A stretch of 64,000 nt of DNA from Paraflavitalea pollutisoli (GTDB lineage Bacteria > Bacteroidota > Bacteroidia > Chitinophagales > Chitinophagaceae). Location of the stretch: NCBI RefSeq assembly GCF_029360705.1, contig NZ_JARKMX010000014.1:806001-870000 (forward strand). The letters run 5' to 3'. Both the position numbers and the translations under genes were made by a program. This document shows positions 1 to 64,000 of this stretch, piece after piece. The first letter of the stretch is position 1; each line of letters starts with the position of its first letter. Below the pieces are notes generated by a model. The model searched no databases, was not told the DNA's origin, and worked only from the letters and a program-made list of their open reading frames with translations.

Positions 1-1923
1 GATGGTATTGCGAATGCCTGTGAAGTCACTACCCCGGTTATAATGGGTAAACTGGTAACGCACCGTATTGCCCCGGGCATCGAGCAATTGAGCGGCGCCG
101 GTAGCGATGCCTTCATTCGCGGCCGTTACCTGCAAGGGCAATCCCCAGTCGCGGGTGAACTCTACATTGCGCAGCCGCTCCAGCGGTTTGAACCTGGCCT
201 CCACATATTCAAAACCGCCTTCAGTGATCAACTGCAAGCCCGCCTTTGATCCTTTGAACGGTAAGGTGTTCCTAATATTGACCTTTCCGGCATAGCCCTT
301 GTCATTGCCTTTATCTATCGATGAGAAAGTATTGACATCATAGCTACTCATCGCTACCTCCGTATTGACCACCAGGTTTTTGGTGATGTTGTAGTCGACA
401 CCGAGGCTGACAAGTTGTTGTTTTTTGGGAGTGACCAATAATACTGCCGCTTCGTATTGTCCCTGTGGTTTTCCATTCACCGGTTCTACCCAACGGTATA
501 CTTTTCCATTGGCGCCATTGAGGTCGGGCAGGTAGTTGCCATTGCCAATGCCTACATCGATAAACGACAGGCTATAGCGGGCGCTATCCGGGTGGGTGCT
601 GTACACATAGATGCTGTCACGGTCTGGTGCGCCCGCCCAGGTAGTATCGATCTTTTTGTACAATATTTTACCGGCTGCAAAGGTGTCGATATTGGCCGTG
701 GGATAGAAGGCCCGGCTGATGCTATCGCCGAGACCTGCGAGGAAGATCTTCTGTTGGGGATCCAGGTTCTGATTGATGGGCGAGCTTTTGGCGTCGGCAT
801 TGTTGAATAATCCTACACGCACCGTTGCCTTTGACCCAATCTTCACCTCATCTGCCAGGTAAATATTGGAGTTGAGGTAGTTTCTGTCGGCGTATTCAAA
901 CTCGATCTGTATCCGCCGGTCTTTGGTGATCATTCTTTTGGGGGTGAAAGTGATCTCCGCTGTATTGTAATTGATGACGTAGTCCTGGTCTTCTCCCCGC
1001 TGCAATAATTCACCATCGATGTACACCCGTTCCGTGTTGGCCAGCACTACAAAGAAGAACTCGTTGTTGGCGCCTTGCAGCCGGTAGGGCCCCTGGTTGC
1101 CTTCCTGCCCGTTGAATACATTGCGGGTAAACTTGCCCTTGGCAATGGAGCCACTGACCATCAGGTTGTTGCTGACCTTATCGCTGATATCCGTTTTTGT
1201 TTCGAAAGCGATACCCTGCAGGCGCTTGTAGAAGTTCAGGAAATAACTCTGTTGCTGGCGGATATCGATATCGCCCAGGCTCAGTGCCCAGTTCTTCTTC
1301 TTGAACTGCAGGAAGATGCGATCAAATTCATTGAGCTCCTGGGTGGTTCCATCTGGTTGGATGGGGATATTGTTGTCGGTGATGGCTGCTACGATCTCTA
1401 TACTATCGGCGAGGTAGCCGTTCAACTGCAGGTTGAGGTTGGAGGTCACTACCGCATCCTGGCTATTGCCGAAGGAGATAGCCCGACCAAAACTACCGTT
1501 GTAGTTGATGTTGCCAAAGTTGAAGAAGCTTTCAGATGCAGCAATACCGGCGTAGTTGGGGGTGAAGGGTTGGCCGATAAAGTTGTTCATGATGCTGTCA
1601 TAGGGCATCCGGTTGACGGCTGCATCGAGCCGGCGTGGAAATACCCGGTAGTAGACCACCATGGTATCGCTGGGTGGCCGGCCTTTCCAGGTCAATGCGG
1701 CCTTGACATAGTCTAGGTGGTACAGACTGTCGGGGATCCCAGGTATTGACAAGGTACGGGGAATAATGCTCAGCGTATCGAGCTGTACGAAGGTCTGGCT
1801 GGCGGTGATGATCTTTTTGCGCAGGTTGGACAATGATCGTTCCGTCCGCGGAGCCTGGGCAAATGCCGGCTGCAGGATGGGTAGGCTCAACAAAACAAGT
1901 ATCAGGATCCTCCCGATCAACAA
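1..1923 (-). CDS. Large outer-membrane/surface protein of unknown function, 5' part, runs off left edge
   Basis: The minus-strand frame is open without a stop from about 1923 to base 1, roughly 640 codons, so the C-terminus lies outside the window. It begins with a clear signal peptide (hydrophobic stretch ILILVLLSLPIL, then cleavage after AFAQ). The rest is rich in N, D, T and alternating polar/hydrophobic residues, as in Bacteroidota beta-barrel or surface proteins. It includes a segment reading LGDIDIRQQQSYF and later GEDQDYVINYNTAEITFTP, a pattern I know only from unnamed large Bacteroidota envelope proteins. There is no ATG near the signal peptide: the codons there are TTG TTG ATC, and an in-frame stop lies about 20 codons further upstream. 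A TTG start (1923 or 1920) is therefore inferred. I do not recognise a defined family. Confidence 0.75.
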   Translation of the reverse strand, partial: MLIGRILILVLLSLPILQPAFAQAPRTERSLSNLRKKIITASQTFVQLDTLSIIPRTLSIPGIPDSLYHLDYVKAALTWKGRPPSDTMVVYYRVFPRRLDAAVNRMPYDSIMNNFIGQPFTPNYAGIAASESFFNFGNINYNGSFGRAISFGNSQDAVVTSNLNLQLNGYLADSIEIVAAITDNNIPIQPDGTTQELNEFDRIFLQFKKKNWALSLGDIDIRQQQSYFLNFYKRLQGIAFETKTDISDKVSNNLMVSGSIAKGKFTRNVFNGQEGNQGPYRLQGANNEFFFVVLANTERVYIDGELLQRGEDQDYVINYNTAEITFTPKRMITKDRRIQIEFEYADRNYLNSNIYLADEVKIGSKATVRVGLFNNADAKSSPINQNLDPQQKIFLAGLGDSISRAFYPTANIDTFAAGKILYKKIDTTWAGAPDRDSIYVYSTHPDSARYSLSFIDVGIGNGNYLPDLNGANGKVYRWVEPVNGKPQGQYEAAVLLVTPKKQQLVSLGVDYNITKNLVVNTEVAMSSYDVNTFSSIDKGNDKGYAGKVNIRNTLPFKGSKAGLQLITEGGFEYVEARFKPLERLRNVEFTRDWGLPLQVTAANEGIATGAAQLLDARGNTVRYQFTHYNRGSDFTGIRNTI

Positions 1924-2256
1924 AGTGCAATTTCGTGTAACTGAATCCCTTCGCGGAAACGGAGGCGCTTTGTGGCTTTCCGGAAGGCAACCTGATCAAA
2001 GCCTACTGAATCCCATGTACGAAGCAGTTCAGTTTGGCCACCGATTATAGCGCTTAAAATTAGGCTTTTATTGCCTTTGGCCGGGGCTTTTAATGTATTG
2101 GTAAAAGGCAACTGCTCCCTGGCGCCCGCGTGTGATGGATGCCGTCTTGCGCGCAGGATGGCCGGGGCCGGGTGTGATCAATGGGGAATGGCCGGATCTG
2201 CCTTGGTGCAACGAACCACAAAATTTGCTTGTCTTGCAGGCTAAGCCCCTCATCAC
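1924..2256. other. Non-coding region between divergent genes
   Basis: This 333-bp stretch separates the leftward surface-protein gene from the rightward lipoprotein gene. Short open frames here show no protein-like composition. An AT-rich patch near 2050-2075 could hold the leftward promoter, and AAAATTTG near 2220 resembles a weak -7 box for the rightward gene. I see nothing else supportable. Confidence 0.5.
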
Positions 2257-3120
2257 ATGAAAATCATTCTACTACGCTGCCTGCCCCTGCTATTGCTCAC
2301 GAGTTGCGTGACCAGGGCCATTTACCAAAGTCCGATGCATACCAATACCAACCGGTATAAACCGATGCCGATGCACAACGAAGGTTCAGCTGCCGCCAGC
2401 TATGCCGGGATTCATGCCGCTGTGGGTACGGCCAACGAACACGGACAAGACCAGGCTTTCAGCTTTGGTACTTCTTTTCACCGCAGTCATAACTTCAGTT
2501 TTTTCCAGGCGACCTATGGTGCTACCCTGGAACTGGGAGATTATAAAGTAAACCAGTACCCGATCATCCATGACAGCCTTGGTGGCAATACCTACCGCAA
2601 TTTCGACCCGGTGAAGATCAACGAACGGGCTGGCCACAAGTTCTTTGGCGCTTATGGATTGAATGGCAGTGTCAATGTGGTAGCGCCGTTTGGCAATGCC
2701 GAGTGGCGCGTGCTGGGTGCCGAGTTGGCCTGGAACCAGGAATTTGGTCGATACCTCGACTTCCGCAAAAATATGCCAACCGGCGCGGTAACGATGGCCG
2801 ACCGCAAGAAGACTTATTTCGTCTGGGGCGTCTTTACGGAGATGGTGGGCCGGGTAGGCGACGACAATCGACTGGGGTATAAACTGGCGCTTTTCGGCAC
2901 CAACCGCCGCATCTACGATGAGTGGAATACCAGTAACCCCAACCTGGACTATGTGCAGGCTGCCTGCCTGGCGCAAACCCTTCATTTTACGGTCGACAAC
3001 AAAGTAACGATTGCCGCGCAGGTCAATTTGGGCACCTATGCTTTCAGTTCCACCCTCAGCACGATCGTGCGGCTGGACAATCTACGCAAGAAAAAAGCCG
3101 GCACAGCGGCCGGCTTGTAA
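2257..3120 (+). CDS. Outer-membrane-associated lipoprotein, function unknown
   Basis: This 287-residue protein begins with a short lipoprotein signal: a charged MK, the hydrophobic LLRCLPLLLL, then the lipobox LTSC with the acylated Cys near residue 17. The mature part has many aromatic residues and alternating strands (for example FSFFQATYGATLELGDYKV), ending in a strand-rich segment. This suggests a small barrel or beta-sandwich on the outer membrane. I recognise no catalytic motif. It is a single gene, divergent from the surface-protein gene on its left and convergent with the ABC-F gene on its right. Its last codons overlap the terminator hairpin of that convergent gene. Confidence 0.7.
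   Translation: MKIILLRCLPLLLLTSCVTRAIYQSPMHTNTNRYKPMPMHNEGSAAASYAGIHAAVGTANEHGQDQAFSFGTSFHRSHNFSFFQATYGATLELGDYKVNQYPIIHDSLGGNTYRNFDPVKINERAGHKFFGAYGLNGSVNVVAPFGNAEWRVLGAELAWNQEFGRYLDFRKNMPTGAVTMADRKKTYFVWGVFTEMVGRVGDDNRLGYKLALFGTNRRIYDEWNTSNPNLDYVQAACLAQTLHFTVDNKVTIAAQVNLGTYAFSSTLSTIVRLDNLRKKKAGTAAGL
3091..3116 (-). terminator. Rho-independent terminator of the ABC-F gene, inside the end of the opposite CDS
   Basis: Read on the minus strand, this is an 8-bp perfect stem (AAGCCGGC with GCCGGCTT) around a 6-nt loop, followed by a run of six T. It lies 25-50 bp past the stop of the leftward ABC-F gene. It is embedded in the last codons of the rightward lipoprotein gene, where it encodes the KKAGTAAGL tail. 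Confidence 0.75.
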
Positions 3121-3140
3121 TCAGCTATGTTCATGAAGTA

Positions 3141-4796
<1,656 letters not shown>

Positions 4797-4906
4797 TTAC
4801 GTTGCCGCGGGCTTCTTTTGGAGGCTGTTTGCACGGTGCAGGCTGGTTATTAGCGACCTGTGTATCTAAATGACTATCAACGATCTACAGATGGGTCAAA
4901 ATGACC

Positions 4907-4967
4907 GGTGGCGGACCTTGCAGGCCCGCCACCGCTTGTATATTCTTTCCGGGCGCCCTGGCGCCCG
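4907..4967 (-). terminator. Two tandem GC-rich hairpins after the S9 peptidase gene
   Basis: Two inverted repeats lie 16-76 bp past the peptidase stop: CGGGCGCC/GGCGCCCG (4950-4967, almost no loop) and GGTGGCGG/CCGCCACC (4907-4933). Neither has a T-run on the minus strand. They may be transcript 3'-end stabilisers or a weak terminator rather than a classical one. Confidence 0.4.
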
Positions 4968-4982
4968 ATAAATCACCGCACT

Positions 4983-7124
4983 TTACTCGACTTTTCCTTC
5001 CAGTGCCAGGTAAAAGGCGTAGCGCAGTGCCACATCTTTCAGGTAGTCGAAACGGCCAGAGGCGCCACCGTGACCGGCTTCCATGTTGATTTTGAACAAC
5101 AGGATGTTTTTGTCCGTCTTCAGTTCCCGCAGCCTGGCCACCCATTTGGCAGGCTCGAAATACTGTACCTGCGAATCGTGCAGCCCGGTGGTTACCAGCA
5201 GGTTGGGATATGCCTTTTTCTCTACATTGTCGTAGGGCGAATAGGTTTTGATATAGGCGTATTCGGCACTATCCGCCGGATTGCCCCATTCTTCATATTC
5301 CCCGGTGGTCAGGGGAATGCTGGCGTCCGACATGGTAGTGATCACATCTACAAACGGTACATCGGCCACCACACCTTTCCAAAGATCGGGACGCAGGTTG
5401 GTGATCGCCCCCATCAGCAGGCCACCGGCACTGCCGCCATTGGCGTAGAGATGTTCCTTTACGGTGTATTTCTCTTTGATCAGGAATTCAGCTGCGTCGA
5501 TGAAATCGAAGAAGGTATTTTTCTTGTGGAAAAGGTGACCATTGTCATACCATTGGCGACCCAATTCCTGACCACCCCGCACGTGAGCGATGGCATATAC
5601 AAAACCACGGTCGAGCAGGCTGATCACATTACTGTTGAAGCCCGGGTTGGTACTGGAGCCATACGAGCCATACGCATACAGCAAGAGTGGATTGCTGCCA
5701 TCTTTCTGCATGCCTTTTTTGTACACCAGTGATACGGGCACCTTCACGCCATCACGCGCAGTGGCCCAGATACGTTCGGAAGCATACTCTTCTTTCTTGA
5801 AGCCACCCAATACCTCTGTTTGTTTCTTTAATTCCCGTTGTTGTGTATCCATGTTGAAATCATAGATCGATGCCGGTGTGGTCATCGACGTATAAGACAA
5901 GCGCAGCACATTGGTATTGTAGTCGGGGTTGACGTTTACATAAGAACTGTATACTGCCTCATCAAACGGAATATAATAATCCTTTTTAGCCGTCTGGTTG
6001 ATGACCCTGATCTGGTTGAGCGCATCTTTTACCTCTCCCAGCACCAGGTGATCCTTGAATAGGGTTAGGGAAGAGATGTACACGTCATTGCGGTGGGCAA
6101 TCACTTCTTTCCAATTTTCGCGGCCGGTCTTTCCTTCCGGTGTTTCCATCAGGCGGAAATTGGGCGCATTCCAGTCGGTCAGCACATAGAATTTATCGTT
6201 GTAGTGTTCGATGCTGTATTGCAGGTTGTTCTCTCTGGGTTGAAATACCACGAAGTTGCCCGTTGGGTTGGTGGCCTCGATCAACCGGTATTCACTCGAC
6301 ACCTGGTTCATATCCGATACGATGCTCACATACTTTTTCGATTTGGTACGGAATACGCCGATATAGAACCGGTTGTCTTTTTCTTCAAACACCAGTACAT
6401 CCTGTTTGGGATCGGTGCCCAGTACGTGGCGCCATACCTGGTAGCCCAATAAGGTTTTCACGTCTTTGCGCACGTAGAAAAAGGTCTTGTTGTCGGCCGC
6501 CCAAGCCAGGTCGCCCCCTTCCACATTGGGAATCGTTTCAGGATACACGTCACCAGTCACCAGGTTTTTGAAGCGCAGGCCGTACAGGCGACGACTTACG
6601 GAATCGGCGGTAAAGGCCAGTAGTTCGTTGTTGTCGCTGACGGAGCGGCCACCTACTGAATAGTATTTGAAGCCTTCGGCCATTTTATTCTGATCGAGCA
6701 TAATCTCTTCGGAAGCTTCGAGGGTTTCTTTCTTGCGGCAGAAGATGGGATATTGCTTGCCTTCCTCAAAGCGGGAATAATACCAATAGCCATTGTTCTT
6801 GAAGGGCAGCGACTCGTCTTTCTCTTTGATGCGTCCCTTCATTTCTGCAAACAGTTTGTCCTGTAGTGCCTTGGTACCACTCATCATGGTATCGAGGTAG
6901 GCGTTCTCTGCTTTGAGGTAGTCGATCACTTGGGGATTCTCGCGCTCGTTGAGCCAGTAGTAGTCATCGATACGGGTATCGCCGTGTGCCTTGAATTCTT
7001 TAGGGTGTTTATCTGCCACCGGAGGCGTCACGCCTTCGGGCCATTTGTAGGAGTGCATAGTCTGTGAAGATTGATTACAAGCTGTAAAAGCTACAGCTGT
7101 GATGAAGAGCCATCTTTTATTCAT
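4983..7124 (-). CDS. S9A family prolyl oligopeptidase (oligopeptidase B type), exported
   Basis: This serine peptidase of about 713 residues cleaves short peptides, in this family usually after proline or basic residues. The N-terminus (MNKRWLFITAVAFTAC) is a lipoprotein-type signal, so the enzyme is probably periplasmic or membrane-anchored. The middle is the beta-propeller domain, with repeated blocks such as WAADNKTFFYVRKD. The C-terminal alpha/beta-hydrolase domain carries the triad: Ser in GGSAGG near residue 565, Asp in TGLHDSQVQ near 650 and His in EAGHGGASGR near 684. The start at 7124 was preferred over an upstream TTG that lies in a promoter box. The length is normal for the family, and it is a monocistronic gene. 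Confidence 0.93.
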   Translation of the reverse strand: MNKRWLFITAVAFTACNQSSQTMHSYKWPEGVTPPVADKHPKEFKAHGDTRIDDYYWLNERENPQVIDYLKAENAYLDTMMSGTKALQDKLFAEMKGRIKEKDESLPFKNNGYWYYSRFEEGKQYPIFCRKKETLEASEEIMLDQNKMAEGFKYYSVGGRSVSDNNELLAFTADSVSRRLYGLRFKNLVTGDVYPETIPNVEGGDLAWAADNKTFFYVRKDVKTLLGYQVWRHVLGTDPKQDVLVFEEKDNRFYIGVFRTKSKKYVSIVSDMNQVSSEYRLIEATNPTGNFVVFQPRENNLQYSIEHYNDKFYVLTDWNAPNFRLMETPEGKTGRENWKEVIAHRNDVYISSLTLFKDHLVLGEVKDALNQIRVINQTAKKDYYIPFDEAVYSSYVNVNPDYNTNVLRLSYTSMTTPASIYDFNMDTQQRELKKQTEVLGGFKKEEYASERIWATARDGVKVPVSLVYKKGMQKDGSNPLLLYAYGSYGSSTNPGFNSNVISLLDRGFVYAIAHVRGGQELGRQWYDNGHLFHKKNTFFDFIDAAEFLIKEKYTVKEHLYANGGSAGGLLMGAITNLRPDLWKGVVADVPFVDVITTMSDASIPLTTGEYEEWGNPADSAEYAYIKTYSPYDNVEKKAYPNLLVTTGLHDSQVQYFEPAKWVARLRELKTDKNILLFKINMEAGHGGASGRFDYLKDVALRYAFYLALEGKVE

Positions 7125-7193
7125 GCAGCAGTTTTTATGGCTCTGAAAATACTCATTTGTGCAACTGCTTGTATTACCTTTTGTGTAATGGGG

Positions 7194-7201
7194 CAAAATT
7201 A
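7194..7201 (-). promoter_or_regulatory. -7 promoter box for the S9 peptidase gene
   Basis: The minus-strand sequence TAATTTTG matches TAnnTTTG and lies about 70 bp upstream of the chosen ATG at 7124. The TTG within it opens the longer frame, which is therefore rejected as the start. Confidence 0.6.
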
Positions 7202-7221
7202 CCTAAAACCATTAATGACCT

Positions 7222-7710
7222 TTATTGATCAGCTTCTGCCAGTAATCCTTCCACATCGAGGTGTTCGGTTACCATGTGCAGGTTGCCCGCTGCATCGAGT
7301 GGCCACTGTTCGCGGGGCTTATCCCAGTACAGCTCTACCCCATTGCCGTCGGGATCGTCGAGGTAGATGGCTTCCGATACGCCATGGTCTGACAAGCCGG
7401 TGAGCGGATATTTTGCCGCGATGAGGCGCTGCAGGATATTGGCAAGGTCTTTCCGGGTTGGGTAAAGAATGGCCGTATGAAAAAGACCGGCCGTATTGCG
7501 GGGCGCTGGTGGCCCGTCCTTGCTGTACCAGGTATTGAGGCCGATGTGGTGGTGGTAACCGCCGGCAGACACAAATACTGCCTGGGTACCATAGCGTTGC
7601 ATGATCTCGAACCCCAGCAGGTCGTGGTAAAAGCCGAGTGCCCGGTCGAGGTCGGCCACCTTGAGGTGTATGTGCCCGATGCGTGTTTGTGAAGGTACTT
7701 TGTAGTCCAT
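7222..7710 (-). CDS. VOC (glyoxalase/extradiol dioxygenase-like) superfamily protein
   Basis: This 162-residue protein starts at MDYKVPSQTRIGHIHLKV. It shows the VOC pattern of paired beta-alpha-beta-beta-beta modules with candidate metal ligands: His in IGHIHLKV, His in GLFHTAIL and Glu in GVELYWD, which follows the typical DPDGNGVELYWD segment. HHHIGLNTW resembles the CatE/YwbC-like extradiol dioxygenase subgroup. The substrate cannot be read from sequence. It is leftward, between the sdh operon terminator and the S9 peptidase gene, with about 40 bp before its ATG free of coding. Confidence 0.85.
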   Translation of the reverse strand: MDYKVPSQTRIGHIHLKVADLDRALGFYHDLLGFEIMQRYGTQAVFVSAGGYHHHIGLNTWYSKDGPPAPRNTAGLFHTAILYPTRKDLANILQRLIAAKYPLTGLSDHGVSEAIYLDDPDGNGVELYWDKPREQWPLDAAGNLHMVTEHLDVEGLLAEADQ

Positions 7711-7751
7711 GTGGTAAGATAACAAGGATCGGGATAGAAAGGTTGGGGCAC

Positions 7752-7777
7752 AAAAAAACCGGCCAGTTGGCCGGTTT
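7752..7777 (-). terminator. Rho-independent terminator of the sdh operon
   Basis: This is a 10-bp inverted repeat (AAACCGGCCA with TGGCCGGTTT) with a 2-nt centre. On the minus strand it is followed by an uninterrupted run of seven T. It lies 23 bp past the sdhB stop codon. Confidence 0.85.
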
Positions 7778-7799
7778 CAATGAACTATTGATTGGACGA

Positions 7800-8564
7800 T
7801 TACTTGTCGACAGTCAAACCAGCACGCAGGTACTCGCTGTTGAGGCGGGCAATATTGCTGATGGAGATCTCTTTGGGACAAACCGCTTCGCAGGCGCCGG
7901 TATTGGTACAGCCGCCAAACCCTTCTTTATCGAGCTGGGCAACCATGTTGAGGGCACGGTCTTTACGCTCGGGATCACCTTGTGGCAGCAGGGCGAGGTG
8001 ACTCACCTTGGCCGACAGGAAGAGCATCGCGGAGCTGTTCTTACAGGAAGCTACGCAGGCGCCACAACCGATACAAGCCGCATTGGCAAATGCCAGGTCA
8101 GCCTTGTCTTTCTCGATGGGCATAGCGTTCGCATCTACCGCATTACCGGTATTGACGGAGATATAACCACCCGCCTGTATGATGCGATCGAACGCCGAGC
8201 GGTCGACCATGAGGTCCTTGATAACAGGGAATGCCTTGGCTCTCCAGGGTTCTACCACGATGGTATCGCCATCTTTGTAGGCGCGCATGTGGAGCTGGCA
8301 GGTGGTATTGGCTTCCCAGGGTCCGTGCGGACGGCCATCGATATACATGGAGCAGGCACCGCAGATACCTTCCCGGCAATCATGGTCAAAAGTGATGGGG
8401 TCTCTTCCTTCGCGGATCAGTTCTTCGTTGAGTACGTCGAACATTTCGAGGAAGGACATTTCGGAGGAGATGTTCTTTACCTGGTAGGTTTCAAATTGTC
8501 CCCTATCATCCTTATTCTTTTGTCTCCAGACCTTGAGGGTCAGATTCATATTGTAATGCTCCAT
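7800..8564 (-). CDS. sdhB: Succinate dehydrogenase/fumarate reductase iron-sulfur subunit
   Basis: This 254-residue electron-transfer subunit of respiratory complex II carries electrons from the flavin subunit to the membrane quinone site. The N-terminal plant-type ferredoxin domain binds [2Fe-2S] through the CREGICGAC cluster plus the later Cys in NTTCQLH. The C-terminal domain has [11 protein letters not shown] for [4Fe-4S] and [12 protein letters not shown] for the 3Fe-4S and remaining ligands. It is the last gene of the leftward sdhC-sdhA-sdhB order, 43 bp after sdhA and just before a strong terminator. The start may be MEHYN (used here) or MNLTL five codons later. Confidence 0.97.
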
Positions 8565-8607
8565 AGTATATTATTAAAGACCGGGTAAGAGATTTCTATT
8601 GTTTCGA

Positions 8608-10581
8608 TTATTTGTAGGAACGTTGAGTAGGCTTGGCCACTTCAAACTTGAGTTCTTCTTTGTGCAGCTCCCAGTTGCTGACGGCTTTGAATTCCCAGGC
8701 TGCTACATACTGAAAGTTCTCATCGTCACGCATGGCTTCGCCTTCTTCTGTTTGCGACTCTTCGCGGAAGTGTCCACCACAGCTTTCGCGGCGATTAAGG
8801 GCATCTTTACACATCAGTTCGCCCAGTTCGATGAAGTCGGCTACGCGGTTGGCTTTGTCGAGCTCAGGATTCATTTCCTTGATATCGCCGGGGATACGTA
8901 CATCGCTCCAGAACTCTTTGCGGAGTTGCTGGATCTCGACGATCGCTTCCTGCAAGCCTTTTTCGTTACGGGCCATACCGCACTTGTCCCACATGATCTT
9001 TCCAAGACGCTTGTGGAAGCTTTCTACGGTTTGTTTACCCTTGATTTTCATCAGTGTTTCGATACGCTCGCGCACTTCCTTTTCGGCTGCTTCGAAAGCA
9101 GGATCGGTCGTGGGTATGGGCTTGGTGCGGATATCGTCGGCGAGGTAATTACCAATGGTGTAAGGGATAACGAAGTAACCATCGGCCAGACCTTGCATCA
9201 GGGCAGAAGCACCGAGGCGGTTGGCACCGTGGTCGCTGAAGTTGGCCTCACCGAGGCAATATAAACCAGGTACGGTGGTCATCAGTTCATAATCGACCCA
9301 GAGGCCACCCATGGTGTAGTGCACCGCTGGATAGATACGCATGGGGATCTCGTACGGGTTTTCGCCGGTGATCTTTTCGTACATGTCGAACAGGTTACCG
9401 TACTTGGCCTTTACAACGGCCATACCTTGTTTGCGAATGGTATCCGCATCGGGATTGTTGATACCGAGTTTGCGGCATTCGATCTTTCCATAACGGTCGA
9501 TGGCATCGGCGTAATCGAGGTACACCGCTTGTTTGGAAGTACCTACGCCATAGCCGGCATCGCAACGCTCTTTGGCAGCCCTGGAAGCCACGTCACGTGG
9601 TACCAGGTTACCGAAGGCGGGATATCTTCTTTCAAGGTAATAATCTCTTTCGTCTTCGGGGATCTCGCTGGCTTTGCGGCTATCGCCCTGTTTCTTAGGC
9701 ACCCAGATACGACCATCATTACGCAAGCTCTCCGACATCAGGGTCAGCTTGGATTGGTGATCACCACTCACCGGGATACAGGTAGGGTGGATCTGTGTGT
9801 AGCAGGGGTTGCCGAAGAAAGCGCCTTTTACGTGTGCTTTCCAGGCGGCGGTCACGTTGCTACCCATCGCATTGGTAGACAGGTAGAATACGTTGCCGTA
9901 TCCACCGGTACACAGCAATACGGCGTGTCCGAAATGACGCTCCAGTTCTCCGGTTACGAGGTTACGGGCAATGATCCCTCTCGCCTTGCCGTCGATCTTC
10001 ACGATATCGAGCATTTCATGGCGGGAATACTGTGTTACGTTACCGAGTGCGATCTGACGTTCCTGGGCCTGGTAGGCGCCTATCAATAACTGCTGACCGG
10101 TTTGACCGGCCGCGTAGAATGTTCTTTGTACCTGTGTACCACCAAATGAACGGTTGCTGAGCAAGCCACCATATTCGCGGGCGAAGGGAACACCTTGTGC
10201 CACGCATTGGTCGATGATGTTGGCACTGACTTCTGCCAGACGGTGTACGTTGCCTTCACGGGCGCGGTAGTCACCACCTTTTACGGTATCATAAAACAAC
10301 CGGAAGGTAGAGTCGCCATCATTCTGATAGTTCTTGGCAGCGTTGATACCGCCCTGAGCGGCAATGGAGTGTGCACGACGGGGAGAATCCTGGAAACAGA
10401 AGGTCTTCACTTTGTAGCCCAACTCGCCGAGTGCCGCCGCCGCGGAGGCGCCGGCCAATCCTGTTCCTACGATAATGATCTCGATGTGACGTTTATTGGC
10501 CGGGTTGACCAGCTTACAATGTCCTTTGTAATCTGTCCACTTGTTATCTAAAGGACCGGCTGGAATTTTTGAGTTCAACAT
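8608..10581 (-). CDS. sdhA: Succinate dehydrogenase/fumarate reductase flavoprotein subunit
   Basis: This 657-residue catalytic subunit oxidises succinate to fumarate with covalent FAD. The dinucleotide-binding motif [20 protein letters not shown] lies near residues 36-55. The FAD-linking His is in [15 protein letters not shown] near 85. The substrate-binding HPTCIP segment and the active-site Arg region ([14 protein letters not shown]) are present. The length and the sequence [24 protein letters not shown] fit the larger SdhA of Bacteroidota and epsilonproteobacterial menaquinone-linked enzymes. It is the middle gene of the sdh operon, separated from sdhC by 111 bp and from sdhB by 26-43 bp. 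Confidence 0.97.
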
Positions 10582-10692
10582 ATAACCAGTTTATGGTTTT
10601 TCTGATGTAGTTATTTTGTTTGCGCCGTCTGGTGTTCTACAACAGGGGCGCTATGGCATTTGTTGTGCGTAGGTGTAGGTTTCGGGGGAGCA

Positions 10693-11400
10693 TTAGTTTT
10701 CCCAACCGATCCAGCCGAAATAGATGGCAATCGGCATCAGTGCAAAAATGAGCGGCACGATGATGGAGAAACCCAGGCCGATGCTGTTGATCAGGATCAG
10801 GTAGCGTTTGTTGTACACACCCAATGTTCTGAAGGCGCTCTGGAAGCCGTGTGCCAGGTGGTAAGCCAGGGAAATGCAACCGATGAGGTACAGGATCACA
10901 ATGATGGGATTACCCTGGAATACTTCGAGCATTTTGGCGAACAGGTCGTGGTGCTCGGGATTATAGTGTGCTTCGGGGAGGCCGGTGATCCGGGAAGGAA
11001 CCCAGAAGTGAGAAATGTGCATGATGAGGAACAACAACAGCAGGGTACCGAGCAGGGCCATGGAGCGGCTGTACCATTTGCTTCCCTTGTTGCCCATTTG
11101 TTTGGCATAACCAACACCGCGACGGGCGCGGTTCTGTACTTCCACCATATATCCCTGTACGATGTGCAGGATGATGAAAGCGAAGAGGCCGATCTCGAGT
11201 GCGCGCGGCACCCAGTTAGATCCCATGAAGTGGGCTGCTCTGTTAAACATTTCACCGTCATCGGTTGGGTCGAAGAAATCGGCAAACATGCAGGCATTGA
11301 GCCCCACGTGCACGATCAGGAAGAGGACCAAAAAAAGACCCGTTAAGCTCATTACCAGTTTTTTACCAATGGAGGACGTAAAGAAGGCAGACCATTTCAT
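10693..11400 (-). CDS. sdhC: Succinate dehydrogenase cytochrome b subunit (single-chain type B)
   Basis: This 235-residue membrane anchor of complex II has five predicted helices, including GKKLVMSLTGLFLVLFLIVH, LEIGLFAFIILHIVQGYMVE, LLGTLLLLFLIMHISHF, IIVILYLIGCISLAYHLAH and IGLGFSIIVPLIFALMPIA. His residues inside these helices (IVHVGLN, ILHIVQG, MHISHFW, YHLAHGF) are the expected ligands for two hemes b. A single-chain cytochrome b of this length is typical of menaquinone-linked complex II in Bacteroidota, so no separate sdhD is expected. It is the first gene of the operon. Confidence 0.93.
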   Translation of the reverse strand: MKWSAFFTSSIGKKLVMSLTGLFLVLFLIVHVGLNACMFADFFDPTDDGEMFNRAAHFMGSNWVPRALEIGLFAFIILHIVQGYMVEVQNRARRGVGYAKQMGNKGSKWYSRSMALLGTLLLLFLIMHISHFWVPSRITGLPEAHYNPEHHDLFAKMLEVFQGNPIIVILYLIGCISLAYHLAHGFQSAFRTLGVYNKRYLILINSIGLGFSIIVPLIFALMPIAIYFGWIGWEN

Positions 11401-11534
11401 CGTTTAAGTATTTCCTTTTAGCCAGATGGACTCCGTGTTCCATCACAAATGTTAATATGTCTTTGGCGAGGTCTCAGGATGATTTTGGAGAATCCATCCA
11501 TGAGGCACATTGATCTATCAGACTGATTTCGACG

Positions 11535-11542
11535 CAAAAATA
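11535..11542 (-). promoter_or_regulatory. Candidate -7 box for the sdh operon
   Basis: The minus-strand sequence TATTTTTG fits TAnnTTTG. It would give sdhC a leader of roughly 130 nt. I could not identify a convincing -33 TTG, so support is moderate. Confidence 0.45.
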
Positions 11543-11742
11543 ACGCAGCAAGGTGAAATATCATATTTCGGTAAAAAATTTCCTGCTTTATATACAATTC
11601 GTGGCAACATTTCGTTATACGTGATACACTTTGCTAATATCAGTTTACGTTTTATCTTTTTCACTGTAATAATGACACGTTTTATTGTTGAAGCAAGGCG
11701 CTCGGATTTACCTGATTCTCTGCGCACTTTCCACTGTAGTTC

Positions 11743-11771
11743 TTGCACTTATTGTAAAATTCATATCTTAG
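11743..11771 (+). promoter_or_regulatory. Candidate accD promoter
   Basis: A TTG at 11743-11745 is separated by 18 bp from TATCTTAG (11764-11771), a one-mismatch version of TAnnTTTG. The accD ATG follows 19 bp later. Confidence 0.45.
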
Positions 11772-11790
11772 CCCCCTTAAAATCGACCTA

Positions 11791-12702
11791 ATGAAGCAAG
11801 AAGAGGATTTTGAGGCCAATCTGGCAGGGGAAGAAGGACAGAGCGAAGAAACGAAGTCAAGTTGGTTCAAACGGATCAAGAAGGGGATTCTCACCAGTAC
11901 CGCCGACAAAAAAGAAACGCCCGAAGGTCTCTGGAGCAAATGTCCGGAATGCGGTTATATCTGTACCGTCACGGAGCTCCGGGAGAATCTTTTTGTGTGC
12001 CCTAAATGTAGTTATCACCATCGTATTGGCAGCTCGGAATATTTTGATGTGATCTATGACGAAGACCAGTACGAAATTTTATTCGAGAACATCCGCAGCA
12101 AGGACTTTCTGCATTTCACCGATCTCAAATCCTATGAGAAGCGATTGCAGGAAACCTGGGCCAAGACCGATATTACAGACAGTATCCGGATAGCCAGGGG
12201 TAAGATCAAATCGCACGAGCTGGTCATTGGCTGTATGGACTTCGAGTTCATCGGCGGATCACTGGGTAGTGTCATGGGAGAACGTATTGCACGGGCAGCG
12301 GATATCTGCCTCGAACACAAGATTCCCCTGATGATCATTTGTAAATCGGGAGGTGCCCGTATGATGGAGAGCGCCTTTTCACTGATGCAGCTGGCCAAGG
12401 TATCGGGCAAGCTGTCGCAGTTGACGGATGCCGGCATTCCTTATATATCTTTCCTAACGGATCCTTCCTTTGGTGGTATCTCGGCGTCTTTTGGTATGCT
12501 GGGTGACCTGAACATTGCCGAGCCGGGCGCCCTGATCGGGTTTGCCGGTCCGCGTGTAATCAAGGAGACGATCAAGAAAGACCTGCCCGAAGGTTTCCAG
12601 CGTAGTGAATTCCTGCTGGAACATGGGTTTCTGGATTTCATCGTACACCGTAAGGATCTGCGCGATAAGCTGGCTACCTTACTTGGATTATTCAAGCATT
12701 AA
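11791..12702 (+). CDS. accD: Acetyl-CoA carboxylase carboxyltransferase subunit beta
   Basis: This 303-residue beta subunit of the carboxyltransferase transfers carboxyl from biotin to acetyl-CoA to make malonyl-CoA, the first step of fatty-acid synthesis. The N-terminal zinc ribbon is visible as CPECGY (about residues 51-56) and CPKCSYHH (about 70-77). The crotonase-fold core follows, with ICKSGGARMMES and FGMLGDLNIAEPGALIGFAGPRV, the hallmark oxyanion-hole and CoA-binding segments. It requires an AccA partner, not in this window. It is followed by a strong hairpin and then smpB. Confidence 0.97.
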   Translation: MKQEEDFEANLAGEEGQSEETKSSWFKRIKKGILTSTADKKETPEGLWSKCPECGYICTVTELRENLFVCPKCSYHHRIGSSEYFDVIYDEDQYEILFENIRSKDFLHFTDLKSYEKRLQETWAKTDITDSIRIARGKIKSHELVIGCMDFEFIGGSLGSVMGERIARAADICLEHKIPLMIICKSGGARMMESAFSLMQLAKVSGKLSQLTDAGIPYISFLTDPSFGGISASFGMLGDLNIAEPGALIGFAGPRVIKETIKKDLPEGFQRSEFLLEHGFLDFIVHRKDLRDKLATLLGLFKH

Positions 12703-12717
12703 GCAATCATATTTCAT

Positions 12718-12755
12718 TACGAAGCCAGCATTCTTAGAGGAATGCTGGCTTCGTA
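12718..12755 (+). terminator. 16-bp hairpin between accD and smpB
   Basis: TACGAAGCCAGCATTC and its exact complement GAATGCTGGCTTCGTA flank a 6-nt loop (ttagag), 15 bp after the accD stop. No long T-run follows, so it may act as a terminator or as a transcript-stabilising structure. Confidence 0.65.
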
Positions 12756-12778
12756 CTAATAGTTAGAGAACGTTTTTC

Positions 12779-13216
12779 ATGGCTGATATACGCAACAAGG
12801 CGGCATTCCACGAGTATTTCATCGAAGACAAATACGATGCAGGCCTTGTATTGCTGGGCACAGAAGTAAAATCACTACGTGCCGGCAGGGCCAGTTTTAA
12901 CGACAGCTATTGCTTTTTTCATAAAAGTGAACTGTGGATCAAAAGTCTGCACATTGCGGAATACTCACATGGCGTGGGCAACAACCACAACCCCGTACGG
13001 GAAAGAAAGCTTTTACTGCAAAAGAAAGAGTTGCGCAAGATAGAAGCCAAGATGAAAGAAAAGGGCTACACCATCGTGCCCCTGCGTATCTTCTTCAACG
13101 AAGGTGGTCTCGCCAAGATCGAGATCGGATTGGGCAAGGGTAAAAAGCTCTATGACAAACGGGAAACGATCAAGCAACGCGACAATGACCGGGAAATGAA
13201 ACGGTTTATAAAATAA
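12779..13216 (+). CDS. smpB: SsrA-binding protein SmpB
   Basis: This 145-residue partner of tmRNA rescues stalled ribosomes by trans-translation. Family hallmarks are visible in order: NKAAFHEYFIEDKYDAGLVL, GTEVKSLRAGRASFNDSY, the H-x-AEYSHGVGNNHNP segment, RKLLLQKKELRKIE, and the basic tail GLGKGKKLYDKRETIKQRD that inserts into the decoding centre. The length is slightly short of the usual 150-160 residues, as in other Bacteroidota. tmRNA itself is not in the window. Confidence 0.97.
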   Translation: MADIRNKAAFHEYFIEDKYDAGLVLLGTEVKSLRAGRASFNDSYCFFHKSELWIKSLHIAEYSHGVGNNHNPVRERKLLLQKKELRKIEAKMKEKGYTIVPLRIFFNEGGLAKIEIGLGKGKKLYDKRETIKQRDNDREMKRFIK

Positions 13217-13403
13217 CTATATTCCCAGGCTTATGGGCCAGTACCACTGGTTATTCTTCTCCCCCGACCATCCCCTATCCTACTACCTCCTTTCCTCCTG
13301 AACCACCCACTGCCAACTGCAGCGTCCAACGGTATAGACCTGATTGTGGTTACCATTTGGCAGCTTCCGGATTTGGCTTGATTTTTTCTCCTTAAATTCA
13401 CGT

Positions 13404-14384
13404 ATGTTGAAACAAACACTTCTCTTTGTATCACTGCTGGCAGCCCAATATGCCGGTGCCCAGACGTTGACGGGCGCCTGGTTTGGCAGGGCCGATGTGG
13501 TCAACCAGGGTTCGCAAAACAATTACCTGACCGAGTTTATCCTGAAACAGAAAGGCGATGAAGTAGAAGGCATCTTTGGCTATTATTTCAAAGACAGCTA
13601 CCAAAGTTTCTTTGTACGCGGAACGTACAACAAAACGACCCGCGAAGTGTCGATACCTGGCCTTACCATGTTCCACTACAGTTCTTCCACCCGTGGTGGC
13701 ATCGAATGCCCCATGAATTTTTCCGGTAAGCTGATGGTAAGCCAGGCCAAGAGTACCCTGAGCGGCTCTTTCATAACAGAACCGAAATACAAATATACCT
13801 GCCCCGAACTACGTACCACTTTCACGCTCGATATCGAGCAAGACCCTACCCTGGCGATGAGCAGCCCCGGTCGCAAATTCTGGCAACCGCAGCAAGAGGA
13901 TGTGATCGTGTCGAATGGACCTACCCCCGAAAGCCAGCCAGTAGTGACGGCAGCGGTCGTAGTGGCCGACTCGATCGTGGCCAAGCCGGTCGATATGAAG
14001 GAAGCCGAGAAGCAAAAGCTGGTAGAAAAATTCGACAACCGTAAAAACGTATTCCTGCAGGAAATAGATATCGAGAGTGATTCGATCCGCGTCAGTTTTT
14101 ATGACAATGGCGATATCGATGGCGATACCATCAGTGTATTGCTCAATAAAACCCCGATCCTGATGAAGCAGGAGCTGAGTTCACGGGGTGTCACCATTTA
14201 TGTGGCCATGACCGATAAACGCCCGGTAAGTGAGATCAGCATGTTTGCCGACAACCTCGGTAAGTTTCCGCCCAATACGGCCCTGATGGTCGTGACCGAC
14301 GGTATACACCGGTATGAAATTTACATGTCGAGTACCCTCAGCCAGAATGCAACCGTCAAGCTCCGGAGGAAGAAGCGACCATAA
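13404..14384 (+). CDS. Secreted protein of unknown function with C-terminal beta-domain
   Basis: This 326-residue protein has a classical signal peptide (MLKQTLLFVSLLAAQYAGAQ). The first domain (about 20-140) starts LTGAWFGRADV and is strand-rich, reminiscent of lipocalin-like or ligand-binding sandwiches, with two Cys that could pair. A proline/valine linker follows. The final ~110 residues contain SVSFYDNGDIDGDTISVLLN-like text and a closing FPPNTALMVV segment. I associate this domain with repeated use in Chitinophagaceae secreted proteins but cannot name it. The start at 13404 was chosen because the signal peptide begins there. It ends before a bidirectional terminator. Confidence 0.75.
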   Translation: MLKQTLLFVSLLAAQYAGAQTLTGAWFGRADVVNQGSQNNYLTEFILKQKGDEVEGIFGYYFKDSYQSFFVRGTYNKTTREVSIPGLTMFHYSSSTRGGIECPMNFSGKLMVSQAKSTLSGSFITEPKYKYTCPELRTTFTLDIEQDPTLAMSSPGRKFWQPQQEDVIVSNGPTPESQPVVTAAVVVADSIVAKPVDMKEAEKQKLVEKFDNRKNVFLQEIDIESDSIRVSFYDNGDIDGDTISVLLNKTPILMKQELSSRGVTIYVAMTDKRPVSEISMFADNLGKFPPNTALMVVTDGIHRYEIYMSSTLSQNATVKLRRKKRP

Positions 14385-14406
14385 ATGAACATGACTGAAC
14401 CATATT

Positions 14407-14438
14407 AAAAAGGCCTGGCATATTCCGCCAGGCCTTTT
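14407..14438. terminator. Bidirectional terminator between convergent genes
   Basis: AAAAAGGCCTGGC and GCCAGGCCTTTT form a perfect 12-bp stem with a 7-nt loop. It has A-rich and T-rich flanks on either side, so it can stop both the rightward secreted-protein gene and the leftward lipoprotein gene. Confidence 0.85.
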
Positions 14439-14462
14439 CTATAGTTGTATATGCTTCGTATC

Positions 14463-15149
14463 CTATTTGATGCTGTACTCCGTCAGGTTGGAAACAGACT
14501 TCAGCCCCCCGGTCATGATGGGATCTCCATTGGATTCTATTTGTATGATACCTATATTCTTGGCAATGTAAAATTCATAGGTAATGAATGGCAACTTACC
14601 GAATACCGGCATATCATACGAAAGAATCAGGCTGGTGTGTATCACATCTTTGAAGGTGTTTGCTCCTACCTTATGCGTGATCCCCTTCTCTACAATGGAT
14701 CCATTGATATAGCCAACAGTCCCATTGGCCCTGACAGCCTCGTGCTCCCAGGAATAGCCAATAGCGGCGGTATCATTCAGGTGCATCATCGTGATGTTGA
14801 GGGTAACACCCGTGCTGGGTGCCACTGCAGACTGAAACGTGTAGTACTCATGATCTTTGCGGCCAAAAAAACCTTCCTGTACACCAGGTACACCTACTGC
14901 CGTAACCTGCGCCATGACATAATTAATGCCGTTCATCACCTTTGTTTGGTCGGTGCAGGTCATGAGGGTTTCTCTGTTAAAGGCTCCCGTCTCCTTGTAT
15001 TTCCAATAGCTGCCTTTAGAGGTAGGTTGGTAATTGCCCCCGCCATCGGCGCCTGTGCCACTACCATTACCGACTTCAAAACTACCTTCCTTTTTACAGC
15101 TGGTCAGGAGAGCGATGGCCACCAGGAGGCCAAGCAGTACTTTATTCAT
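14463..15149 (-). CDS. Lipoprotein of unknown function
   Basis: This 228-residue protein has a clear lipoprotein signal: MNKVLLGLLVAIALLTSCKK with the acylated Cys at residue 18. A low-complexity Gly/Ser/Asp linker (GNGSGTGADGGGN) follows, as is common for Bacteroidota surface lipoproteins. The mature domain opens with YQPTSKGSYWKYKETG, a start I recall from unnamed beta-rich Bacteroidota lipoproteins, and contains no catalytic motif that I recognise. It is monocistronic, with terminators on both sides. Confidence 0.75.
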   Translation of the reverse strand: MNKVLLGLLVAIALLTSCKKEGSFEVGNGSGTGADGGGNYQPTSKGSYWKYKETGAFNRETLMTCTDQTKVMNGINYVMAQVTAVGVPGVQEGFFGRKDHEYYTFQSAVAPSTGVTLNITMMHLNDTAAIGYSWEHEAVRANGTVGYINGSIVEKGITHKVGANTFKDVIHTSLILSYDMPVFGKLPFITYEFYIAKNIGIIQIESNGDPIMTGGLKSVSNLTEYSIK

Positions 15150-15257
15150 GATCTGAGTACAAGGGTTTTATGGGTGATGGGCTTCCGGGATTTCCCGGCT
15201 AAATAAAACTACGACAATAACGTCAACCAACACCTAATAATTGTTCCTATTCATCAA

Positions 15258-15286
15258 ACGGGCCACCTGAAATCCAGGTGGCCCGT
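15258..15286 (-). terminator. Terminator after parC
   Basis: ACGGGCCACCTG and CAGGTGGCCCGT form a perfect 12-bp stem around a 5-nt loop, 37 bp past the parC stop. A short TTTG follows on the minus strand. It ends the five-gene parE-parC operon. Confidence 0.75.
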
Positions 15287-15322
15287 TGATTAAATATTAT
15301 AGATCGATTGAATACTGTTGAT

Positions 15323-17845
15323 CTAAAACAATTCCGGCTGATCAGATTCGGTTTCCTTGATCTCCTTCATGGTCCACTCAAACTCGGTACTCTTGGTGAA
15401 ATCGGCCAGTTTGATGCCTACCGCTTTCCAGCCCATCGTTTCTACAAAACCGGCGATCTTGACTTTCTGGGTACGGGCCTGTGTACCACGGCCCGACTTG
15501 ATCAATACGATCGGTTCCGGGTGGGTGGTCACGGCTTCCAGGAAGTTACCGTCGCCCTCTTTGATGAACATGAACTTGTTGTTGAGCGTCGTCGTCTCGA
15601 TTTTGAAACGCTTGATATTGAACTGCTGTTTGTCGTTGTCGAGATAGATGGCCGTAACGATCTTGTCGGGGTTGAACTTTTCGATCTCGATCACCTGATC
15701 CGGATCAAACTTGCGCGTCAACTCCTGATCGGCAATCTGGTAAGTACCATCTTTGTACATGACCAGCAGCCTGTCTTCCGGCTGGAAGCTACCCAGGTAT
15801 TCGCCTTTGGCTTCTGTGGACAGACGGCCAAACTGATCATCGAACCAAAGTTTTCTACCACCCAGGGTAGAGCGGCCCGCTTCCTTGAACTTGACATTCT
15901 TGACGGGATATTTGGTCACCTGGTTGCCCATGCTGCTACGGTTCTTGATCTCCAGCTCTTCGAAGGCAAAGTCAAACTCTTTATTACGCGCAGAGCTGTT
16001 GGGGTTCAGTACCACTTTCACGATCTCGGCTTCTCCATTGGCGTTGGCCGTAAAATAAAGCACTTTGCTCTTTTCGCCCCCCTTGGTGAGGTCGTATTCC
16101 TTATCGCGGGTAATGCCTGTTACATTGAAGCGTTTGGCGAACACAATGCCCGACTTGCTGTCTACATACATCATGTTGTAGGTAGTACGTTCATCGTTCT
16201 TCTGGAATACCGCAATGTGGATGATGTCTTTACCGATGAATACCTTGTCGGCCACCTTGACGATCTTCATCTTACCGGCTTTGGTAAAGACAATGATATC
16301 ATCGAGGTTCGATACATCGGCTACGAATTCATCTTTCTTGAGGCCCGAGCCCACAAAACCATCGGCTTTGTTGACGTAGAGTTTGATATTGGCAATCGCT
16401 ACCTGCTTGGCCTGGATGGCTTCGAAAAGCTTCACCTCGGTCTTGCGTTCGCGCCCTTTGCCATATTTCTTTTGCAACCCTTCGTAGTAAGCCACCGTGA
16501 AGTCGACCAGGTTGTTGAGGTCGCTCTTTACCTGCTTGATCTCTTTCTCCAGGCCCCTGATCTGCTCGTTGAGTTCGTCGATATCCAGTTTATAGATACG
16601 GCGTACAGGCTTTTCAGTCAGCTTGACGATGTCTTCGCGGGTGATATCCCTGCGCAATTGCTTGCGGAATGGTTCGAAGGCTTTGGCGATGGCGCCCAGT
16701 ACCTTCTCCCAGGTTTCGTGACGTTTCTCCAACTCTTTATAGATCTTTTCTTCGAAGAAGATCTTTTCGAGTGAGGTGTAGTGCCATTTCTCCTGCAGTT
16801 CGGCCAGCTTGATCTCCAATTCACGACGCAGCAGGTCCTTGGTCTTCTCTACCGACAGGCGGAGCAACTCATGCACACCGAGGAATACGGGCTTCTTATC
16901 GACGATCACACAGGCGTTGGGTGATATGCTCACTTCACAATCGGTGAAGGCATACAGTGCATCGATGGTGATATCGGGCGAAATGCCGGGTGCGAGATCC
17001 ACCTGGATCTCCACTTCGGCCGCTGTATTATCGGTTACTTTTTTGATCTTGATCTTACCCTGATCGTTGGCCTTTACGATAGAGTCCATCAGTGCCGCGG
17101 TGGTTACACCGTAGGGCACATCCTTGATCAGGAGGGTCTTTTTATCAAACTCTTCAATGTGCGCGCGTACACGTACCCTACCGCCGCGCTTTCCTTCGTT
17201 GTAGTTGGAAGCATCGATCATACCGCCTGTGAGGAAGTCGGGCAGCAGCTCGAACTTTCTGCCACGCAGGTATTTGATCGCAGCGTCGATGATCTCGTTG
17301 AAGTTGTGTGGTAATATTTTGGTGGCCAACCCTACTGCAATCCCTTCGGCACCCTGTGCCAGCAGCAACGGGAACTTCATGGGGAGGGTGACCGGTTCGT
17401 TCTTACGACCGTCGTAACTGAGCGCCCAATCGGTGGTCTTCGCATTGAAGGCTACATCGAGGGCAAATTTGCTGAGACGCGCTTCGATATAACGGGCAGC
17501 AGCGGCGTCATCGCCGGTACGCACATCACCCCAGTTACCCTGGGTATCGATGAGCAGGTCTTTTTGTCCCATATTCACCAGGGCATCGCCGATACTGGCG
17601 TCACCATGGGGATGGTATTGCATGGCCTGTCCGATGATGTTGGCTACCTTGTTGTAGCGTCCATCATCCATTTCTTTCATAGCGTGCAGGATACGCCGTT
17701 GTACGGGTTTCAATCCGTCTTCGACGGCCGGTACGGCTCTTTCGAGGATTACATAGGAAGCATAATCGAGGAACCAGGTTTTGTACTGGCCGGTCAACCC
17801 GCTGTCGAGGTTGAATGCCTGCTCGTTTATTTTTGATTTTGCCAT
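15323..17845 (-). CDS. parC: DNA topoisomerase IV subunit A (ParC-type)
   Basis: This 840-residue DNA-breaking subunit of a type IIA topoisomerase unlinks daughter chromosomes. Seen in sequence: the N-terminal breakage domain with LKPVQRRILHAM, the quinolone-region segment HPHGDASIGDALVNMGQ (Ser84), and the catalytic Tyr119 in AAAARYIEARLS. A coiled-coil tower domain follows, then a C-terminal beta-pinwheel. I found no GyrA-box (QRRGGKG-like) in the pinwheel; the nearest text is GRSTLGGRKLW. This favours topoisomerase IV over gyrase. It is the last gene of the operon headed by parE, 105 bp after the serine-hydrolase gene. Confidence 0.9.
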   Translation of the reverse strand: MAKSKINEQAFNLDSGLTGQYKTWFLDYASYVILERAVPAVEDGLKPVQRRILHAMKEMDDGRYNKVANIIGQAMQYHPHGDASIGDALVNMGQKDLLIDTQGNWGDVRTGDDAAAARYIEARLSKFALDVAFNAKTTDWALSYDGRKNEPVTLPMKFPLLLAQGAEGIAVGLATKILPHNFNEIIDAAIKYLRGRKFELLPDFLTGGMIDASNYNEGKRGGRVRVRAHIEEFDKKTLLIKDVPYGVTTAALMDSIVKANDQGKIKIKKVTDNTAAEVEIQVDLAPGISPDITIDALYAFTDCEVSISPNACVIVDKKPVFLGVHELLRLSVEKTKDLLRRELEIKLAELQEKWHYTSLEKIFFEEKIYKELEKRHETWEKVLGAIAKAFEPFRKQLRRDITREDIVKLTEKPVRRIYKLDIDELNEQIRGLEKEIKQVKSDLNNLVDFTVAYYEGLQKKYGKGRERKTEVKLFEAIQAKQVAIANIKLYVNKADGFVGSGLKKDEFVADVSNLDDIIVFTKAGKMKIVKVADKVFIGKDIIHIAVFQKNDERTTYNMMYVDSKSGIVFAKRFNVTGITRDKEYDLTKGGEKSKVLYFTANANGEAEIVKVVLNPNSSARNKEFDFAFEELEIKNRSSMGNQVTKYPVKNVKFKEAGRSTLGGRKLWFDDQFGRLSTEAKGEYLGSFQPEDRLLVMYKDGTYQIADQELTRKFDPDQVIEIEKFNPDKIVTAIYLDNDKQQFNIKRFKIETTTLNNKFMFIKEGDGNFLEAVTTHPEPIVLIKSGRGTQARTQKVKIAGFVETMGWKAVGIKLADFTKSTEFEWTMKEIKETESDQPELF

Positions 17846-17950
17846 AGATCTGTTTTATGCTGACGCCGCCACTCAGGATGCTGACGAGACGCCAGACTTG
17901 TTTTTGCCAATGCTACCCAGGTGTGTATCGCCAAACTTGACTCCCCCCAG

Positions 17951-19300
17951 TTACTTAATCTTTTTTGCTTCTTTCTTGCCTCCCTGGTCCCAGATCAATC
18001 CGGTTACCGTGCCATCGGTGCCGCGCACAAACTCGGCAGAAGCCTCCACTACTTTCAAGAAAAACTTCTTCTCCGATTCAGCATACAGGTCAAATTCCGG
18101 TTGCCCTGTCGCTCTTACTTTCAGGGCATTGTTCTGCACCCGGATGGTGAGTATAAATCCTGGTGCCAGTTCGTAATCACCAGCATACTGCTGTAACACC
18201 GCCGGATCTACTGGTAGCACGATCTTTTCTTTCGGAATATCGTACGACCTGTTGTTGAGGATGGCCAATATACCGCGGCTGATCTTTTCCAGCGATCCGG
18301 TGTTCATGTTGCAAAGCAGGATGACACAACAGTCATCCGCCGGAATACGGGTAAACAGGGTGTTGAATCCAAAGATGCCACCACCATGCTGCACCAGGCG
18401 TTTGCCGTAAATCGAGTCGATCTCCCAACCATACCCATAGTTGCTGAGGAAAGGCGTATAGGCCCTTTCCAGCGAAGCAGCCTTGATGGTCGCATTATTC
18501 AGGAGGCCCTTGTGCCAGGCCCACATATCGTTGACCGTCGCATACAAAGCGCCGGCTGCATAGGAGGCTGTAGAATCGACGATGGCGCCAGGTATTTTCA
18601 GTTGCTCTTTGTAAGTTGTATAGCCGGTTGCTTTATCGGGACTTTGCAGGTGCGTAAAATCAAAACCACTGTGCGTCATCCCCAGGGGAGTCAGTATCCG
18701 CTCGTGCATCATCTGCTCATAGGTTTTGCCCGTTACCTTTTCAATGATGTATCCCAGCAACATATAACCCGAGTTGCTATAACTGTACTTCGAGCCGGAG
18801 GTAAACCCGAGCGGCTTGTCTTTGAACAGCGAGATGATCTTTTCGTGGGTGGCAGGTTTGGTCGCCTCTGCGTTCATGAACCTGCCATCGTTGGTATAGT
18901 TGAAGATGCCGGAAGTATGGGTAAGCAGGTTTTCGATCGTTATCGAATCGGCCCAGGATAGTTCCGGAAAGTATTTGCTTAATTTATCTTTTACCGACAG
19001 CTTCTTTTGCTCTTCCAGTTGGAGGATAAGGGCAGCGGTAAATTGTTTGGTGACGGAGCCCATCTGGTAGATGGTGTTCACATCATTGTACGTGCTGTCT
19101 TTTACGCTCTTCATGCCATACCCCTTACTGATCACCACCTGGCCCTTGTTGACGACGAGCAGGGTGCCATTAAAGTTGTATTGGCGTGCATAAGCATTCA
19201 CCAGCTCATTGATGCGGTCGGCATCGCTTTGAGCGGTGGCGGGGTGGCTGCAGGCAAACTGCAGTACCACGATCAGTAAAAGCCAGCACCTGCGTGTCAT
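17951..19300 (-). CDS. Serine hydrolase of the class C beta-lactamase/DD-peptidase family
   Basis: This 449-residue exported protein has an N-terminal hydrophobic signal ending near ATAQ (or acylated at FAC). The penicillin-binding fold motifs are all present: S82-V-T-K85 (nucleophile and general base), Y174-S-N176 and H305-G-G. The ~100-residue C-terminal part (AGDYELAPGFILTIRVQNNALKV) is a small beta-barrel domain often attached to these enzymes. The substrate is not readable; members act on peptidoglycan peptides, esters or amides. It is unusual in being embedded between topoisomerase subunit genes, only 4 bp downstream of the DUF1835 gene. Confidence 0.9.
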   Translation of the reverse strand: MTRRCWLLLIVVLQFACSHPATAQSDADRINELVNAYARQYNFNGTLLVVNKGQVVISKGYGMKSVKDSTYNDVNTIYQMGSVTKQFTAALILQLEEQKKLSVKDKLSKYFPELSWADSITIENLLTHTSGIFNYTNDGRFMNAEATKPATHEKIISLFKDKPLGFTSGSKYSYSNSGYMLLGYIIEKVTGKTYEQMMHERILTPLGMTHSGFDFTHLQSPDKATGYTTYKEQLKIPGAIVDSTASYAAGALYATVNDMWAWHKGLLNNATIKAASLERAYTPFLSNYGYGWEIDSIYGKRLVQHGGGIFGFNTLFTRIPADDCCVILLCNMNTGSLEKISRGILAILNNRSYDIPKEKIVLPVDPAVLQQYAGDYELAPGFILTIRVQNNALKVRATGQPEFDLYAESEKKFFLKVVEASAEFVRGTDGTVTGLIWDQGGKKEAKKIK

Positions 19301-19304
19301 GTTG

Positions 19305-20144
19305 TTATGGGTTGGAGGTTGTTTCGGCCAGTTGCGCGGCTTTGTTCTTCACTTCAAATTCTTTCATGAACTTCACATAGCCCTGTACATCGTACCCACC
19401 GGCGGCGATCATTGACTTCAGTCGCCAAAGCATATAGGCATCTCCTGTGGTTTGCTTGTTTTTACTCAGGAACTGGCTGATGATCTTGGATCCCTTTTGC
19501 CAGTCATTGGTGATGTATTTCTTCAGGTCTTCATCGTAATAATCGTACCCATGCTGACCCAGCTTCTTGCCACCTTCCAACAGGCGTACGCCTTTGTCTT
19601 CCTGTTGCAGTTTGGCCCATTCATCGGGATCCACTTCAAACTCACTCAGCGTGATCTGCCTGGCCAGCTTTTTGGCTTTCAGGAACTCTTTGGGTGGAAT
19701 GACATGCAGCCATTCGGGATAAAAGATCAGCCCTTTTTCATTGATGAAAGGCAGGTTGTTGAGGTACAGGATGAACAGCCTGCCCTGGAAATCTTTCAAC
19801 TGGCTCATGAGCCAATAGTAGCCACTTACATCGTGTTTATTCTGTGCCGCCCAGATGTAAACGATCTCCGCCGGATCGTTTTTTAATTTTTCGATCAGGT
19901 CGGCTACCAATTTGTTATCGTCGACGGATCCATCGTCTATTTTATTTTCAAAATCGCCTCCCGCCAATACATCGCGCCACCACTGTTTGCGGGCCTCGAT
20001 GCCTTCAACGGTATAGATACCCACCAGGGGGCCTACCGCATAGTCATCTTTCACCTGCCACACCTCGCCTTCCAGGGAAGGATCAAGCTCTATGGCTTTC
20101 TTCAGTACATCTACATCAGCTTCGTTGAACACTATATGGATCAT
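19305..20144 (-). CDS. DUF1835/DUF3658-type protein
   Basis: This 279-residue cytosolic protein opens with MIHIVFNEADVDVLKKAI, the usual beginning of DUF1835 proteins. It contains the conserved VKDDYAVGPL and REWWRDVL-like segments of that domain (here KQWWRDVLAG) and VYIWAAQNKHDVSGYYWL. The C-terminal half (about 170-270) matches the DUF3658 layout, with GQHGYDYYDEDLKKYI. Function is unknown for the family. It has 6 bp to the methyltransferase gene upstream and 4 bp to the serine hydrolase downstream, implying co-transcription with parE and parC. Confidence 0.85.
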   Translation of the reverse strand: MIHIVFNEADVDVLKKAIELDPSLEGEVWQVKDDYAVGPLVGIYTVEGIEARKQWWRDVLAGGDFENKIDDGSVDDNKLVADLIEKLKNDPAEIVYIWAAQNKHDVSGYYWLMSQLKDFQGRLFILYLNNLPFINEKGLIFYPEWLHVIPPKEFLKAKKLARQITLSEFEVDPDEWAKLQQEDKGVRLLEGGKKLGQHGYDYYDEDLKKYITNDWQKGSKIISQFLSKNKQTTGDAYMLWRLKSMIAAGGYDVQGYVKFMKEFEVKNKAAQLAETTSNP

Positions 20145-20150
20145 GGTCTC

Positions 20151-20939
20151 TTATTTCTGTTCTGGTGTAATGAGGTAATAAACGCAGGTCGTTACAAAGT
20201 TGCGTACCCAGGGTATGTGCCGGATGATGGCAAATTGTTGTCTGGGCTTCCATCCGAATTTGTATTCATAGATGGGGTTGATCAGGTAGTGTGTAACGGC
20301 GCTGATCCGGTAGCCTGTTTGCCGTACGATCTTCTCAAAACGTTCGATGGTGATCTGCGTATCCCGGATCTCCATCATCTCCTCGACGTTCTCGTTCTTG
20401 CGCGTGAGCAGGTAACGGTAAATACCACGTGGCAGCAGGTGATACCAGGGCAGCTTGCTGAGCCATTTGTTCTTACAGATCTGCTGGTGGCCACCGAATG
20501 GCATTTGCCAGGGCGGAAACCCAAAGAAGATAACTCCGTTGGGCGTCAGCAATCTTTTCATTTCCGCGATCAGCTTGGGCTGGTCGTGAATATGCTCGAT
20601 CACATCCTTGAGGATGATGATGTCAAACTTACCACCGAGTTCCTCTACCTCTACTTTATAAATATCCTTGTCGATGTATTTTACTTTGCCTGCCTCGACA
20701 TAATCTTTCGTCCATTGGGCCGCATGTACGAGCCGCGTTGCATCGAACTCCACTCCTACACCGGTGCATCCTCTTTCCAGAAAAGCAAACAGTACACCCG
20801 CTTCTCCACAACCGATCTCCAGCACCCGTTGCCCAGGTAGTATCGTGAATCCCCGCTCTATAAACGGTATAACAAACCGTACAGTATTGTCGCGTTGTAT
20901 ATCGAAATATCGTTTCCGGTCGGCGTGAAATTCAAACAT
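20151..20939 (-). CDS. Class I SAM-dependent methyltransferase
   Basis: This 262-residue cytosolic enzyme contains the Rossmann-fold SAM motif VLEIGCGEAGVLFAFLERG (motif I, about residues 39-57), an acidic residue after the second strand (VGVEFD), and FDIIILKDVIEHIHD, the motif of ubiquinone/methionine-type methyltransferases. The C-terminal half is basic and tryptophan-rich (WLSKLPWYHLLPRGIYRYLL), suggesting a lipid or glycan acceptor at the membrane surface, but the substrate is unknown. It starts 2 bp after the parE stop, so translation is probably coupled. Confidence 0.9.
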   Translation of the reverse strand: MFEFHADRKRYFDIQRDNTVRFVIPFIERGFTILPGQRVLEIGCGEAGVLFAFLERGCTGVGVEFDATRLVHAAQWTKDYVEAGKVKYIDKDIYKVEVEELGGKFDIIILKDVIEHIHDQPKLIAEMKRLLTPNGVIFFGFPPWQMPFGGHQQICKNKWLSKLPWYHLLPRGIYRYLLTRKNENVEEMMEIRDTQITIERFEKIVRQTGYRISAVTHYLINPIYEYKFGWKPRQQFAIIRHIPWVRNFVTTCVYYLITPEQK

Positions 20940-20941
20940 GG

Positions 20942-22852
20942 TTAGTCTTTCTTTTCTTCTTCTCCCTCACCAATCAGGTCAAGCTCTACTTTCAGGTTAT
21001 CGATGATGAACTCCTGGCGTTCCTGTGTATTCTTACCCATGTAATATTCCAGCAACTGCTGAATGTGCTCGCCCTGTTCGATGATCACGGGTTCCTTGCG
21101 CATGTCTACACCGATGAAACGGGCAAACTCGTCGGGTGAGATCTCTCCCAAACCTTTGAAGCGCGTGATCTCGGGTTTGGCGCCGAGTTTCTTCATGGCT
21201 TTCTGTTTCTCTACCTCGTCGTAACAATAGATCGTCTCTTGTTTGTTACGTACACGGAACAAAGGCGTCTCGAGGATGTATACGTGTCCGTTCTTTACCA
21301 GGTCGGGGAAGAACTGCAGGAAGAAGGTCATCAGCAGCAGGCGGATGTGCATCCCGTCAACATCAGCATCGGTAGCGATGACGATATTGTTAAAGCGCAA
21401 TCCTTCGTATCCTTCTTCGATATTAAGAGCGTGTTGCAGCAGGTTGAACTCTTCGTTTTCGTAAACCACTTTTTTGGTAAGACCAAAACAGTTGAGTGGT
21501 TTACCGCGCAAGCTGAATACCGCTTGTGTTTCTACGCTGCGTGCCTTGGTGATGGAACCGCTCGCTGAATCACCTTCGGTAATAAAAATGGTGCTTTCCT
21601 TTTGCTTCTCGAGTACCTTATCCTTGTCTTTGCCGGTGGCTTCGTCATTGAGGTGGTAACGGCAGTCACGCAGCTTGCGGTTGTGCAGGTTAGCTTTCTT
21701 GGCGCGCTCGTTGGCCAGTTTCTTGATACCGGCCAGTTCCTTGCGTTCACGCTCACTCTGCTCGATCCGTTTCTTCAACGCTTCGGCTGTAGTAGGATTG
21801 CGGTGCAGGAAGTTGTCGAGCTCCTTCATGAGGAAGTCACTGATGAAGTTCCGCATCGTAGGGCCGTTTTCAAACACCACCTGCGAGCCAAGTTTGGTCT
21901 TGGTCTGGCTTTCGAATACGGGCTCCTGTACACGGACAGAGACGGCGGCGCAAATAGAACCACGGATATCAGCCGCATCATAGTCTTTCTTGAAGAACTC
22001 GCGGATGGTCTTTACAAACCCTTCGCGGAAGGCCGCCAGGTGTGTACCGCCCTGGGTGGTATACTGGCCATTGACGAACGAGTAGTATTCTTCTCCGTAT
22101 TGATTTTCGTGGGTGATGGCTACTTCGATATCTTCTCCCTTGAGGTGAATAACGGGGTAGCGCAATTCATCTTCATTGGTCTTCCGTTGCAGGAGGTCGA
22201 GCAGACCGTTCTTGCTCACGTATTTCTTCCCATTGAAGTTGATAACGAGCCCCGCGTTGAGGTAGCAGTAGTTCCACAATTGTCCGTCGAGGTATTCGGG
22301 GATGTAGTGGAAATTCTTGAAGATCGTGTCATCGGGAATAAAGGATACCATGGTACCGTTTTCCTCGGTGGTTTTTGCTTCCTTGTGTTCTTTGGAAAGT
22401 ACACCCCGTTCAAATTCGGCCGTCTTTTCTTTTCCTTCGCGGTAAGCGGTCACTTTGAAGTAGTTGCTGAGGGCGTTGACCGCCTTGGTACCCACCCCGT
22501 TCAATCCGACGCTCTTCTGGAAGGCTTTGCTGTCGTATTTGGCGCCCGTATTGATCTTGCTCACTACGTCGACCACTTTGCCCAGGGGGATACCCCGGCC
22601 ATAGTCGCGTATGGTCACGGTTTTATCTTCGATCTTGATCTCGACGTTTTTACCATAGCCCATGGTGTGCTCATCGATACAGTTATCGATCACTTCTTTT
22701 ATTAATACATAGATACCGTCATCCGGACTACTGCCATCGCCGAGTTTCCCGATGTACATACCGGGTCGGAGACGGATGTGTTCGCGCCAATCGAGGCTTC
22801 GGATCGAGTCTTCGGTGTATTCAAACAGGTTGCTGTCTTTTTCTTTTGCCAT
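20942..22852 (-). CDS. parE: DNA topoisomerase IV subunit B (ParE-type)
   Basis: This 636-residue ATPase subunit pairs with ParC. The GHKL ATPase domain shows [13 protein letters not shown] (Mg/ATP), DYGRGIPLG and [14 protein letters not shown]. The transducer carries the QTKTKL loop. The TOPRIM domain has [10 protein letters not shown] near residue 420 and [10 protein letters not shown]. It lacks the long insertion found in gammaproteobacterial GyrB, and the length fits ParE. The start at 22852 (MAKEKDSN) replaces a TTG three codons earlier. It is the first gene of a five-gene operon ending in parC. Confidence 0.92.
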
Positions 22853-22942
22853 TCTATACAATATTGGTTATCAAGGGAATCCATTACCTGTCTCCGTTCA
22901 ATCCGGGGTAGGCAATCCCCTGCTCCCTATTTCAGGAACGGG

Positions 22943-22950
22943 CAAATATA
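22943..22950 (-). promoter_or_regulatory. -7 promoter box for the parE-parC operon
   Basis: The minus-strand sequence TATATTTG is a perfect TAnnTTTG match, about 90 bp upstream of the parE ATG. It sits at the edge of the repeat-bearing non-coding region. Confidence 0.65.
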
Positions 22951-23037
22951 GGAAAAGCGCGTCAGAAGGAGCCGGACGGAAATATTAACGATTTGTGGAA
23001 AAAAGGACTTGACGATGAACTACTTGCAACAGGACCC

Positions 23038-23235
23038 GGATGGCGGGAAGCTGCCGGAAAGCGTGTCCGGTAAGGGCGGAGTGTACGCGGAGTGGGTGCG
23101 TACTGTATGCGGACTACTCCAGAAATGGACCGGGATAGTTCGGGACTGTACCAGGACTATACAGGGGTTTAGTACATTCTCAGTGCATTCCCTGTGCACT
23201 ACCAGAGCATTACCAGTACACTACCCGTACGGTTG
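23038..23235. repeat. Degenerate 11-bp tandem repeat block, about 18 units
   Basis: Cutting the sequence every 11 bases from 23038 lines up related units. Examples are TGTACGCGGAG (23082), TGTATGCGGAC (23104), AGTTCGGGACT (23137) and GTACCAGGACT (23148). The clearest run is 23170-23235, with CAGTGCATTCC, CTGTGCACTAC, CAGAGCATTAC and CAGTACACTAC in exact 11-base register. The consensus drifts along the block. Because 11 is not a multiple of 3, the pattern does not come from a protein repeat; it equals about one DNA helical turn. Confidence 0.7.
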
Positions 23236-23403
23236 CCGCCCATGTGCCTCGTCCTGTCTTGTCCTAAAATAGCTATACGCGTGAATAATTGGTCCTGGTG
23301 GGGACTGTACCCCTGCGTAGGCCGACTGCGAAATTGTCCAATTTAATGCCAGATAGCATGCTATTCAAACACAGTGTAAAGACAAATCAAAGACACTTTT
23401 GTT

Positions 23404-23470
23404 TTGTGTTTGCTGTGCGTTTGATCTGTGTTTGATGTGTGATTGATGTGTGTTTGATCTGTGTTTCATG
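23404..23470. repeat. Second 11-bp tandem repeat block (TGTGTTTGATS family)
   Basis: Four clean consecutive units, TGTGTTTGATG, TGTGATTGATG, TGTGTTTGATC and TGTGTTTCATG, are preceded by two irregular ones (TGTGTTTGC and a 13-base copy). The sequence differs from the upstream block, but the 11-base period is the same. Confidence 0.8.
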
Positions 23471-23635
23471 CGAAAAAATCTCTGTAAAGCATTTTAAATG
23501 AACCTATTAGGTGCACACCAAAAGTACAAATCGCGAAATTGACGGTTTAATACGTTAATAATCACTCCATTAGAAAAAATATTTGTTCACCGACAGCAGA
23601 CAGACCACTGCCCGCCCTACCGCGCACCAACAAAA

Positions 23636-23664
23636 AACCCGGCTGCTGGTCGGCAAGCCGGGTT
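23636..23664 (-). terminator. Terminator of the M43 metalloprotease gene
   Basis: AACCCGGC and GCCGGGTT form an 8-bp stem with a 13-nt loop. On the minus strand it is followed by TTTTTTG. It lies 23 bp past the stop codon at 23687. Confidence 0.75.
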
Positions 23665-23686
23665 GGAATATTACATAGATAACCAA

Positions 23687-25837
23687 TTACCTGATCTTCA
23701 TTACTTTGTGAACCGTCGTCTTATCTCCCAGCACAATCCGGACCGTGTACAAGCCACTGGCGTAGGCGCTGAGGTCAAAATCAATGCGGGTTCCGGCGTT
23801 GTTGCTGAAGCGGCGCTCGGCCACCTTCTGGCCGGCCATATTATAGATGGATATCGACTTCAGATTGTTCGGGTTCGGGTAAAACTGAACGCTCAGAGCC
23901 CCGCTGGTGGGATTGGGCGTTACCAGGATGCCTTTGTCTTTCAGGTTGGGATTGATCACTACCTTATAAAGATTGATGTCGTCGAGGTAGATATTGTTCT
24001 CAAACTGCGAATTGTTGAGGAATGCCAGGAGCAGGGGCCCTTTATTGATGTAGGCAGTCAGGTTGACTGAATCCTTGCGCCATTCGGCCGCCGTGGGCAC
24101 GAATGAATTGGTCACCGCGGTACGACGGGTTACCAGGTTCTCACCCCATTTCTTGTAAAGACTGGTATAAGTGGCCCCGCAATCCGTGCTGATGAGCACC
24201 TGGAGGGTATCCCATACATTGCCAGGTGTGGCAAGATCCGATTGCACGGCTGCAGCCACCTGGAAAGAGACGAAGGCGGAATCAGCCGAAGCGATGTTCA
24301 CCAGCGGCATCCGCAGGTAATCGAGCGGGCCATTTTGCTGGTAGTCGAGGTTGCGGATCACTACGGAAGCATTGCCGGTTTTGGCGACACCGGTCACCCG
24401 TTCCCAGGTGAGCGCGGCGTCCGGATTCACGATATCCCAACCTGCAGGCGGAAAGGCAGCCCCTTCAAAACCTTCTGTGATGGGCGGATCTACTGGTGGA
24501 TTGTATTCAAAATTGGTGGTGAGGGTATCATTGGTCCGCTCTCCATCGATACTGCCGTTGGGCTCGGCTACATAGATCTTCAGGGTATGTTTACCCGCAG
24601 TGGTCGTGAGGTTGCTCAACGTGACGATGGTGGAAGCCTGGCTGGCCAACGAGCCTGTCCAGGCGGTTCGTACCGGTGCGGCTCCGTCAATACTGGCGTA
24701 GATACCGGCGGTAGTAAGCCGTTGTGCCCCCAGGTTACGCAGCGTAATGGTAGGCGTGAAGGAAGGAGCACAAATCCTGGCCACCGGGTTATCGATGCTA
24801 CGCAGCGATGCATTCAGGTTGATGAGGGGTATCGGATCTGCACCATTCGAAGTCAGCAGGGAAGCCCGGTTCACCATCAGGGCCGTCTGCATCCTGGCCA
24901 CTTGTAGTTTGGTAAACATGACCATGCAGGCATCGTTGGTATAATCCATGAAGTTCTGGTACATGATACCGGGTGCGGTGGTGGTACAGTTATCGGTTAC
25001 TACGCCCTGGGGGCACCCACCGGAGGCATCCGCCTGGTTGGGCGTGTCAGCGATCTCATCGGTGCCGGCACAGGAACCTTTCGCATCATCACCCCAGATA
25101 TGGTAGAGGAAAAAGTAGTGTCCTGTTTCATGCACCAGCGTGCGGCCTTTGTTGTAGGGCGACAAGCTGCCACCCGGTACCGAGCTGTATTGTACCACGA
25201 CCCCTTGCTCAGCTGTCACACTACCGCCAGGAAAGGTGGCATATCCAAGTATTCCCCCGCTGAGGTTGATCAGCCATATATTGAGGTACCGGGAAGGATC
25301 CCAGGCATCCATGCCTCCTTTGGCTGCATACTTGGGCGAATTATCGGTATAGGCATAGCTTGCCTGTGTCGTTGTTTTGCGGTTGATACCGGTGGTAGGT
25401 TCATCGTTGGGGGTACGCTGGGCGATCCTGAACTGGATCTTCGCTTTGCCAAACAAGGATTTGAAGGCAGCCGGAATTTTGCTGGAGTCTGCATTGAGGC
25501 CCGCAAAATCGATATTGAGGGTATCGAGTTGCGCTTTGATCTGCGCATCGGTCACCAGGCTGGTATTCGTGAGCAGCACATGAAATACGACCGGCACATA
25601 GAGGGTGTCGGCTTGCGTACCCAGCAGTTGCACGTCTTCCCGGGCAGTGATCCCCTGCCGCATCTGGCGGGTGGTTTGCTCATATTGAGCTTTCAGGGCA
25701 GGATAACGCTCCAGGTTTTGTTGCAACAAGGGTACGGAGGCACAGCGTTCGACGGCCACTTTGAGCTGCGCATAAACCGGACTACCCAATACGATCAAAA
25801 TTGCTAAAGCCAGTAAGAATCGGTTGGCGGCCAACAT
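23687..25837 (-). CDS. M43-family zinc metalloprotease with T9SS C-terminal sorting domain
   Basis: This 716-residue secreted protease has a signal peptide (LLALAILIVLGSPVYAQ). The pappalysin-type catalytic domain (about 60-330) carries HETGHYFFLYHIWGDD, the zinc-binding HExxH with a third His, and a downstream FMDYTNDACMVMFT Met-turn region. The usual Gly in HExxHxxGxxH is Phe here. A CARDB-like adhesion domain follows (about 340-450), then a jelly-roll/MAM-like domain (about 460-620, starting GFEGAAFPPAGW). The last ~80 residues are a type A sorting domain (VTPNPTSGALSVQF, ending VHKVMKIR), which directs export by the type IX system and anchoring at the cell surface. Monocistronic. Confidence 0.9.
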   Translation of the reverse strand: MLAANRFLLALAILIVLGSPVYAQLKVAVERCASVPLLQQNLERYPALKAQYEQTTRQMRQGITAREDVQLLGTQADTLYVPVVFHVLLTNTSLVTDAQIKAQLDTLNIDFAGLNADSSKIPAAFKSLFGKAKIQFRIAQRTPNDEPTTGINRKTTTQASYAYTDNSPKYAAKGGMDAWDPSRYLNIWLINLSGGILGYATFPGGSVTAEQGVVVQYSSVPGGSLSPYNKGRTLVHETGHYFFLYHIWGDDAKGSCAGTDEIADTPNQADASGGCPQGVVTDNCTTTAPGIMYQNFMDYTNDACMVMFTKLQVARMQTALMVNRASLLTSNGADPIPLINLNASLRSIDNPVARICAPSFTPTITLRNLGAQRLTTAGIYASIDGAAPVRTAWTGSLASQASTIVTLSNLTTTAGKHTLKIYVAEPNGSIDGERTNDTLTTNFEYNPPVDPPITEGFEGAAFPPAGWDIVNPDAALTWERVTGVAKTGNASVVIRNLDYQQNGPLDYLRMPLVNIASADSAFVSFQVAAAVQSDLATPGNVWDTLQVLISTDCGATYTSLYKKWGENLVTRRTAVTNSFVPTAAEWRKDSVNLTAYINKGPLLLAFLNNSQFENNIYLDDINLYKVVINPNLKDKGILVTPNPTSGALSVQFYPNPNNLKSISIYNMAGQKVAERRFSNNAGTRIDFDLSAYASGLYTVRIVLGDKTTVHKVMKIR

Positions 25838-26675
25838 GCTATTGTATTTAAGTGTACTACGTATCCTGGCTCAAAACTGTTGGCTGCCGGGGACTAAAAT
25901 AGAGGGAATAGGGTATTTTATCTGCCAGCCTGCTTTTTGAGGGTACCAGTTTATTCCCACAAATTAATGAATTAGGAAAACTCCGTGACCAATTAACCGG
26001 TGAGGCGGCTGAATTTACCGTCAGAATGGCCAGGAGCTGCCTACCCTGGCCTGTTCGGCTGCATGCTGACCTATTGAATAATATGTTAGGGCGTGCAATT
26101 GCTTTTTTTATTGAAAGCACAGATATTCCTTAACCCGGAACGCACCGAAGGCCGCTACCATTTATTTCCATTAATCATTTTATAAGCAGCGTGTGCCTAT
26201 ACCCGATACAGGCATTATGGGTTTTGAACAATAGCCACGTTGCCTGTAACATCGATACCACTATCTCCTACCGCTACTGAAGCAGGTGATAAAAATCGGC
26301 TTCACATTAAAATGGTTTAATGCCCGAAACGAAATGCAAGCATGGTCAGTCTATTTATGCGTGGATGTTTGACAGCGTGAAGTTTGGATGGATATTCTAT
26401 TCGATGAGCAAGAGCGAAAGCTTCACTCTTCACTGATTGTGTAGACTTTATTGCTCATTAGCTGATCAGGTCAAATGGCTCAACATTAAAACAATTGTGC
26501 CATGAAACCCAGTGCTGTAGCTAGATCCGGACAAATACTTGTTAAAATATTTTTTGTTAGAGCGTGGAGATTATGGCATAGTACTTGAATAGACAATGAT
26601 AACCCCGACACACCAACTAACCGTAAGGCTTCTTTATTTAGTAACCATTTTTATTAACCTATAATTGTACATTGT
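25838..26675. other. 838-bp non-coding region, nothing recognised
   Basis: Short frames occur on both strands (for example 25857-26120 minus) but none has a convincing start, signal or composition. TATTTTAG near 25895 on the minus strand may be the metalloprotease -7 box. An imperfect inverted repeat, AAGAGCGAA/TTCACTCTT, lies near 26410. The rightward small-protein gene at 26676 is preceded by AT-rich DNA without a clear promoter match. Confidence 0.4.
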
Positions 26676-26999
26676 ATGAAAAGCATCAAAGCAAGATTGG
26701 TAGGCTTTAGCATCGTAGCGGCTACCGCAGGTTTATTCGCATTCACAGCTGTTCAAACTGGTTCTGTTAAGGGTACTGTATCACCCGCCGACGGCGCGGT
26801 ACGTGCATGGGCTCTGTCTGGCACGGACACACTGAAAGCGACTATCGATAAAGGTGCGTTTGAAATTACCGGCGCAAAGGCTGGCACTTACCGCGTAATC
26901 ATCGAGGCTAAGCCACCTTACAAGAACGCTGCGAAGGATGGTGTAACCGTTGTTGATGGTCAACCTACAGACATCGGCGAAATCAAACTGGAACAATAG
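26676..26999 (+). CDS. Small exported protein with carboxypeptidase-regulatory-like fold
   Basis: This 107-residue protein has a signal peptide (basic MKSIKAR, hydrophobic LVGFSIVAATAGLFAFTA). The mature ~80 residues read as one Ig-like/CarboxypepD_reg-type beta-sandwich: GSVKGTVSPADGAVRAWAL, then GAFEITGAKAGTYRVIIEA and a closing GQPTDIGEIKLEQ. Domains like this usually occur as parts of TonB receptors or proteases; here it stands alone. The partner and role are unknown. It is monocistronic with a strong terminator 33 bp downstream. Confidence 0.8.
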   Translation: MKSIKARLVGFSIVAATAGLFAFTAVQTGSVKGTVSPADGAVRAWALSGTDTLKATIDKGAFEITGAKAGTYRVIIEAKPPYKNAAKDGVTVVDGQPTDIGEIKLEQ

Positions 27000-27031
27000 T
27001 CTATTATTACTCATAGTTATTGATCCTTAAC

Positions 27032-27078
27032 AGCACACCATGGCCGGGAGAAATCCCGCACCATGGTGTGCTTTTTTT
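27032..27078 (+). terminator. Strong terminator after the small exported protein
   Basis: AGCACACCATGG and CCATGGTGTGCT form a perfect 12-bp outer stem. An inner stem CGGGA/TCCCG closes a gaaa tetraloop, and a seven-T run follows. The next gene's promoter begins 7 bp beyond. Confidence 0.9.
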
Positions 27079-27084
27079 ATCCCT

Positions 27085-27092
27085 TATCTTTG
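27085..27092 (+). promoter_or_regulatory. -7 promoter box for the ModF-like ATPase gene
   Basis: TATCTTTG is a perfect TAnnTTTG match, 16 bp before the ATG at 27109. It therefore rules out the longer frame that would start at 27040 inside the terminator. Confidence 0.7.
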
Positions 27093-27108
27093 CCGGCCTA
27101 AATCGGGG

Positions 27109-28572
27109 ATGTATATGCAAGGATCATTATTACAACTGGACCAGGTATCGGTTAAACTCGGCGCTCAGCAGGTACTTAAAAATATTAATCTCACCATACT
27201 GCCCGGTCAACACTGGGCCATTACCGGCGAATCGGGTAGCGGCAAATCTGTGTTGGTGCATACACTAACCGGACGGCATTTTTACAGCGGGCATATTCAC
27301 GCCGCTTTCGGTACCCCGGAAACCTTTCACCACCAGATCATCGTGGTAGAGCAACAACATCGCTTTAAGGACCTCACCAACCGAAGCGATTTTTATTACC
27401 AGCAACGTTTCAATTCTTTCGATGCTGAAAGGACTGCTACCGTAGCTCAATTGTTATCGGAATACATTTCTTCGGAAAATCAGACGGAAGCCGATCAGTG
27501 GATTGGCTTATTACAAATTGGCCGGCTTTTGCAGGAACCATTGATCCAATTGTCGAATGGCGAAAACAAAAGACTGCAGCTCACGATCGCTTTATTACAA
27601 CATCCGACGGTGCTGGTACTCGACAATCCGTTTGTGGGCCTGGATGTGAATGGCCGAACGATCCTGCATGATATCCTGGGCAAGATCAGCACGACTGGTG
27701 TAACATTGATCCTTATTACCACACCCGATCAATTATCTCCCTGTATTACTCATGTGGCGACCCTCGACCATGGCGTACTGACGAGTGCGGTGCCCATCGA
27801 TCAATACGTAGCTCCTAAAGCAGTGGCACTTTCCCTGCCGGTAGAAGCTGCGTTGGCAGCGATGGCCGGCATGCAGGAAACCGATTTCGAAATGGCTATC
27901 CGTATGAACAATGTGTCGATCGCCTATGACGGAAAACATATTCTGCAAAACATCAACTGGGAAGTGAAACGTGGCGAGCGCTGGAGTGTATCGGGCCCTA
28001 ATGGTGCGGGTAAATCGACCTTGTTAAGTCTGATCACGGGCGACAATCCGCAGGCCTATGCCAATGAGATCTATCTGTTTGACAAACGCCGTGGTAGTGG
28101 AGAAAGCATCTGGGACATCAAGCGGAAGACGGGTTATGTATCGCCCGAAATGCATTTATACTTCGATTATACTGCCACCTGTTTTCAGGCGATTGCCTCC
28201 GGCCTGTTTGATACAATTGGCCTGTTTCGTCTATTGACGCCTGAGCAGGAAGCATTGGTGAACCAATGGATCTCGCTGATGCAACTGGAAGCCAAGGCGC
28301 ACCATGGCCTGACTAGACTCTCTGCGGGTGAACAGCGGTTGACCTTGCTAGCAAGGGCGCTCATCAAACACCCAGCCCTATTGATCCTCGATGAACCTTG
28401 CCAGGGTCTGGATGCTGCCCACACACAACTGTTCCGCAACCTGGTAGATGCGATCTGCGCGCAGTCGCCTACTACCCTCGTGTATGTGAGCCATTACAAA
28501 GAAGAGTTGCCTTCCTGTGTAGATAAATTCCTGGCACTGGATAAGGGGCAAGGGACGGTAACGGGGGTATAG
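27109..28572 (+). CDS. Double-ATPase ABC protein, ModF/PhrA-like
   Basis: This 487-residue protein has two ABC ATPase domains in one chain and no membrane segment. Domain 1 has Walker A GESGSGKS (residues 40-47), signature LSNGE near 148 and Walker B VLVLDNPFVGLD near 167-178, where the catalytic Glu is Asn. Domain 2 has GPNGAGKST near 296, LSAGEQ near 404 and the intact LLILDEPCQGLD near 425. This layout matches ModF (called PhrA in older literature), whose role is unclear. No permease gene is adjacent. The start is 27109 or 27115. It is convergent with the MNIO gene, with 1 bp between the stops. Confidence 0.85.
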   Translation: MYMQGSLLQLDQVSVKLGAQQVLKNINLTILPGQHWAITGESGSGKSVLVHTLTGRHFYSGHIHAAFGTPETFHHQIIVVEQQHRFKDLTNRSDFYYQQRFNSFDAERTATVAQLLSEYISSENQTEADQWIGLLQIGRLLQEPLIQLSNGENKRLQLTIALLQHPTVLVLDNPFVGLDVNGRTILHDILGKISTTGVTLILITTPDQLSPCITHVATLDHGVLTSAVPIDQYVAPKAVALSLPVEAALAAMAGMQETDFEMAIRMNNVSIAYDGKHILQNINWEVKRGERWSVSGPNGAGKSTLLSLITGDNPQAYANEIYLFDKRRGSGESIWDIKRKTGYVSPEMHLYFDYTATCFQAIASGLFDTIGLFRLLTPEQEALVNQWISLMQLEAKAHHGLTRLSAGEQRLTLLARALIKHPALLILDEPCQGLDAAHTQLFRNLVDAICAQSPTTLVYVSHYKEELPSCVDKFLALDKGQGTVTGV

Positions 28573-28573
28573 G

Positions 28574-30124
28574 CTAGTGCACTACTGCCTGGTGATGAAA
28601 CTTGTTTTCGAGGATGCCTTCACCGCCTTCTACAGCCAATTCATAATTACCTTCGAAGATCTGGTGTGGTTTGCGACCTTCTGCCAAAGCCTTCATAAAC
28701 GAGAGGGGGTCAAACGGGAAATTAACTATTCTGTCCTGTCCGTCGAGCAAGGTCATGGTATAGGCCTTTTCAAAATTAATCACCTCTTGCAGTCCGATCA
28801 CGTCAATGCTCATATCTTGTATGTATCGGATGAAGTTAGCTCCTTCCGTAGAAGCAAATGGTTCCGGTGGCGCCGTCTTCCAGAAATCGACCAACAGTTT
28901 TTCGTATTCCTCAACGCCCAAATAGATCATCAGCAGCCTTGCCGTATACCGGTAACTTTCGGACACCATCGAAGCACGGAACGTTTGTATCAGTTCTTTG
29001 ATGAGTTCTATTGCCGGATCGTTCTTCACCGATTCCCAGGGACAATGGATGGGCTGATCTACCACCAGGGCAGCCAGCACATCTTCCCACTCGGCGGGTG
29101 TAACAGTACAGATATCGATGGAGTGCTGGGATGCAGATGACTGCATCGCATGACCGCCCTCCTTCTGAGCCGTTGCCTGGGCATTATCGCCAACGGCACT
29201 AAAAGCACTCGTTGCCCTATCACTTTGTATTGTTATCCCCGCAACTGCCCGTTTTCTTCTTTTCCGCCTCTCCCAGATACGGTTCAATTGCTCGAGGTCG
29301 TGTTGCAGCAAACCATTGTTCAGATCGCTGAGGTAATCCGGGAATATCTCGAAGATCATAGCGCCGAGGTTGGGCAGTTGCGGCACCAGCGCTGCTGCAA
29401 CGTCCAGCAGGTTGTCGGGAATCTTACCACTGTGTGCATCGATGTAAAAGTTACCCCGCATCTTGCCACCGGCTACGTGTATCTCCACTACCCGCTCGAG
29501 GGGAATCTCAGCCAGAAAGTCTTGCATCGACTGCCGGCCATTGAGTTGGTTGGTGAGCAGGTTGTGCAGGTCGAGTAAGATGCCGCAATCCGCCTGTTCA
29601 ACCACATGGCGCATAAACAGGCCATCATGGATATGACCAGGTATGGTGCGCAGGTAATTGACACCGGTTTCTACTGCGATGGGTATTGGCACCTGGCGCT
29701 GCATGCTGTTGATGGTTTGCACAGCAGCCTCCACACCAGCGGGCGTTTGTAATGGAGGCAACATATAGTTGGTCACAAAGTCGCGCCCTTCATAGGTAGC
29801 TTTATTGAAACTCAAATGCTCGCTCATCCAGGGTACACCAAGCGCTTCTATCATGGTATGGTGTAAGGGATACTCCACCGGATCTGGCAATCGCGAGCCA
29901 CCGACCGGAAAACCGATGCTGTGCATCAGTTTGTGGTAAGGCAGGTTTTGTATCTTTTTCAGGGTTACCTGATCGATCGCATACTGATTGGTGGAAGGAT
30001 CGGGTTGTATCCAGTGTGTTTGAGGTTCTATTTCCAATACCTGTATCAGACCCGTGTACTTTTCCAACACGCGGTCCAATACAGGATGGTAGGTCAGACC
30101 TATACCTAGTTCAGGTATTTTCAT
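28574..30124 (-). CDS. DUF692/MNIO iron oxygenase fused to an HvfC/DUF2063-like domain
   Basis: This is a 516-residue protein. Residues 1-285 are a DUF692 TIM barrel (multinuclear non-heme iron oxidative enzyme, the family of MbnB and TglH that rewrites Cys or Asp in peptides). Likely iron ligands are visible: His103 in SEHLSF, Glu152 in VETGVNY, Asp185/His187 in DLHNLL, His216 in EIHVAGG, Asp229/His231 in YIDAHS and Glu259 in FEIFPD. A basic, low-complexity linker (286-335) leads to a ~165-residue domain with IYLGVEEYEKLLVDFW, PPEPFASTEGANFIRYI and GLQEVINFEKAY. This order resembles the DUF2063/HvfC partner, which normally is a separate peptide-binding protein. It lies 4 bp after the candidate precursor gene. 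The barrel is a confident call; the C-terminal assignment is inference from pattern. Confidence 0.9.
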   Translation of the reverse strand: MKIPELGIGLTYHPVLDRVLEKYTGLIQVLEIEPQTHWIQPDPSTNQYAIDQVTLKKIQNLPYHKLMHSIGFPVGGSRLPDPVEYPLHHTMIEALGVPWMSEHLSFNKATYEGRDFVTNYMLPPLQTPAGVEAAVQTINSMQRQVPIPIAVETGVNYLRTIPGHIHDGLFMRHVVEQADCGILLDLHNLLTNQLNGRQSMQDFLAEIPLERVVEIHVAGGKMRGNFYIDAHSGKIPDNLLDVAAALVPQLPNLGAMIFEIFPDYLSDLNNGLLQHDLEQLNRIWERRKRRKRAVAGITIQSDRATSAFSAVGDNAQATAQKEGGHAMQSSASQHSIDICTVTPAEWEDVLAALVVDQPIHCPWESVKNDPAIELIKELIQTFRASMVSESYRYTARLLMIYLGVEEYEKLLVDFWKTAPPEPFASTEGANFIRYIQDMSIDVIGLQEVINFEKAYTMTLLDGQDRIVNFPFDPLSFMKALAEGRKPHQIFEGNYELAVEGGEGILENKFHHQAVVH

Positions 30125-30128
30125 ACGT

Positions 30129-30386
30129 TTATTTGAAAACGTTTACGATCTGTGCCGCAGGATTGACAACGAAGTCTCTTTCAATGTCGAAGAAGCAAGC
30201 TGAACCGGAGATGCAGGGTTTGCAGCCGATGCGGTCGCCCAGTTCGCGCAGCATTTTGCCGAAGAGGTCGATGTCATTGGCGACGTTGACAGGGAGGGTA
30301 ACGCGAATGGCGGCGCTTTTGGCTGCCAGTGAGGAAGCAGCTGGCAGTGAGGCTACGGATGCTCCTGATGCTAATTTTGCGTCCAT
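30129..30386 (-). CDS. Candidate RiPP precursor peptide for the MNIO enzyme
   Basis: This 85-residue peptide ends 4 bp before the MNIO start, so the two are co-transcribed and probably translationally coupled. Residues 1-26 are Ala/Ser-rich. Residues 27-53 (IRVTLPVNVANDIDLFGKML and onward) look like an amphipathic leader. Residues 54-66 hold the core-like GCKPCISGSACFF with Cys55, Cys58 and Cys64. The tail contains Asp67, Arg70 and Asp71, then VVNPAAQIVNVFK. It has no secretion signal. MNIO enzymes typically modify Cys or Asp in such peptides, so this is the natural substrate candidate. A small metal-binding protein is the alternative reading. Confidence 0.8.
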   Translation of the reverse strand: MDAKLASGASVASLPAASSLAAKSAAIRVTLPVNVANDIDLFGKMLRELGDRIGCKPCISGSACFFDIERDFVVNPAAQIVNVFK

Positions 30387-30420
30387 GATAACGGTGTTTG
30401 TTGTTTTAAATAGGTTTCTT

Positions 30421-30612
30421 TTACGTCGAAACTTTCACGCCTGTGTTGCGCACAGGAATGCCGTTTCCTGCTAGTTTTTGTGGCAGGGCAAGCTTTATGC
30501 ACGATGGTTTCATCGATGTCTGGTTGACGGGCGGGTGTGGGTTGGAACAGCTGGCAATCTGTTCCGGAGCTAATGGAAGATGGTCGGAAGGATCTTTCGC
30601 CTTGCAGGTCAT
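30421..30612 (-). CDS. Possible second small peptide gene upstream of the MNIO operon
   Basis: This frame reads in the same direction and ends 34 bp before the precursor gene. From the ATG at 30612 it encodes 63 residues; a TTG at 30660 would give 79. It has three Cys (residues 3, 22, 38), is Pro/Ser-rich, and ends in a basic segment. Residues 39-50 (IKLALPQKLAGN) resemble residues 27-38 of the precursor (IRVTLPVNVAND): I, basic, aliphatic, small, L, P, then an Ala in register. This hints at a related leader, but the match is short and may be chance. No clear ribosome-binding site or promoter is seen. Confidence 0.35.
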   Translation of the reverse strand: MTCKAKDPSDHLPLAPEQIASCSNPHPPVNQTSMKPSCIKLALPQKLAGNGIPVRNTGVKVST

Positions 30613-30713
30613 ATCCGGCGATTGAAAAGCTAAGGTACTACCTGACGAAGCGGAAGTCAATACAACGTTGGTGGTAATCTGGTGGCGCTTATGGTAGGGG
30701 GAATAGTGCTTTG

Positions 30714-30729
30714 TACCACGAACGTGGTA
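30714..30729. promoter_or_regulatory. Perfect 7+2+7 palindrome upstream of the MNIO operon
   Basis: TACCACG and CGTGGTA flank two bases. The site lies between the leftward peptide/MNIO genes and the rightward tRNA promoter, about 100 bp before the possible second peptide gene. Its size and symmetry fit a dimeric regulator site, but no regulator gene is adjacent. Confidence 0.4.
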
Positions 30730-30767
30730 TGGTGGAAGCCCGGCAACGAATATTTTTTCAGAAAAGT

Positions 30768-30799
30768 TTGTACTGTAATCCTATTTTTCCTTACTTTTG
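30768..30799 (+). promoter_or_regulatory. Promoter of the tRNA-Lys gene
   Basis: A TTG at 30768-30770 and TACTTTTG at 30792-30799 (perfect TAnnTTTG) are spaced 21 bp apart. The tRNA begins 56 bp downstream. Confidence 0.65.
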
Positions 30800-30854
30800 C
30801 AATCCCTTTTACGAAAAGCATTGTTTACGGTGCTGTAAACGGGAAACAAGGTCA

Positions 30855-30928
30855 GACTCCCTAGCTCAGTTGGTTAGAGCTACTGACTCTTAATCAGTAG
30901 GTCCTGGGTTCGAGTCCCAGGGGGGTCA
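30855..30928 (+). tRNA. tRNA-Lys (anticodon CTT)
   Basis: The cloverleaf can be folded by hand. The acceptor GACTCCC pairs with GGGGGTC (one G-U). The D stem is GCTC/GAGC. The anticodon stem ACTGA/TCAGT closes the loop CTCTTAA, giving anticodon CTT. The T stem CTGGG/CCCAG closes TTCGAGT. The discriminator is A, and CCA is not encoded. A terminator follows directly. Confidence 0.95.
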
Positions 30929-30935
30929 CTAAGAA

Positions 30936-30966
30936 AAGAGGTCATCGTAAGATGGCCTCTTTTTTT
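30936..30966 (+). terminator. Terminator of tRNA-Lys
   Basis: AAGAGGTCATC and GATGGCCTCTT pair over 11 bp (one G-U) with a gtaa loop, followed by a run of T to 30966. It begins 8 bp after the tRNA. Confidence 0.9.
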
Positions 30967-31024
30967 GTGCTTGTATTTGCCAGTTCGCGGTGAGGACAGT
31001 TGATCCGGTTTTAATTGGATCACC

Positions 31025-32440
31025 CTACCGGGTTAACGCTTGTTCAATTTGCTGTGTAAGTTCATCGGGTTTGGTGGAAGGCGTAGCCAGAAATATATTA
31101 CCCTTTTTGTCGATGAGGCAGGTGGTAGGATAGGCAGCTACTTTATAGTGACCGATAATGGGATGGCTGCTTCCTTTACCTTCCGTGAATGCATGGTACC
31201 CTGCTATGGTATTTTTTGTCAAAGCATCGAGCCAGGTTGAGCGTGGGTCGATGGAAACATTTAGGAAAACAACATCCTGCCGGTTGGCGAAGTATTTCTT
31301 CACCGGTGCAATGGTGCTGAACAAAGCATGACAAGGACCGCAGGTGGCAAACCAAAAATCTAGGTAGATCACTTTGCCCCGGAAATGCGCGAGGTTCACC
31401 TTTTCTCCTTTTTCGTTCTCGATCGTGAAATCCGGTGCGGGCATACCTCTTCTAAAGCTGGTGACGTTGTTGTAGTACTTCCGGATATAGTGTGCGTACA
31501 CGGAATCGGTCGGTGAAGTATACGTTTCTTTGATCAGCATTTCGAGGTCTTCTGCCTGGTTCAGCTTGCTGATATCGCTTTCCAGGAAGAGTGTCAATAC
31601 AGGAACCTGTAAACGCCCCCGCAAGTATTGCTTCAGCCAATTGTATTTATCGGTCAGGTTGTTGCTGATCAGCCCGTCCATCACCAGGTCGGAATACTGG
31701 CGGAAGAAGATATTGTACACTTCGTTTACATAGTTGTGCGCATAATAAAGCGACTCATCGACCTTCAGGATATTTTGCAGGATGGCCTTCGACCGCGGGC
31801 TCAGTGCGTGTTTTCTGTTGACCATTGTCTGTTCAATACTTTCATTATACAACATCGTGGTACCCCGGTATTGTTGGCCCCATACTGCCGCCATTACCTC
31901 TGCTTTGAGGAGGTCGAAACTTTCTTTACGCATGGAGGGCCCGATCGGTTGAAGGCGTAGCAAAAATGCCTGCCCTGCGCTATCGATATAAGAATACAAG
32001 GCGTCGAAAGGAGCCGCAGTAGCTTTAAATCGTGGAAGATTTTCGCGTACTTGTTTATTTAAGTTGAATTGTTTGAAGTCTGATAAGAAGGCAGTTTTGG
32101 AAGCTCCTTTTCCTGTCAGTTCCGGTAAAGTTGCTGCGCCCGTGGTGGAGTAGCGCAGGTGGAGGCTATCGCCGGGTTCCAACAACAGATTAAAACCCTT
32201 TCCGTTGTTTTGAAGGTAGCAGAGTACGGGCCGGCTGAGGTCGATCACCTGCCGGAATTGTCCGTTCTCCGTCAAGATCGTATAAGTAGTGCTTTGCCGG
32301 ATCGTTGGGTTGTATTGGAGAAATAGCCGGAGGGTATCCCTGCCGGCGCCTGGCATTGCTCCGGCGATGATGGCGGTGTTTTGCGCTGGTAAGGTACTAA
32401 CGGATAGCAATAAGATCAAGACGGGAAGAAAACGGTTCAT
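31025..32440 (-). CDS. TlpA-like thioredoxin-domain protein, exported
   Basis: This 471-residue periplasmic or membrane-associated protein has a signal peptide ending at LPAQ. The first ~330 residues are a Bacteroidota-specific N-terminal region (DUF4369-like opening with AGAMPGAGRDTLRLFLQY, then a helical part). The C-terminal ~130 residues are a thioredoxin fold of the TlpA/AhpC class: APDFTIENEKGEKVNLAHFRGK, the redox-active FATCGPCH, and the cis-Pro region AAYPTTCLIDKKGNI. It likely reduces or shuffles disulfides in envelope proteins, possibly for cytochrome c maturation. It is a single gene between tRNA-Lys and the helicase. Confidence 0.88.
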   Translation of the reverse strand: MNRFLPVLILLLSVSTLPAQNTAIIAGAMPGAGRDTLRLFLQYNPTIRQSTTYTILTENGQFRQVIDLSRPVLCYLQNNGKGFNLLLEPGDSLHLRYSTTGAATLPELTGKGASKTAFLSDFKQFNLNKQVRENLPRFKATAAPFDALYSYIDSAGQAFLLRLQPIGPSMRKESFDLLKAEVMAAVWGQQYRGTTMLYNESIEQTMVNRKHALSPRSKAILQNILKVDESLYYAHNYVNEVYNIFFRQYSDLVMDGLISNNLTDKYNWLKQYLRGRLQVPVLTLFLESDISKLNQAEDLEMLIKETYTSPTDSVYAHYIRKYYNNVTSFRRGMPAPDFTIENEKGEKVNLAHFRGKVIYLDFWFATCGPCHALFSTIAPVKKYFANRQDVVFLNVSIDPRSTWLDALTKNTIAGYHAFTEGKGSSHPIIGHYKVAAYPTTCLIDKKGNIFLATPSTKPDELTQQIEQALTR

Positions 32441-32740
32441 ACAATCAGGGTTGGTTTACCCGGATAAGAGACGGAAAACCGCAAAAGGTTGTAATTGATA
32501 AAAAAGAAAAGTGGCTAATTTAACAGTCTCATATTCTGACAAGTGTAAAGGGAGTTAGCTGCTTTGTGTAAATTATTGATAGTTAGACCCTTTCAGGTTG
32601 CATAGAGCCTTGAAGTCATTCCAGAACGAGTTCGACTTTTGTCCTAATGGGTTCACTTAAAATGAGTTTATCAGCCTTGATAGCCTCTTTTTTTTGTGCC
32701 TGCATACAGCCTTATCGATAGCTTTGCGCAAAAATAGAAG
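32441..32740. other. Divergent intergenic region
   Basis: These 300 bp contain the helicase promoter at 32719-32726 and, on the minus strand, AACCTTTTG near 32483, a weak candidate -7 box for the TlpA-like gene. I see no gene or RNA structure. Confidence 0.4.
32719..32726 (+). promoter_or_regulatory. -7 promoter box for the DEAD-box helicase gene
   Basis: TAGCTTTG is a perfect TAnnTTTG match, 14 bp before the ATG at 32741, implying a very short leader. Confidence 0.65.
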
Positions 32741-33883
32741 ATGGCATTTTCCGCTTTGGGCTTATCAGCACCGTTGTTAAAGGCAATAGCCGCTCAATCA
32801 TTTACACAGCCTACGCCTGTGCAACAGCAGGCTATTCCTGCCATCCTTCAGGGTAAAGATATACTCGGCCTCTCTAAAACAGGCTCGGGCAAAACAGCTG
32901 GTTATGTATTGCCCATCCTGGAATTGTGCCAGCGCCGGGTAGAAAAGAAAGACAGGCATGCGCGGATACTGATCATGGTGCCCACCCGTGAACTCGCAAT
33001 ACAGGTAAATGATGTCTGTAAAACCTTCAGCGCTCAACTGCCGAACAAAATAAAAACAATGGCCGTGTATGGCGGTGTTTCCATCAACCCACAGATGATG
33101 GCCTTGCATGGCATCGAAATATTAGTCGCTACACCAGGCCGGTTGCTTGATCTGATAGACCACAAAGCCGTGCACCTGTCACAAGTAGAGATACTGGTAT
33201 TGGACGAAGCCGATCAAATGTTGAACCTGGGCTTTCAGGAAGAGATGGAAAAGGTGTTTCAACTACTGCCAGCCAAACGCCAGAACCTGTTGTTCTCTGC
33301 CACTGCCAGTGAAGATATTAAAGCTATGCAGCGACACCTGCTGCACCAGCCTGTTACGATTGAAGTGGAAGAACAAGAACAGGACATTGAACTGATTCAA
33401 CAACTTGCCTATCGGGTAACAGCAGCACGTAAAGGCCCTTTATTGCGCTACCTGATCAAGCACGAAAATATGCAGCAGGTGCTGGTATTTACCTCTGCCG
33501 TAAGAACGGCAGATAACCTCACCGGCAAACTGATCAAAAATGGCATACAGGCTGCCTCCTTACACGGGCACCTGAGCCAGACAGGTCGACTTGAAACCCT
33601 GCAACGTTTTAAAGCCGGCAAGTTGCGGGTACTGGTAGCGTCTGATCTTGCGTCGCGGGGTATCGACATTCAGCAATTGCCCATCGTCATCAACTACGAG
33701 TTGCCGCGTTCTCCCAAAGATTATGTTCACCGCATCGGTCGCACCGGCCGGGCAGGCGCTTCAGGCAGGGCCATTACGTTGGTTTGTCCTGAAGACGAGC
33801 ATCATTTTGGCATCATCCAGAAAAAGATGGGAAAAAAGGTAGAGATACTGGAGAGTGACGATATTAATCTGCAGGGCTTTTAA
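32741..33883 (+). CDS. DEAD-box ATP-dependent RNA helicase (RhlE-like)
   Basis: This 380-residue protein consists of the two RecA domains only. Motifs appear in order: the Q motif FTQPTPVQQQAIP, Walker A SKTGSGKT, Ia PTRELA, TPGRLLDLI, II DEAD, III SAT, then LVFTSAVRTADN, ASDLASRGIDIQQ and VI HRIGRTGRAG. It lacks the basic C-terminal tail of full-length RhlE, and the protein ends about 20 residues after the core. It unwinds RNA duplexes in ribosome assembly or decay. Monocistronic, convergent with the LuxR-type gene 10 bp away. Confidence 0.95.
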   Translation: MAFSALGLSAPLLKAIAAQSFTQPTPVQQQAIPAILQGKDILGLSKTGSGKTAGYVLPILELCQRRVEKKDRHARILIMVPTRELAIQVNDVCKTFSAQLPNKIKTMAVYGGVSINPQMMALHGIEILVATPGRLLDLIDHKAVHLSQVEILVLDEADQMLNLGFQEEMEKVFQLLPAKRQNLLFSATASEDIKAMQRHLLHQPVTIEVEEQEQDIELIQQLAYRVTAARKGPLLRYLIKHENMQQVLVFTSAVRTADNLTGKLIKNGIQAASLHGHLSQTGRLETLQRFKAGKLRVLVASDLASRGIDIQQLPIVINYELPRSPKDYVHRIGRTGRAGASGRAITLVCPEDEHHFGIIQKKMGKKVEILESDDINLQGF

Positions 33884-33892
33884 AGGGACGTC

Positions 33893-34642
33893 TTAGATCA
33901 ACTTACTCCCCACGGCGTATGACAGTGCGTCCATCACATTGCTAACCTCCAGCCGCTCGAAGATCCTTCGGCGATAATATTTGACCGTATCGGGGGCGAC
34001 AAATAATTTCTCGGCAATCTGATCGATGGAGAACCCCTGTGCATGCAAGCGCAGCACTTCCAGTTCTCTTTCCGTCAGCGCGGGTTTTACCGATCTTTGC
34101 CAGCGCTTTTTGCCGGGCAGTAGTTCCCACAGCTCGTCGCTCCCCTGCTTATAAATACGCACATTACCAGCCGCCTGCTGTCGCGATAAGGAAACAACGC
34201 ACATCGACTTCCACATCTTCCCTTCGGGCGTTAGAAAAAGCGGTGTCAGTTTATGATTGATGAGGACCTGCTTACCATTCTTATGGTTGAGGTTAAAGTC
34301 ATAAGTAATACTATACAGCTTGCGCTCGCCGACGGGCAGCTGCGCGTAAAATTCAAACCCTGCTTCATTAAGCTGGGCCAGTAGTTCCAGGTCCTGGGGT
34401 GGTACCTGCCGGAAATAGAATTCATAGCCCAGTTGCAGCACTTCCTCTGCCATATAGCCACAAAGAAAAAGGGGGTTATCCGACACGTATTCAAATGACA
34501 TATTCGTGTAGTCGATCACGTATACGCTCTCGTAGGTTAGCCGGGCAAAGGCCTTTACCGCTTCCAGGTAATGCTGGTCGGTTTCCGTGATGACGCCTAA
34601 CTTATTGGTGGTCAACAGGGTTGAACCGGCTTTGTGCTTCAT
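33893..34642 (-). CDS. PAS-like LuxR-family transcriptional regulator
   Basis: This 249-residue regulator has a PAS-type sensor domain in residues ~30-150 (YVIDYTNMSFEYVSDNPLFL, GYEFYFRQVPPQDL, TPEGKMWKSMCVVSL). Residues ~185-245 are a GerE/LuxR helix-turn-helix: LTERELEVLRLHAQGFSIDQ, then IAEKLFVAPDTVKYYRRRIFERL. There is no phospho-receiver domain, so it probably senses a ligand or acts constitutively. It is divergent from the DUF3667 membrane-protein gene, with a perfect palindrome in the 77-bp gap that could be its operator. Confidence 0.88.
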   Translation of the reverse strand: MKHKAGSTLLTTNKLGVITETDQHYLEAVKAFARLTYESVYVIDYTNMSFEYVSDNPLFLCGYMAEEVLQLGYEFYFRQVPPQDLELLAQLNEAGFEFYAQLPVGERKLYSITYDFNLNHKNGKQVLINHKLTPLFLTPEGKMWKSMCVVSLSRQQAAGNVRIYKQGSDELWELLPGKKRWQRSVKPALTERELEVLRLHAQGFSIDQIAEKLFVAPDTVKYYRRRIFERLEVSNVMDALSYAVGSKLI

Positions 34643-34667
34643 GGATCGCTGTTAAGGAACGCTAAAA

Positions 34668-34683
34668 CTACACCGGGGTGTAG
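34668..34683. promoter_or_regulatory. Perfect 7+2+7 palindrome in the LuxR/DUF3667 divergent gap
   Basis: CTACACC and GGTGTAG flank two G residues. It is centred about 33 bp from the LuxR-type start codon and 45 bp from the DUF3667 start. This position suits a site controlling both genes. Confidence 0.5.
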
Positions 34684-34719
34684 GTATTATCAAATTTTTT
34701 GCTGCGAAATTTGAACCGC

Positions 34720-35436
34720 ATGACCTGTAGACATTGTAATACCGCCGGCACCTTGCACTATTGCCCCAACTGCGGACAACCTGTTTCTCTTAAACGGATT
34801 AACGGGCACTATATCATCCACGAAGTTGAACACGTCTTACACTTTGAAAAAGGAATTCTTTACACCATCCGGGAACTGCTCACGAAACCTGGAGAAAATG
34901 TACGACGCTTCATCACGGATGACCGAAGCAGGCTGGTAAAGCCCATTATCTTTCTTATAGTGACCTCCACGATCTATTCGCTGGTGAGCCATTTCTTTCA
35001 CATTGAGGATGGCTATATTCAATATAAGGGGTTTGAAAAATCCGCAACAGGATCTATTTTTAATTGGGTTCAAGGCCATTATGGCTACTCCAACATCCTG
35101 ATGGGGTTGTTCATTGCCTTCTGGACAAAGCTATTTTTCAAGAAATACGGCTTCAACGCCTATGAGATCCTGATCCTCCTTTGTTTTGCCATCGGCATGG
35201 AAATGCTGTTCCTGTCGGTATTCGCCATCATTCAGGGAATCACGCATGTACACCTGATGCAAGTATCGGTCATCATCAGCCTGATCTATTGCTCCTGGGC
35301 CATCGGACAGTTTTTTGATAAGAAGAAGGCAGGCAACTACTTCAAGGCCCTGGCGGCTTACCTGTTGGGCATGATGACCTTTTCGCTGGTTGCCATAGCG
35401 ATTGGAATAACCATCGACCTCCTCATCAAACACTAA
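34720..35436 (+). CDS. DUF3667 membrane protein with N-terminal zinc ribbon
   Basis: This 238-residue protein begins with a short zinc ribbon (Cys3, Cys6, Cys15, Cys18 in MTCRHCN...YCPNCGQ). The DUF3667 segment INGHYIIHEVEHVLHFEKG follows, with LLTKPGENVRRFI after it, then four to five hydrophobic helices (for example LVKPIIFLIVTSTIYSLVS and GMMTFSLVAIAIGITIDLL). The family is widespread in Bacteroidota with no assigned role. The start at 34720 (MTCRHC) is preferred to a TTG at 34699. It is followed after 6 bp by a 64-residue membrane protein, a probable operon. Confidence 0.88.
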   Translation: MTCRHCNTAGTLHYCPNCGQPVSLKRINGHYIIHEVEHVLHFEKGILYTIRELLTKPGENVRRFITDDRSRLVKPIIFLIVTSTIYSLVSHFFHIEDGYIQYKGFEKSATGSIFNWVQGHYGYSNILMGLFIAFWTKLFFKKYGFNAYEILILLCFAIGMEMLFLSVFAIIQGITHVHLMQVSVIISLIYCSWAIGQFFDKKKAGNYFKALAAYLLGMMTFSLVAIAIGITIDLLIKH

Positions 35437-35442
35437 ATAAAC

Positions 35443-35637
35443 ATGGAAAAGAAACCTACTTTACGATTTACTTTTACCATTGTAGCCATCATACTGGGCG
35501 TTACTTTGTATAAGCAATTCGATTTTAAGACGCTCAAATTCGAGCATACCGGGCTGGCCATCATTTACGCCATCACCTTTGCCTTCTCCATCTTCTACCT
35601 GGTCAGGAACCGCAAAAAAGCCGGTAACAACCCTTGA
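35443..35637 (+). CDS. Small two-helix membrane protein
   Basis: This 64-residue protein has two hydrophobic segments (FTFTIVAIILGVTLY and TGLAIIYAITFAFSIFYLV), a polar charged loop between them and a basic C-terminal tail (RNRKKAGNN). I do not recognise a family. It starts 6 bp after the DUF3667 gene and ends just before a terminator, so it is probably co-expressed with that protein. Confidence 0.7.
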   Translation: MEKKPTLRFTFTIVAIILGVTLYKQFDFKTLKFEHTGLAIIYAITFAFSIFYLVRNRKKAGNNP

Positions 35638-35646
35638 TAGCCAGAT

Positions 35647-35673
35647 ACGCAGGCTGGTCCTGCGTTATTTTTT
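35647..35673 (+). terminator. Terminator of the DUF3667 operon
   Basis: ACGCAGG and CCTGCGT form a 7-bp stem around a 5-nt loop, followed by tattttttg. It begins 10 bp after the small membrane-protein stop. Confidence 0.75.
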
Positions 35674-35689
35674 GTACCCTTTGCCTATC

Positions 35690-36250
35690 TTAATCAGGCT
35701 TCACATAGTGTAGCGCTACATTGCCCGAAGGAAAGACCTTTGACGCTATCAATTTCAACTCCAGCGAACTGGCAAGGTTGATGCCCTTCATCAAACGTGT
35801 GCCCTCGCCAGCCAGCAATGGCTGCACGACAATCCTGTATTCATCTACCAGCCCCTGCTCTATCAAATAAGAAGGAAGCACGACTCCACCCAGCAGCATA
35901 TCGCCGCCCGGCTCCTGCTTCAAGCGTTGTATCTCCGCTACCGGATCTGTGCGTACAATCCTTGTCCGCGGCTCATCCACCTGGCTGAGGGTTGTAGAGA
36001 AAACGAGCTTGTCGGTGGCCGTAAATACCTGCGCAAACTCATTCATGGACCGTGTAGGTGCTGAATTCGTTCTGGCCACGTCGGGCCAGAAAGGTACCAT
36101 GAGTTCATACGTCTTGCGGCCGTAGACCAACAGGTCAGCCTCCTGTATGAGGTCTTTAAAATAATCATGCACATCCTGGTCTCCTTTTCCTTTTGTGTGG
36201 TCACAGCAGCCATCGATGGTGATATTGATACCGAATATGAGTTTACGCAT
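35690..36250 (-). CDS. RibD C-terminal/dihydrofolate-reductase-fold protein
   Basis: This 186-residue protein has the DHFR fold of the RibD reductase family: KLIFGINITIDGCCDH at the N-terminus, ADLLVYGRKTYELM, then LKQEPGGDMLLGGVVLPSYL and LVDEYRIVVQPLLAGEGTRL. These segments build the NADPH site (the Gly-rich GGDMLLGG loop). Stand-alone members are common in Bacteroidota, and their substrates are mostly unknown; a role in riboflavin synthesis is unlikely without the deaminase domain. Monocistronic, with a clear promoter. Confidence 0.87.
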   Translation of the reverse strand: MRKLIFGINITIDGCCDHTKGKGDQDVHDYFKDLIQEADLLVYGRKTYELMVPFWPDVARTNSAPTRSMNEFAQVFTATDKLVFSTTLSQVDEPRTRIVRTDPVAEIQRLKQEPGGDMLLGGVVLPSYLIEQGLVDEYRIVVQPLLAGEGTRLMKGINLASSLELKLIASKVFPSGNVALHYVKPD

Positions 36251-36284
36251 GGTATTGCTTTTAGGTTGTACGTTGTTGAGCTAC

Positions 36285-36292
36285 CAAATATA
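36285..36292 (-). promoter_or_regulatory. -7 promoter box for the RibD-like gene
   Basis: The minus-strand sequence TATATTTG is a perfect TAnnTTTG match, 35 bp upstream of the ATG at 36250. Confidence 0.65.
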
Positions 36293-36462
36293 ACAGATAG
36301 GACGATCGGTCCGCGGGTGCAATTACGTCAGTATAAAGGGATTTTGCGACAGGCCTGGCCCTCCCATCACCTGAGCCACCCAGACAAGTAGATTGAGCCG
36401 TGGAAGCAAGTGCCCCTACCCTGCCAGGTATGACCTTTGTACCATCAAACAATTTAATAGCT

Positions 36463-37434
36463 ATGACTTCAATGACTAAAATACCATTGGGTAAAAACGG
36501 GCCACTTGTATCCAAACTGGGTCTTGGCTGTATGCGCATGTCTCCTGTATGGGGCAGCAAAGCCACCGACGAAAACGAAAGCATCGCCACCATTCAACAG
36601 GCACTCGACAGCGGTATCAATTTTCTGAATACCGGTGACTTTTACGGCGCCGGTCACAACGAACTGCTGGTGGGCAAGGCCATCAAAGGCAGAAGGAATG
36701 ATGCTTTTATCAGCGTCAAGTTTGGCGCTATCTTTTATGGCGGCCATTGGCTCGGCCTCGACCTTCGCCCCGTCGCCATCAAGAACTTTATCAATTACTC
36801 CCTGGTACGCCTGGGCATCGACACCATCGACTTGTATCAACCCTGCCGCTTGGACAACAGCGTTCCTATCGAAGATATCATTGGAACGATCGCCGACCTA
36901 ATTAAAGAAGGCAAGGTTCGACACCTGGGTGTATCTGAGATCACAGCCGACCAATTGCGTAAAGCCAACAGCGTGTACCCGGTCAGCGCACTGGAGATTG
37001 GTTATTCGCTGGCCGACCGCCAGATCGAAAGCGACCTGCTTCCTACCGCCAGGGAATTGGGTATTGGTGTAGTAGCTTTTGCCAACACGGCGGAAGGTTT
37101 ACTTACTGGTAATATGACTGCACCGTTGGCTGCCACCGACTACCAAACGCATTTCTCCCGTTTCCAGGGGGAGAACCTGATCAAAAACCTCGAAAAGGTG
37201 GAACTATTAAAGCAGTTGGCCAGTGACAAAGGATTTACCCCTACCCAACTGGCGATTGCCTGGGTGAATGCGCAAGGCGATCACATCATGCCACTGGTCA
37301 GTATGAGTAAAAGGTCCAGGTTACCAGAAAATACACAGGCGATGGAGATCGTATTTACGCCCGAAGAAATGAACCTACTCAACACCCATTTTGCGCCGGG
37401 GGCCATACTCGGCGGCACCTATCTTCAACGATAG
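36463..37434 (+). CDS. Aldo/keto reductase
   Basis: This 323-residue TIM-barrel oxidoreductase begins MTSMTKIPLGKNGPLVSKLG. Of the catalytic tetrad, Asp and Tyr are in NTGDFYGAGHNE and Lys is in FISVKFG. The usual His of YYxHRxDP is replaced: the text reads DLYQPCRLDNSVPIED, with Cys at the aligned place. A QPxR variant is known to me in some family branches, so it may still be active. The NADP-binding end VSMSKRSRLPEN is present. It lies directly upstream of an AraC-type regulator in the same direction (16 bp), so the two are likely co-transcribed. Confidence 0.9.
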   Translation: MTSMTKIPLGKNGPLVSKLGLGCMRMSPVWGSKATDENESIATIQQALDSGINFLNTGDFYGAGHNELLVGKAIKGRRNDAFISVKFGAIFYGGHWLGLDLRPVAIKNFINYSLVRLGIDTIDLYQPCRLDNSVPIEDIIGTIADLIKEGKVRHLGVSEITADQLRKANSVYPVSALEIGYSLADRQIESDLLPTARELGIGVVAFANTAEGLLTGNMTAPLAATDYQTHFSRFQGENLIKNLEKVELLKQLASDKGFTPTQLAIAWVNAQGDHIMPLVSMSKRSRLPENTQAMEIVFTPEEMNLLNTHFAPGAILGGTYLQR

Positions 37435-37450
37435 CTTGTATTTTTACGGT

Positions 37451-38290
37451 ATGACGAACCCAACTGAGATCCTTCCCGGCGTGATCTTCTACTCCTACCT
37501 CGCTACCTCCAGAAAGGAGAAGGTGGCCTTTATGGAGCATAATACCCTGATATTGCAGGTCTCCGGCCTGTTTAAACTGGAGACGGCCACAGATAGTATT
37601 TCTATGGGGCGCGGACAGATGCTGCTCGTACAAAAGAATCAGTTGGGCGAACTTACCAAAACACCTTTGGAAGAGGAACACTATCAAACGATCGTCATCT
37701 GCCTGCAGGAAGACCTGTTACGGCAGATCGCGCTGGAGGAAAAGATCGAAGTCACGCATAAATACACGGGGCCTTCCAACGTCCTGATCCCGGGCAATGA
37801 TTTCCTGCATGCCTTCTTTCAATCTGTGTTACCCTATGTGCGTAATCCGGAAAACAAAATAACGCAGGCTGTTGGTTTGCTGAAGGTAAAAGAGGCTGTA
37901 TACCTGCTGCTCGATATCATGCCCGGGCTCAAGGACTTGTTGTTCGACTTTTCGGAGCCCTATAAGATCGACCTGGAAAAATTCATGGTGAGTAATTTTC
38001 ACTTCAATGTACCCGTTGAAAAGCTGGCCCGATTAACGGGTAGAAGTCTTGCCGGGTTCAAACGCGACTTCCAGAAGATATTTGGCATGCCACCCCGCCA
38101 ATGGTTATTAGAGAAAAGACTATCGGAAGCGCGGCATCTTATGGAGAAGAAAAACAAAAAACCTTCGGCCATTTACCTGGACCTCGGCTTTGAAAGTCTT
38201 TCTCATTTCTCTCATTCCTTCAAAAAGAAATTTGGCAAAGCGCCTACGGAATGGCTGAATGAAGACGGGGTAAGCCTGGATGCTGTGTAA
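37451..38290 (+). CDS. AraC-family transcriptional regulator
   Basis: This 279-residue regulator has an N-terminal ~150-residue cupin-like sensing domain (VIFYSYLATSRKEKVAFMEH, MGRGQMLLVQKNQLGEL). The C-terminal AraC DNA-binding domain (about 180-270) has both helix-turn-helices: VPVEKLARLTGRSLAGFKRD, then PSAIYLDLGFESLSHFSHSF with FKKKFGKAPTEW. The start at 37451 replaces a longer frame that overlaps the aldo/keto reductase gene. The order implies it regulates, or is expressed with, that reductase. Confidence 0.9.
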   Translation: MTNPTEILPGVIFYSYLATSRKEKVAFMEHNTLILQVSGLFKLETATDSISMGRGQMLLVQKNQLGELTKTPLEEEHYQTIVICLQEDLLRQIALEEKIEVTHKYTGPSNVLIPGNDFLHAFFQSVLPYVRNPENKITQAVGLLKVKEAVYLLLDIMPGLKDLLFDFSEPYKIDLEKFMVSNFHFNVPVEKLARLTGRSLAGFKRDFQKIFGMPPRQWLLEKRLSEARHLMEKKNKKPSAIYLDLGFESLSHFSHSFKKKFGKAPTEWLNEDGVSLDAV

Positions 38291-38390
38291 AAGGAATGAT
38301 TACCCGATTTTTTTAGCCCGGATATCAACCATTAGCCTATATTTATTCCATAGTCAGGAATTGAAATAAGTCTCTACTAAATTCGACACC

Positions 38391-38996
38391 ATGGAAAAGA
38401 TCACTCCCTTCAAAGACGCATCAACAGCCATTAGCAGTTTGGACAATGGCGGCAGGTTTTATAATGTATTCACCCGCTCGCAGGATGATATGATCAGCCT
38501 GGCCGAAGTAGGTAAGGTAGCAGGACTGTTTCTCGGTAAGCAGAAGGAAATGCTGTACCTGGAGCTGGCACTAACGGGACTTTCCGATGCAGACAAAGCT
38601 ATCGTTCAGCAAAAGTTCGATTCGGACCTGGCTGACAGTTATGCAAAATTCAAAGCGTTGCGGCTGTCTCCCGCGGAAATAGCCAGCAAAGGCATCATTT
38701 CATCCAATGTTATTCTAAGCGGCATACCTAAACTGGTCAATTCAGGCACACGGCTGAAGGGATTTATACTGGTACCCGCCGGCCCCGCCTTTACCATGTT
38801 ACCCATTTCCGAAATATACGATACCTATGAGCTCAGTGACCCAACGGGCACCGCCCATTTCCTGATCGTCACGGAAAAGGATAAAGAAAAGCTACCCGAA
38901 CAACTGATCACTGTAGGAGGCATCCTGAAAGAATCCCGGGATAACGACGACGCCCCGGCGGACCTCTTTGTGGAAGTAAGCTATTACCTGGCGTAA
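38391..38996 (+). CDS. Cytosolic protein of unknown function
   Basis: This 201-residue protein has no signal peptide or membrane segment. The N-terminal half is helical (LAEVGKVAGLFLGKQKEMLYLELA, a run of aliphatics with charged faces, then KFDSDLADSYAKFKALRL). The C-terminal half is strand-rich (KGFILVPAGPAFTMLPISEI, PTGTAHFLIVTEKD). I recognise no motif or family. A one-mismatch -7 box (TATATTTA) is at 38338-38345, and a strong terminator lies 28 bp past the stop, so it is a complete single-gene unit. Confidence 0.7.
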   Translation: MEKITPFKDASTAISSLDNGGRFYNVFTRSQDDMISLAEVGKVAGLFLGKQKEMLYLELALTGLSDADKAIVQQKFDSDLADSYAKFKALRLSPAEIASKGIISSNVILSGIPKLVNSGTRLKGFILVPAGPAFTMLPISEIYDTYELSDPTGTAHFLIVTEKDKEKLPEQLITVGGILKESRDNDDAPADLFVEVSYYLA

Positions 38997-39023
38997 ACCC
39001 GATCATCATACGGATTGATATTC

Positions 39024-39056
39024 CAAGACCTGCGCTGGCGCAGGTCTTGTCTTTTT
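39024..39056 (+). terminator. Terminator after the unknown cytosolic protein gene
   Basis: CAAGACCTGCGC and GCGCAGGTCTTG form a 12-bp perfect stem with a 2-nt centre, followed by tctttttt. Confidence 0.9.
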
Positions 39057-39132
39057 TACAGTCTCTATCCGGCCGTCTGATTTTTCGTTACTTTGTGGCT
39101 TATTAACAATTATACCTTGTAAAACCTCCAGC

Positions 39133-39729
39133 ATGCCAAGCAACGCAACAGATTCCCAGGTTGATGCCTACCTGAGCGAAGCAACCCAGTGGACAAAAGA
39201 AATGCAAGCGCTAAGAGCCATTGCGCTCGACTGTGGCCTGGAGGAATCCTTGAAGTGGGGTAAACCCTGTTATGCCTTCGAAGGCAAGAATATCGTCGTT
39301 ATACAGGGGTTCAAGGCCTATTGTGCATTGCTCTTCTTTCAGGGTTTCCAACTAAGCGATCCCGAGGGCATCCTGGTGAAGACGGGCGAAAATACCCGTG
39401 TAGGCAGGCAGGTACGTGTCAACAATACGAAAGAGGTGACCAAACTGGCAGCCGTACTGAAAAGATATATCTACGAAGCGATTGAGCTGGTCAATGCAGG
39501 AATAAAGTTCCCACCGCCCAAACAGACTGCGCTCAAGATACCGGAAGAGTTACAAGCGCAATTCAGCAAAAAAAAATCGCTGCGGACTGCCTTTGAAGCT
39601 TTGACGCTTGGGCGTCAGCGGGCTTATCTTATACACTTTTCGCAAGCCAAGCAATCCAGCACACGTACAGCCAGGATCGAGAAATGTACACCACAGATCC
39701 TGCTTGGTAAAGGACTGAACGAACGATAG
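39133..39729 (+). CDS. DUF1801/YdeI-OmdA domain protein
   Basis: This 198-residue cytosolic protein has a DUF1801 domain in residues ~8-120 (QWTKEMQALRAIALDCGLEE, KWGKPCYAFEGKNIVVIQGF, ALLFFQGFQLSDPEGILV). The C-terminal ~60 residues (PEELQAQFSKKKSLRTAFEA, LTLGRQRAYLIHFSQAKQSS, TRTARIEKCTPQILLGKGL) are the YdeI/OmdA extension linked to bacteriocin or antimicrobial-peptide tolerance in some species. The biochemical role is unknown. It is a single gene. A second YdeI-type protein is encoded at 55886-56617. Confidence 0.88.
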   Translation: MPSNATDSQVDAYLSEATQWTKEMQALRAIALDCGLEESLKWGKPCYAFEGKNIVVIQGFKAYCALLFFQGFQLSDPEGILVKTGENTRVGRQVRVNNTKEVTKLAAVLKRYIYEAIELVNAGIKFPPPKQTALKIPEELQAQFSKKKSLRTAFEALTLGRQRAYLIHFSQAKQSSTRTARIEKCTPQILLGKGLNER

Positions 39730-39905
39730 CACTGAACCACTGCGGGTTTGCTGAACACCCCCTCCATGCAAGGTTTTGTTTCTTTTCTGCCAATAACTCC
39801 CGAAAACCGGTAGCAATGCCAAGGGTATACCGGTCTTTTTTATCCGTTCTTACAAAAGCAAGCTCTACACACATCAACATCCATTGTTCAGTAAAAACCT
39901 TTTGT

Positions 39906-41144
39906 ATGAATCCACAAGCAAGAATTTATGTCAGTGGCGCTTTTTGCTTCGGTAAACAGGTAGCGGTCAGCAACCTGTTGGAAGCCAACTACAACGCGAT
40001 CATCGTCTGGTCCTTACATGTAAATGCAGCCGGCGATCTTATTATGAACAACACGCCGATCGTTACCAATGGCGTTTACTCGGAACAACAGACCATGGAC
40101 CTGCCCGCCCGACTGGCCACCCTCTACCAAAAGGGTATTTCTGTCATCTTTTCGGTAGGGGCCGGGGGAACGAGTGATTTTACGAACATCAACAACCTGA
40201 TCAACCAGTATGGTATCGGCCCTGACAATCCTTTATACACCAACTTTTCGGTGTTGAAGTCGACGATGGTCAATGCGGGTGGCAATATCGACGCCATCGA
40301 CTTTGACAATGAAGACCTTTTCGAATCGGGGGTGATGATCCAATTTGGATCTATGTTACACGACATTGGTTACTCCTCCGTTACTTTCTGCCCTTACTTC
40401 GACACGAGCCTTTGGCAGGAAACCCTGCAGGAACTCACCAACCGGTACGGCCCCAATTTCGTCAGCGCCTTCCACCTGCAATGTTATTCGGGCGGCGCGG
40501 GAAACGTTCCTTCCGAATGGGGCAAAGTAATCGCGCAATGTAAAAGCAATGCGTTGTTAATCCCCGGCCTTGCCACCAACCAGGCTGGCCCGGGCACCTG
40601 GTGGCAAAGCAGCACCAACCAACCCGGCTCCAGCGTAAAGACCTATCCCAATGTTGCCCAATACGGTAATGGCGACTGGTCGAGCGTACTGCGCCAGGGC
40701 AATTATCCCAGTGCAGACGCGGCCATGCAAAGTTGTATTGGTGGCGAAACCTTTTTCTTCTATTGCAACCAGGCGGTAGGTTTCGGCGGCAAGGTCTTTC
40801 AGCAGGGAGATGCCGTCTTCTTCGGCGGTAATCCACAATGGGGCAGTGCTCCTCAATGTACCAGCTATGCACTCGCCAATGGCTGTAGCAATATTTACAA
40901 CAATAATGGCGCCTGCCCCAATGACCTGCAGGCACAGTTTGGGCAATGGGCCAAACAACCTTATCCACCAACTGGCGGGTTCATCTGGCTGTACGATTCC
41001 ATCGTGAATTGTGTACTGTCCGGACCTTGTGGTGAAGGAGGTGACACGGTAGCCACCGTTTGTAGCCTGTATAAGGAGGCCATCATCCAAGGCGTAGGAC
41101 AGCCCGCTGCAACCGGCAAAAAACCGGCATTGTCCAGCCTGTAA
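39906..41144 (+). CDS. GH18-like (chitinase-family) TIM-barrel protein
   Basis: This 412-residue protein opens with strand-helix text typical of GH18 barrels (ARIYVSGAFCFGKQ, YNAIIVWSLHVN, GISVIFSVGAGGTSDFTNI). It carries the GH18 catalytic signature DxxDxDxE as D129-A-I-D132-F-D134-N-E136, the last being the acid/base. YSSVTFCPYFD and SAFHLQCYSGG fit later barrel strands. The C-terminal ~100 residues are Cys-rich (about 10 Cys). No signal peptide is visible from MNPQARIYV, which is odd for a chitinase; it may use another export route or act on an internal substrate. The start at 39906 follows a long unrelated-looking N-terminus in the longer frame. Confidence 0.72.
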   Translation: MNPQARIYVSGAFCFGKQVAVSNLLEANYNAIIVWSLHVNAAGDLIMNNTPIVTNGVYSEQQTMDLPARLATLYQKGISVIFSVGAGGTSDFTNINNLINQYGIGPDNPLYTNFSVLKSTMVNAGGNIDAIDFDNEDLFESGVMIQFGSMLHDIGYSSVTFCPYFDTSLWQETLQELTNRYGPNFVSAFHLQCYSGGAGNVPSEWGKVIAQCKSNALLIPGLATNQAGPGTWWQSSTNQPGSSVKTYPNVAQYGNGDWSSVLRQGNYPSADAAMQSCIGGETFFFYCNQAVGFGGKVFQQGDAVFFGGNPQWGSAPQCTSYALANGCSNIYNNNGACPNDLQAQFGQWAKQPYPPTGGFIWLYDSIVNCVLSGPCGEGGDTVATVCSLYKEAIIQGVGQPAATGKKPALSSL

Positions 41145-41184
41145 ATACCAGGAACCACAGTCACTTTTATGTATACCAACCAGC

Positions 41185-41212
41185 GCGGCTACCCTCCGGT
41201 AGCCGCTTTATT
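41185..41212 (+). terminator. Terminator after the GH18-like gene
   Basis: GCGGCTACC and GGTAGCCGC form a 9-bp stem around a ctcc loop, followed by tttattta. It begins 41 bp past the stop. Confidence 0.8.
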
Positions 41213-41255
41213 TATGGAGGTAGGTGCAACGGGTAGTAGCAGCCTAGGACCAAAC

Positions 41256-41281
41256 AAAAAGACCACCCGTAGGTGGCCTTT
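41256..41281 (-). terminator. Terminator of the esterase gene
   Basis: On the minus strand, AAAGGCCACC pairs with GGTGGTCTTT (one G-U) around a 4-nt loop, followed by TTTTTG. It lies 32 bp past the esterase stop at 41313. Confidence 0.8.
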
Positions 41282-41312
41282 ACCTGCTATAACTGTTAAA
41301 GTACAATAAACC

Positions 41313-42398
41313 TTATTTCAGCGCCTGTTTCAATTCGCTGGCTGCATAGCGCAGTGCAGATTGCACTTCAGGCACTGTTGCCAGGGGATTCAACAAACCA
41401 TAGTCATGGATCATACCTTGGTAGCGTACCAACGACACCTTTACACCGGCCTCGTTCATTTTACGGGCATAGGCTTCCCCTTCGTCACGCAGTACATCGT
41501 TTTCTGCTGTCTGCACCAGCGTAGGCGGCAAGCCTTTCAGTTGCTCTGTGGTAGCTTGCAGTGGCGAAGCAAAGATCTCCTTGCGCTGCGCCTGATCGGG
41601 TATATAGTTGTCCCAGAACCATTTCATCATGTTCTTGGTCAGAAAACGATCGGCCTCAAACTGATTGTACGAACCCGTTTCGAAGTCGGCATTGGTTACC
41701 GGCCAGAAGAGTACCTGGAATTTCAATTCGGGCCCTTTGTTTTCTTTGGCTTTTAGCGCTACTGCCGCGGCTATGTTTCCACCGGCACTATTGCCCACCA
41801 CAGCCAGCCGTTTACCGTCTACGCCGATCTCTGCTCCGTGAGCAGCCACCCATTTGGTGGCGGCAAAACTTTCATTGACAGCTACCGGATATTTTGCTTC
41901 GGGAGACCGCGTATACTCTGCATGTACTGCTACTGCGCCTGAGTTAACCACCAGGTCGCGAATGAAACGCTGGTGAGTAGGGAAATCGCCGATCACCCAG
42001 CCACCACCATGGAAGAACATGAAAGCAGGCAGGGTGCCTGTAGCACCGGCCGGCTTAACGATAAAGAGTTTCACCGTAAGGCCATCTTCCGTAATAGTTT
42101 TCTCTGATACCTCCACGCCCGACAGGTCTACTTTCACGGAAGTCTGGGCACCTTCCAGCACTTTGCGAGCTTCGCCCGGCTGCATGGTTTCCATGGGCTT
42201 TCCACCGCTGGTATTGAGTGCTTTCAGGAATGCCTTGGTCTCTACTTCTATGGCAGGATCTGTAGCATAGTCTGCCACGGTGCCTGCTGTAGCCGTCACC
42301 GAGTCGGCAGCAGAGGCGGCAACTTCCTTTTTATCTCCTTCGCCGCCGCAGCCTGCCAGAAGCAGACCGGGCATTAATGCATAAATAAATGATTTCAT
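41313..42398 (-). CDS. Alpha/beta-hydrolase esterase (HSL family), lipoprotein
   Basis: This 361-residue enzyme is anchored by a lipoprotein signal (MKSFIYALMPGLLLAGCGG, Cys17). A ~60-residue polar linker precedes the hydrolase. The HSL-type oxyanion motif is FMFFHGGGW, the nucleophile elbow is GNSAGG, the catalytic Asp is in AENDVLRDEGE and the His is in GMIHDYGLL. The substrate is likely a short-chain ester or acylated glycan at the cell envelope. Monocistronic, with its own promoter and terminator. Confidence 0.92.
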   Translation of the reverse strand: MKSFIYALMPGLLLAGCGGEGDKKEVAASAADSVTATAGTVADYATDPAIEVETKAFLKALNTSGGKPMETMQPGEARKVLEGAQTSVKVDLSGVEVSEKTITEDGLTVKLFIVKPAGATGTLPAFMFFHGGGWVIGDFPTHQRFIRDLVVNSGAVAVHAEYTRSPEAKYPVAVNESFAATKWVAAHGAEIGVDGKRLAVVGNSAGGNIAAAVALKAKENKGPELKFQVLFWPVTNADFETGSYNQFEADRFLTKNMMKWFWDNYIPDQAQRKEIFASPLQATTEQLKGLPPTLVQTAENDVLRDEGEAYARKMNEAGVKVSLVRYQGMIHDYGLLNPLATVPEVQSALRYAASELKQALK

Positions 42399-42427
42399 CG
42401 TTGCTGGTTTTGATGTATGTTTCCTGC

Positions 42428-42435
42428 AAAGCTAT
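42428..42435 (-). promoter_or_regulatory. -7 promoter box for the esterase gene
   Basis: The minus-strand sequence TAGCTTTG is a perfect TAnnTTTG match, 30 bp upstream of the ATG at 42398. Confidence 0.65.
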
Positions 42436-42671
42436 AGTCGCTCCCGGCCGGCAGCAATTGACAAATGATGGCAACAATTGTACAATTCCCTGAAGTCCGC
42501 TGACTGGTGAATCTACTTAATTCTCTATCTTTAATTCACTGCTGCATTCCTTCTTACGGTTCCTGAACGCTATAGCCCTGTCGATGCTCCACGCACCGGA
42601 CAGGCTTCGTTTCATCCTCCCCTGCACTGTTGGAACTTTTCATTTCACCAAAAGCACCTTCTATGCGTACA

Positions 42672-43712
42672 ATGATCAAAGCTTTCCTGTTGTTGGTATT
42701 ATGGCCTTTATCCGGCGCCCTGTACAATGGCTATGCCTGTACCCGGGTGATGTACAAAGGATTGGACAACCTCATCATTACTGCCCGCTCGATGGATTGG
42801 AAAGAAGACATCTATCCCAACCTCTGGATCTTTCCGCGCGGCATGAGCAGGAATGGCGAAGCAGGTCCTAACTCCGTGAAATGGACATCAAAGTACGGCA
42901 GTGTCGTCGCCTCTGCCTATGACTTTTGCAGTACCGACGGTATGAATGAAAAAGGCCTGGTGGCCAACCTGCTTTGGCTGGCTGAATCACAATACCCGGC
43001 TTATGATGGCAAGAAACCGGGACTGTCCATTGCTGCCTGGGTGCAGTATGTACTCGACAATTACTCTACGGTTGCGGAAGCGGTAAAGGCGTTGAAGCAA
43101 GAACCTTTCATCGTGGTGAGTGACAAAGTACCAGGTGAGGACCGTATGGCCAACCTGCATCTCTCCATTTCGGATGCAACGGGTGACAACGCCATTTTCG
43201 AATACATTGGCGGCAAACTGGATATTCACCATGACAAAAGCTACCAGGTGATGACCAACTCTCCGGCCTTTGACAAGCAACTGGCTTTGAATGAATACTG
43301 GAAGGATATTGGCGGAACCGTTATGTTGCCCGGTACCAACCGTGCATCCGATCGTTTTGTACGCGCCTCGTTCTATACCGAAGCGATTCCGAAAACAGCG
43401 GATAAGAAGCTTGGAGTTGCCAGCGTTTTCAGCGTGATCAGGAATTGCTCGGTACCTTATGGCATCACCACCCCCAATCAACCCAATATCTCTTCTACCC
43501 GCTGGCGCTCCGTATCGGATCACAAGAACCTGGTGTACTTCTTCGAAACGGCCCTCACCCCCAATACCTTTTGGGTAAACCTGAAAGAGCTTGATTTCTC
43601 GGACAAGGCCCCGGTGAAAAGGCTGGGTTTGTCCAAAGGAGAAGTGTATGCCGGCAATGCCGCACCTTCCTTTCAAAATAGTGCCCCGTTTAAATTCCTT
43701 GGGTTGCAATAA
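42672..43712 (+). CDS. Choloylglycine-hydrolase-family (Ntn) linear amide hydrolase, exported
   Basis: This 346-residue Ntn hydrolase is a relative of bile salt hydrolase and penicillin V acylase. The signal peptide (MIKAFLLLVLWPLSGALYNGYA) ends directly before Cys in ACTRVMYKG, so signal cleavage would expose the N-terminal Cys nucleophile. Other family residues are Arg/Asp in TARSMDWKED, Asn in GLVANLLWL, and the EYIGGKLDIHHDKSYQVMTN segment with its conserved Asn. The physiological substrate is unknown (N-acyl amides in general). The start is 42672, or 42663 in the same frame. TATCTTTA near 42526 may be its -7 box. Confidence 0.9.
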   Translation: MIKAFLLLVLWPLSGALYNGYACTRVMYKGLDNLIITARSMDWKEDIYPNLWIFPRGMSRNGEAGPNSVKWTSKYGSVVASAYDFCSTDGMNEKGLVANLLWLAESQYPAYDGKKPGLSIAAWVQYVLDNYSTVAEAVKALKQEPFIVVSDKVPGEDRMANLHLSISDATGDNAIFEYIGGKLDIHHDKSYQVMTNSPAFDKQLALNEYWKDIGGTVMLPGTNRASDRFVRASFYTEAIPKTADKKLGVASVFSVIRNCSVPYGITTPNQPNISSTRWRSVSDHKNLVYFFETALTPNTFWVNLKELDFSDKAPVKRLGLSKGEVYAGNAAPSFQNSAPFKFLGLQ

Positions 43713-43766
43713 ACGACTAACAGCTGGCTGCCCAGGCAGCCTGCTGTTCAATTACTCTACACATCA

Positions 43767-45752
43767 TCAGGCTACATAGCGGAGTTTATCGGTATTGAAC
43801 TCGACGTGAATGGAGGTGCCCTGCGAAGAGGAGTCGATATCGACCTTTCCCTGGAAGGCCTGCATGCGGGTGTGTAAACTATAAATACCCAGCCCCTGCG
43901 AGTTGGCCAGACTATCAGGATCAAATCCGCTACCATTGTCCTCTACGGTTATGCTCAGCATATCTTCGGTAAAAGTGAGCTGCACGACGGCTGCCGAGGC
44001 ATCGGCATGCCTGATCACATTGTTGATGAGCTCTTGTATGGTCCGGTATACCATCAGTTCAAAATGGCTGTTGTACCGGCCAGGCTCCCCATAAGCATGA
44101 AAATTCACATCCAGCCTGTTGCCATTGACCTTCTGACAAAAAGTTTTCACCGCCTCTACCAGTCCCTGCTCATGCAAGGTAACAGGCAGCAGGTTGTGCG
44201 CCGTTTCGCGAATTTCTGCAGTGGCATCTTTGAGCAAGGTCATCGATTCTTTATAAGCGGGAATTGCCGGCAACTGAACAACCTGGTGGCCCAATGAATC
44301 CATGTTGAGCCTGGCGGCTGACAGAATACTACCAACACCATCGTGCAGGTTACGGGCAATGCGGGTACGCTCCCGCTCCTCGCCTTCCATCATCGCTTTC
44401 ACGGCCAGCAACTCATGCTCCTTTTGTATCATCAGCCATTGCAGCTTTTGTTTTTGCCGTACGCCCAACCAGATCAAAATACCGATCAGCAACAAGGTGA
44501 TCATCGCAATGATGGTGATCATGATCATCAGATCCTTTCGCCGCAGACTGGCTTTTTGCTGCTCGATAGACAACTGCTTATCGGATATCACTTTGTCTTT
44601 CTGCAGTGTGCGGTATTTTGTTTCGAGTTCATTGACCCGCGCGTGCATTTTTTCGCTAAGCAGCGAGTCGTTGTACTCGCGGAACTGATCAAATGCGTCA
44701 AGACTTTTCATACTCTTTCCCAGGTGCGCATAGACCCTTACCAGGTTGCCATACACTTTCCACAGGCCCTCTTTGCTGCCCATTTTTGTGGCAATGGCCT
44801 TTGCCTTGAACATATAATCTTTGGCTTTCTCCCACTGATTGCTTTGTTCGTAGATCTTCGAATAGCAGAGGTATACATTCATCACGTAATAGGGTGTATT
44901 GCTCCGCAGGGCCAATGACTCGGCCTGCCGGATATAATACATCGCAGAATCGAGTTGTTTGAAATTGGTATAGGAGTTGGCCAGGTTGGACCTGACCATA
45001 AAACGCGTTACCAGGTTGATCCCCTTGTCTGCCATGGTCAATACTTCCAGGTATTGATTGACGGCTTCCCGTTCTTTGCCCAGGGAAATGAGTGTTACGC
45101 TGCGATTGTTCAATATGCGGCACAGCAGCGCAGTATCTTTTTGCTCACGGGCAAGTGCTTCTGCTTTGTCGAGGTACTGGATACTTTTATTGAATTCATT
45201 CACTTCATTGAAGGTATTGCCGATCCCGTCGTAGACCTGTGCCAGGAATCGCCTGGCGCCGGCCTGCTCCATCGCTGCTGCGGCTTTGAGATACCAGGTA
45301 ATCGCCGTTTCGAAATCATCCTGGTAATAGCAAAGGTTACCTACATTGTTATAGACCTTGCCCAGTTCGAGGTGGTTGCCGATGGCTGTAAACTGAATGA
45401 TGGCTTTATCGAACCAGGCTTTGGCTTCGGATAGTTCTGCTTTATCGGAGTAGATAATTCCGGTGAGGGCAGCGCTTTTGGCTTTGCCATATCCATCCTG
45501 GAGACGTTCGCTCAGATTCGCGGCCCTTTGTATTACTGGTAAAGCCGTATCATTATCGTAATCCATCAGCGCATCACCATATTGCAATAACTGTCGCACG
45601 AGGTTCGTGTCTTCCCGTACGCGCGTAACCAGCGGTTTATACCTGGCGTGTATATCGCTGATCGTTTGTGCCTGGCAGGTACAGATGATCAGTGTCAGCA
45701 GACAGCTGAGCAGATAATATGGATAGCAGGAGCTTGCGTTGGTATGATTCAT
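43767..45752 (-). CDS. TPR-containing sensor histidine kinase (HisKA_3 type)
   Basis: This 661-residue protein has a signal peptide (YYLLSCLLTLIICTCQAQ), then six to seven tetratricopeptide repeats in the periplasm (for example LGKVYNNVGNLCYYQDDFET, AQVYDGIGNTFNEVNEFNKS). A coiled coil and one membrane helix (LMIMITIIAMITLLLIGILIW) follow. The cytoplasmic kinase has the phospho-acceptor His near residue 470 in RIARNLHDGVGSILSAA, and a HATPase domain with IQELINNVIRHADASA and DNGSGFDP, ending NSQGLGIYSLHTRMQAF. Such kinases normally pair with NarL/LuxR response regulators. No partner is adjacent, so it is an orphan here. Confidence 0.92.
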   Translation of the reverse strand: MNHTNASSCYPYYLLSCLLTLIICTCQAQTISDIHARYKPLVTRVREDTNLVRQLLQYGDALMDYDNDTALPVIQRAANLSERLQDGYGKAKSAALTGIIYSDKAELSEAKAWFDKAIIQFTAIGNHLELGKVYNNVGNLCYYQDDFETAITWYLKAAAAMEQAGARRFLAQVYDGIGNTFNEVNEFNKSIQYLDKAEALAREQKDTALLCRILNNRSVTLISLGKEREAVNQYLEVLTMADKGINLVTRFMVRSNLANSYTNFKQLDSAMYYIRQAESLALRSNTPYYVMNVYLCYSKIYEQSNQWEKAKDYMFKAKAIATKMGSKEGLWKVYGNLVRVYAHLGKSMKSLDAFDQFREYNDSLLSEKMHARVNELETKYRTLQKDKVISDKQLSIEQQKASLRRKDLMIMITIIAMITLLLIGILIWLGVRQKQKLQWLMIQKEHELLAVKAMMEGEERERTRIARNLHDGVGSILSAARLNMDSLGHQVVQLPAIPAYKESMTLLKDATAEIRETAHNLLPVTLHEQGLVEAVKTFCQKVNGNRLDVNFHAYGEPGRYNSHFELMVYRTIQELINNVIRHADASAAVVQLTFTEDMLSITVEDNGSGFDPDSLANSQGLGIYSLHTRMQAFQGKVDIDSSSQGTSIHVEFNTDKLRYVA

Positions 45753-45984
45753 GGCTTACCCGGTATGAGCGCTTCTAAATTAGGAAGGAATCTGATCTTA
45801 TGGGGTCGTTTCAGACCTGGTTCATCGCTTCCTGGGGGCTGTCCGGGAGAAGAACTAAACACTTCATGCAGTCATTCTTACAACTCATACAAAGTCTGGG
45901 GTGACTGGGGAGAATGCCTGGCGCCGCACTTATGCAACATTGCGCTACTTATCCCGTCTATTATCGACACCCCATTACACACCT

Positions 45985-47008
45985 ATGAGAAATTTTATCA
46001 TTTGTTGCCTGTTTACTGTCTACGGGTTGCCGGGCCATCGTGCGCAATCGCTAACAAAACAAGCCAATCAACTACTAAGTAGCTACCAGCAACAAGGTCA
46101 GTTCGACGGCGCGGTATTGATTGCCCGCGGTGACCAGGTCATTTACCAACATCAGTTCGGCATGGCCAACCGGCAGTTCAGGGTACCCATCTCCGCCATC
46201 ACCCGATTTCCGGTGGCTTCCATCAGCAAATTGTATGCTGCTACCCTGATCCTGGCCCTGCAGCAGGAGGGTCGGTTGCCAATCGACAGCACTGTTTCCC
46301 GGTAACTGCTCGAACTGCTGCCACAAAGTGGCCGGCTCATTACGCTGCGTCATTTGTTGAATCATGAGTCGGGCCTGCCCAATGACAAAGTGCCGGACTA
46401 TACCACCCGGCGATCGCCCTATGAATTTATTAAAACCCGGGTGTCGGATACCTTGCTGTTCCAGCCCGGCAGCCGGTACCGGTACAATAATGTGAACCAC
46501 ATTCTACTGGCTTGCCTCATCGGCCAGATTATAGGCAAGCCCTGGGATCAGGCGTTGCAACAATATAACCGGCCCCCTACAACTTCACCATACTGGGGTC
46601 GCACACCGCGACTCGGTGTTCGAACAATTGGCCTACGGTTATCACAACTATGCTTTTGGTAATCCCAGTGTAAACGACCCACTGGAGAACGATGATCCCC
46701 TGTTTCTCGAAAATTATGCCCTTGCCGGCGCCATCTATACCACCCCCGCCGAACTGTTTACCTTTCACCGGGCCTTGCAACAAAAGCAACTATTGCGAGA
46801 GCCTGCCTATTCCCTGTTGTACGGTATCGACAGTCTACGTAGCAGAAAAGACAACCGTGGTTATTGGGTATCGCCCGGCGGTTATATTGGTATGGAAAAG
46901 ATAGGTGCTACAGCCGTGCTTGTCATTGAAAGGAACGGCAACATCATAAAAGACCCCGGGGAGCATACCCTGGGGTCATTTTTATTAAGCGGGAACCCCT
47001 ATATTTGA
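45985..47008 (+). pseudogene. Decayed class C serine hydrolase gene
   Basis: Three pieces form one beta-lactamase/DD-peptidase-family protein. Piece 1 (45985-46305) has a signal peptide and the catalytic SISK in FPVASISKLY, and ends at an in-frame TAA (46303-46305). The same frame continues after the TAA as LLELLPQSGRLITLRHLLNH, then NHESGLPNDK and the YNN motif in RYRYNNVNHILL. Near 46550-46570 the frame shifts by one base, and the family-like text resumes as PLQLHHTGVAHRDSVFEQLA and GYHNYAFG to a stop at 47006-47008. Two independent lesions argue for a true pseudogene. A complete relative is at 17951-19300. Confidence 0.85.
47000..47007 (+). promoter_or_regulatory. -7 promoter box for the 7TM histidine kinase operon
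   Basis: TATATTTG is a perfect TAnnTTTG match that overlaps the stop codon of the pseudogene and lies 14 bp before the kinase ATG. Confidence 0.6.
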
Positions 47009-47020
47009 TTTTTATCGTAC

Positions 47021-48979
47021 ATGTTGATCAAAACCCTGGCCCAACCATTCCTTAGTTGTATCCTTTTCATCCTGCTGGCAACTTTGCCATGCCAGGCAGA
47101 TACCCTGACGATCAACACGCCGGCGCAATCACTGCAAAAAACATCCCTAGTTCCTTATTTAGCTGTTTGGGAAGATGTATCCAACATTTCGGATACCAAC
47201 ACGGCCCGTCGTCATACAGCCGACTTTGTCCCCCTTGCACAATTCAAACAACAATACCCTACGAGTTTTTGCTGGCTGCGTATGCCACTGCGTCTTGATA
47301 TGGCCCAGGATGCTGCCATGATCCTCTCTTTCAATCACCTTACGTTTGTCGACGTCTTCGTGTACGATGGGTCGCAGCTCATTGCCCACAAAGCGGTGGG
47401 CGCCTTCCGGTCGCGCCAATACATTGCCCCTTTTGATGGCCGCGAGTTTGTCCGGCTTTTGATGCAGCCGGGTCATCGATACGAGTTACTACTCAAAGTA
47501 CACCATACCAAATATTACGACCCCACTTTCGATTTTGCCCTACAGCAACAAGATGCATTCCTGCAAAACGATGCACGGCGTAAGACACTCGACGCCTGGT
47601 CGCAGGGAGCAATTGCCCTCTTTTTTGTATATGCGCTATTGTCGTGGGTGGTGAGCCGCTATCGACCCTATATCTGGCTGCTCTGTTATATTCTTGGCAT
47701 CGGCATGTACGGCGTATGTACCCGGGGTTATTTTATTGAATGGGTCACGCCCTATCATCCCGAAGTAGGCTGGTATTTCAACCTGCTGTTCATACACCTG
47801 GGTAGTTTCGGCATTTATATGCTCCTGATGGATTTCTGGCAGATGCGTCAGCACAACCCCCGTCTTTACCGCATTGGTCAGATGCTGACGATAGGATTGG
47901 CGGGCCTGTCGATCGTGCAGCTCTCCATCGACTACTTTACCGGCAATTTTAACCTGGCCAACACCATCAATATGTGCCTGTCGGTATTCCCGCTGGGGTT
48001 CATCATCAGCTCCATCTGGATCTGCTGGCACCGCCTCTCCAAGGCACAACGTTATCTTGCGTATGGTATTGGTATCTTTTTCGTGTCGGCAATCATTGCG
48101 ATCGTAGGCTCTACGATCTGGCGCGAACAGGCTTTGTCGCCTATTCCCTATATTTCGAATGTGACCACCCTGGCGGTATTTTTACTGTTTGCTACCGGCC
48201 TGAAGGAGGACCTGCGGCAACATGAGATCGACAAACATGCTGCGCTGCGGGAACTCAACACCCTGCAACAATTTCAGAACTCTATTCTTGAGCGTAAGGT
48301 GGAAGCCCGTACTTCGGAGTTGATGGTAACGAACCGTGCCCTGTCTGAACAGTCCGCCTTGCTGGCCGAGCGCAATAAAAAGATCGAGACGCTGATCAAC
48401 GAGCTCAATCACCGGGTAAAGAACAACCTGCAGTTACTGTATGGACTGAGCAGCCTGCAAGTGCCGATGGTAAAAGATGATGCCGCCCGTGAGATATTGC
48501 GGGGCAATATGGGTAAGATCAAAGCGATGATGCTGGTGAATGAAAAGCTGCTCAGCTTTGAGGAACAATCGTCGGTGCGTGCGCACGAATTCACGACCGA
48601 GCTGGCCGATCACCTGCAGCGTATCTACGACAGCCGGCACCGGATCCGTATACTTCAAAACATCGATCGCAGCCTGCTGTTGCAAGGCAAGCAGGCCCTA
48701 TCGTTTGGCCTTATCCTTACCGAATTGCTGACCAACTCATTCAAATATGCTTTTGCGGATCATCCGGACCCAACGATCCGCATTGTGATGCAGCTGACCG
48801 ATGAACGCAATATGCTGTTCACCTATTCTGACAATGGAACGGGACTCAGCCACCGTGAACAGTCATTGCCCGTAACGATGGGCGTATCACTGATCCACGA
48901 CCTGGCCCGCCAGATGAATGGCGCCATCCAGGTGAGTAATGGTCAGGGCTTAACCTATCAGTTCCAAATCCCTGTATAA
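47021..48979 (+). CDS. 7TMR-DISM sensor histidine kinase (HisKA_2/HWE-like)
   Basis: This 652-residue membrane kinase has a signal peptide, then a periplasmic 7TMR-DISMED2-like beta domain (about 25-180, with FCWLRMPLRLD, YELLLKVHHTKYYDPTFDFA). Seven membrane helices follow (about 190-400), then a coiled coil and a cytoplasmic kinase. The phospho-acceptor is the His near residue 461 in NELNHRVKNNLQLLYGLSSL, characteristic of HisKA_2 kinases. The ATPase domain has LILTELLTNSFKYAF and YSDNGTGL. The ligand is unknown (this class often senses carbohydrates or surface signals). The response-regulator gene follows after 2 bp, so they are a cognate pair. Confidence 0.93.
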   Translation: MLIKTLAQPFLSCILFILLATLPCQADTLTINTPAQSLQKTSLVPYLAVWEDVSNISDTNTARRHTADFVPLAQFKQQYPTSFCWLRMPLRLDMAQDAAMILSFNHLTFVDVFVYDGSQLIAHKAVGAFRSRQYIAPFDGREFVRLLMQPGHRYELLLKVHHTKYYDPTFDFALQQQDAFLQNDARRKTLDAWSQGAIALFFVYALLSWVVSRYRPYIWLLCYILGIGMYGVCTRGYFIEWVTPYHPEVGWYFNLLFIHLGSFGIYMLLMDFWQMRQHNPRLYRIGQMLTIGLAGLSIVQLSIDYFTGNFNLANTINMCLSVFPLGFIISSIWICWHRLSKAQRYLAYGIGIFFVSAIIAIVGSTIWREQALSPIPYISNVTTLAVFLLFATGLKEDLRQHEIDKHAALRELNTLQQFQNSILERKVEARTSELMVTNRALSEQSALLAERNKKIETLINELNHRVKNNLQLLYGLSSLQVPMVKDDAAREILRGNMGKIKAMMLVNEKLLSFEEQSSVRAHEFTTELADHLQRIYDSRHRIRILQNIDRSLLLQGKQALSFGLILTELLTNSFKYAFADHPDPTIRIVMQLTDERNMLFTYSDNGTGLSHREQSLPVTMGVSLIHDLARQMNGAIQVSNGQGLTYQFQIPV

Positions 48980-48981
48980 TA

Positions 48982-49584
48982 ATGGTACGTGTATTAATTA
49001 TCGAAGACGAGATCATCATTGCCCGCTTTATCGAACAACAACTGTTGTCATCCTTCCCCTGTACTACCCGCATTGCGGTATCAGTTAAAGAGGCCCGGGA
49101 GGCGATGCATGAATTGACGCCCCATTTATTGCTGTGCGATATCAACCTGCAGGACAATCAATCGGGCATTGCACTGGTGACCGAATTGCGCCAGCAATAT
49201 TCATTCGAGGTCATCTATATAACGTCCTATCAGAACCGCAGCATCATCGAGCAGGCCTCTGCCACCAACCCAGCCAACTACATTCTCAAGCCGGTAGACG
49301 AAGCGCAACTTTTCGCCGGTGTTCAGTTGGTGATGAACAAGATCAGTCAAACGGCTGCTGTGGGAGAAAAGCTGGTCAATCCGGCAGCCTTATTCAATAC
49401 TACCGAGCGCAGCATCCTGCAATTGATCCGCGACCAAAAGACCACGAAGGAAATCGCCCAGGCCTTGTTCCTGAGTCCATACACCATCAAGAATCATCGT
49501 CATAATATCTGTCGCAAACTGCAACTGGAAGAAGGCAATAATGCCCTGCTAAAATGGGTCATGCAGTATAGTCACTTATTGTAG
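48982..49584 (+). CDS. Response regulator with LuxR-type DNA-binding domain
   Basis: This 200-residue protein has a receiver domain with acidic pocket IIEDE, phospho-acceptor Asp53 in LLLCDINLQD, the switch Thr81 in YITSYQ and Lys103 in YILKPVDEA. Residues ~138-195 are a GerE/LuxR helix-turn-helix (FNTTERSILQLIRDQKTTKE, IAQALFLSPYTIKNHRHNIC). It is the cognate partner of the kinase that ends 2 bp upstream. Target genes cannot be read from the window; autoregulation would be usual. Confidence 0.93.
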   Translation: MVRVLIIEDEIIIARFIEQQLLSSFPCTTRIAVSVKEAREAMHELTPHLLLCDINLQDNQSGIALVTELRQQYSFEVIYITSYQNRSIIEQASATNPANYILKPVDEAQLFAGVQLVMNKISQTAAVGEKLVNPAALFNTTERSILQLIRDQKTTKEIAQALFLSPYTIKNHRHNICRKLQLEEGNNALLKWVMQYSHLL

Positions 49585-49600
49585 ACCTCCTCAAATAGCC

Positions 49601-49608
49601 GATATTTG
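49601..49608 (+). promoter_or_regulatory. Probable -7 box for the SNF2 helicase gene
   Basis: GATATTTG differs from TAnnTTTG at one base and is 8 bp ahead of the ATG at 49616. Confidence 0.4.
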
Positions 49609-49615
49609 CCCACTT

Positions 49616-52600
49616 ATGGAGCAAGCGGGAGATAAGGCGGAGATACCATCCGGGCGTTTTAAGCGGTTTGCGCTCAACGAGCTGAACGAAACGCTGGTTG
49701 CACGGCGCAGCCTCGACGGCACCTGGATCGAGCCGAAAGACTACCAACTGATATCGGCCCATCAACTGGAGCCCGACCATGGCATTTTTCTCAACAGGTT
49801 TGCCTTCCCCCTTTTTCCGCCTGTAACCGTTTTGCGGCAGGAAGACCAATTGCTGGTAGCCTGCACCTGCCACCAAAATGACCAGCAGCTGTGTATCCAT
49901 GAAGCGCAGGTACTCACCGCGCTGCTACGCAAGGACGAATTGGGCGTATTTTTCTTTGCTCCGCTGCGCCACGAAAAACTACGCAAATTTGCTGCTGATT
50001 ATGGCCTTTCCCAGGTAGACAACCCCGATGACTATTTTAGGATCAGCTATGAAAACAATAAGCTGGTCATTACCACGCGTGACACCTCCCTGCTGGCCAT
50101 TACTGCCGACACCCTGGTGGCCATGAACCAGCAGTTATTCCCCTCAGCAGACGCTGTCTTGAAGGACGATCCCAGCGCCGAAGGGAAGATCACGATCGTG
50201 GTATTGAAGCAACACAAATACCATAAGCATTTACTGGTAGAGCTCTATCATGCCGGCGTGTCGAAGGAAGGTAAAATCAAGAATCCACTGGTTCCCGTTG
50301 CCCCACTCGACCTGGCCTGGACGCTCGATGATCCGGAACACCTGAAGTTTTACACGGCCGTGCACAAGTTCCAGCACCATCCTGCCGGTAAAAGAACCGC
50401 TTCGGACCTGAAGGCCCTTAAGGCCATCATTCGTAATCCAGGCCGATACCGCTTTTATACACACCAGTCTGCTCATTCAGAGAATATCACTGTCACTTCC
50501 ATCACACCAATAAGCGTGGCATTATTGCCCGGCAGCATCCAGCTCTCGGTATCCCGCGAAGGGGCCTTTTATGCCATGCATGGTCAATTGATGGCAGATC
50601 ATAAAACGTACTCCCTGCAAGATGTACAAATGCGCTTCGACTGGTTCCTGCAAGCCGATGACACATTCTACCTCATCGATCATCTCCCCGCTCTCGGCAT
50701 GATCGATCTGTTAAAACGGCGCGACCATTTCCTCATCCATGCCAACAAGTATGGCGAATTTAAAGGACAGTTGCTCGATAAACTGGAAGACAGGATCGAC
50801 ATCGACTACCAATACCTACCACAGGCATCCGCGGAGCAAATGGCTACGACAGGACACCATAACGCTATTCAACGGATCATTTACCTCTCCGACCTGAAGA
50901 ACTATGTCATGATCATCCCGGTAGTCCGTTATGGTGAAGTAGAGATCCCGATCCGTACTAAACGGCAGGTGCATGCTGTTGATGCCAAGGGCAAAGAATT
51001 CCTGATCAAGCGGGATGATGCGGCCGAACGTGCCTTCACGGCGCTAATCCTCCAACAACATCCGCACTTCGAAGAACAACTCGATGACGATCTGCATTAC
51101 TGGTACCTGCACCGCGACCGGTTCCTTTCCGAAGATTGGTTCCTGCAGGCCTTCGAGGTATGGGAAAAAGAAGGGATCCAAGTGCTTGGGTTCAACGACC
51201 TGGAAAACAACCGCATCAATCCACATCGCGTAAAAATAGACATCAAGGTACTGACCGGCATCAACTGGTTCAATGCCGACGTACGTGTACGATTTGGCAA
51301 ACAAAAGGCGTCGCTGAAACAAGTCTTCAAATCCATCCGTAACCAGAACAAGTACATACAGTTGGATGATGGCACGCAAGGTATTTTACCCGCGGAGTGG
51401 ATCAAAAAATTCACCGATTACTTCAACAATGCAGAAATCGTCGACGAGTCGACTATTCGCATCCATAAGATCAATTTACCGGCCGTAGAGCGCCTGTATG
51501 AGGAAGCATTTCCCGACACAGCCATCGAGCAGGAGATCAATGACTACCGCATGCGCCTGCAAGCGATCGATCGCATCCACGATGTAGAGGAACCGATCGA
51601 CCTGCATGCCGTATTGCGCCCTTATCAGCGGGAAGGACTCAACTGGCTCAACTTCCTCGACGACCTGAATTTTGGTGGCGTGCTGGCGGACGATATGGGC
51701 CTGGGAAAATCGATCCAGATCATAGCGTTCATTCTCTCGCAACGTAACAAGGTTGATCGGAATACCAACCTGTTGGTCGTTCCCTCTACCCTTGTGTTCA
51801 ACTGGCAGCAGGAAATAGCCCGTTTTGCACCTTCCATCAAAATAAGAACGGTGCATGGCGCCAACCGTATAAAACATGCCGAAGACTTCGACAACTACGA
51901 GCTCATCATTACCACGTATGGCACCTTGTTGTCGGATATCAGCTTTATCAAAGACTATGTCTTCAACTACGTATTTCTCGACGAATCGCAGAACATTAAA
52001 AATCCTGAGACACAACGATACAAAGCCGTTCGCCTGTTGAATGCACGAAATCGCATCGCTATCACCGGCACCCCCATTGAGAACAACACGTTTGACCTGT
52101 ACAGCCAACTCTCCTTTGCCTGCCCCGGGTTATTGGGTAGTAAGCAATACTTCAAGGACGTTTTCTCTACGCCGATCGATACCTTCAAGAACAGCAAGCG
52201 CGCGTTGGAATTGCAGCAACAGGTAAAACCTTTTATCCTTCGACGTACCAAAGACGAGGTGGCTACCGAACTGCCCGATAAAACGGAGATGGTGGTGTAC
52301 TGTGAAATGGACGAAGAACAACGTGGTATCTATGATGCGTACGAAAAGGAATTCAGGGACTATATATCCGCCACTACGGATGATCAGTTGAAGAAGAATC
52401 CGATGAATGTGTTGAAAGGCCTGACGCGCTTGCGACAGATCTGCGATGCCCCCGCCCTGCTGGGTGATGACGCACTTACAGGCTATAGCTCGGCCAAGAT
52501 CAACACCCTGCTGGAGCAAATAGACACCAAATCGCCCCAACACAAGATCCTAGTATTCTCGCAATTCGTGTCTATGCTCGACCTGATTGCCGTTCAACTG

Positions 52601-53005
52601 AAAGACAGGCAGATCGGCTATGAACTACTCACCGGCAGCAGCCGCAACCGCGGCGAGGTAGTCAATGCTTTTCAAAACAATCCAGCCAGTCGTGTATTCC
52701 TGATCAGCCTGAAAGCCGGCGGTACCGGCCTCAACCTCACTGCCGCTGATTATGTATACCTGGTAGATCCCTGGTGGAACCCAGCCGTCGAAAACCAGGC
52801 TATCGATCGGGCTCACCGGATCGGGCAAGACAAAAAAGTGATTGCCATACGCCTGATCTGTGCGGATACGGTAGAGGAAAAGATGCTGCAGATGCAGGAG
52901 ACGAAACGATCGCTGGCCGACGACCTCATCAAAACGGGCAATGCGATGGGCCCTGCTTTATCGAGAAACGAACTATTGCAATTACTCAGCGTACGGCCTC
53001 AATAA
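49616..53005 (+). CDS. SNF2/Rad54-family helicase with SWIM zinc finger
   Basis: This 1129-residue protein has a SWIM-type finger (Cys83-x-Cys85, then Cys93-x-His95, in VACTCHQNDQQLCIHEAQVL) within the first 100 residues. A long middle region without known motifs carries strand-rich repeats. The C-terminal ~470 residues are the SNF2 motor: Walker A LADDMGLGKS near 695, motif II FLDESQNIKN, ITGTPIENN, the helicase-C segment HKILVFSQFVSMLD, and motif VI DPWWNPAVENQAIDRAHRIGQ-like text (shown in two parts: PWWNPAVENQ, AIDRAHRIGQ). Bacterial members move along double-stranded DNA, for example in repair or transcription recycling. It lies 31 bp after the response-regulator gene. Confidence 0.93.
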   Translation: MEQAGDKAEIPSGRFKRFALNELNETLVARRSLDGTWIEPKDYQLISAHQLEPDHGIFLNRFAFPLFPPVTVLRQEDQLLVACTCHQNDQQLCIHEAQVLTALLRKDELGVFFFAPLRHEKLRKFAADYGLSQVDNPDDYFRISYENNKLVITTRDTSLLAITADTLVAMNQQLFPSADAVLKDDPSAEGKITIVVLKQHKYHKHLLVELYHAGVSKEGKIKNPLVPVAPLDLAWTLDDPEHLKFYTAVHKFQHHPAGKRTASDLKALKAIIRNPGRYRFYTHQSAHSENITVTSITPISVALLPGSIQLSVSREGAFYAMHGQLMADHKTYSLQDVQMRFDWFLQADDTFYLIDHLPALGMIDLLKRRDHFLIHANKYGEFKGQLLDKLEDRIDIDYQYLPQASAEQMATTGHHNAIQRIIYLSDLKNYVMIIPVVRYGEVEIPIRTKRQVHAVDAKGKEFLIKRDDAAERAFTALILQQHPHFEEQLDDDLHYWYLHRDRFLSEDWFLQAFEVWEKEGIQVLGFNDLENNRINPHRVKIDIKVLTGINWFNADVRVRFGKQKASLKQVFKSIRNQNKYIQLDDGTQGILPAEWIKKFTDYFNNAEIVDESTIRIHKINLPAVERLYEEAFPDTAIEQEINDYRMRLQAIDRIHDVEEPIDLHAVLRPYQREGLNWLNFLDDLNFGGVLADDMGLGKSIQIIAFILSQRNKVDRNTNLLVVPSTLVFNWQQEIARFAPSIKIRTVHGANRIKHAEDFDNYELIITTYGTLLSDISFIKDYVFNYVFLDESQNIKNPETQRYKAVRLLNARNRIAITGTPIENNTFDLYSQLSFACPGLLGSKQYFKDVFSTPIDTFKNSKRALELQQQVKPFILRRTKDEVATELPDKTEMVVYCEMDEEQRGIYDAYEKEFRDYISATTDDQLKKNPMNVLKGLTRLRQICDAPALLGDDALTGYSSAKINTLLEQIDTKSPQHKILVFSQFVSMLDLIAVQLKDRQIGYELLTGSSRNRGEVVNAFQNNPASRVFLISLKAGGTGLNLTAADYVYLVDPWWNPAVENQAIDRAHRIGQDKKVIAIRLICADTVEEKMLQMQETKRSLADDLIKTGNAMGPALSRNELLQLLSVRPQ

Positions 53006-53041
53006 TACATCCCTTCACCCACACGATCATTGACAGGCATT

Positions 53042-53068
53042 AAAAAGCCCGGCAAGGACTTGCCGGGC
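53042..53068 (-). terminator. Terminator of the Band-7 lipoprotein operon
   Basis: GCCCGGCAAG and CTTGCCGGGC form a 10-bp perfect stem with a 2-nt centre. On the minus strand it is followed by TTTTTA. It lies between the convergent helicase and lipoprotein genes. Confidence 0.85.
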
Positions 53069-53099
53069 GGAAAGGCGTATATATGGTTAATGTAACACG

Positions 53100-53903
53100 T
53101 TATTGATTACCCAGGATGACGGGTGTTTTGCCATCGGTGATGATCACTTTGTTGCTGGTATTGCGGATCGCTTCGATCCACTGCTCCTGCAATACACGGG
53201 GCTCCAGACCTGATGCTTTAACGCGGTTAGCCTCCGCCTCGATCTTGGCTTTCTCCAATTGCATGCGGGCGACTTCCAATTCATTCTTTACCTGCTCGGC
53301 CTGCTGTATCGCGTTGTTACGCTTTTCGATCGCCGCCACCATCGACGCAGGTGGCTTCAAACCTGAGGTTAATGTCAGCAGGTTAAAGTATTTGCCCGCA
53401 AACTCTTCCCGCAACCTTTTCTCCACCGCTTTTTCGAAGGAGTTGAGGTTATTCATCAGGCTATCGGTGCTGTAGCTACGACCTTCTTCCCGGTAGGCAT
53501 TCACCACAATCTGGTTCAACACGTTAGCTTCGATATTGTCCATCATTAGGTTGGGATCGGTGACACCGAGGTGTTTGTAGTGAAAGATAATCTCCACCCC
53601 TTGTCCACGTACCGCTGAATAGGTATAAGTAGGATCAACGCTAAACGAGCCAGCGTCCCTGGCGGTGATGTTTACTTCGGAGGGATCTGCTTTCTGTTCC
53701 CACATAGGCACCTGAAACAATTCGGAGCCAGGGCCCAGAATACCTTGTGCACCCGTTACGGCTTTAAAGTCTTCACGGCCATTGCGACCGTAGCCCTCCA
53801 TCTTCACCCCTTCAAAGTTGGGCAATACCCGGTTACAGGTACAGGCAGTGACACTGACCAGTGAAAAGAAAAGAACGACGTGCAATAATTTACTTGGTTT
53901 CAT
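53100..53903 (-). CDS. SPFH/Band-7 (prohibitin-like) lipoprotein
   Basis: This 267-residue protein has a lipoprotein signal (MKPSKLLHVVLFFSLVSVTAC). The Band-7 domain spans ~25-165 (RDAGSFSVDPTYTYSAVRGQ, IIFHYKHLGVTD, VVNAYREEGRSY). A long charged coiled coil follows (about 190-245: NAIQQAEQVKNELEVARMQL, EKAKIEAEANRVKA), typical of SPFH proteins that oligomerise into membrane rings. A short C-terminus reads VIITDGKTPVILGNQ. Lipid anchoring instead of an N-terminal helix is typical of Bacteroidota members. Its ATG overlaps the stop of the small membrane-protein gene upstream (TAATG), so they are translationally coupled. Confidence 0.88.
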   Translation of the reverse strand: MKPSKLLHVVLFFSLVSVTACTCNRVLPNFEGVKMEGYGRNGREDFKAVTGAQGILGPGSELFQVPMWEQKADPSEVNITARDAGSFSVDPTYTYSAVRGQGVEIIFHYKHLGVTDPNLMMDNIEANVLNQIVVNAYREEGRSYSTDSLMNNLNSFEKAVEKRLREEFAGKYFNLLTLTSGLKPPASMVAAIEKRNNAIQQAEQVKNELEVARMQLEKAKIEAEANRVKASGLEPRVLQEQWIEAIRNTSNKVIITDGKTPVILGNQ

Positions 53904-54094
53904 TATTTGTTGGGTTGTTTTAAGGTGAAAATGCGACGATAAGGAAAGATGACCAGCAACACAGCGTGTACGATCATGCTCAACCAACTCAGTCTAGGCG
54001 TATCGGATTGATACAATGATATATGTGCCAGGATGATGAAGAAGTTCATCACACCAAAGAGCAGTATAAATAGGATAGCTTTTTGCATACTCAT
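53903..54094 (-). CDS. Small two-helix membrane protein coupled to the Band-7 gene
   Basis: This is a 63-residue protein from the ATG at 54094 (a second ATG at 54088 gives 61). It has two hydrophobic helices, ILFILLFGVMNFFIILAHISL and LSWLSMIVHAVLLVIF, and a basic tail FPYRRIFTLKQPNK. I recognise no family. The stop codon overlaps the Band-7 ATG, which supports a joint role, perhaps in recruiting or spacing the SPFH ring. A longer upstream extension of the frame looks non-coding. Confidence 0.65.
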   Translation of the reverse strand: MSMQKAILFILLFGVMNFFIILAHISLYQSDTPRLSWLSMIVHAVLLVIFPYRRIFTLKQPNK

Positions 54095-54235
54095 TGGTAG
54101 CGGGCAGGATAACTTTATTACAGCTTTAACAAAAAATAGTGTGGGATGCTGCTGTTGAACCAATTGACACCGCAAGTGGGAAGCGTGGAAGCTGTTTTTT
54201 TGGGCTTGCGGCACAAAGCTGTATCTTAACGGCCT

Positions 54236-55009
54236 ATGGAACCGATCATTGGCATTGCAGGCATTGCTATTATGGCGTATCTTATTTCGCTGGCCTTCCG
54301 GCGCAAAAAGGTGCAGCCTGGTTTAACAGAAGAAACCGTCAGGAATATTCTCGGCAAAGAAGTAGCCTTCTATAAAAAACTGGACGATAATCAACAGGTA
54401 GCGTTTGCAGTCCGCGTGATGCGCTTTCTGCAACGCGTGCATATAACGGGTGTAAAAACAGCCGTTGATGACCTTGATAAGGTGCTGGTGGCTGCCGGTG
54501 CCATTATTCCCATCTTTGCCTTTCCGGATTGGGAGTACCGGAATATCCATGAGGTATTGTTGTATCCAGGCTCTTTTAATGAAGAGTTTGGGCAGGACGG
54601 CAATGAACGCAATATCCTGGGCATGGTCGGAAATGGGCCTATGCAAAATGTGATGGTACTGTCGCAAGAAAATGTACGGGCCGGGTTCAAGGCCGGCAGT
54701 GATAAACACAATACGGCTATTCACGAATTTGTTCACCTTGTCGATAAATCGGATGGATCTACAGATGGACTACCGGAAGCACTCATCCCCCACCAGTACG
54801 CCCGTCCCTGGCTAAAACGCATTCATGAAGAAATGCGCCTGATCAAAGAAGGCAGGTAGGATATCAATTACTACGGCACCACCAACGAAGCCGAGTTCCT
54901 GGCGGTCGTGTCGGAATATTTCTTTGAAAAGCCAGGTGAGATGGAAAAGAAACACCCGGAATTATACGCTTTACTAAAATCGATCTTTCAACCGACGGAA
55001 GCGGTGTAG
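54236..55009 (+). pseudogene. MtfA-like zinc peptidase gene interrupted by an in-frame TAG
   Basis: The first part (54236-54859, 207 codons) is an M90/MtfA-type metallopeptidase. It has an N-terminal membrane helix (IIGIAGIAIMAYLISLAF), HIWxx-free core text VYLYPGSF-like (here VLLYPGSFNEEFGQ), and the zinc motif HEFVH at 163-167 in NTAIHEFVHLVDKSDG. At codon 208 a TAG stops translation. The same frame continues for 49 codons as DINYYGTTNEAEFLAVVSEY, then FFEKPGEMEKKHPELYALL, the expected C-terminus, which holds the region of the third zinc-ligand Glu. A TCG-to-TAG change would explain it. Either a recent pseudogene, readthrough, or a sequencing error; the truncated product should lack a zinc ligand. 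Confidence 0.82.
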
Positions 55010-55054
55010 TATCCGCCAATCACCAGCGCTCCTGCTTAAGCGTTTTCCAGTCAG

Positions 55055-55759
55055 CTACACCACCGGGCAGGTCATTTCGTCAACACGAGGTGATAATGCG
55101 TGTCTTAAAAGGTGCCAGCGCTTAGCCGGCAACACTTCCTCTGCCAGCCGTAGCTGTATCTCGTAAAGGGTTTGCTGGCCTTTGCGCCGCAGGCCGTTTA
55201 ACCATCCCAATAGCTCCTGATTGCTGGAAGCTGCCACCATCCACCGGCTTTGCTCGTACAGGTCGCCGGGCGGTATGGTATCGATCAGCATCTGCCGTAT
55301 CTGGAGCAATTCCAGGTCGGTGTAATAGACCCACAAGACCTCATTCAACTCGTCTTCCTCTTTATTCATCTGTGACAGGTTGAAGGCGATAAAATCGTTG
55401 AACGTCAACAACAGGTAACGCCCCCACCCGATCATGGCTGCTCTGTCATCCGTTTGCTCCCAGGCACTGATGGTGTTGCGCAGGCTTTCGGTCAGCACTT
55501 CAGCTGTTATTTGCCCCTCCTGAAAACGCTCTACCAGCGCTCCATCGTAGCGGGCTACCGCAGGCAGTATGAATGTATTTTCATGATCTGCATGCTTTTC
55601 AAAATAGCAGAGGATCTTTTCGAGGTCGTACACCATTTCGGTGGCGTCGTCGCGGTTGTCGAAATCCGTTTGTTGTAAACGATCGGCGGCATCGTACAAC
55701 ATCGACCTGAGTGCTTTGTGTACCTGGTTGAAGATGTTGTATCTTTTTTGTTGCATCAT
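55055..55759 (-). CDS. Hemerythrin-like (HHE) domain protein
   Basis: This 234-residue protein is all-helical. The first ~70 residues carry hemerythrin-like iron ligands: His14 in FNQVHKALRSM, and His56, His59 and Glu60 in YFEKHADHENTFILP. A later acidic helix NKEEDELNEVLWVYY could supply the remaining carboxylates. The C-terminal ~80 residues (ELLGWLNGLRRKGQQTLYEI, LPAKRWHLLRHAL) are an added helical part. It likely binds oxygen, NO or iron in the cytosol. A one-mismatch -7 box (CAATTTTG) is at 55780-55787. Convergent with the MtfA-like gene. Confidence 0.82.
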   Translation of the reverse strand: MMQQKRYNIFNQVHKALRSMLYDAADRLQQTDFDNRDDATEMVYDLEKILCYFEKHADHENTFILPAVARYDGALVERFQEGQITAEVLTESLRNTISAWEQTDDRAAMIGWGRYLLLTFNDFIAFNLSQMNKEEDELNEVLWVYYTDLELLQIRQMLIDTIPPGDLYEQSRWMVAASSNQELLGWLNGLRRKGQQTLYEIQLRLAEEVLPAKRWHLLRHALSPRVDEMTCPVV

Positions 55760-55885
55760 GGCTATTGCTTTGAATGGCGCAAAATTGCACCATTCCTGTT
55801 CAGGCCAGCAGGCAGGCCTACATCAACTGCCATTATCGGAGGATTAATTACTCAATTTGTGCATTGAAACGAAAACCCGTGGAGC

Positions 55886-56617
55886 TTAATGAAATTTCTT
55901 TCCTTCCTCCAACATAGCAACAATCGTTTCCATACGGCGGACCCTGGTTTCCGGCTTTTTAGCCGTCTCCAACCGCCAGCAGATGGCAAACAGGTTGGTT
56001 TTATTCAATGTCTGAAAAAATGTATAGGCTGCCTTGTTCTTTTTGACAAGGGCCAGGAAATCCTCGGGGATGGTGCTTTTGGAAGGGGGATTGTAGGCCT
56101 GGTCCCAACGTCCATCAGCTTTGGCAGCTTCCACTTCTTTAAACCCTCGTGGTTGCATGCGCTTTGCTTTGACCAGCCTGGCTACATGGTCTACATTGAC
56201 CTTTGACCAAATGCTTTTGGCACGCCGGGGGGTGAAGCGCTGGAGAAACGACGCTTCATCGTACTTGTTGGCAACGCCATCGATCCAGCCGAAACACAAC
56301 ACCACATCGATTGCTTCGGCGCGGGAAACAGTTTTCACGTTAGTACCCTTTTTATACATACGCAACCAAAGGCCTTTTGCCTCCTGGTGATGCTCGTGCA
56401 TCCAGGCTTCAAACTCCTCAGACGACTGGAATGAGAGTACCGGCAGATCGTCCTGGATGCTTCTTACAGGTTCTCCCTTGGCCGATACGGTAGTCCTGGC
56501 CGCTTTTTTAGCTGGTGACGGGGAGGCTTTGGCTTCGGCGGCTTTTTTGCCTGCTACCTGGGATGACGAGGGCAACCTGGTGGATGACTGAGCTGACTTT
56601 TTTGCTTTTGTTGGCAT
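55886..56617 (-). CDS. YdeI/OmdA-family protein with histone-like basic N-terminal tail
   Basis: This is a 243-residue protein. Residues 1-50 are a disordered Lys/Ala/Ser/Pro tail (KKSAQSSTRLPSSSQ, GKKAAEAKASPSPAKKAART), resembling eukaryotic H1 or Bacteroidota histone-like tails. The core (60-243) is YdeI-type: FQSSEEFEAWMHEHHQEAKG, LWLRMYKKGTN, the conserved EAIDVVLCFGWIDGVANKYD, FTPRRAKSIWSKVN, and a helical C-terminal OmdA part (IPEDFLALVKKNKAAYTFFQ). Family members are linked to antimicrobial-peptide tolerance, with unknown mechanism. The tail suggests nucleic-acid binding. It is single, with its own promoter. Confidence 0.9.
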   Translation of the reverse strand: MPTKAKKSAQSSTRLPSSSQVAGKKAAEAKASPSPAKKAARTTVSAKGEPVRSIQDDLPVLSFQSSEEFEAWMHEHHQEAKGLWLRMYKKGTNVKTVSRAEAIDVVLCFGWIDGVANKYDEASFLQRFTPRRAKSIWSKVNVDHVARLVKAKRMQPRGFKEVEAAKADGRWDQAYNPPSKSTIPEDFLALVKKNKAAYTFFQTLNKTNLFAICWRLETAKKPETRVRRMETIVAMLEEGKKFH

Positions 56618-56636
56618 GGGGATCCGTTGTATCCTC

Positions 56637-56644
56637 CAAAATTA
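56637..56644 (-). promoter_or_regulatory. -7 promoter box for the YdeI-family gene
   Basis: The minus-strand sequence TAATTTTG is a perfect TAnnTTTG match, 20 bp upstream of the ATG at 56617. Confidence 0.6.
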
Positions 56645-56704
56645 GAATTATTTAATGTGGGTTCAATGTGTTATGAATGGATTACAAGTTTGCCTTTCCC
56701 TGCC

Positions 56705-56712
56705 TATCTTTG
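56705..56712 (+). promoter_or_regulatory. -7 promoter box ahead of the metal-efflux locus
   Basis: TATCTTTG is a perfect TAnnTTTG match. A GTG start lies 5 bp after it, so transcription may begin almost at the start codon. Confidence 0.6.
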
Positions 56713-56716
56713 CCCC

Positions 56717-57094
56717 GTGAAAAGAGGTTGCCTCTACATATTGTTCCTGGTTGTAATGCTCAACGATACGTCACTGAACCAGTTTCTGAAACTGCCGGTG
56801 CTAGTAGCGCATTTCACGGAACACCTGCAGCAGGACAGCCGGATCGGTTTTGTGCAATTCCTCGCCATGCACTATTGGGGTACTGACCTCAACGACAACG
56901 ATGATGACCGCGACGCGCAGCTGCCCTACAAGAAAGTAGACCTGCACTCCCTGGATCATCCGGTGCCTCCCCTCTTCAAAGCAGCCATCGGGCAACATCC
57001 CGACTTTAGCTCCGTACTGGTACAGCCGGTTTTCAACAATGACCTGCTACCTCAACCCGCACTGGAATCTTTGTTTCGCCCTCCCAAAGCATAA
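56717..57094 (+). CDS. Small protein preceding the CzcA pump gene
   Basis: This is a 125-residue protein from GTG (MKRGCLYILFLVVMLNDTSL). The N-terminal ~15 residues are hydrophobic. The rest contains QFLKLPVLVAHFTEHLQQD, FVQFLAMHYWGTDLNDND, an acidic DNDDDRDAQLPYKK segment and HSLDHPVPPLF. I recall proteins with this KLP...HFxEH...HY pattern sitting next to Bacteroidota heavy-metal RND genes, but no function is assigned. His and Asp clusters would suit metal binding at the envelope. The pump gene follows 225 bp downstream, with a hairpin between. Confidence 0.7.
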   Translation: MKRGCLYILFLVVMLNDTSLNQFLKLPVLVAHFTEHLQQDSRIGFVQFLAMHYWGTDLNDNDDDRDAQLPYKKVDLHSLDHPVPPLFKAAIGQHPDFSSVLVQPVFNNDLLPQPALESLFRPPKA

Positions 57095-57101
57095 TCCTCA
57101 C

Positions 57102-57120
57102 ATTCTCCGCTACGGAGAAT
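57102..57120 (+). terminator. Hairpin between the small protein and the pump gene
   Basis: ATTCTCCG and CGGAGAAT form an 8-bp perfect stem around a 3-nt loop, 7 bp past the small-protein stop. No strong T-run follows, so it may only attenuate transcription. Confidence 0.45.
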
Positions 57121-57319
57121 CAATGTTCCTTTCTGCTGTGTACCTATGTGTGTGGCCCTGCGCCTTATTACGGTATGATTAGTTGTTTTTGCACTAACTG
57201 TCACCTTCGAAGGGCAGTTTTGAGCCAAGCAACCATCTACTGTTCACAGGGTTCGATTGCCAACCTGGCGTACACTCCATCTTTTCCTTATTTGTTCATA
57301 CTTCAAGTTCGTATTGTTT

Positions 57320-60300
57320 ATGCTGAATAAGATCATCAGCTTTTCCGTCAGGAACAAGCTGATCATTGGACTATTTGTCATCGCACTTACTTTGTGGGGC
57401 GGCTATGAGGTAACCAGGTTACCCATCGACGCCGTTCCCGACATTACCGACAACCAGGTGCAGGTACTCACCGTGTCGCCCTCATTGGGCGCGCCTGATA
57501 TCGAACGGCTCATTACTTTCCCGATCGAACAGGCCTGCAGCAATATTCCCGGCCTCAAGCAGTTACGCAGTTTCTCTCGTTTTGGCCTATCACTGGTCAC
57601 CGTGGTGTTCAATGATGAGACCGATGTGTACTGGGCAAGGCAGCAGATCGCCGAGCGGCTGCAACAGGTACAGCAGCAGATACCCGAGGGTATCGGCTCG
57701 CCCGAAATGGCGCCTGTATCGACCGGCCTGGGTGAGATCTATCAATATGTCGTACGCCCTAAAGCAGGCTATGAAGGTAAGTACGATGCCATGCAACTGC
57801 GTACGATCCAGGATTGGATCGTACGGCGTCAATTGATGGGTACGCCGGGCGTGGCCGAAGTATCGAGCTTTGGCGGTCAACTGAAGCAATATGAGATTGC
57901 GGTGCGTCAGGAGCAGTTAAAAGCAAATGGCCTTACGATCTCTGATGTATTTGACGCCCTCGAAAAAAACAACCAGAATACCGGGGGCGCGTATATTGAA
58001 AAGGGGCCTACCGTGCTGTATATCCGCAGTGAGGGACTTACTACAGATCTTTCGGATATCGAGCAGGTAGTGGTCAAGACGCTGGCAAACGGTGTACCTG
58101 TATTGATGCGCGACGTAGCAACGATCCACTTCGGCGCCGCCATCCGCTATGGCGCCATGACCTACAATGACAAAGGCGAGGTTGCCGGCGCCGTATTGAT
58201 GATGCTGAAAGGGGAAAACGCTGCTGCCGTGATCAAACGGGTAAAGAACCGGATCGAGGAGATACAGCAGATGTTGCCGGAGGGCGTGGTGATCGAACCA
58301 TTCCTCGACAGAACCAAAATGGTGAACAATGCCATCGAAACCGTAGAGACCAACCTGCTGGAAGGGGCGATCATAGTGATCCTCGTACTGGTATTTTTCC
58401 TCGGCAACCTGCGTGCCGGCCTCATTGTATCCTCGGTCATCCCACTCTCGATGCTTTTTGCCATCATCCTCATGAATAAATTTGGCGTGGGCGGCAACCT
58501 GATGTCATTGGGTGCTATCGACTTCGGCCTTATTGTAGATGGGTCTGTGATCGTGGTGGAAGCTATCCTGCATCGCTTCTCCCACTCCAAGCATTTCAGG
58601 CATCTCACGCGCATCAGCCAGGCTCAGATGGATGAAGAGGTGATCAACTCTACCGGCTCGATGATCAAGAGTGCTGTATTCAGCCAGATCATCATCCTGA
58701 TCGTATACCTGCCGATCCTTTCCCTGCAAGGCATTGAAGGCAAGATGTTCAAACCCATGGCTATTACGATTGCTTTTGCCATCCTGGGCGCCTTCCTTCT
58801 GTCGGTAACCTATGTACCTATGATGGCATCCCTATGCCTCAGCAAAAAGCTCACGCATAAGAAAACGATGACCGACCGGCTGATGATTTTTCTCGAGCGC
58901 CGCTATCACCCCCTGCTGGGAAAGATGCTGCGATTCCCCAAAACGATCATAACTGTCGTGCTTGCTTTGTTTATGGTGGCGGTGCTGATCCTGGGACGCA
59001 TGGGCGGCGAGTTCATCCCTCAGTTGGAAGAAGGTGATTTCGCAGTAGAAACGCGCCTGCTAACGGGTAGCAACCTGAATAACACCATCAAGTCGACTCA
59101 ACAGGCTTCGGGCATTCTGCTAAAAGGATTCCCCGAAGTGGAGAAAGTGGTGACGAAGATTGGTAGCTCGGAAGTACCTACCGACCCTATGCCATTCGAA
59201 GCAGGCGATATGATCGTGGTATTGAAACCAAAAAAAGAATGGACTTCCGCCAAAACCTTTCCCGAGTTGAGCGCGAAGATGACCGAGGCCCTGGAAGCAG
59301 TACCTGGTATTACCGTCAGCTTTCAGTTTCCCGTACAGATGCGCTTCAACGAGCTCATGACAGGTGCCCGGCAGGATATCGTGTGTAAGATATTTGGAGA
59401 AAACCTGGATACACTGGCTCATTATGCGCACCGCCTGAATGAGATCATTCAATCGGTACCGGGTGCCATCAACATCTATGAGGAAACGGTTACCGGCATG
59501 CCACAGGTGGTGATCAAATACAACCGCAGCGGTATGGCCAAATACGGATTGAATGTCAGCGACATCAACCGGGTGGTCAACACCGCCTTTGCAGGCCAGG
59601 TGGCTGGACAGGTATACGAAGGCGAAAAGCGATTCGACATGGTCGTGCGGCTGGCTGGCGAAGGACGCAAGAATATAGCCGATATACAAAACCTGCTGGT
59701 ACCCACCCGACAGGGCACTCAAATACCTTTAACTATGGTTGCCGATATACAGGAGATCGAAGGCGTGAACCAGGTGCAGCGGGAAAACACCCGCCGCCGG
59801 ATCATTGTAGGCTTCAACGTCAACGGACGTGATGTTCAGTCTATCGTTACTGAATTACAAGAGAAAGCAGCCCGGCAGCTCCACCTTCCCCGTGAATATA
59901 CGATTGTATACGGAGGTTCCTTCGAGAACATGAATGCAGCGAAAGAGCGGTTGAGTATCGTGGTACCGGTAGCACTGCTGATGATCTTCCTGCTGTTGTA
60001 TTTTGCTTTTAATAGCGTAAAACAGGGCTTATTGATCTATACCGCTATTCCGCTTTCGGCGATTGGTGGAATTATTGCGCTATGGGGACGCGATATGCCG
60101 TTTAGCATCTCTGCGGGTGTGGGCTTCATTGCGCTTTTCGGCGTGGCTGTATTGAACGGCATCCTACTCGTGAGCGAATTCAACCGGTTGAAAAAAGAAG
60201 GCTGGGAGGATGTGAGGCGCATCGTCATCCATGCAACGAAGTCGAAGTTGCGCGCCGTATTGATGACGGCACTCGTGCCTTCACTGGGTTTCATTCCGAT

Positions 60301-61681
60301 GGCCATTAGTACCGGCGCCGGTGGTGAAGTGCAAAAGCCCCTGGCTACGGTAGTCATCGGCGGTCTCATCATCTCTACCTTCCTCACGTTGTTCCTGCTT
60401 CCCATCCTGTACATCGTGTTCGAAAAAGGGTTTGGCTACTTCCGGAAACGAAAGTCCTTAGCAGCCGTTTTGGTGATACTTGTTATGGGCACCGCCCTAC
60501 AGGCACAGGACCCTATCCGCCTTGAAGCTGCCATCGATAGTGCCGTCAAAAACAACCAACGGTTGCGGATCGCCAATACGGCCATCAACTATTACGAGGC
60601 GCTGCAAAAAACACATCTTGATCTTGATAAGACAGGACTTGACGTAGAATATGGCCGGTTTAACAGTTTGGCAAACGACAATAAGTTTACGATCTCGCAG
60701 GGCATTGCCTTTCCTTCGGTCTACAAACATCAACGCAGCATCAACCGTTCGCAGCTGCTGATTAGTCAGACCAGCAGGTTACAGCAGGAGGTGGAACTGA
60801 AAGCTGCGGTGAAGCAAGTGTTCTTTGAGATGATCGTACTGCAACAACGACGAAACTTGCTGCAGGAAGCCGACAGCCTCTACCGTCAATTGCTGCAACG
60901 TACCCAACAACGTTTTCAGGCCGGCGATATCGACGTGCTGGAGAAGACAACCGTTGAAAATCAGCGCCAGCAAATCGGCAGCCAGCTACTACTGTTGGAG
61001 ACCGACTACCAGGTGCTGCAAACGCAGCTGCAGGTATTACTCAATAGTCCCTTCAGGCCAGTGCCTCTAGCTGATACAACGCTATATAAACTCAGCGTGT
61101 TGCCGGATACCAGTTTATTGGCCGGCAGCCCGGCACTGCAAATGCTGCAACAGCAGGTACTGCTATCAGAACAGCAGGTAAAGCTGGAAAAGAGTAAACT
61201 GCTGCCGAGCTTTAGCGCTGGCTACAACAACAGCTCAATTATTGGCTGGCAGGCCAACAAACAAGGCGATGACCTGTATTTTGGCGGCAGCAAGCGTTTC
61301 TCCTCTGTCAATCTTGGTGTAGGCATTCCTCTTTTCTCTGGTGCACAGCGTGCCCGCATCAAAGCAAGCCAGGTTGCGGTGACCCGCCAGCAACAGGAAA
61401 CCAACGCTACCCATCAGCAATTGGTGGCGAACCTGGAGAACGCCACGCAGGTTTTCCTGCAACGTACTAACCTGGTGCAGGAATACCAGCAATTGTTATT
61501 ACCCAATGCAAAGACCATCATCCAGACGGCCACGCAACGGCTCCAGGCAGGAGAAACGGGGTATCTCGACTGGGTGATATTGGTCAACCAGGCCCTGCAG
61601 ATCCGCAGCGACTATTTCAACGCCGTGCAGCAACGCAATGAAGCTGCTTTTGATATTGAAAAACTAACCGCTTCTCACTAA
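57320..61681 (+). CDS. CzcA-type heavy-metal RND pump fused to a TolC-like outer-membrane factor
   Basis: This is a 1453-residue fusion. Residues 1-~1040 are an RND inner-membrane pump: helix 1 RNKLIIGLFVIALTLWGG, the LPIDAVPDITDNQVQVLT segment of the metal-efflux branch, large periplasmic loops, and the TM4 motif DFGLIVDGSVIVVEA near 400. This DFG...D...E form fits divalent-cation (Zn/Co/Ni/Cd) pumps better than Cu/Ag ones. After the last helices a second signal-like stretch (LAAVLVILVMGTALQAQ) leads into ~400 residues of TolC-type coiled coil (RLEAAIDSAVKNNQRLRIA, VFFEMIVLQQRRNLLQEAD, GIPLFSGAQRARIKAS). The start at 57320 matches MLNKIISFSVRNK. The adaptor gene follows after 11 bp. Confidence 0.92.
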   Translation: MLNKIISFSVRNKLIIGLFVIALTLWGGYEVTRLPIDAVPDITDNQVQVLTVSPSLGAPDIERLITFPIEQACSNIPGLKQLRSFSRFGLSLVTVVFNDETDVYWARQQIAERLQQVQQQIPEGIGSPEMAPVSTGLGEIYQYVVRPKAGYEGKYDAMQLRTIQDWIVRRQLMGTPGVAEVSSFGGQLKQYEIAVRQEQLKANGLTISDVFDALEKNNQNTGGAYIEKGPTVLYIRSEGLTTDLSDIEQVVVKTLANGVPVLMRDVATIHFGAAIRYGAMTYNDKGEVAGAVLMMLKGENAAAVIKRVKNRIEEIQQMLPEGVVIEPFLDRTKMVNNAIETVETNLLEGAIIVILVLVFFLGNLRAGLIVSSVIPLSMLFAIILMNKFGVGGNLMSLGAIDFGLIVDGSVIVVEAILHRFSHSKHFRHLTRISQAQMDEEVINSTGSMIKSAVFSQIIILIVYLPILSLQGIEGKMFKPMAITIAFAILGAFLLSVTYVPMMASLCLSKKLTHKKTMTDRLMIFLERRYHPLLGKMLRFPKTIITVVLALFMVAVLILGRMGGEFIPQLEEGDFAVETRLLTGSNLNNTIKSTQQASGILLKGFPEVEKVVTKIGSSEVPTDPMPFEAGDMIVVLKPKKEWTSAKTFPELSAKMTEALEAVPGITVSFQFPVQMRFNELMTGARQDIVCKIFGENLDTLAHYAHRLNEIIQSVPGAINIYEETVTGMPQVVIKYNRSGMAKYGLNVSDINRVVNTAFAGQVAGQVYEGEKRFDMVVRLAGEGRKNIADIQNLLVPTRQGTQIPLTMVADIQEIEGVNQVQRENTRRRIIVGFNVNGRDVQSIVTELQEKAARQLHLPREYTIVYGGSFENMNAAKERLSIVVPVALLMIFLLLYFAFNSVKQGLLIYTAIPLSAIGGIIALWGRDMPFSISAGVGFIALFGVAVLNGILLVSEFNRLKKEGWEDVRRIVIHATKSKLRAVLMTALVPSLGFIPMAISTGAGGEVQKPLATVVIGGLIISTFLTLFLLPILYIVFEKGFGYFRKRKSLAAVLVILVMGTALQAQDPIRLEAAIDSAVKNNQRLRIANTAINYYEALQKTHLDLDKTGLDVEYGRFNSLANDNKFTISQGIAFPSVYKHQRSINRSQLLISQTSRLQQEVELKAAVKQVFFEMIVLQQRRNLLQEADSLYRQLLQRTQQRFQAGDIDVLEKTTVENQRQQIGSQLLLLETDYQVLQTQLQVLLNSPFRPVPLADTTLYKLSVLPDTSLLAGSPALQMLQQQVLLSEQQVKLEKSKLLPSFSAGYNNSSIIGWQANKQGDDLYFGGSKRFSSVNLGVGIPLFSGAQRARIKASQVAVTRQQQETNATHQQLVANLENATQVFLQRTNLVQEYQQLLLPNAKTIIQTATQRLQAGETGYLDWVILVNQALQIRSDYFNAVQQRNEAAFDIEKLTASH

Positions 61682-61692
61682 GCATAAAAAGA

Positions 61693-62844
61693 ATGATCAT
61701 GATGCAAAGAATAATAACCGTTTTGATCCTGGCCAGCCTGCTGACGCAATGCAAGGACGAGCCCGCCCCCGCTGACGATCCTATTGCTACCGCTGACAGT
61801 TTTCAAGTACAGGAAGATGTGGTAACCCTCACGGCTGTACAGGCTGGCAATGCCGGGATTGCTACCGGTACACCAGCAAAAAGAAGCATGCATACCTCGC
61901 TGCAGGTGAGTGGTATCATCGATGTGCCGCCTCAAAATATCGTATCGATCAGCGTACCATTGGGTGGCTACCTGAAGAAAACAGCCCTGTTGCCCGGTAC
62001 GAAGATCAGCAAAGGTGCTGTGCTGGCTACCCTGGAAGATCAGCAGTACATTCAGTTGCAGGAAGACTACCTGACGGCCAAAAGTAAACTGGGCTTTGCC
62101 GAGGCCGATTTTTCCCGTCAGCAAGGCCTGAATGCCACCAAAGCCGTAAGCGATAAAGTGTTCCAGCAGGTGCGTAGTGAATATGAAAGCCAGAAGATCC
62201 TGGTGCGTTCACTCGCCGAAAAACTGCGGCTGATCGGCATCAACCCTGCATCGCTCAATGAAAATACAATCTCACGCAGCATTCACCTGTATGCGCCCAT
62301 CAGTGGTTATGTGAGTAAAGTAAATGTCAATATCGGCAAGTATGTAAGTCCTACAGATGTGTTATTCGAACTGATCAGCCCGAATGACCTGCACCTCAGC
62401 CTGACAGTATTTGAGAACCATGCGGCCAATCTGCGGAAGGGTCAGCCTGTGGTCTGCTACTCCAATAGCAACCCCGGTGTCAAATACCAGGCAACAGTTG
62501 AACTGATCACGCCTGCTGTTAACGAAGAACGTTCAGCCGAGGTACACTGTCATTTCTTACAGGGATCCAAAGACCTCATGCCCGGTATGTTCATGAATGC
62601 GGAGATCGAGTTCAACAATGCACAAGTATTGTCGGTACCCGAGGATGCAGTGGTGAAATGGAGCAACGCGTATTATGTTTTCGTGGAAGAAGCACCCAAT
62701 ACCTTCAAATTGCTGCCTGTGGAGACCGGCGTATCCCATGGAGGCTATACCGAGCTCAAAACAGCCCTGGCCGAGGATAAAAAATTGGTTACCAAGAACG
62801 CGTATACACTACTGATGAAGATGAAGAACAGTGCGGAAGAATAA
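61693..62844 (+). CDS. RND efflux periplasmic adaptor (CzcB/CusB-like lipoprotein)
   Basis: This is a 383-residue membrane-fusion protein of the pump encoded upstream. It has a lipoprotein-type signal (IITVLILASLLTQC). Domains in order are an N-terminal beta strand, the lipoyl/hairpin part (LPGTKISKGAVLATLEDQQY, then a coiled coil SKLGFAEADFSRQQGL), the second lipoyl half (SIHLYAPISGYVSKVNVNIG, KYVSPTDVLFELI), a beta-barrel domain (VYSNSNPGVKYQATVEL-like text beginning VVCYSNS), and a C-terminal membrane-proximal domain (PEDAVVKWSNAYYVFVEEAP). It has no His-rich metal tail. It bridges the RND and outer-membrane parts, here encoded in one fused chain. Last gene of the efflux operon. Confidence 0.93.
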   Translation: MIMMQRIITVLILASLLTQCKDEPAPADDPIATADSFQVQEDVVTLTAVQAGNAGIATGTPAKRSMHTSLQVSGIIDVPPQNIVSISVPLGGYLKKTALLPGTKISKGAVLATLEDQQYIQLQEDYLTAKSKLGFAEADFSRQQGLNATKAVSDKVFQQVRSEYESQKILVRSLAEKLRLIGINPASLNENTISRSIHLYAPISGYVSKVNVNIGKYVSPTDVLFELISPNDLHLSLTVFENHAANLRKGQPVVCYSNSNPGVKYQATVELITPAVNEERSAEVHCHFLQGSKDLMPGMFMNAEIEFNNAQVLSVPEDAVVKWSNAYYVFVEEAPNTFKLLPVETGVSHGGYTELKTALAEDKKLVTKNAYTLLMKMKNSAEE

Positions 62845-62890
62845 AGCAACTTATTGACCTTGAGAGACCAGTATCCGTTCCCTATCATAC

Positions 62891-62918
62891 AGCCTGATGG
62901 TTCGCCATCAGGCTTTTG
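62891..62918 (+). terminator. Terminator of the metal-efflux operon
   Basis: AGCCTGATGG and CCATCAGGCT form a 10-bp stem closed by a stable ttcg tetraloop, followed by tttgtcttt. It lies 47 bp past the adaptor stop, and near the stop of the convergent gene. Confidence 0.85.
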
Positions 62919-62924
62919 TCTTTC

Positions 62925-63377
62925 TTACAACGACCTGATCCACTGTTCTGCCAGTAAAGGGTCGGTAAAATAATGTTCCCGATCGTGGCTGTAGCTGGAT
63001 TCATACAGCTGGATTTTGGTTTCATCCTGGTGTGCATGTGCCGCAGCCGTGCAACGAATGCCACGTGTTACAACCAATGGTAGGTTCGCCGCTTCCTCAA
63101 ACAGATCGAGGTAGCCGACCCGCCAACCGTAAGCAGCCAGGCTTAAAGGAACAATACTCCGGAATCTTTTGTGCACCTCAAAATCTACGGCTTTGAAGCC
63201 GTACAGGTTGACGAAGATCTTAAAACTGCTTTCGTCAGGCAATTGACTGAACGCAGTTTGAAGCGATCGCTCCCATCGCTCAATATCATTGCTGTTTACC
63301 TGACCGCTGAGGCTAGTAATGATCATACCCGCATCAGGATTCCAGGTAGTGTCGGCTATGACAGTATTGTTCATCAT
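62925..63377 (-). CDS. Small cytosolic protein, possible STAS-like fold
   Basis: This 150-residue protein has no signal or membrane segment. The order strand-strand-helix-strand (GMIITSLSGQVNSNDIERWE, RSLQTAFSQLP, SSFKIFVNLYGFKAVDFEVH) and the central LPLVVTRGIRCTAAAHAHQD resemble SpoIIAA/STAS-type folds, but this is weak pattern evidence. I recognise no catalytic motif. It is a single leftward gene convergent with the efflux operon. Confidence 0.65.
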   Translation of the reverse strand: MMNNTVIADTTWNPDAGMIITSLSGQVNSNDIERWERSLQTAFSQLPDESSFKIFVNLYGFKAVDFEVHKRFRSIVPLSLAAYGWRVGYLDLFEEAANLPLVVTRGIRCTAAAHAHQDETKIQLYESSYSHDREHYFTDPLLAEQWIRSL

Positions 63378-63493
63378 GGAAAGCTACTATTGATAGCTGT
63401 TCAAACGAAGTGCAGTAGCATCAATCAGCCACTAAAACGTCCGAAATGCCCAAACTGAATTCCGAATGATGTAGCGGGACCGGTTTGGTATTC

Positions 63494-64000
63494 CTACCGT
63501 TTTCGTGCGTGCCGATACACCAGCCAGGTAACCCAACTCATCCAGATCATGACCAGCAGGAAAGTAGCCTTTTGCAGTACCGGCAGCGCATACAAACCAT
63601 AACCCGTATAGTACACATAATTGTTGACACCAATCATGCCGAGACAACCTGCACCCAAAATGACCAGCCGGTAACGGCGGTCTTTATAGAATGCCAGGAA
63701 GGTCGTCATCAGCGCATCAATGCCAGGAATACTGGCTAGCGTGATCACGAGATCATGGTGCCTGGATGACAAGAAAGGAGTGATCGCCATCGAGATTACA
63801 CCAGCACCTCTGATACAGATCTTGTGCGCCAGGCAACTGCCAAACAGGATAGGTACCTGCCACCAGAAGACAGCCAGTGAAAGACACAATAGGATCATGG
63901 CAGTCATCGCTACCCGCCAACCCGGATTTGCGGCTCCATTGGCCGCCTGAGGGCTCAGTAGTTCGCACCAATAATTGTGCAGGACGCTGAATCCCCCGGA
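63494..64000 (-). CDS. Integral membrane protein, 3' part, runs off right edge
   Basis: The minus-strand frame is open from the right edge to the stop at 63494. It does not start at the internal ATG 63907, because the upstream codons read as protein too (GGFSVLHNYWCELLSPQAAN, GAANPGWRVAM). At least 169 residues are present, with four to five hydrophobic helices (TAMILLCLSLAVFWWQVPIL, LVITLASIPGIDALMTTFLA, YRLVILGAGCLGMIGVNNYV, KATFLLVMIWMSWVTWLVYR) and a basic end RHARKR. It may be a DUF998-like or related small membrane protein. The N-terminus is missing. Confidence 0.7.
   Translation of the reverse strand, partial: SGGFSVLHNYWCELLSPQAANGAANPGWRVAMTAMILLCLSLAVFWWQVPILFGSCLAHKICIRGAGVISMAITPFLSSRHHDLVITLASIPGIDALMTTFLAFYKDRRYRLVILGAGCLGMIGVNNYVYYTGYGLYALPVLQKATFLLVMIWMSWVTWLVYRHARKR

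Follow-up and report, generated by a model that had tools for sequence, protein, structure and literature searches.

A fused MNIO with a DUF2063-like partner domain and its adjoining small cysteine protein: a candidate enzyme-substrate pair

The need of MNIOs, a fast-growing enzyme family, for a partner protein and the way in which their substrates are presented are both under question, and the available text of PMC12452194 leaves to future work which MNIOs act without partner proteins. The gene pair described here bears on this, as enzyme and partner appear to be naturally fused and lie beside a short, apparently folded, putative substrate, an arrangement that would fix the stoichiometry and makes the partner question testable with two co-expressed genes. 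The window is the whole stretch of Paraflavitalea pollutisoli DNA that was analysed (64,000 nucleotides), and the pair occupies the following positions in it:

28574..30124, minus strand, fused-enzyme gene, 516 aa plus stop (open reading frame; AlphaFold2 model with pLDDT 87.7 and pTM 0.87)
29255..30124, minus strand, MNIO (DUF692) TIM-barrel domain, residues 1-290 (Pfam PF05114; Foldseek)
29105..29254, minus strand, linker, residues 291-340 (low confidence, pLDDT block means 47-68)
28619..29104, minus strand, DUF2063-like partner domain, residues 341-502 (hhalign; secondary structure of the model)
30129..30386, minus strand, candidate substrate peptide, 85 aa (open reading frame; homologous domain in related loci)
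30213..30224, minus strand, codons of Cys55-Lys-Pro-Cys58, the conserved CxxC (both cysteines in 42 of 56 domain copies)
30195..30197, minus strand, codon of Cys64 (a residue that varies within the family)

The enzyme gene, with an ATG start and no internal stops, forms a single frame that runs, as originally predicted, from a DUF692 barrel into a C-terminal domain, where all three predicted landmarks were found. The barrel was recognized by Pfam PF05114 (MbnB_TglH_ChrH; E 4.8e-35, residues 8-256, 121.5 bits against a curated cut-off of 25) and by similarity to the TglH sequence of 8hci (E 2e-18). Its predicted model is an MbnB/TglH-type TIM barrel (Foldseek E 7.9e-19 to TglHI 8hci), and the best nine matches of the whole model in the PDB were all MNIOs (TglHI 8hci/8hi7, 3bww and MbnB). 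The expected iron-ligand motifs were also present: nine residues (H68, H103, E152, D185, N188, H216, D229, H231, and E259) are invariant across 37 aligned fused enzymes, and such residues are iron ligands in the MbnB and TglH structures. With the BufB model (NCBIfam NF050167) the enzyme scored 95.2 bits, under the cut-off of 310. The linker is longer than in the aligned relatives (alignment A5). The fusion and its adjoining peptide, whose frame stops 4 bp short of the enzyme's start codon, are confirmed as observations. An end at 30729, as first proposed, is too far, the gene pair stopping at 30386; the region 30387-30850 is unique in the genome and no part of the system was found there. One relaxed match to a Bacteroidota-like promoter consensus was seen 243 bp upstream, and no weight is placed on it.

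In the predicted model, the C-terminal domain consists of helices (343-461) followed by a strand-helix-strand unit (465-498), and ends approximately where the RRE (recognition) half of a full partner would start. The window protein's domain had no match in Pfam, including DUF2063 (PF09836), and the best 50 of 1474 Foldseek matches of the whole model fall on the barrel. Plain profile and PDB sequence searches with the domain or its alignment found no DUF2063, TglI or 3dee, and hhalign with shuffled controls was therefore used. Against 12 DUF2063 partners it gave a score of 57.5 (E 4e-8), the maximum of 40 shuffles being 18.1; reversed controls were included as well. When 26 members were compared with Pfam, DUF2063 was the sole family to be hit repeatedly; six of the 26 matched it (best E 2.1e-4), and the best member, L061, reached 21.9 bits under a cut-off of 27.2. 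The anticipated kinship with DUF2063 partners holds in profile-profile comparison and lies under the Pfam cut-off, and no unrelated family was matched. A remote relation of this kind, without a Pfam signature, is the mark of PME-type 2 partners. With no DUF2063 match in the window's own genome, the search gave no sign of a separate partner of type 1. Judged by these profiles, the C-terminal part looks like the enzyme's own substrate-handling helper domain.

One scan of GTDB genome contigs recovered 41 relatives of the fused enzyme under ten phylum labels, with Massilia among the host genera and one archaeal member, a nitrososphaerote; given this spread, the fusion pair may be a module that is either ancient or mobile. 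The frame is unbroken in 36 of the 41, and all 36 extend into the C-terminal domain. A homologous peptide domain lies upstream of the enzyme at 40 of 41 loci, mostly within 40 nt of its start or overlapping it, although some of these loci are near kin and they are therefore not 40 independent cases. The sole locus lacking the peptide (L084) has a prematurely stopped enzyme. The expected pairing with close homologues is thereby borne out, and a peptide HMM recovered 31 of 32 non-seed loci, the weakest being L087 (E 0.024). The same HMM found no match at E <= 0.1 at 53 unfused MNIO loci with approximately 0.8-1.5 kb flanks. Among 395 genomes of the window's phylum, strong peptide matches occurred in three, each beside a fused enzyme, and in the class to which G914 (Massilia) belongs, two of 321 genomes had matches, both beside fused enzymes, one of them L064. 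Weak matches in G588, G604, and G712 (E ~7e-4) had no fused MNIO within about 3 kb and look like chance frames. A grouping of the window with Bacteroidota was rejected without the nested Balneolota row (p 0.00097), but with that row included gave p 0.295, so transfer into the window's lineage is not claimed. Plasmid carriage was considered as well; none of the 37 PLSDB records that matched the enzyme did so across 80% of its length.

The peptide is under purifying selection, with dN/dS of 0.04-0.33 in 11 of 12 pairs, which together with the pairing at 40 of 41 loci rules out a chance frame or pseudogene. AlphaFold2 predicts one beta-alpha-beta-beta domain (pLDDT 74.8; mean pLDDT 58.7-74.8 across five peptide models), for which a fold search returned nothing at E <= 0.001 (best 0.43). 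There was no match in NCBIfam and one sub-threshold match in Pfam (E 0.25), and hydropathy of the N-terminus was unremarkable, giving no clear signal peptide by that measure. The positions predicted for Cys55, Cys58, and Cys64 were accurate. Of the proposed CxxC-x5-C motif, GCxxCxSG proved to be a family feature, but Cys64 did not, a cysteine in that column occurring only in the window, L060, L075, L090, and L099. In the window the motif (GCKPCISG) is internal, with conserved residues after it, and many family peptides read GCPxCxSG. The CxxC is kept in 36 of 41 loci; among domain copies the second cysteine is present in 51 of 56, and the first is replaced by histidine in eight of 56, counting the weakly matching L087 copy. 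The motif would be better given as [C/H]xxC-x-[S/T]G, and its Cys/His-x-x-Cys pattern suggests a metal role. Five loci lack a full CxxC: L059 has no cysteine, L064, L068, and L087 have one, and L084 has no peptide. The enzymes of L059 and L064 are nonetheless complete, so either some of these systems do without the cysteine pair or the enzymes have a different substrate. Searches of these five genomes found no further peptide, with the limitation that in the L087 genome even its own peptide missed E 0.01.

These features also bear on whether the small protein is a substrate at all. It could be a fixed subunit or regulator (an activator, metal donor or adaptor) with metal-binding cysteines, as its compact conserved domain, the exchange of the first cysteine for histidine in the manner of metal ligands, and the persistence of Cys-free copies, including an extra one in three Mucilaginibacter-type loci, would allow. 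This is considered unlikely, since tandem domain copies within one chain (12 of 41 loci) and tandem genes at G1052 fit a substrate better than a subunit, and the gene order is that of precursor genes, which typically precede the MNIO gene according to the available text of the survey PMC12452194.

A different enzyme chemistry must also be weighed. In ChrH/DybH/ChsH systems (chryseobasins, DAG-RiPPs), the MNIO uses both cysteines of CPxC for a macrocycle or hydantoin rather than thiooxazoles and needs no recognition partner. ChrH-type systems of Bacteroidota are likewise minimal pairs, a precursor with a CPxCGxG motif and an MNIO ending in a helical bundle, and the DybH product is -4 Da, as given in the available part of PMC12636315; the GCPxCxSG of many peptides at fused loci resembles CPxC. 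Kinship of the C-terminal domain with that bundle is ruled out, however, since hhalign against 13 ChrH-like proteins scored 9.3, where shuffled sequences reached up to 18.8. The MNIO domains are distant in the tree, and the ChrH/DybH model (NF050165) gives the enzyme 54.6 bits where its cut-off is 600. ChrH-type precursors end in their motif, and those at loci of that family are lipoprotein-like, whereas the motif here is internal. A ChrH-like mode of action appears quite improbable.

Around the pair, flanking gene families common to at least two phyla formed nine clusters; apart from the peptide these are ordinary genes (such as regulators, ABC ATPases, dehydrogenases) in scattered positions, none for leader removal or export; the ABC ATPase cluster, at eight loci, has no fixed place. 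This agrees with the original prediction of a compact two-gene system with no adjacent transporter or peptidase. At one locus, G1052, two tandem peptide genes and the fused enzyme follow a BufA2-BufB-partner (bufferin) operon by about 280 bp. This is a single case: HMMs that detect both genes there found no second MNIO or DUF2063 gene in the flanks analysed at 39 other loci and in the window.

The reading preferred here, and held to be likely, is that one gene encodes an enzyme and the other its substrate, a cytosolic small protein that is oxidised at GCxxCxSG, perhaps for metal handling. The MNIO barrel would carry an iron cluster, and the DUF2063-like domain fused to it, apparently with its RRE half cut short, would stand in for the separate partner of other MNIOs. 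This domain may dock the small protein through its N-terminal beta-strand and helix, so that the GCxxCxSG loop reaches the iron. There Cys58, perhaps with the first cysteine, would be oxidised with O2. Four-electron (-4 Da) chemistry would be most likely, of the kind that yields 5-thiooxazole or oxazolone-thioamide with other MNIOs, for which there is precedent in the available texts of PMC13097082 and PMC12636315. Since the loci share no signal peptide, peptidase or exporter, the product is probably a small, modified protein that binds metal and remains cytosolic. As a gene-encoded peptide beside an MNIO, with no conserved processing gene, it is a candidate and unproven RiPP. Counting against the preferred reading, the peptide is not built as a leader followed by a variable core: its motif lies within a conserved, compact domain. 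Because it recurs in very distant microbes, the pair looks like a small, self-contained route to chemically alter a protein, possibly for metals.

The peptide may belong to a precursor family already in print (adjamnio-7, or adjamnio-1/-2), leaving only the fusion as new. In the available text of PMC12452194, adjamnio-7 putative precursors lack signal peptides, carry CxxC and lie beside MNIO cluster 7, a likeness by description only, and adjamnio-1 is represented by a Massilia protein, a genus also found here. That text names MNIO/nitroreductase and MovX winged-helix fusions but no MNIO-partner fusion, and such membership is regarded as possible, on balance doubtful. With slightly less than even confidence, and with adjamnio-7 compared by description only, we propose an undescribed class, spanning Bacteria and one or more archaea, whose MNIO is joined in a single chain to a partner of DUF2063 type. 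Its substrate would be a folded [C/H]xxC-x-[S/T]G domain, single or tandem, that is not secreted, and the product an intracellular modified metalloprotein instead of an exported peptide.

Compared with known systems, bufferins and captophorins (BufABC, HvfABC, FonABC) share the MNIO barrel, a DUF2063-type helper, and a small Cys protein just upstream, but their helper is a separate full-length DUF2063-RRE protein, whereas here there is one chain with an apparently truncated recognition half. Their precursors carry a signal peptide together with an EGKCG, Cys-Lys or DUF2282 motif (available texts of PMC12452194 and PMC13097082), in contrast to the GCxxCxSG in a predicted folded domain found here. 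PME-type 2 partners (TglI and kin) are, in the available text of PMC12452194, likewise DUF2063-like and missed by the DUF2063 profile, often with a truncated RRE part and signal-less precursors, but they are separate genes. In MovX and the MNIO/nitroreductase fusions, too, a single chain holds an MNIO and a further domain, which in those proteins is a winged helix or a nitroreductase and here is a DUF2063-like partner.

The original prediction described an MNIO (DUF692) enzyme continuing into an additional C-terminal domain, with a small cysteine-containing peptide encoded 4 bp upstream, and the reading frames of the window confirmed this arrangement:

30386-30129, minus strand: peptide ORF, 85 codons (ORF reading)
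30124-28574, minus strand: fused enzyme ORF, 516 codons, 4 bp after the peptide ORF
27040-28572, plus strand: ABC ATPase pair resembling ModF (367 bits, cut-off 459), convergent to the enzyme gene
30855-30929: tRNA-Lys

The same strand carries, upstream of the peptide, a 79-aa ORF with a TTG start and three Cys (30421-30660, minus strand), the DNA of which is unique in the 8.76 Mb host genome; it is probably a chance frame.

The N-terminal part of the enzyme (residues 8-256) matched Pfam PF05114 with an E value of 4.8e-35, and reached none of the named NCBIfam subfamilies (score/cut-off in bits: BufB 95/310, ApyH 83/400, HvfB 82/360, ChrH 55/600, MbnB 23/325). An AlphaFold2 model built from 37 aligned fused enzymes (pLDDT 87.7, pTM 0.87) placed entries of TglHI, 3bww and MbnB first in a Foldseek search, among the best 50 of 1474 matches. 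Nine residues, H68, H103, E152, D185, N188, H216, D229, H231 and E259, which we take to be the iron ligands, were invariant across the 37 sequences and aligned opposite like residues of TglH.

Beyond a poorly modelled linker (residues 291-340), the C-terminal domain was predicted as helices (343-461) followed by a strand-helix-strand unit (465-498). Six of 26 homologous domains matched DUF2063 at E <= 10, the best (E 2.1e-4, 21.9 bits) falling under the cut-off of 27.2, and any other Pfam family was matched by at most one of the 26. Though the window's own domain found no match in Pfam, profile-profile alignment with hhalign to 12 DUF2063 partner proteins scored 57.5 over 94 columns (probability 95, E 4e-8 for the one comparison), as against a maximum of 18.1 for 40 column-shuffled versions and 13.7 for the reversed one. 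Thirteen partners had been collected, and L111 was excluded since the frame read at that locus was an MNIO. The alignment spans the DUF2063 half of the partners, and the closing strand-helix-strand unit is, we infer, what remains of their RRE half. These results, with the peptide pairing described below, support the proposed architecture of enzyme and recognition partner in one chain beside a peptide. No match to PF09836 was found in the window's own genome. The C-terminal bundle of ChrH-like enzymes (13 proteins) was also compared and rejected, its hhalign score of 9.3 lying under the shuffled maximum of 18.8.

One scan of GTDB genome contigs, with three fused enzymes as queries and two short patterns, retrieved 41 loci (L numbers); because it relied on these patterns, the true number is probably higher. 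Unbroken single frames of 408-493 aa extending into the C-terminal domain were present in 36, two of which (L088, L091) were without its last part. A contig edge falls inside the enzyme in L098 and L099, and the frame is broken or stopped in L075, L084 and L094. Record titles named nine groups, Pseudomonadota, Bacteroidota, Balneolota, Acidobacteriota, Actinomycetota, Chloroflexota, Fibrobacterota, Myxococcota and Nitrososphaerota, with Verrucomicrobia (L099) as a tenth label. The contig of the archaeal locus L062 itself looks archaeal, since one of its genes encodes a 4-phosphopantoate--beta-alanine ligase of the archaeal type, at 309.5 bits against a cut-off of 300, and another a protein resembling pantoate kinase, at 155 bits against 500. 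The Nitrosothermus pair lies there at 7995-9514, and some 10 bp past the end of its enzyme gene a tRNA-Glu is encoded on the opposite strand. A tRNA gene, that for tRNA-Lys, is likewise less than 500 bp from the pair in the window.

The family is sparse, with C-terminal-domain matches in 2/195 genomes of the host's family and 2/395 of its class (the window's own counted in each), and a fused enzyme in one of five genomes of its genus. Genome scans (G numbers) added only G1052 to the 41 loci; G103, G305, G803 and G914, judged by identical peptides or by the whole-genome search, are the same records as L069, L072, L078 and L064, respectively. G103 belongs to the host's family, and its peptide is identical to that of L069 (Chitinophagaceae bacterium UBA4857), so the host would itself be a member of Chitinophagaceae.

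A homologous peptide domain was encoded upstream of the enzyme, on the same strand, in 40 of the 41 loci, with spacings from a 20 nt overlap to a gap of about 75 nt (enzyme starts being chosen by the analyst). The peptide HMM, built from twelve seeds from the window and nine loci, recovered 31 of the 32 non-seed loci; the weakest (L087, E 0.024) fell short of E 0.01 in the whole-genome search. The exception was L084 (7989-9098), where the enzyme stops at 369 aa without a peptide upstream, and whose whole genome gave no match at E <= 0.01; enzyme half and peptide half appear to have been lost together. Around 53 unfused MNIO loci from the tree set, about 0.8-1.5 kb on each side held no peptide at E <= 0.1 (best 0.12). 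The predicted co-occurrence with fused homologues was borne out by the 40 loci. Six of 395 genomes of the window's phylum gave peptide matches. Three were strong (the window's genome G000, G305 and G803), each adjoining a fused enzyme; the other three, with E ~7e-4, appear to be frames open by chance. The class of G914 gave matches in 2/321 genomes, both beside fused enzymes (one is L064).

The conserved peptide core runs V-x-V-x-hydrophobic-P, a helix, GC-x-x-C-x-SG, and FDIRF-like and FVVD-like stretches. AlphaFold2 gave a strand-helix-strand-strand fold at moderate confidence, for which a search of the PDB returned no significant match, and by hydropathy the N-termini have no strong hydrophobic stretch. 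Among 56 domain copies (E <= 0.1), CxxC was present in 42, HxxC in eight and the second Cys in 51; 36 of the 41 loci had at least one CxxC. Lacking the full motif were L059 (no Cys), L064 (first only), and L068 (cut by a contig edge) and L087 (second only). In L059 (400-678) and L064 (471-893) the altered peptides stand beside full-length enzymes, and these systems may be decaying or altered. Twelve loci encode two domains in one chain. Eight such peptides come from Rhodobacterales-type hosts (L077, L080, L081, L082, L085, L086, L093, L094), and in seven the second copy reads HxxC, with His for the first Cys; exchange of Cys and His is typical of metal ligands. Mucilaginibacter-type loci carry an extra copy with the Cys replaced (GYPDGYAGF and similar; L072 7217-7555, L098 7324-7557, L071 7320-7577).

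In a quick tree, one branch (SH-aLRT 99) split the 37 fused MNIO domains from 53 unfused ones, all of the latter from the window's class, though the software issued a warning about long branches joining one another; a careful tree with four unfused rows gave the same split (100/100). The window's row is long and grouped, at modest support, with acidobacterial, chloroflexotan and alphaproteobacterial rows, and a single clade of window, Bacteroidota and Balneolota was not rejected (p 0.295). Ratios of dN/dS from non-independent pairs were 0.05-0.23 for the enzyme and 0.04-0.33 for 11 of 12 peptide pairs, the remaining pair, with L064 (one Cys lost), giving 0.60; they indicate that the peptides are under constraint.

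Clustering of 2470 neighbouring ORFs (>= 80 aa; 39 of the 41 loci plus the window) gave 262 clusters, nine of which span at least two phyla. The largest is the peptide, which BLAST placed in 27 loci; next come response regulators/kinases (nine), ABC ATPases (eight), short-chain dehydrogenases (four) and FAD reductases (three), these last four names being the analyst's reading, and four further clusters of two loci each. HMMs found no second MNIO or DUF2063 gene in these flanks, and the same models detected both in L136 (G1052). There, a 6.4-kb stretch (517-6907) holds BufA2 and BufB, above NCBIfam cut-offs, and a DUF2063 partner above the Pfam cut-off. About 280 bp further on come two genes for peptides with GCTACCSG and one for a fused enzyme of 494 aa, and the gene after these, on the other strand, encodes an FTR1-type iron permease. 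This bufferin neighbourhood is the sole contextual pointer to metals, and is a hint.

The window's genome encodes a second MNIO, of ChrH/DybH type (379 aa; G000:C15:3134059-3134544; L002, frame 1174-2310), adjoined by a lipoprotein-like ORF ending CPACGMG; an ORF with a like terminal motif was present in 12/12 similar family loci examined.

Oxidation of the peptide would be expected to remove 4 Da, a prediction drawn from published accounts of fontiphorin, which loses 4 H per repeat (PMC13097082), and of the -4 Da product of DybH (PMC12636315). Cys58 would be the preferred putative site, because the second Cys is kept in 51/56 copies while the first position is Cys or His in most. Two observations argue against a simple mechanism: some loci poor in Cys have a complete enzyme, and paralogues without any Cys occur (L071, L072, L098). 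The accessible parts of the open-licence literature, including PMC12452194, PMC12636315, PMC13097082, PMC13174530 and PMC12710340, yielded no MNIO-DUF2063 fusion; the added domains they describe are a nitroreductase joined to an MNIO, a winged helix in MovX (PMC12452194) and the helical bundle of ChrH (PMC12636315). The published family adjamnio-7, described as having CxxC and no signal peptide (PMC12452194), may be the same substrate family as the peptide.
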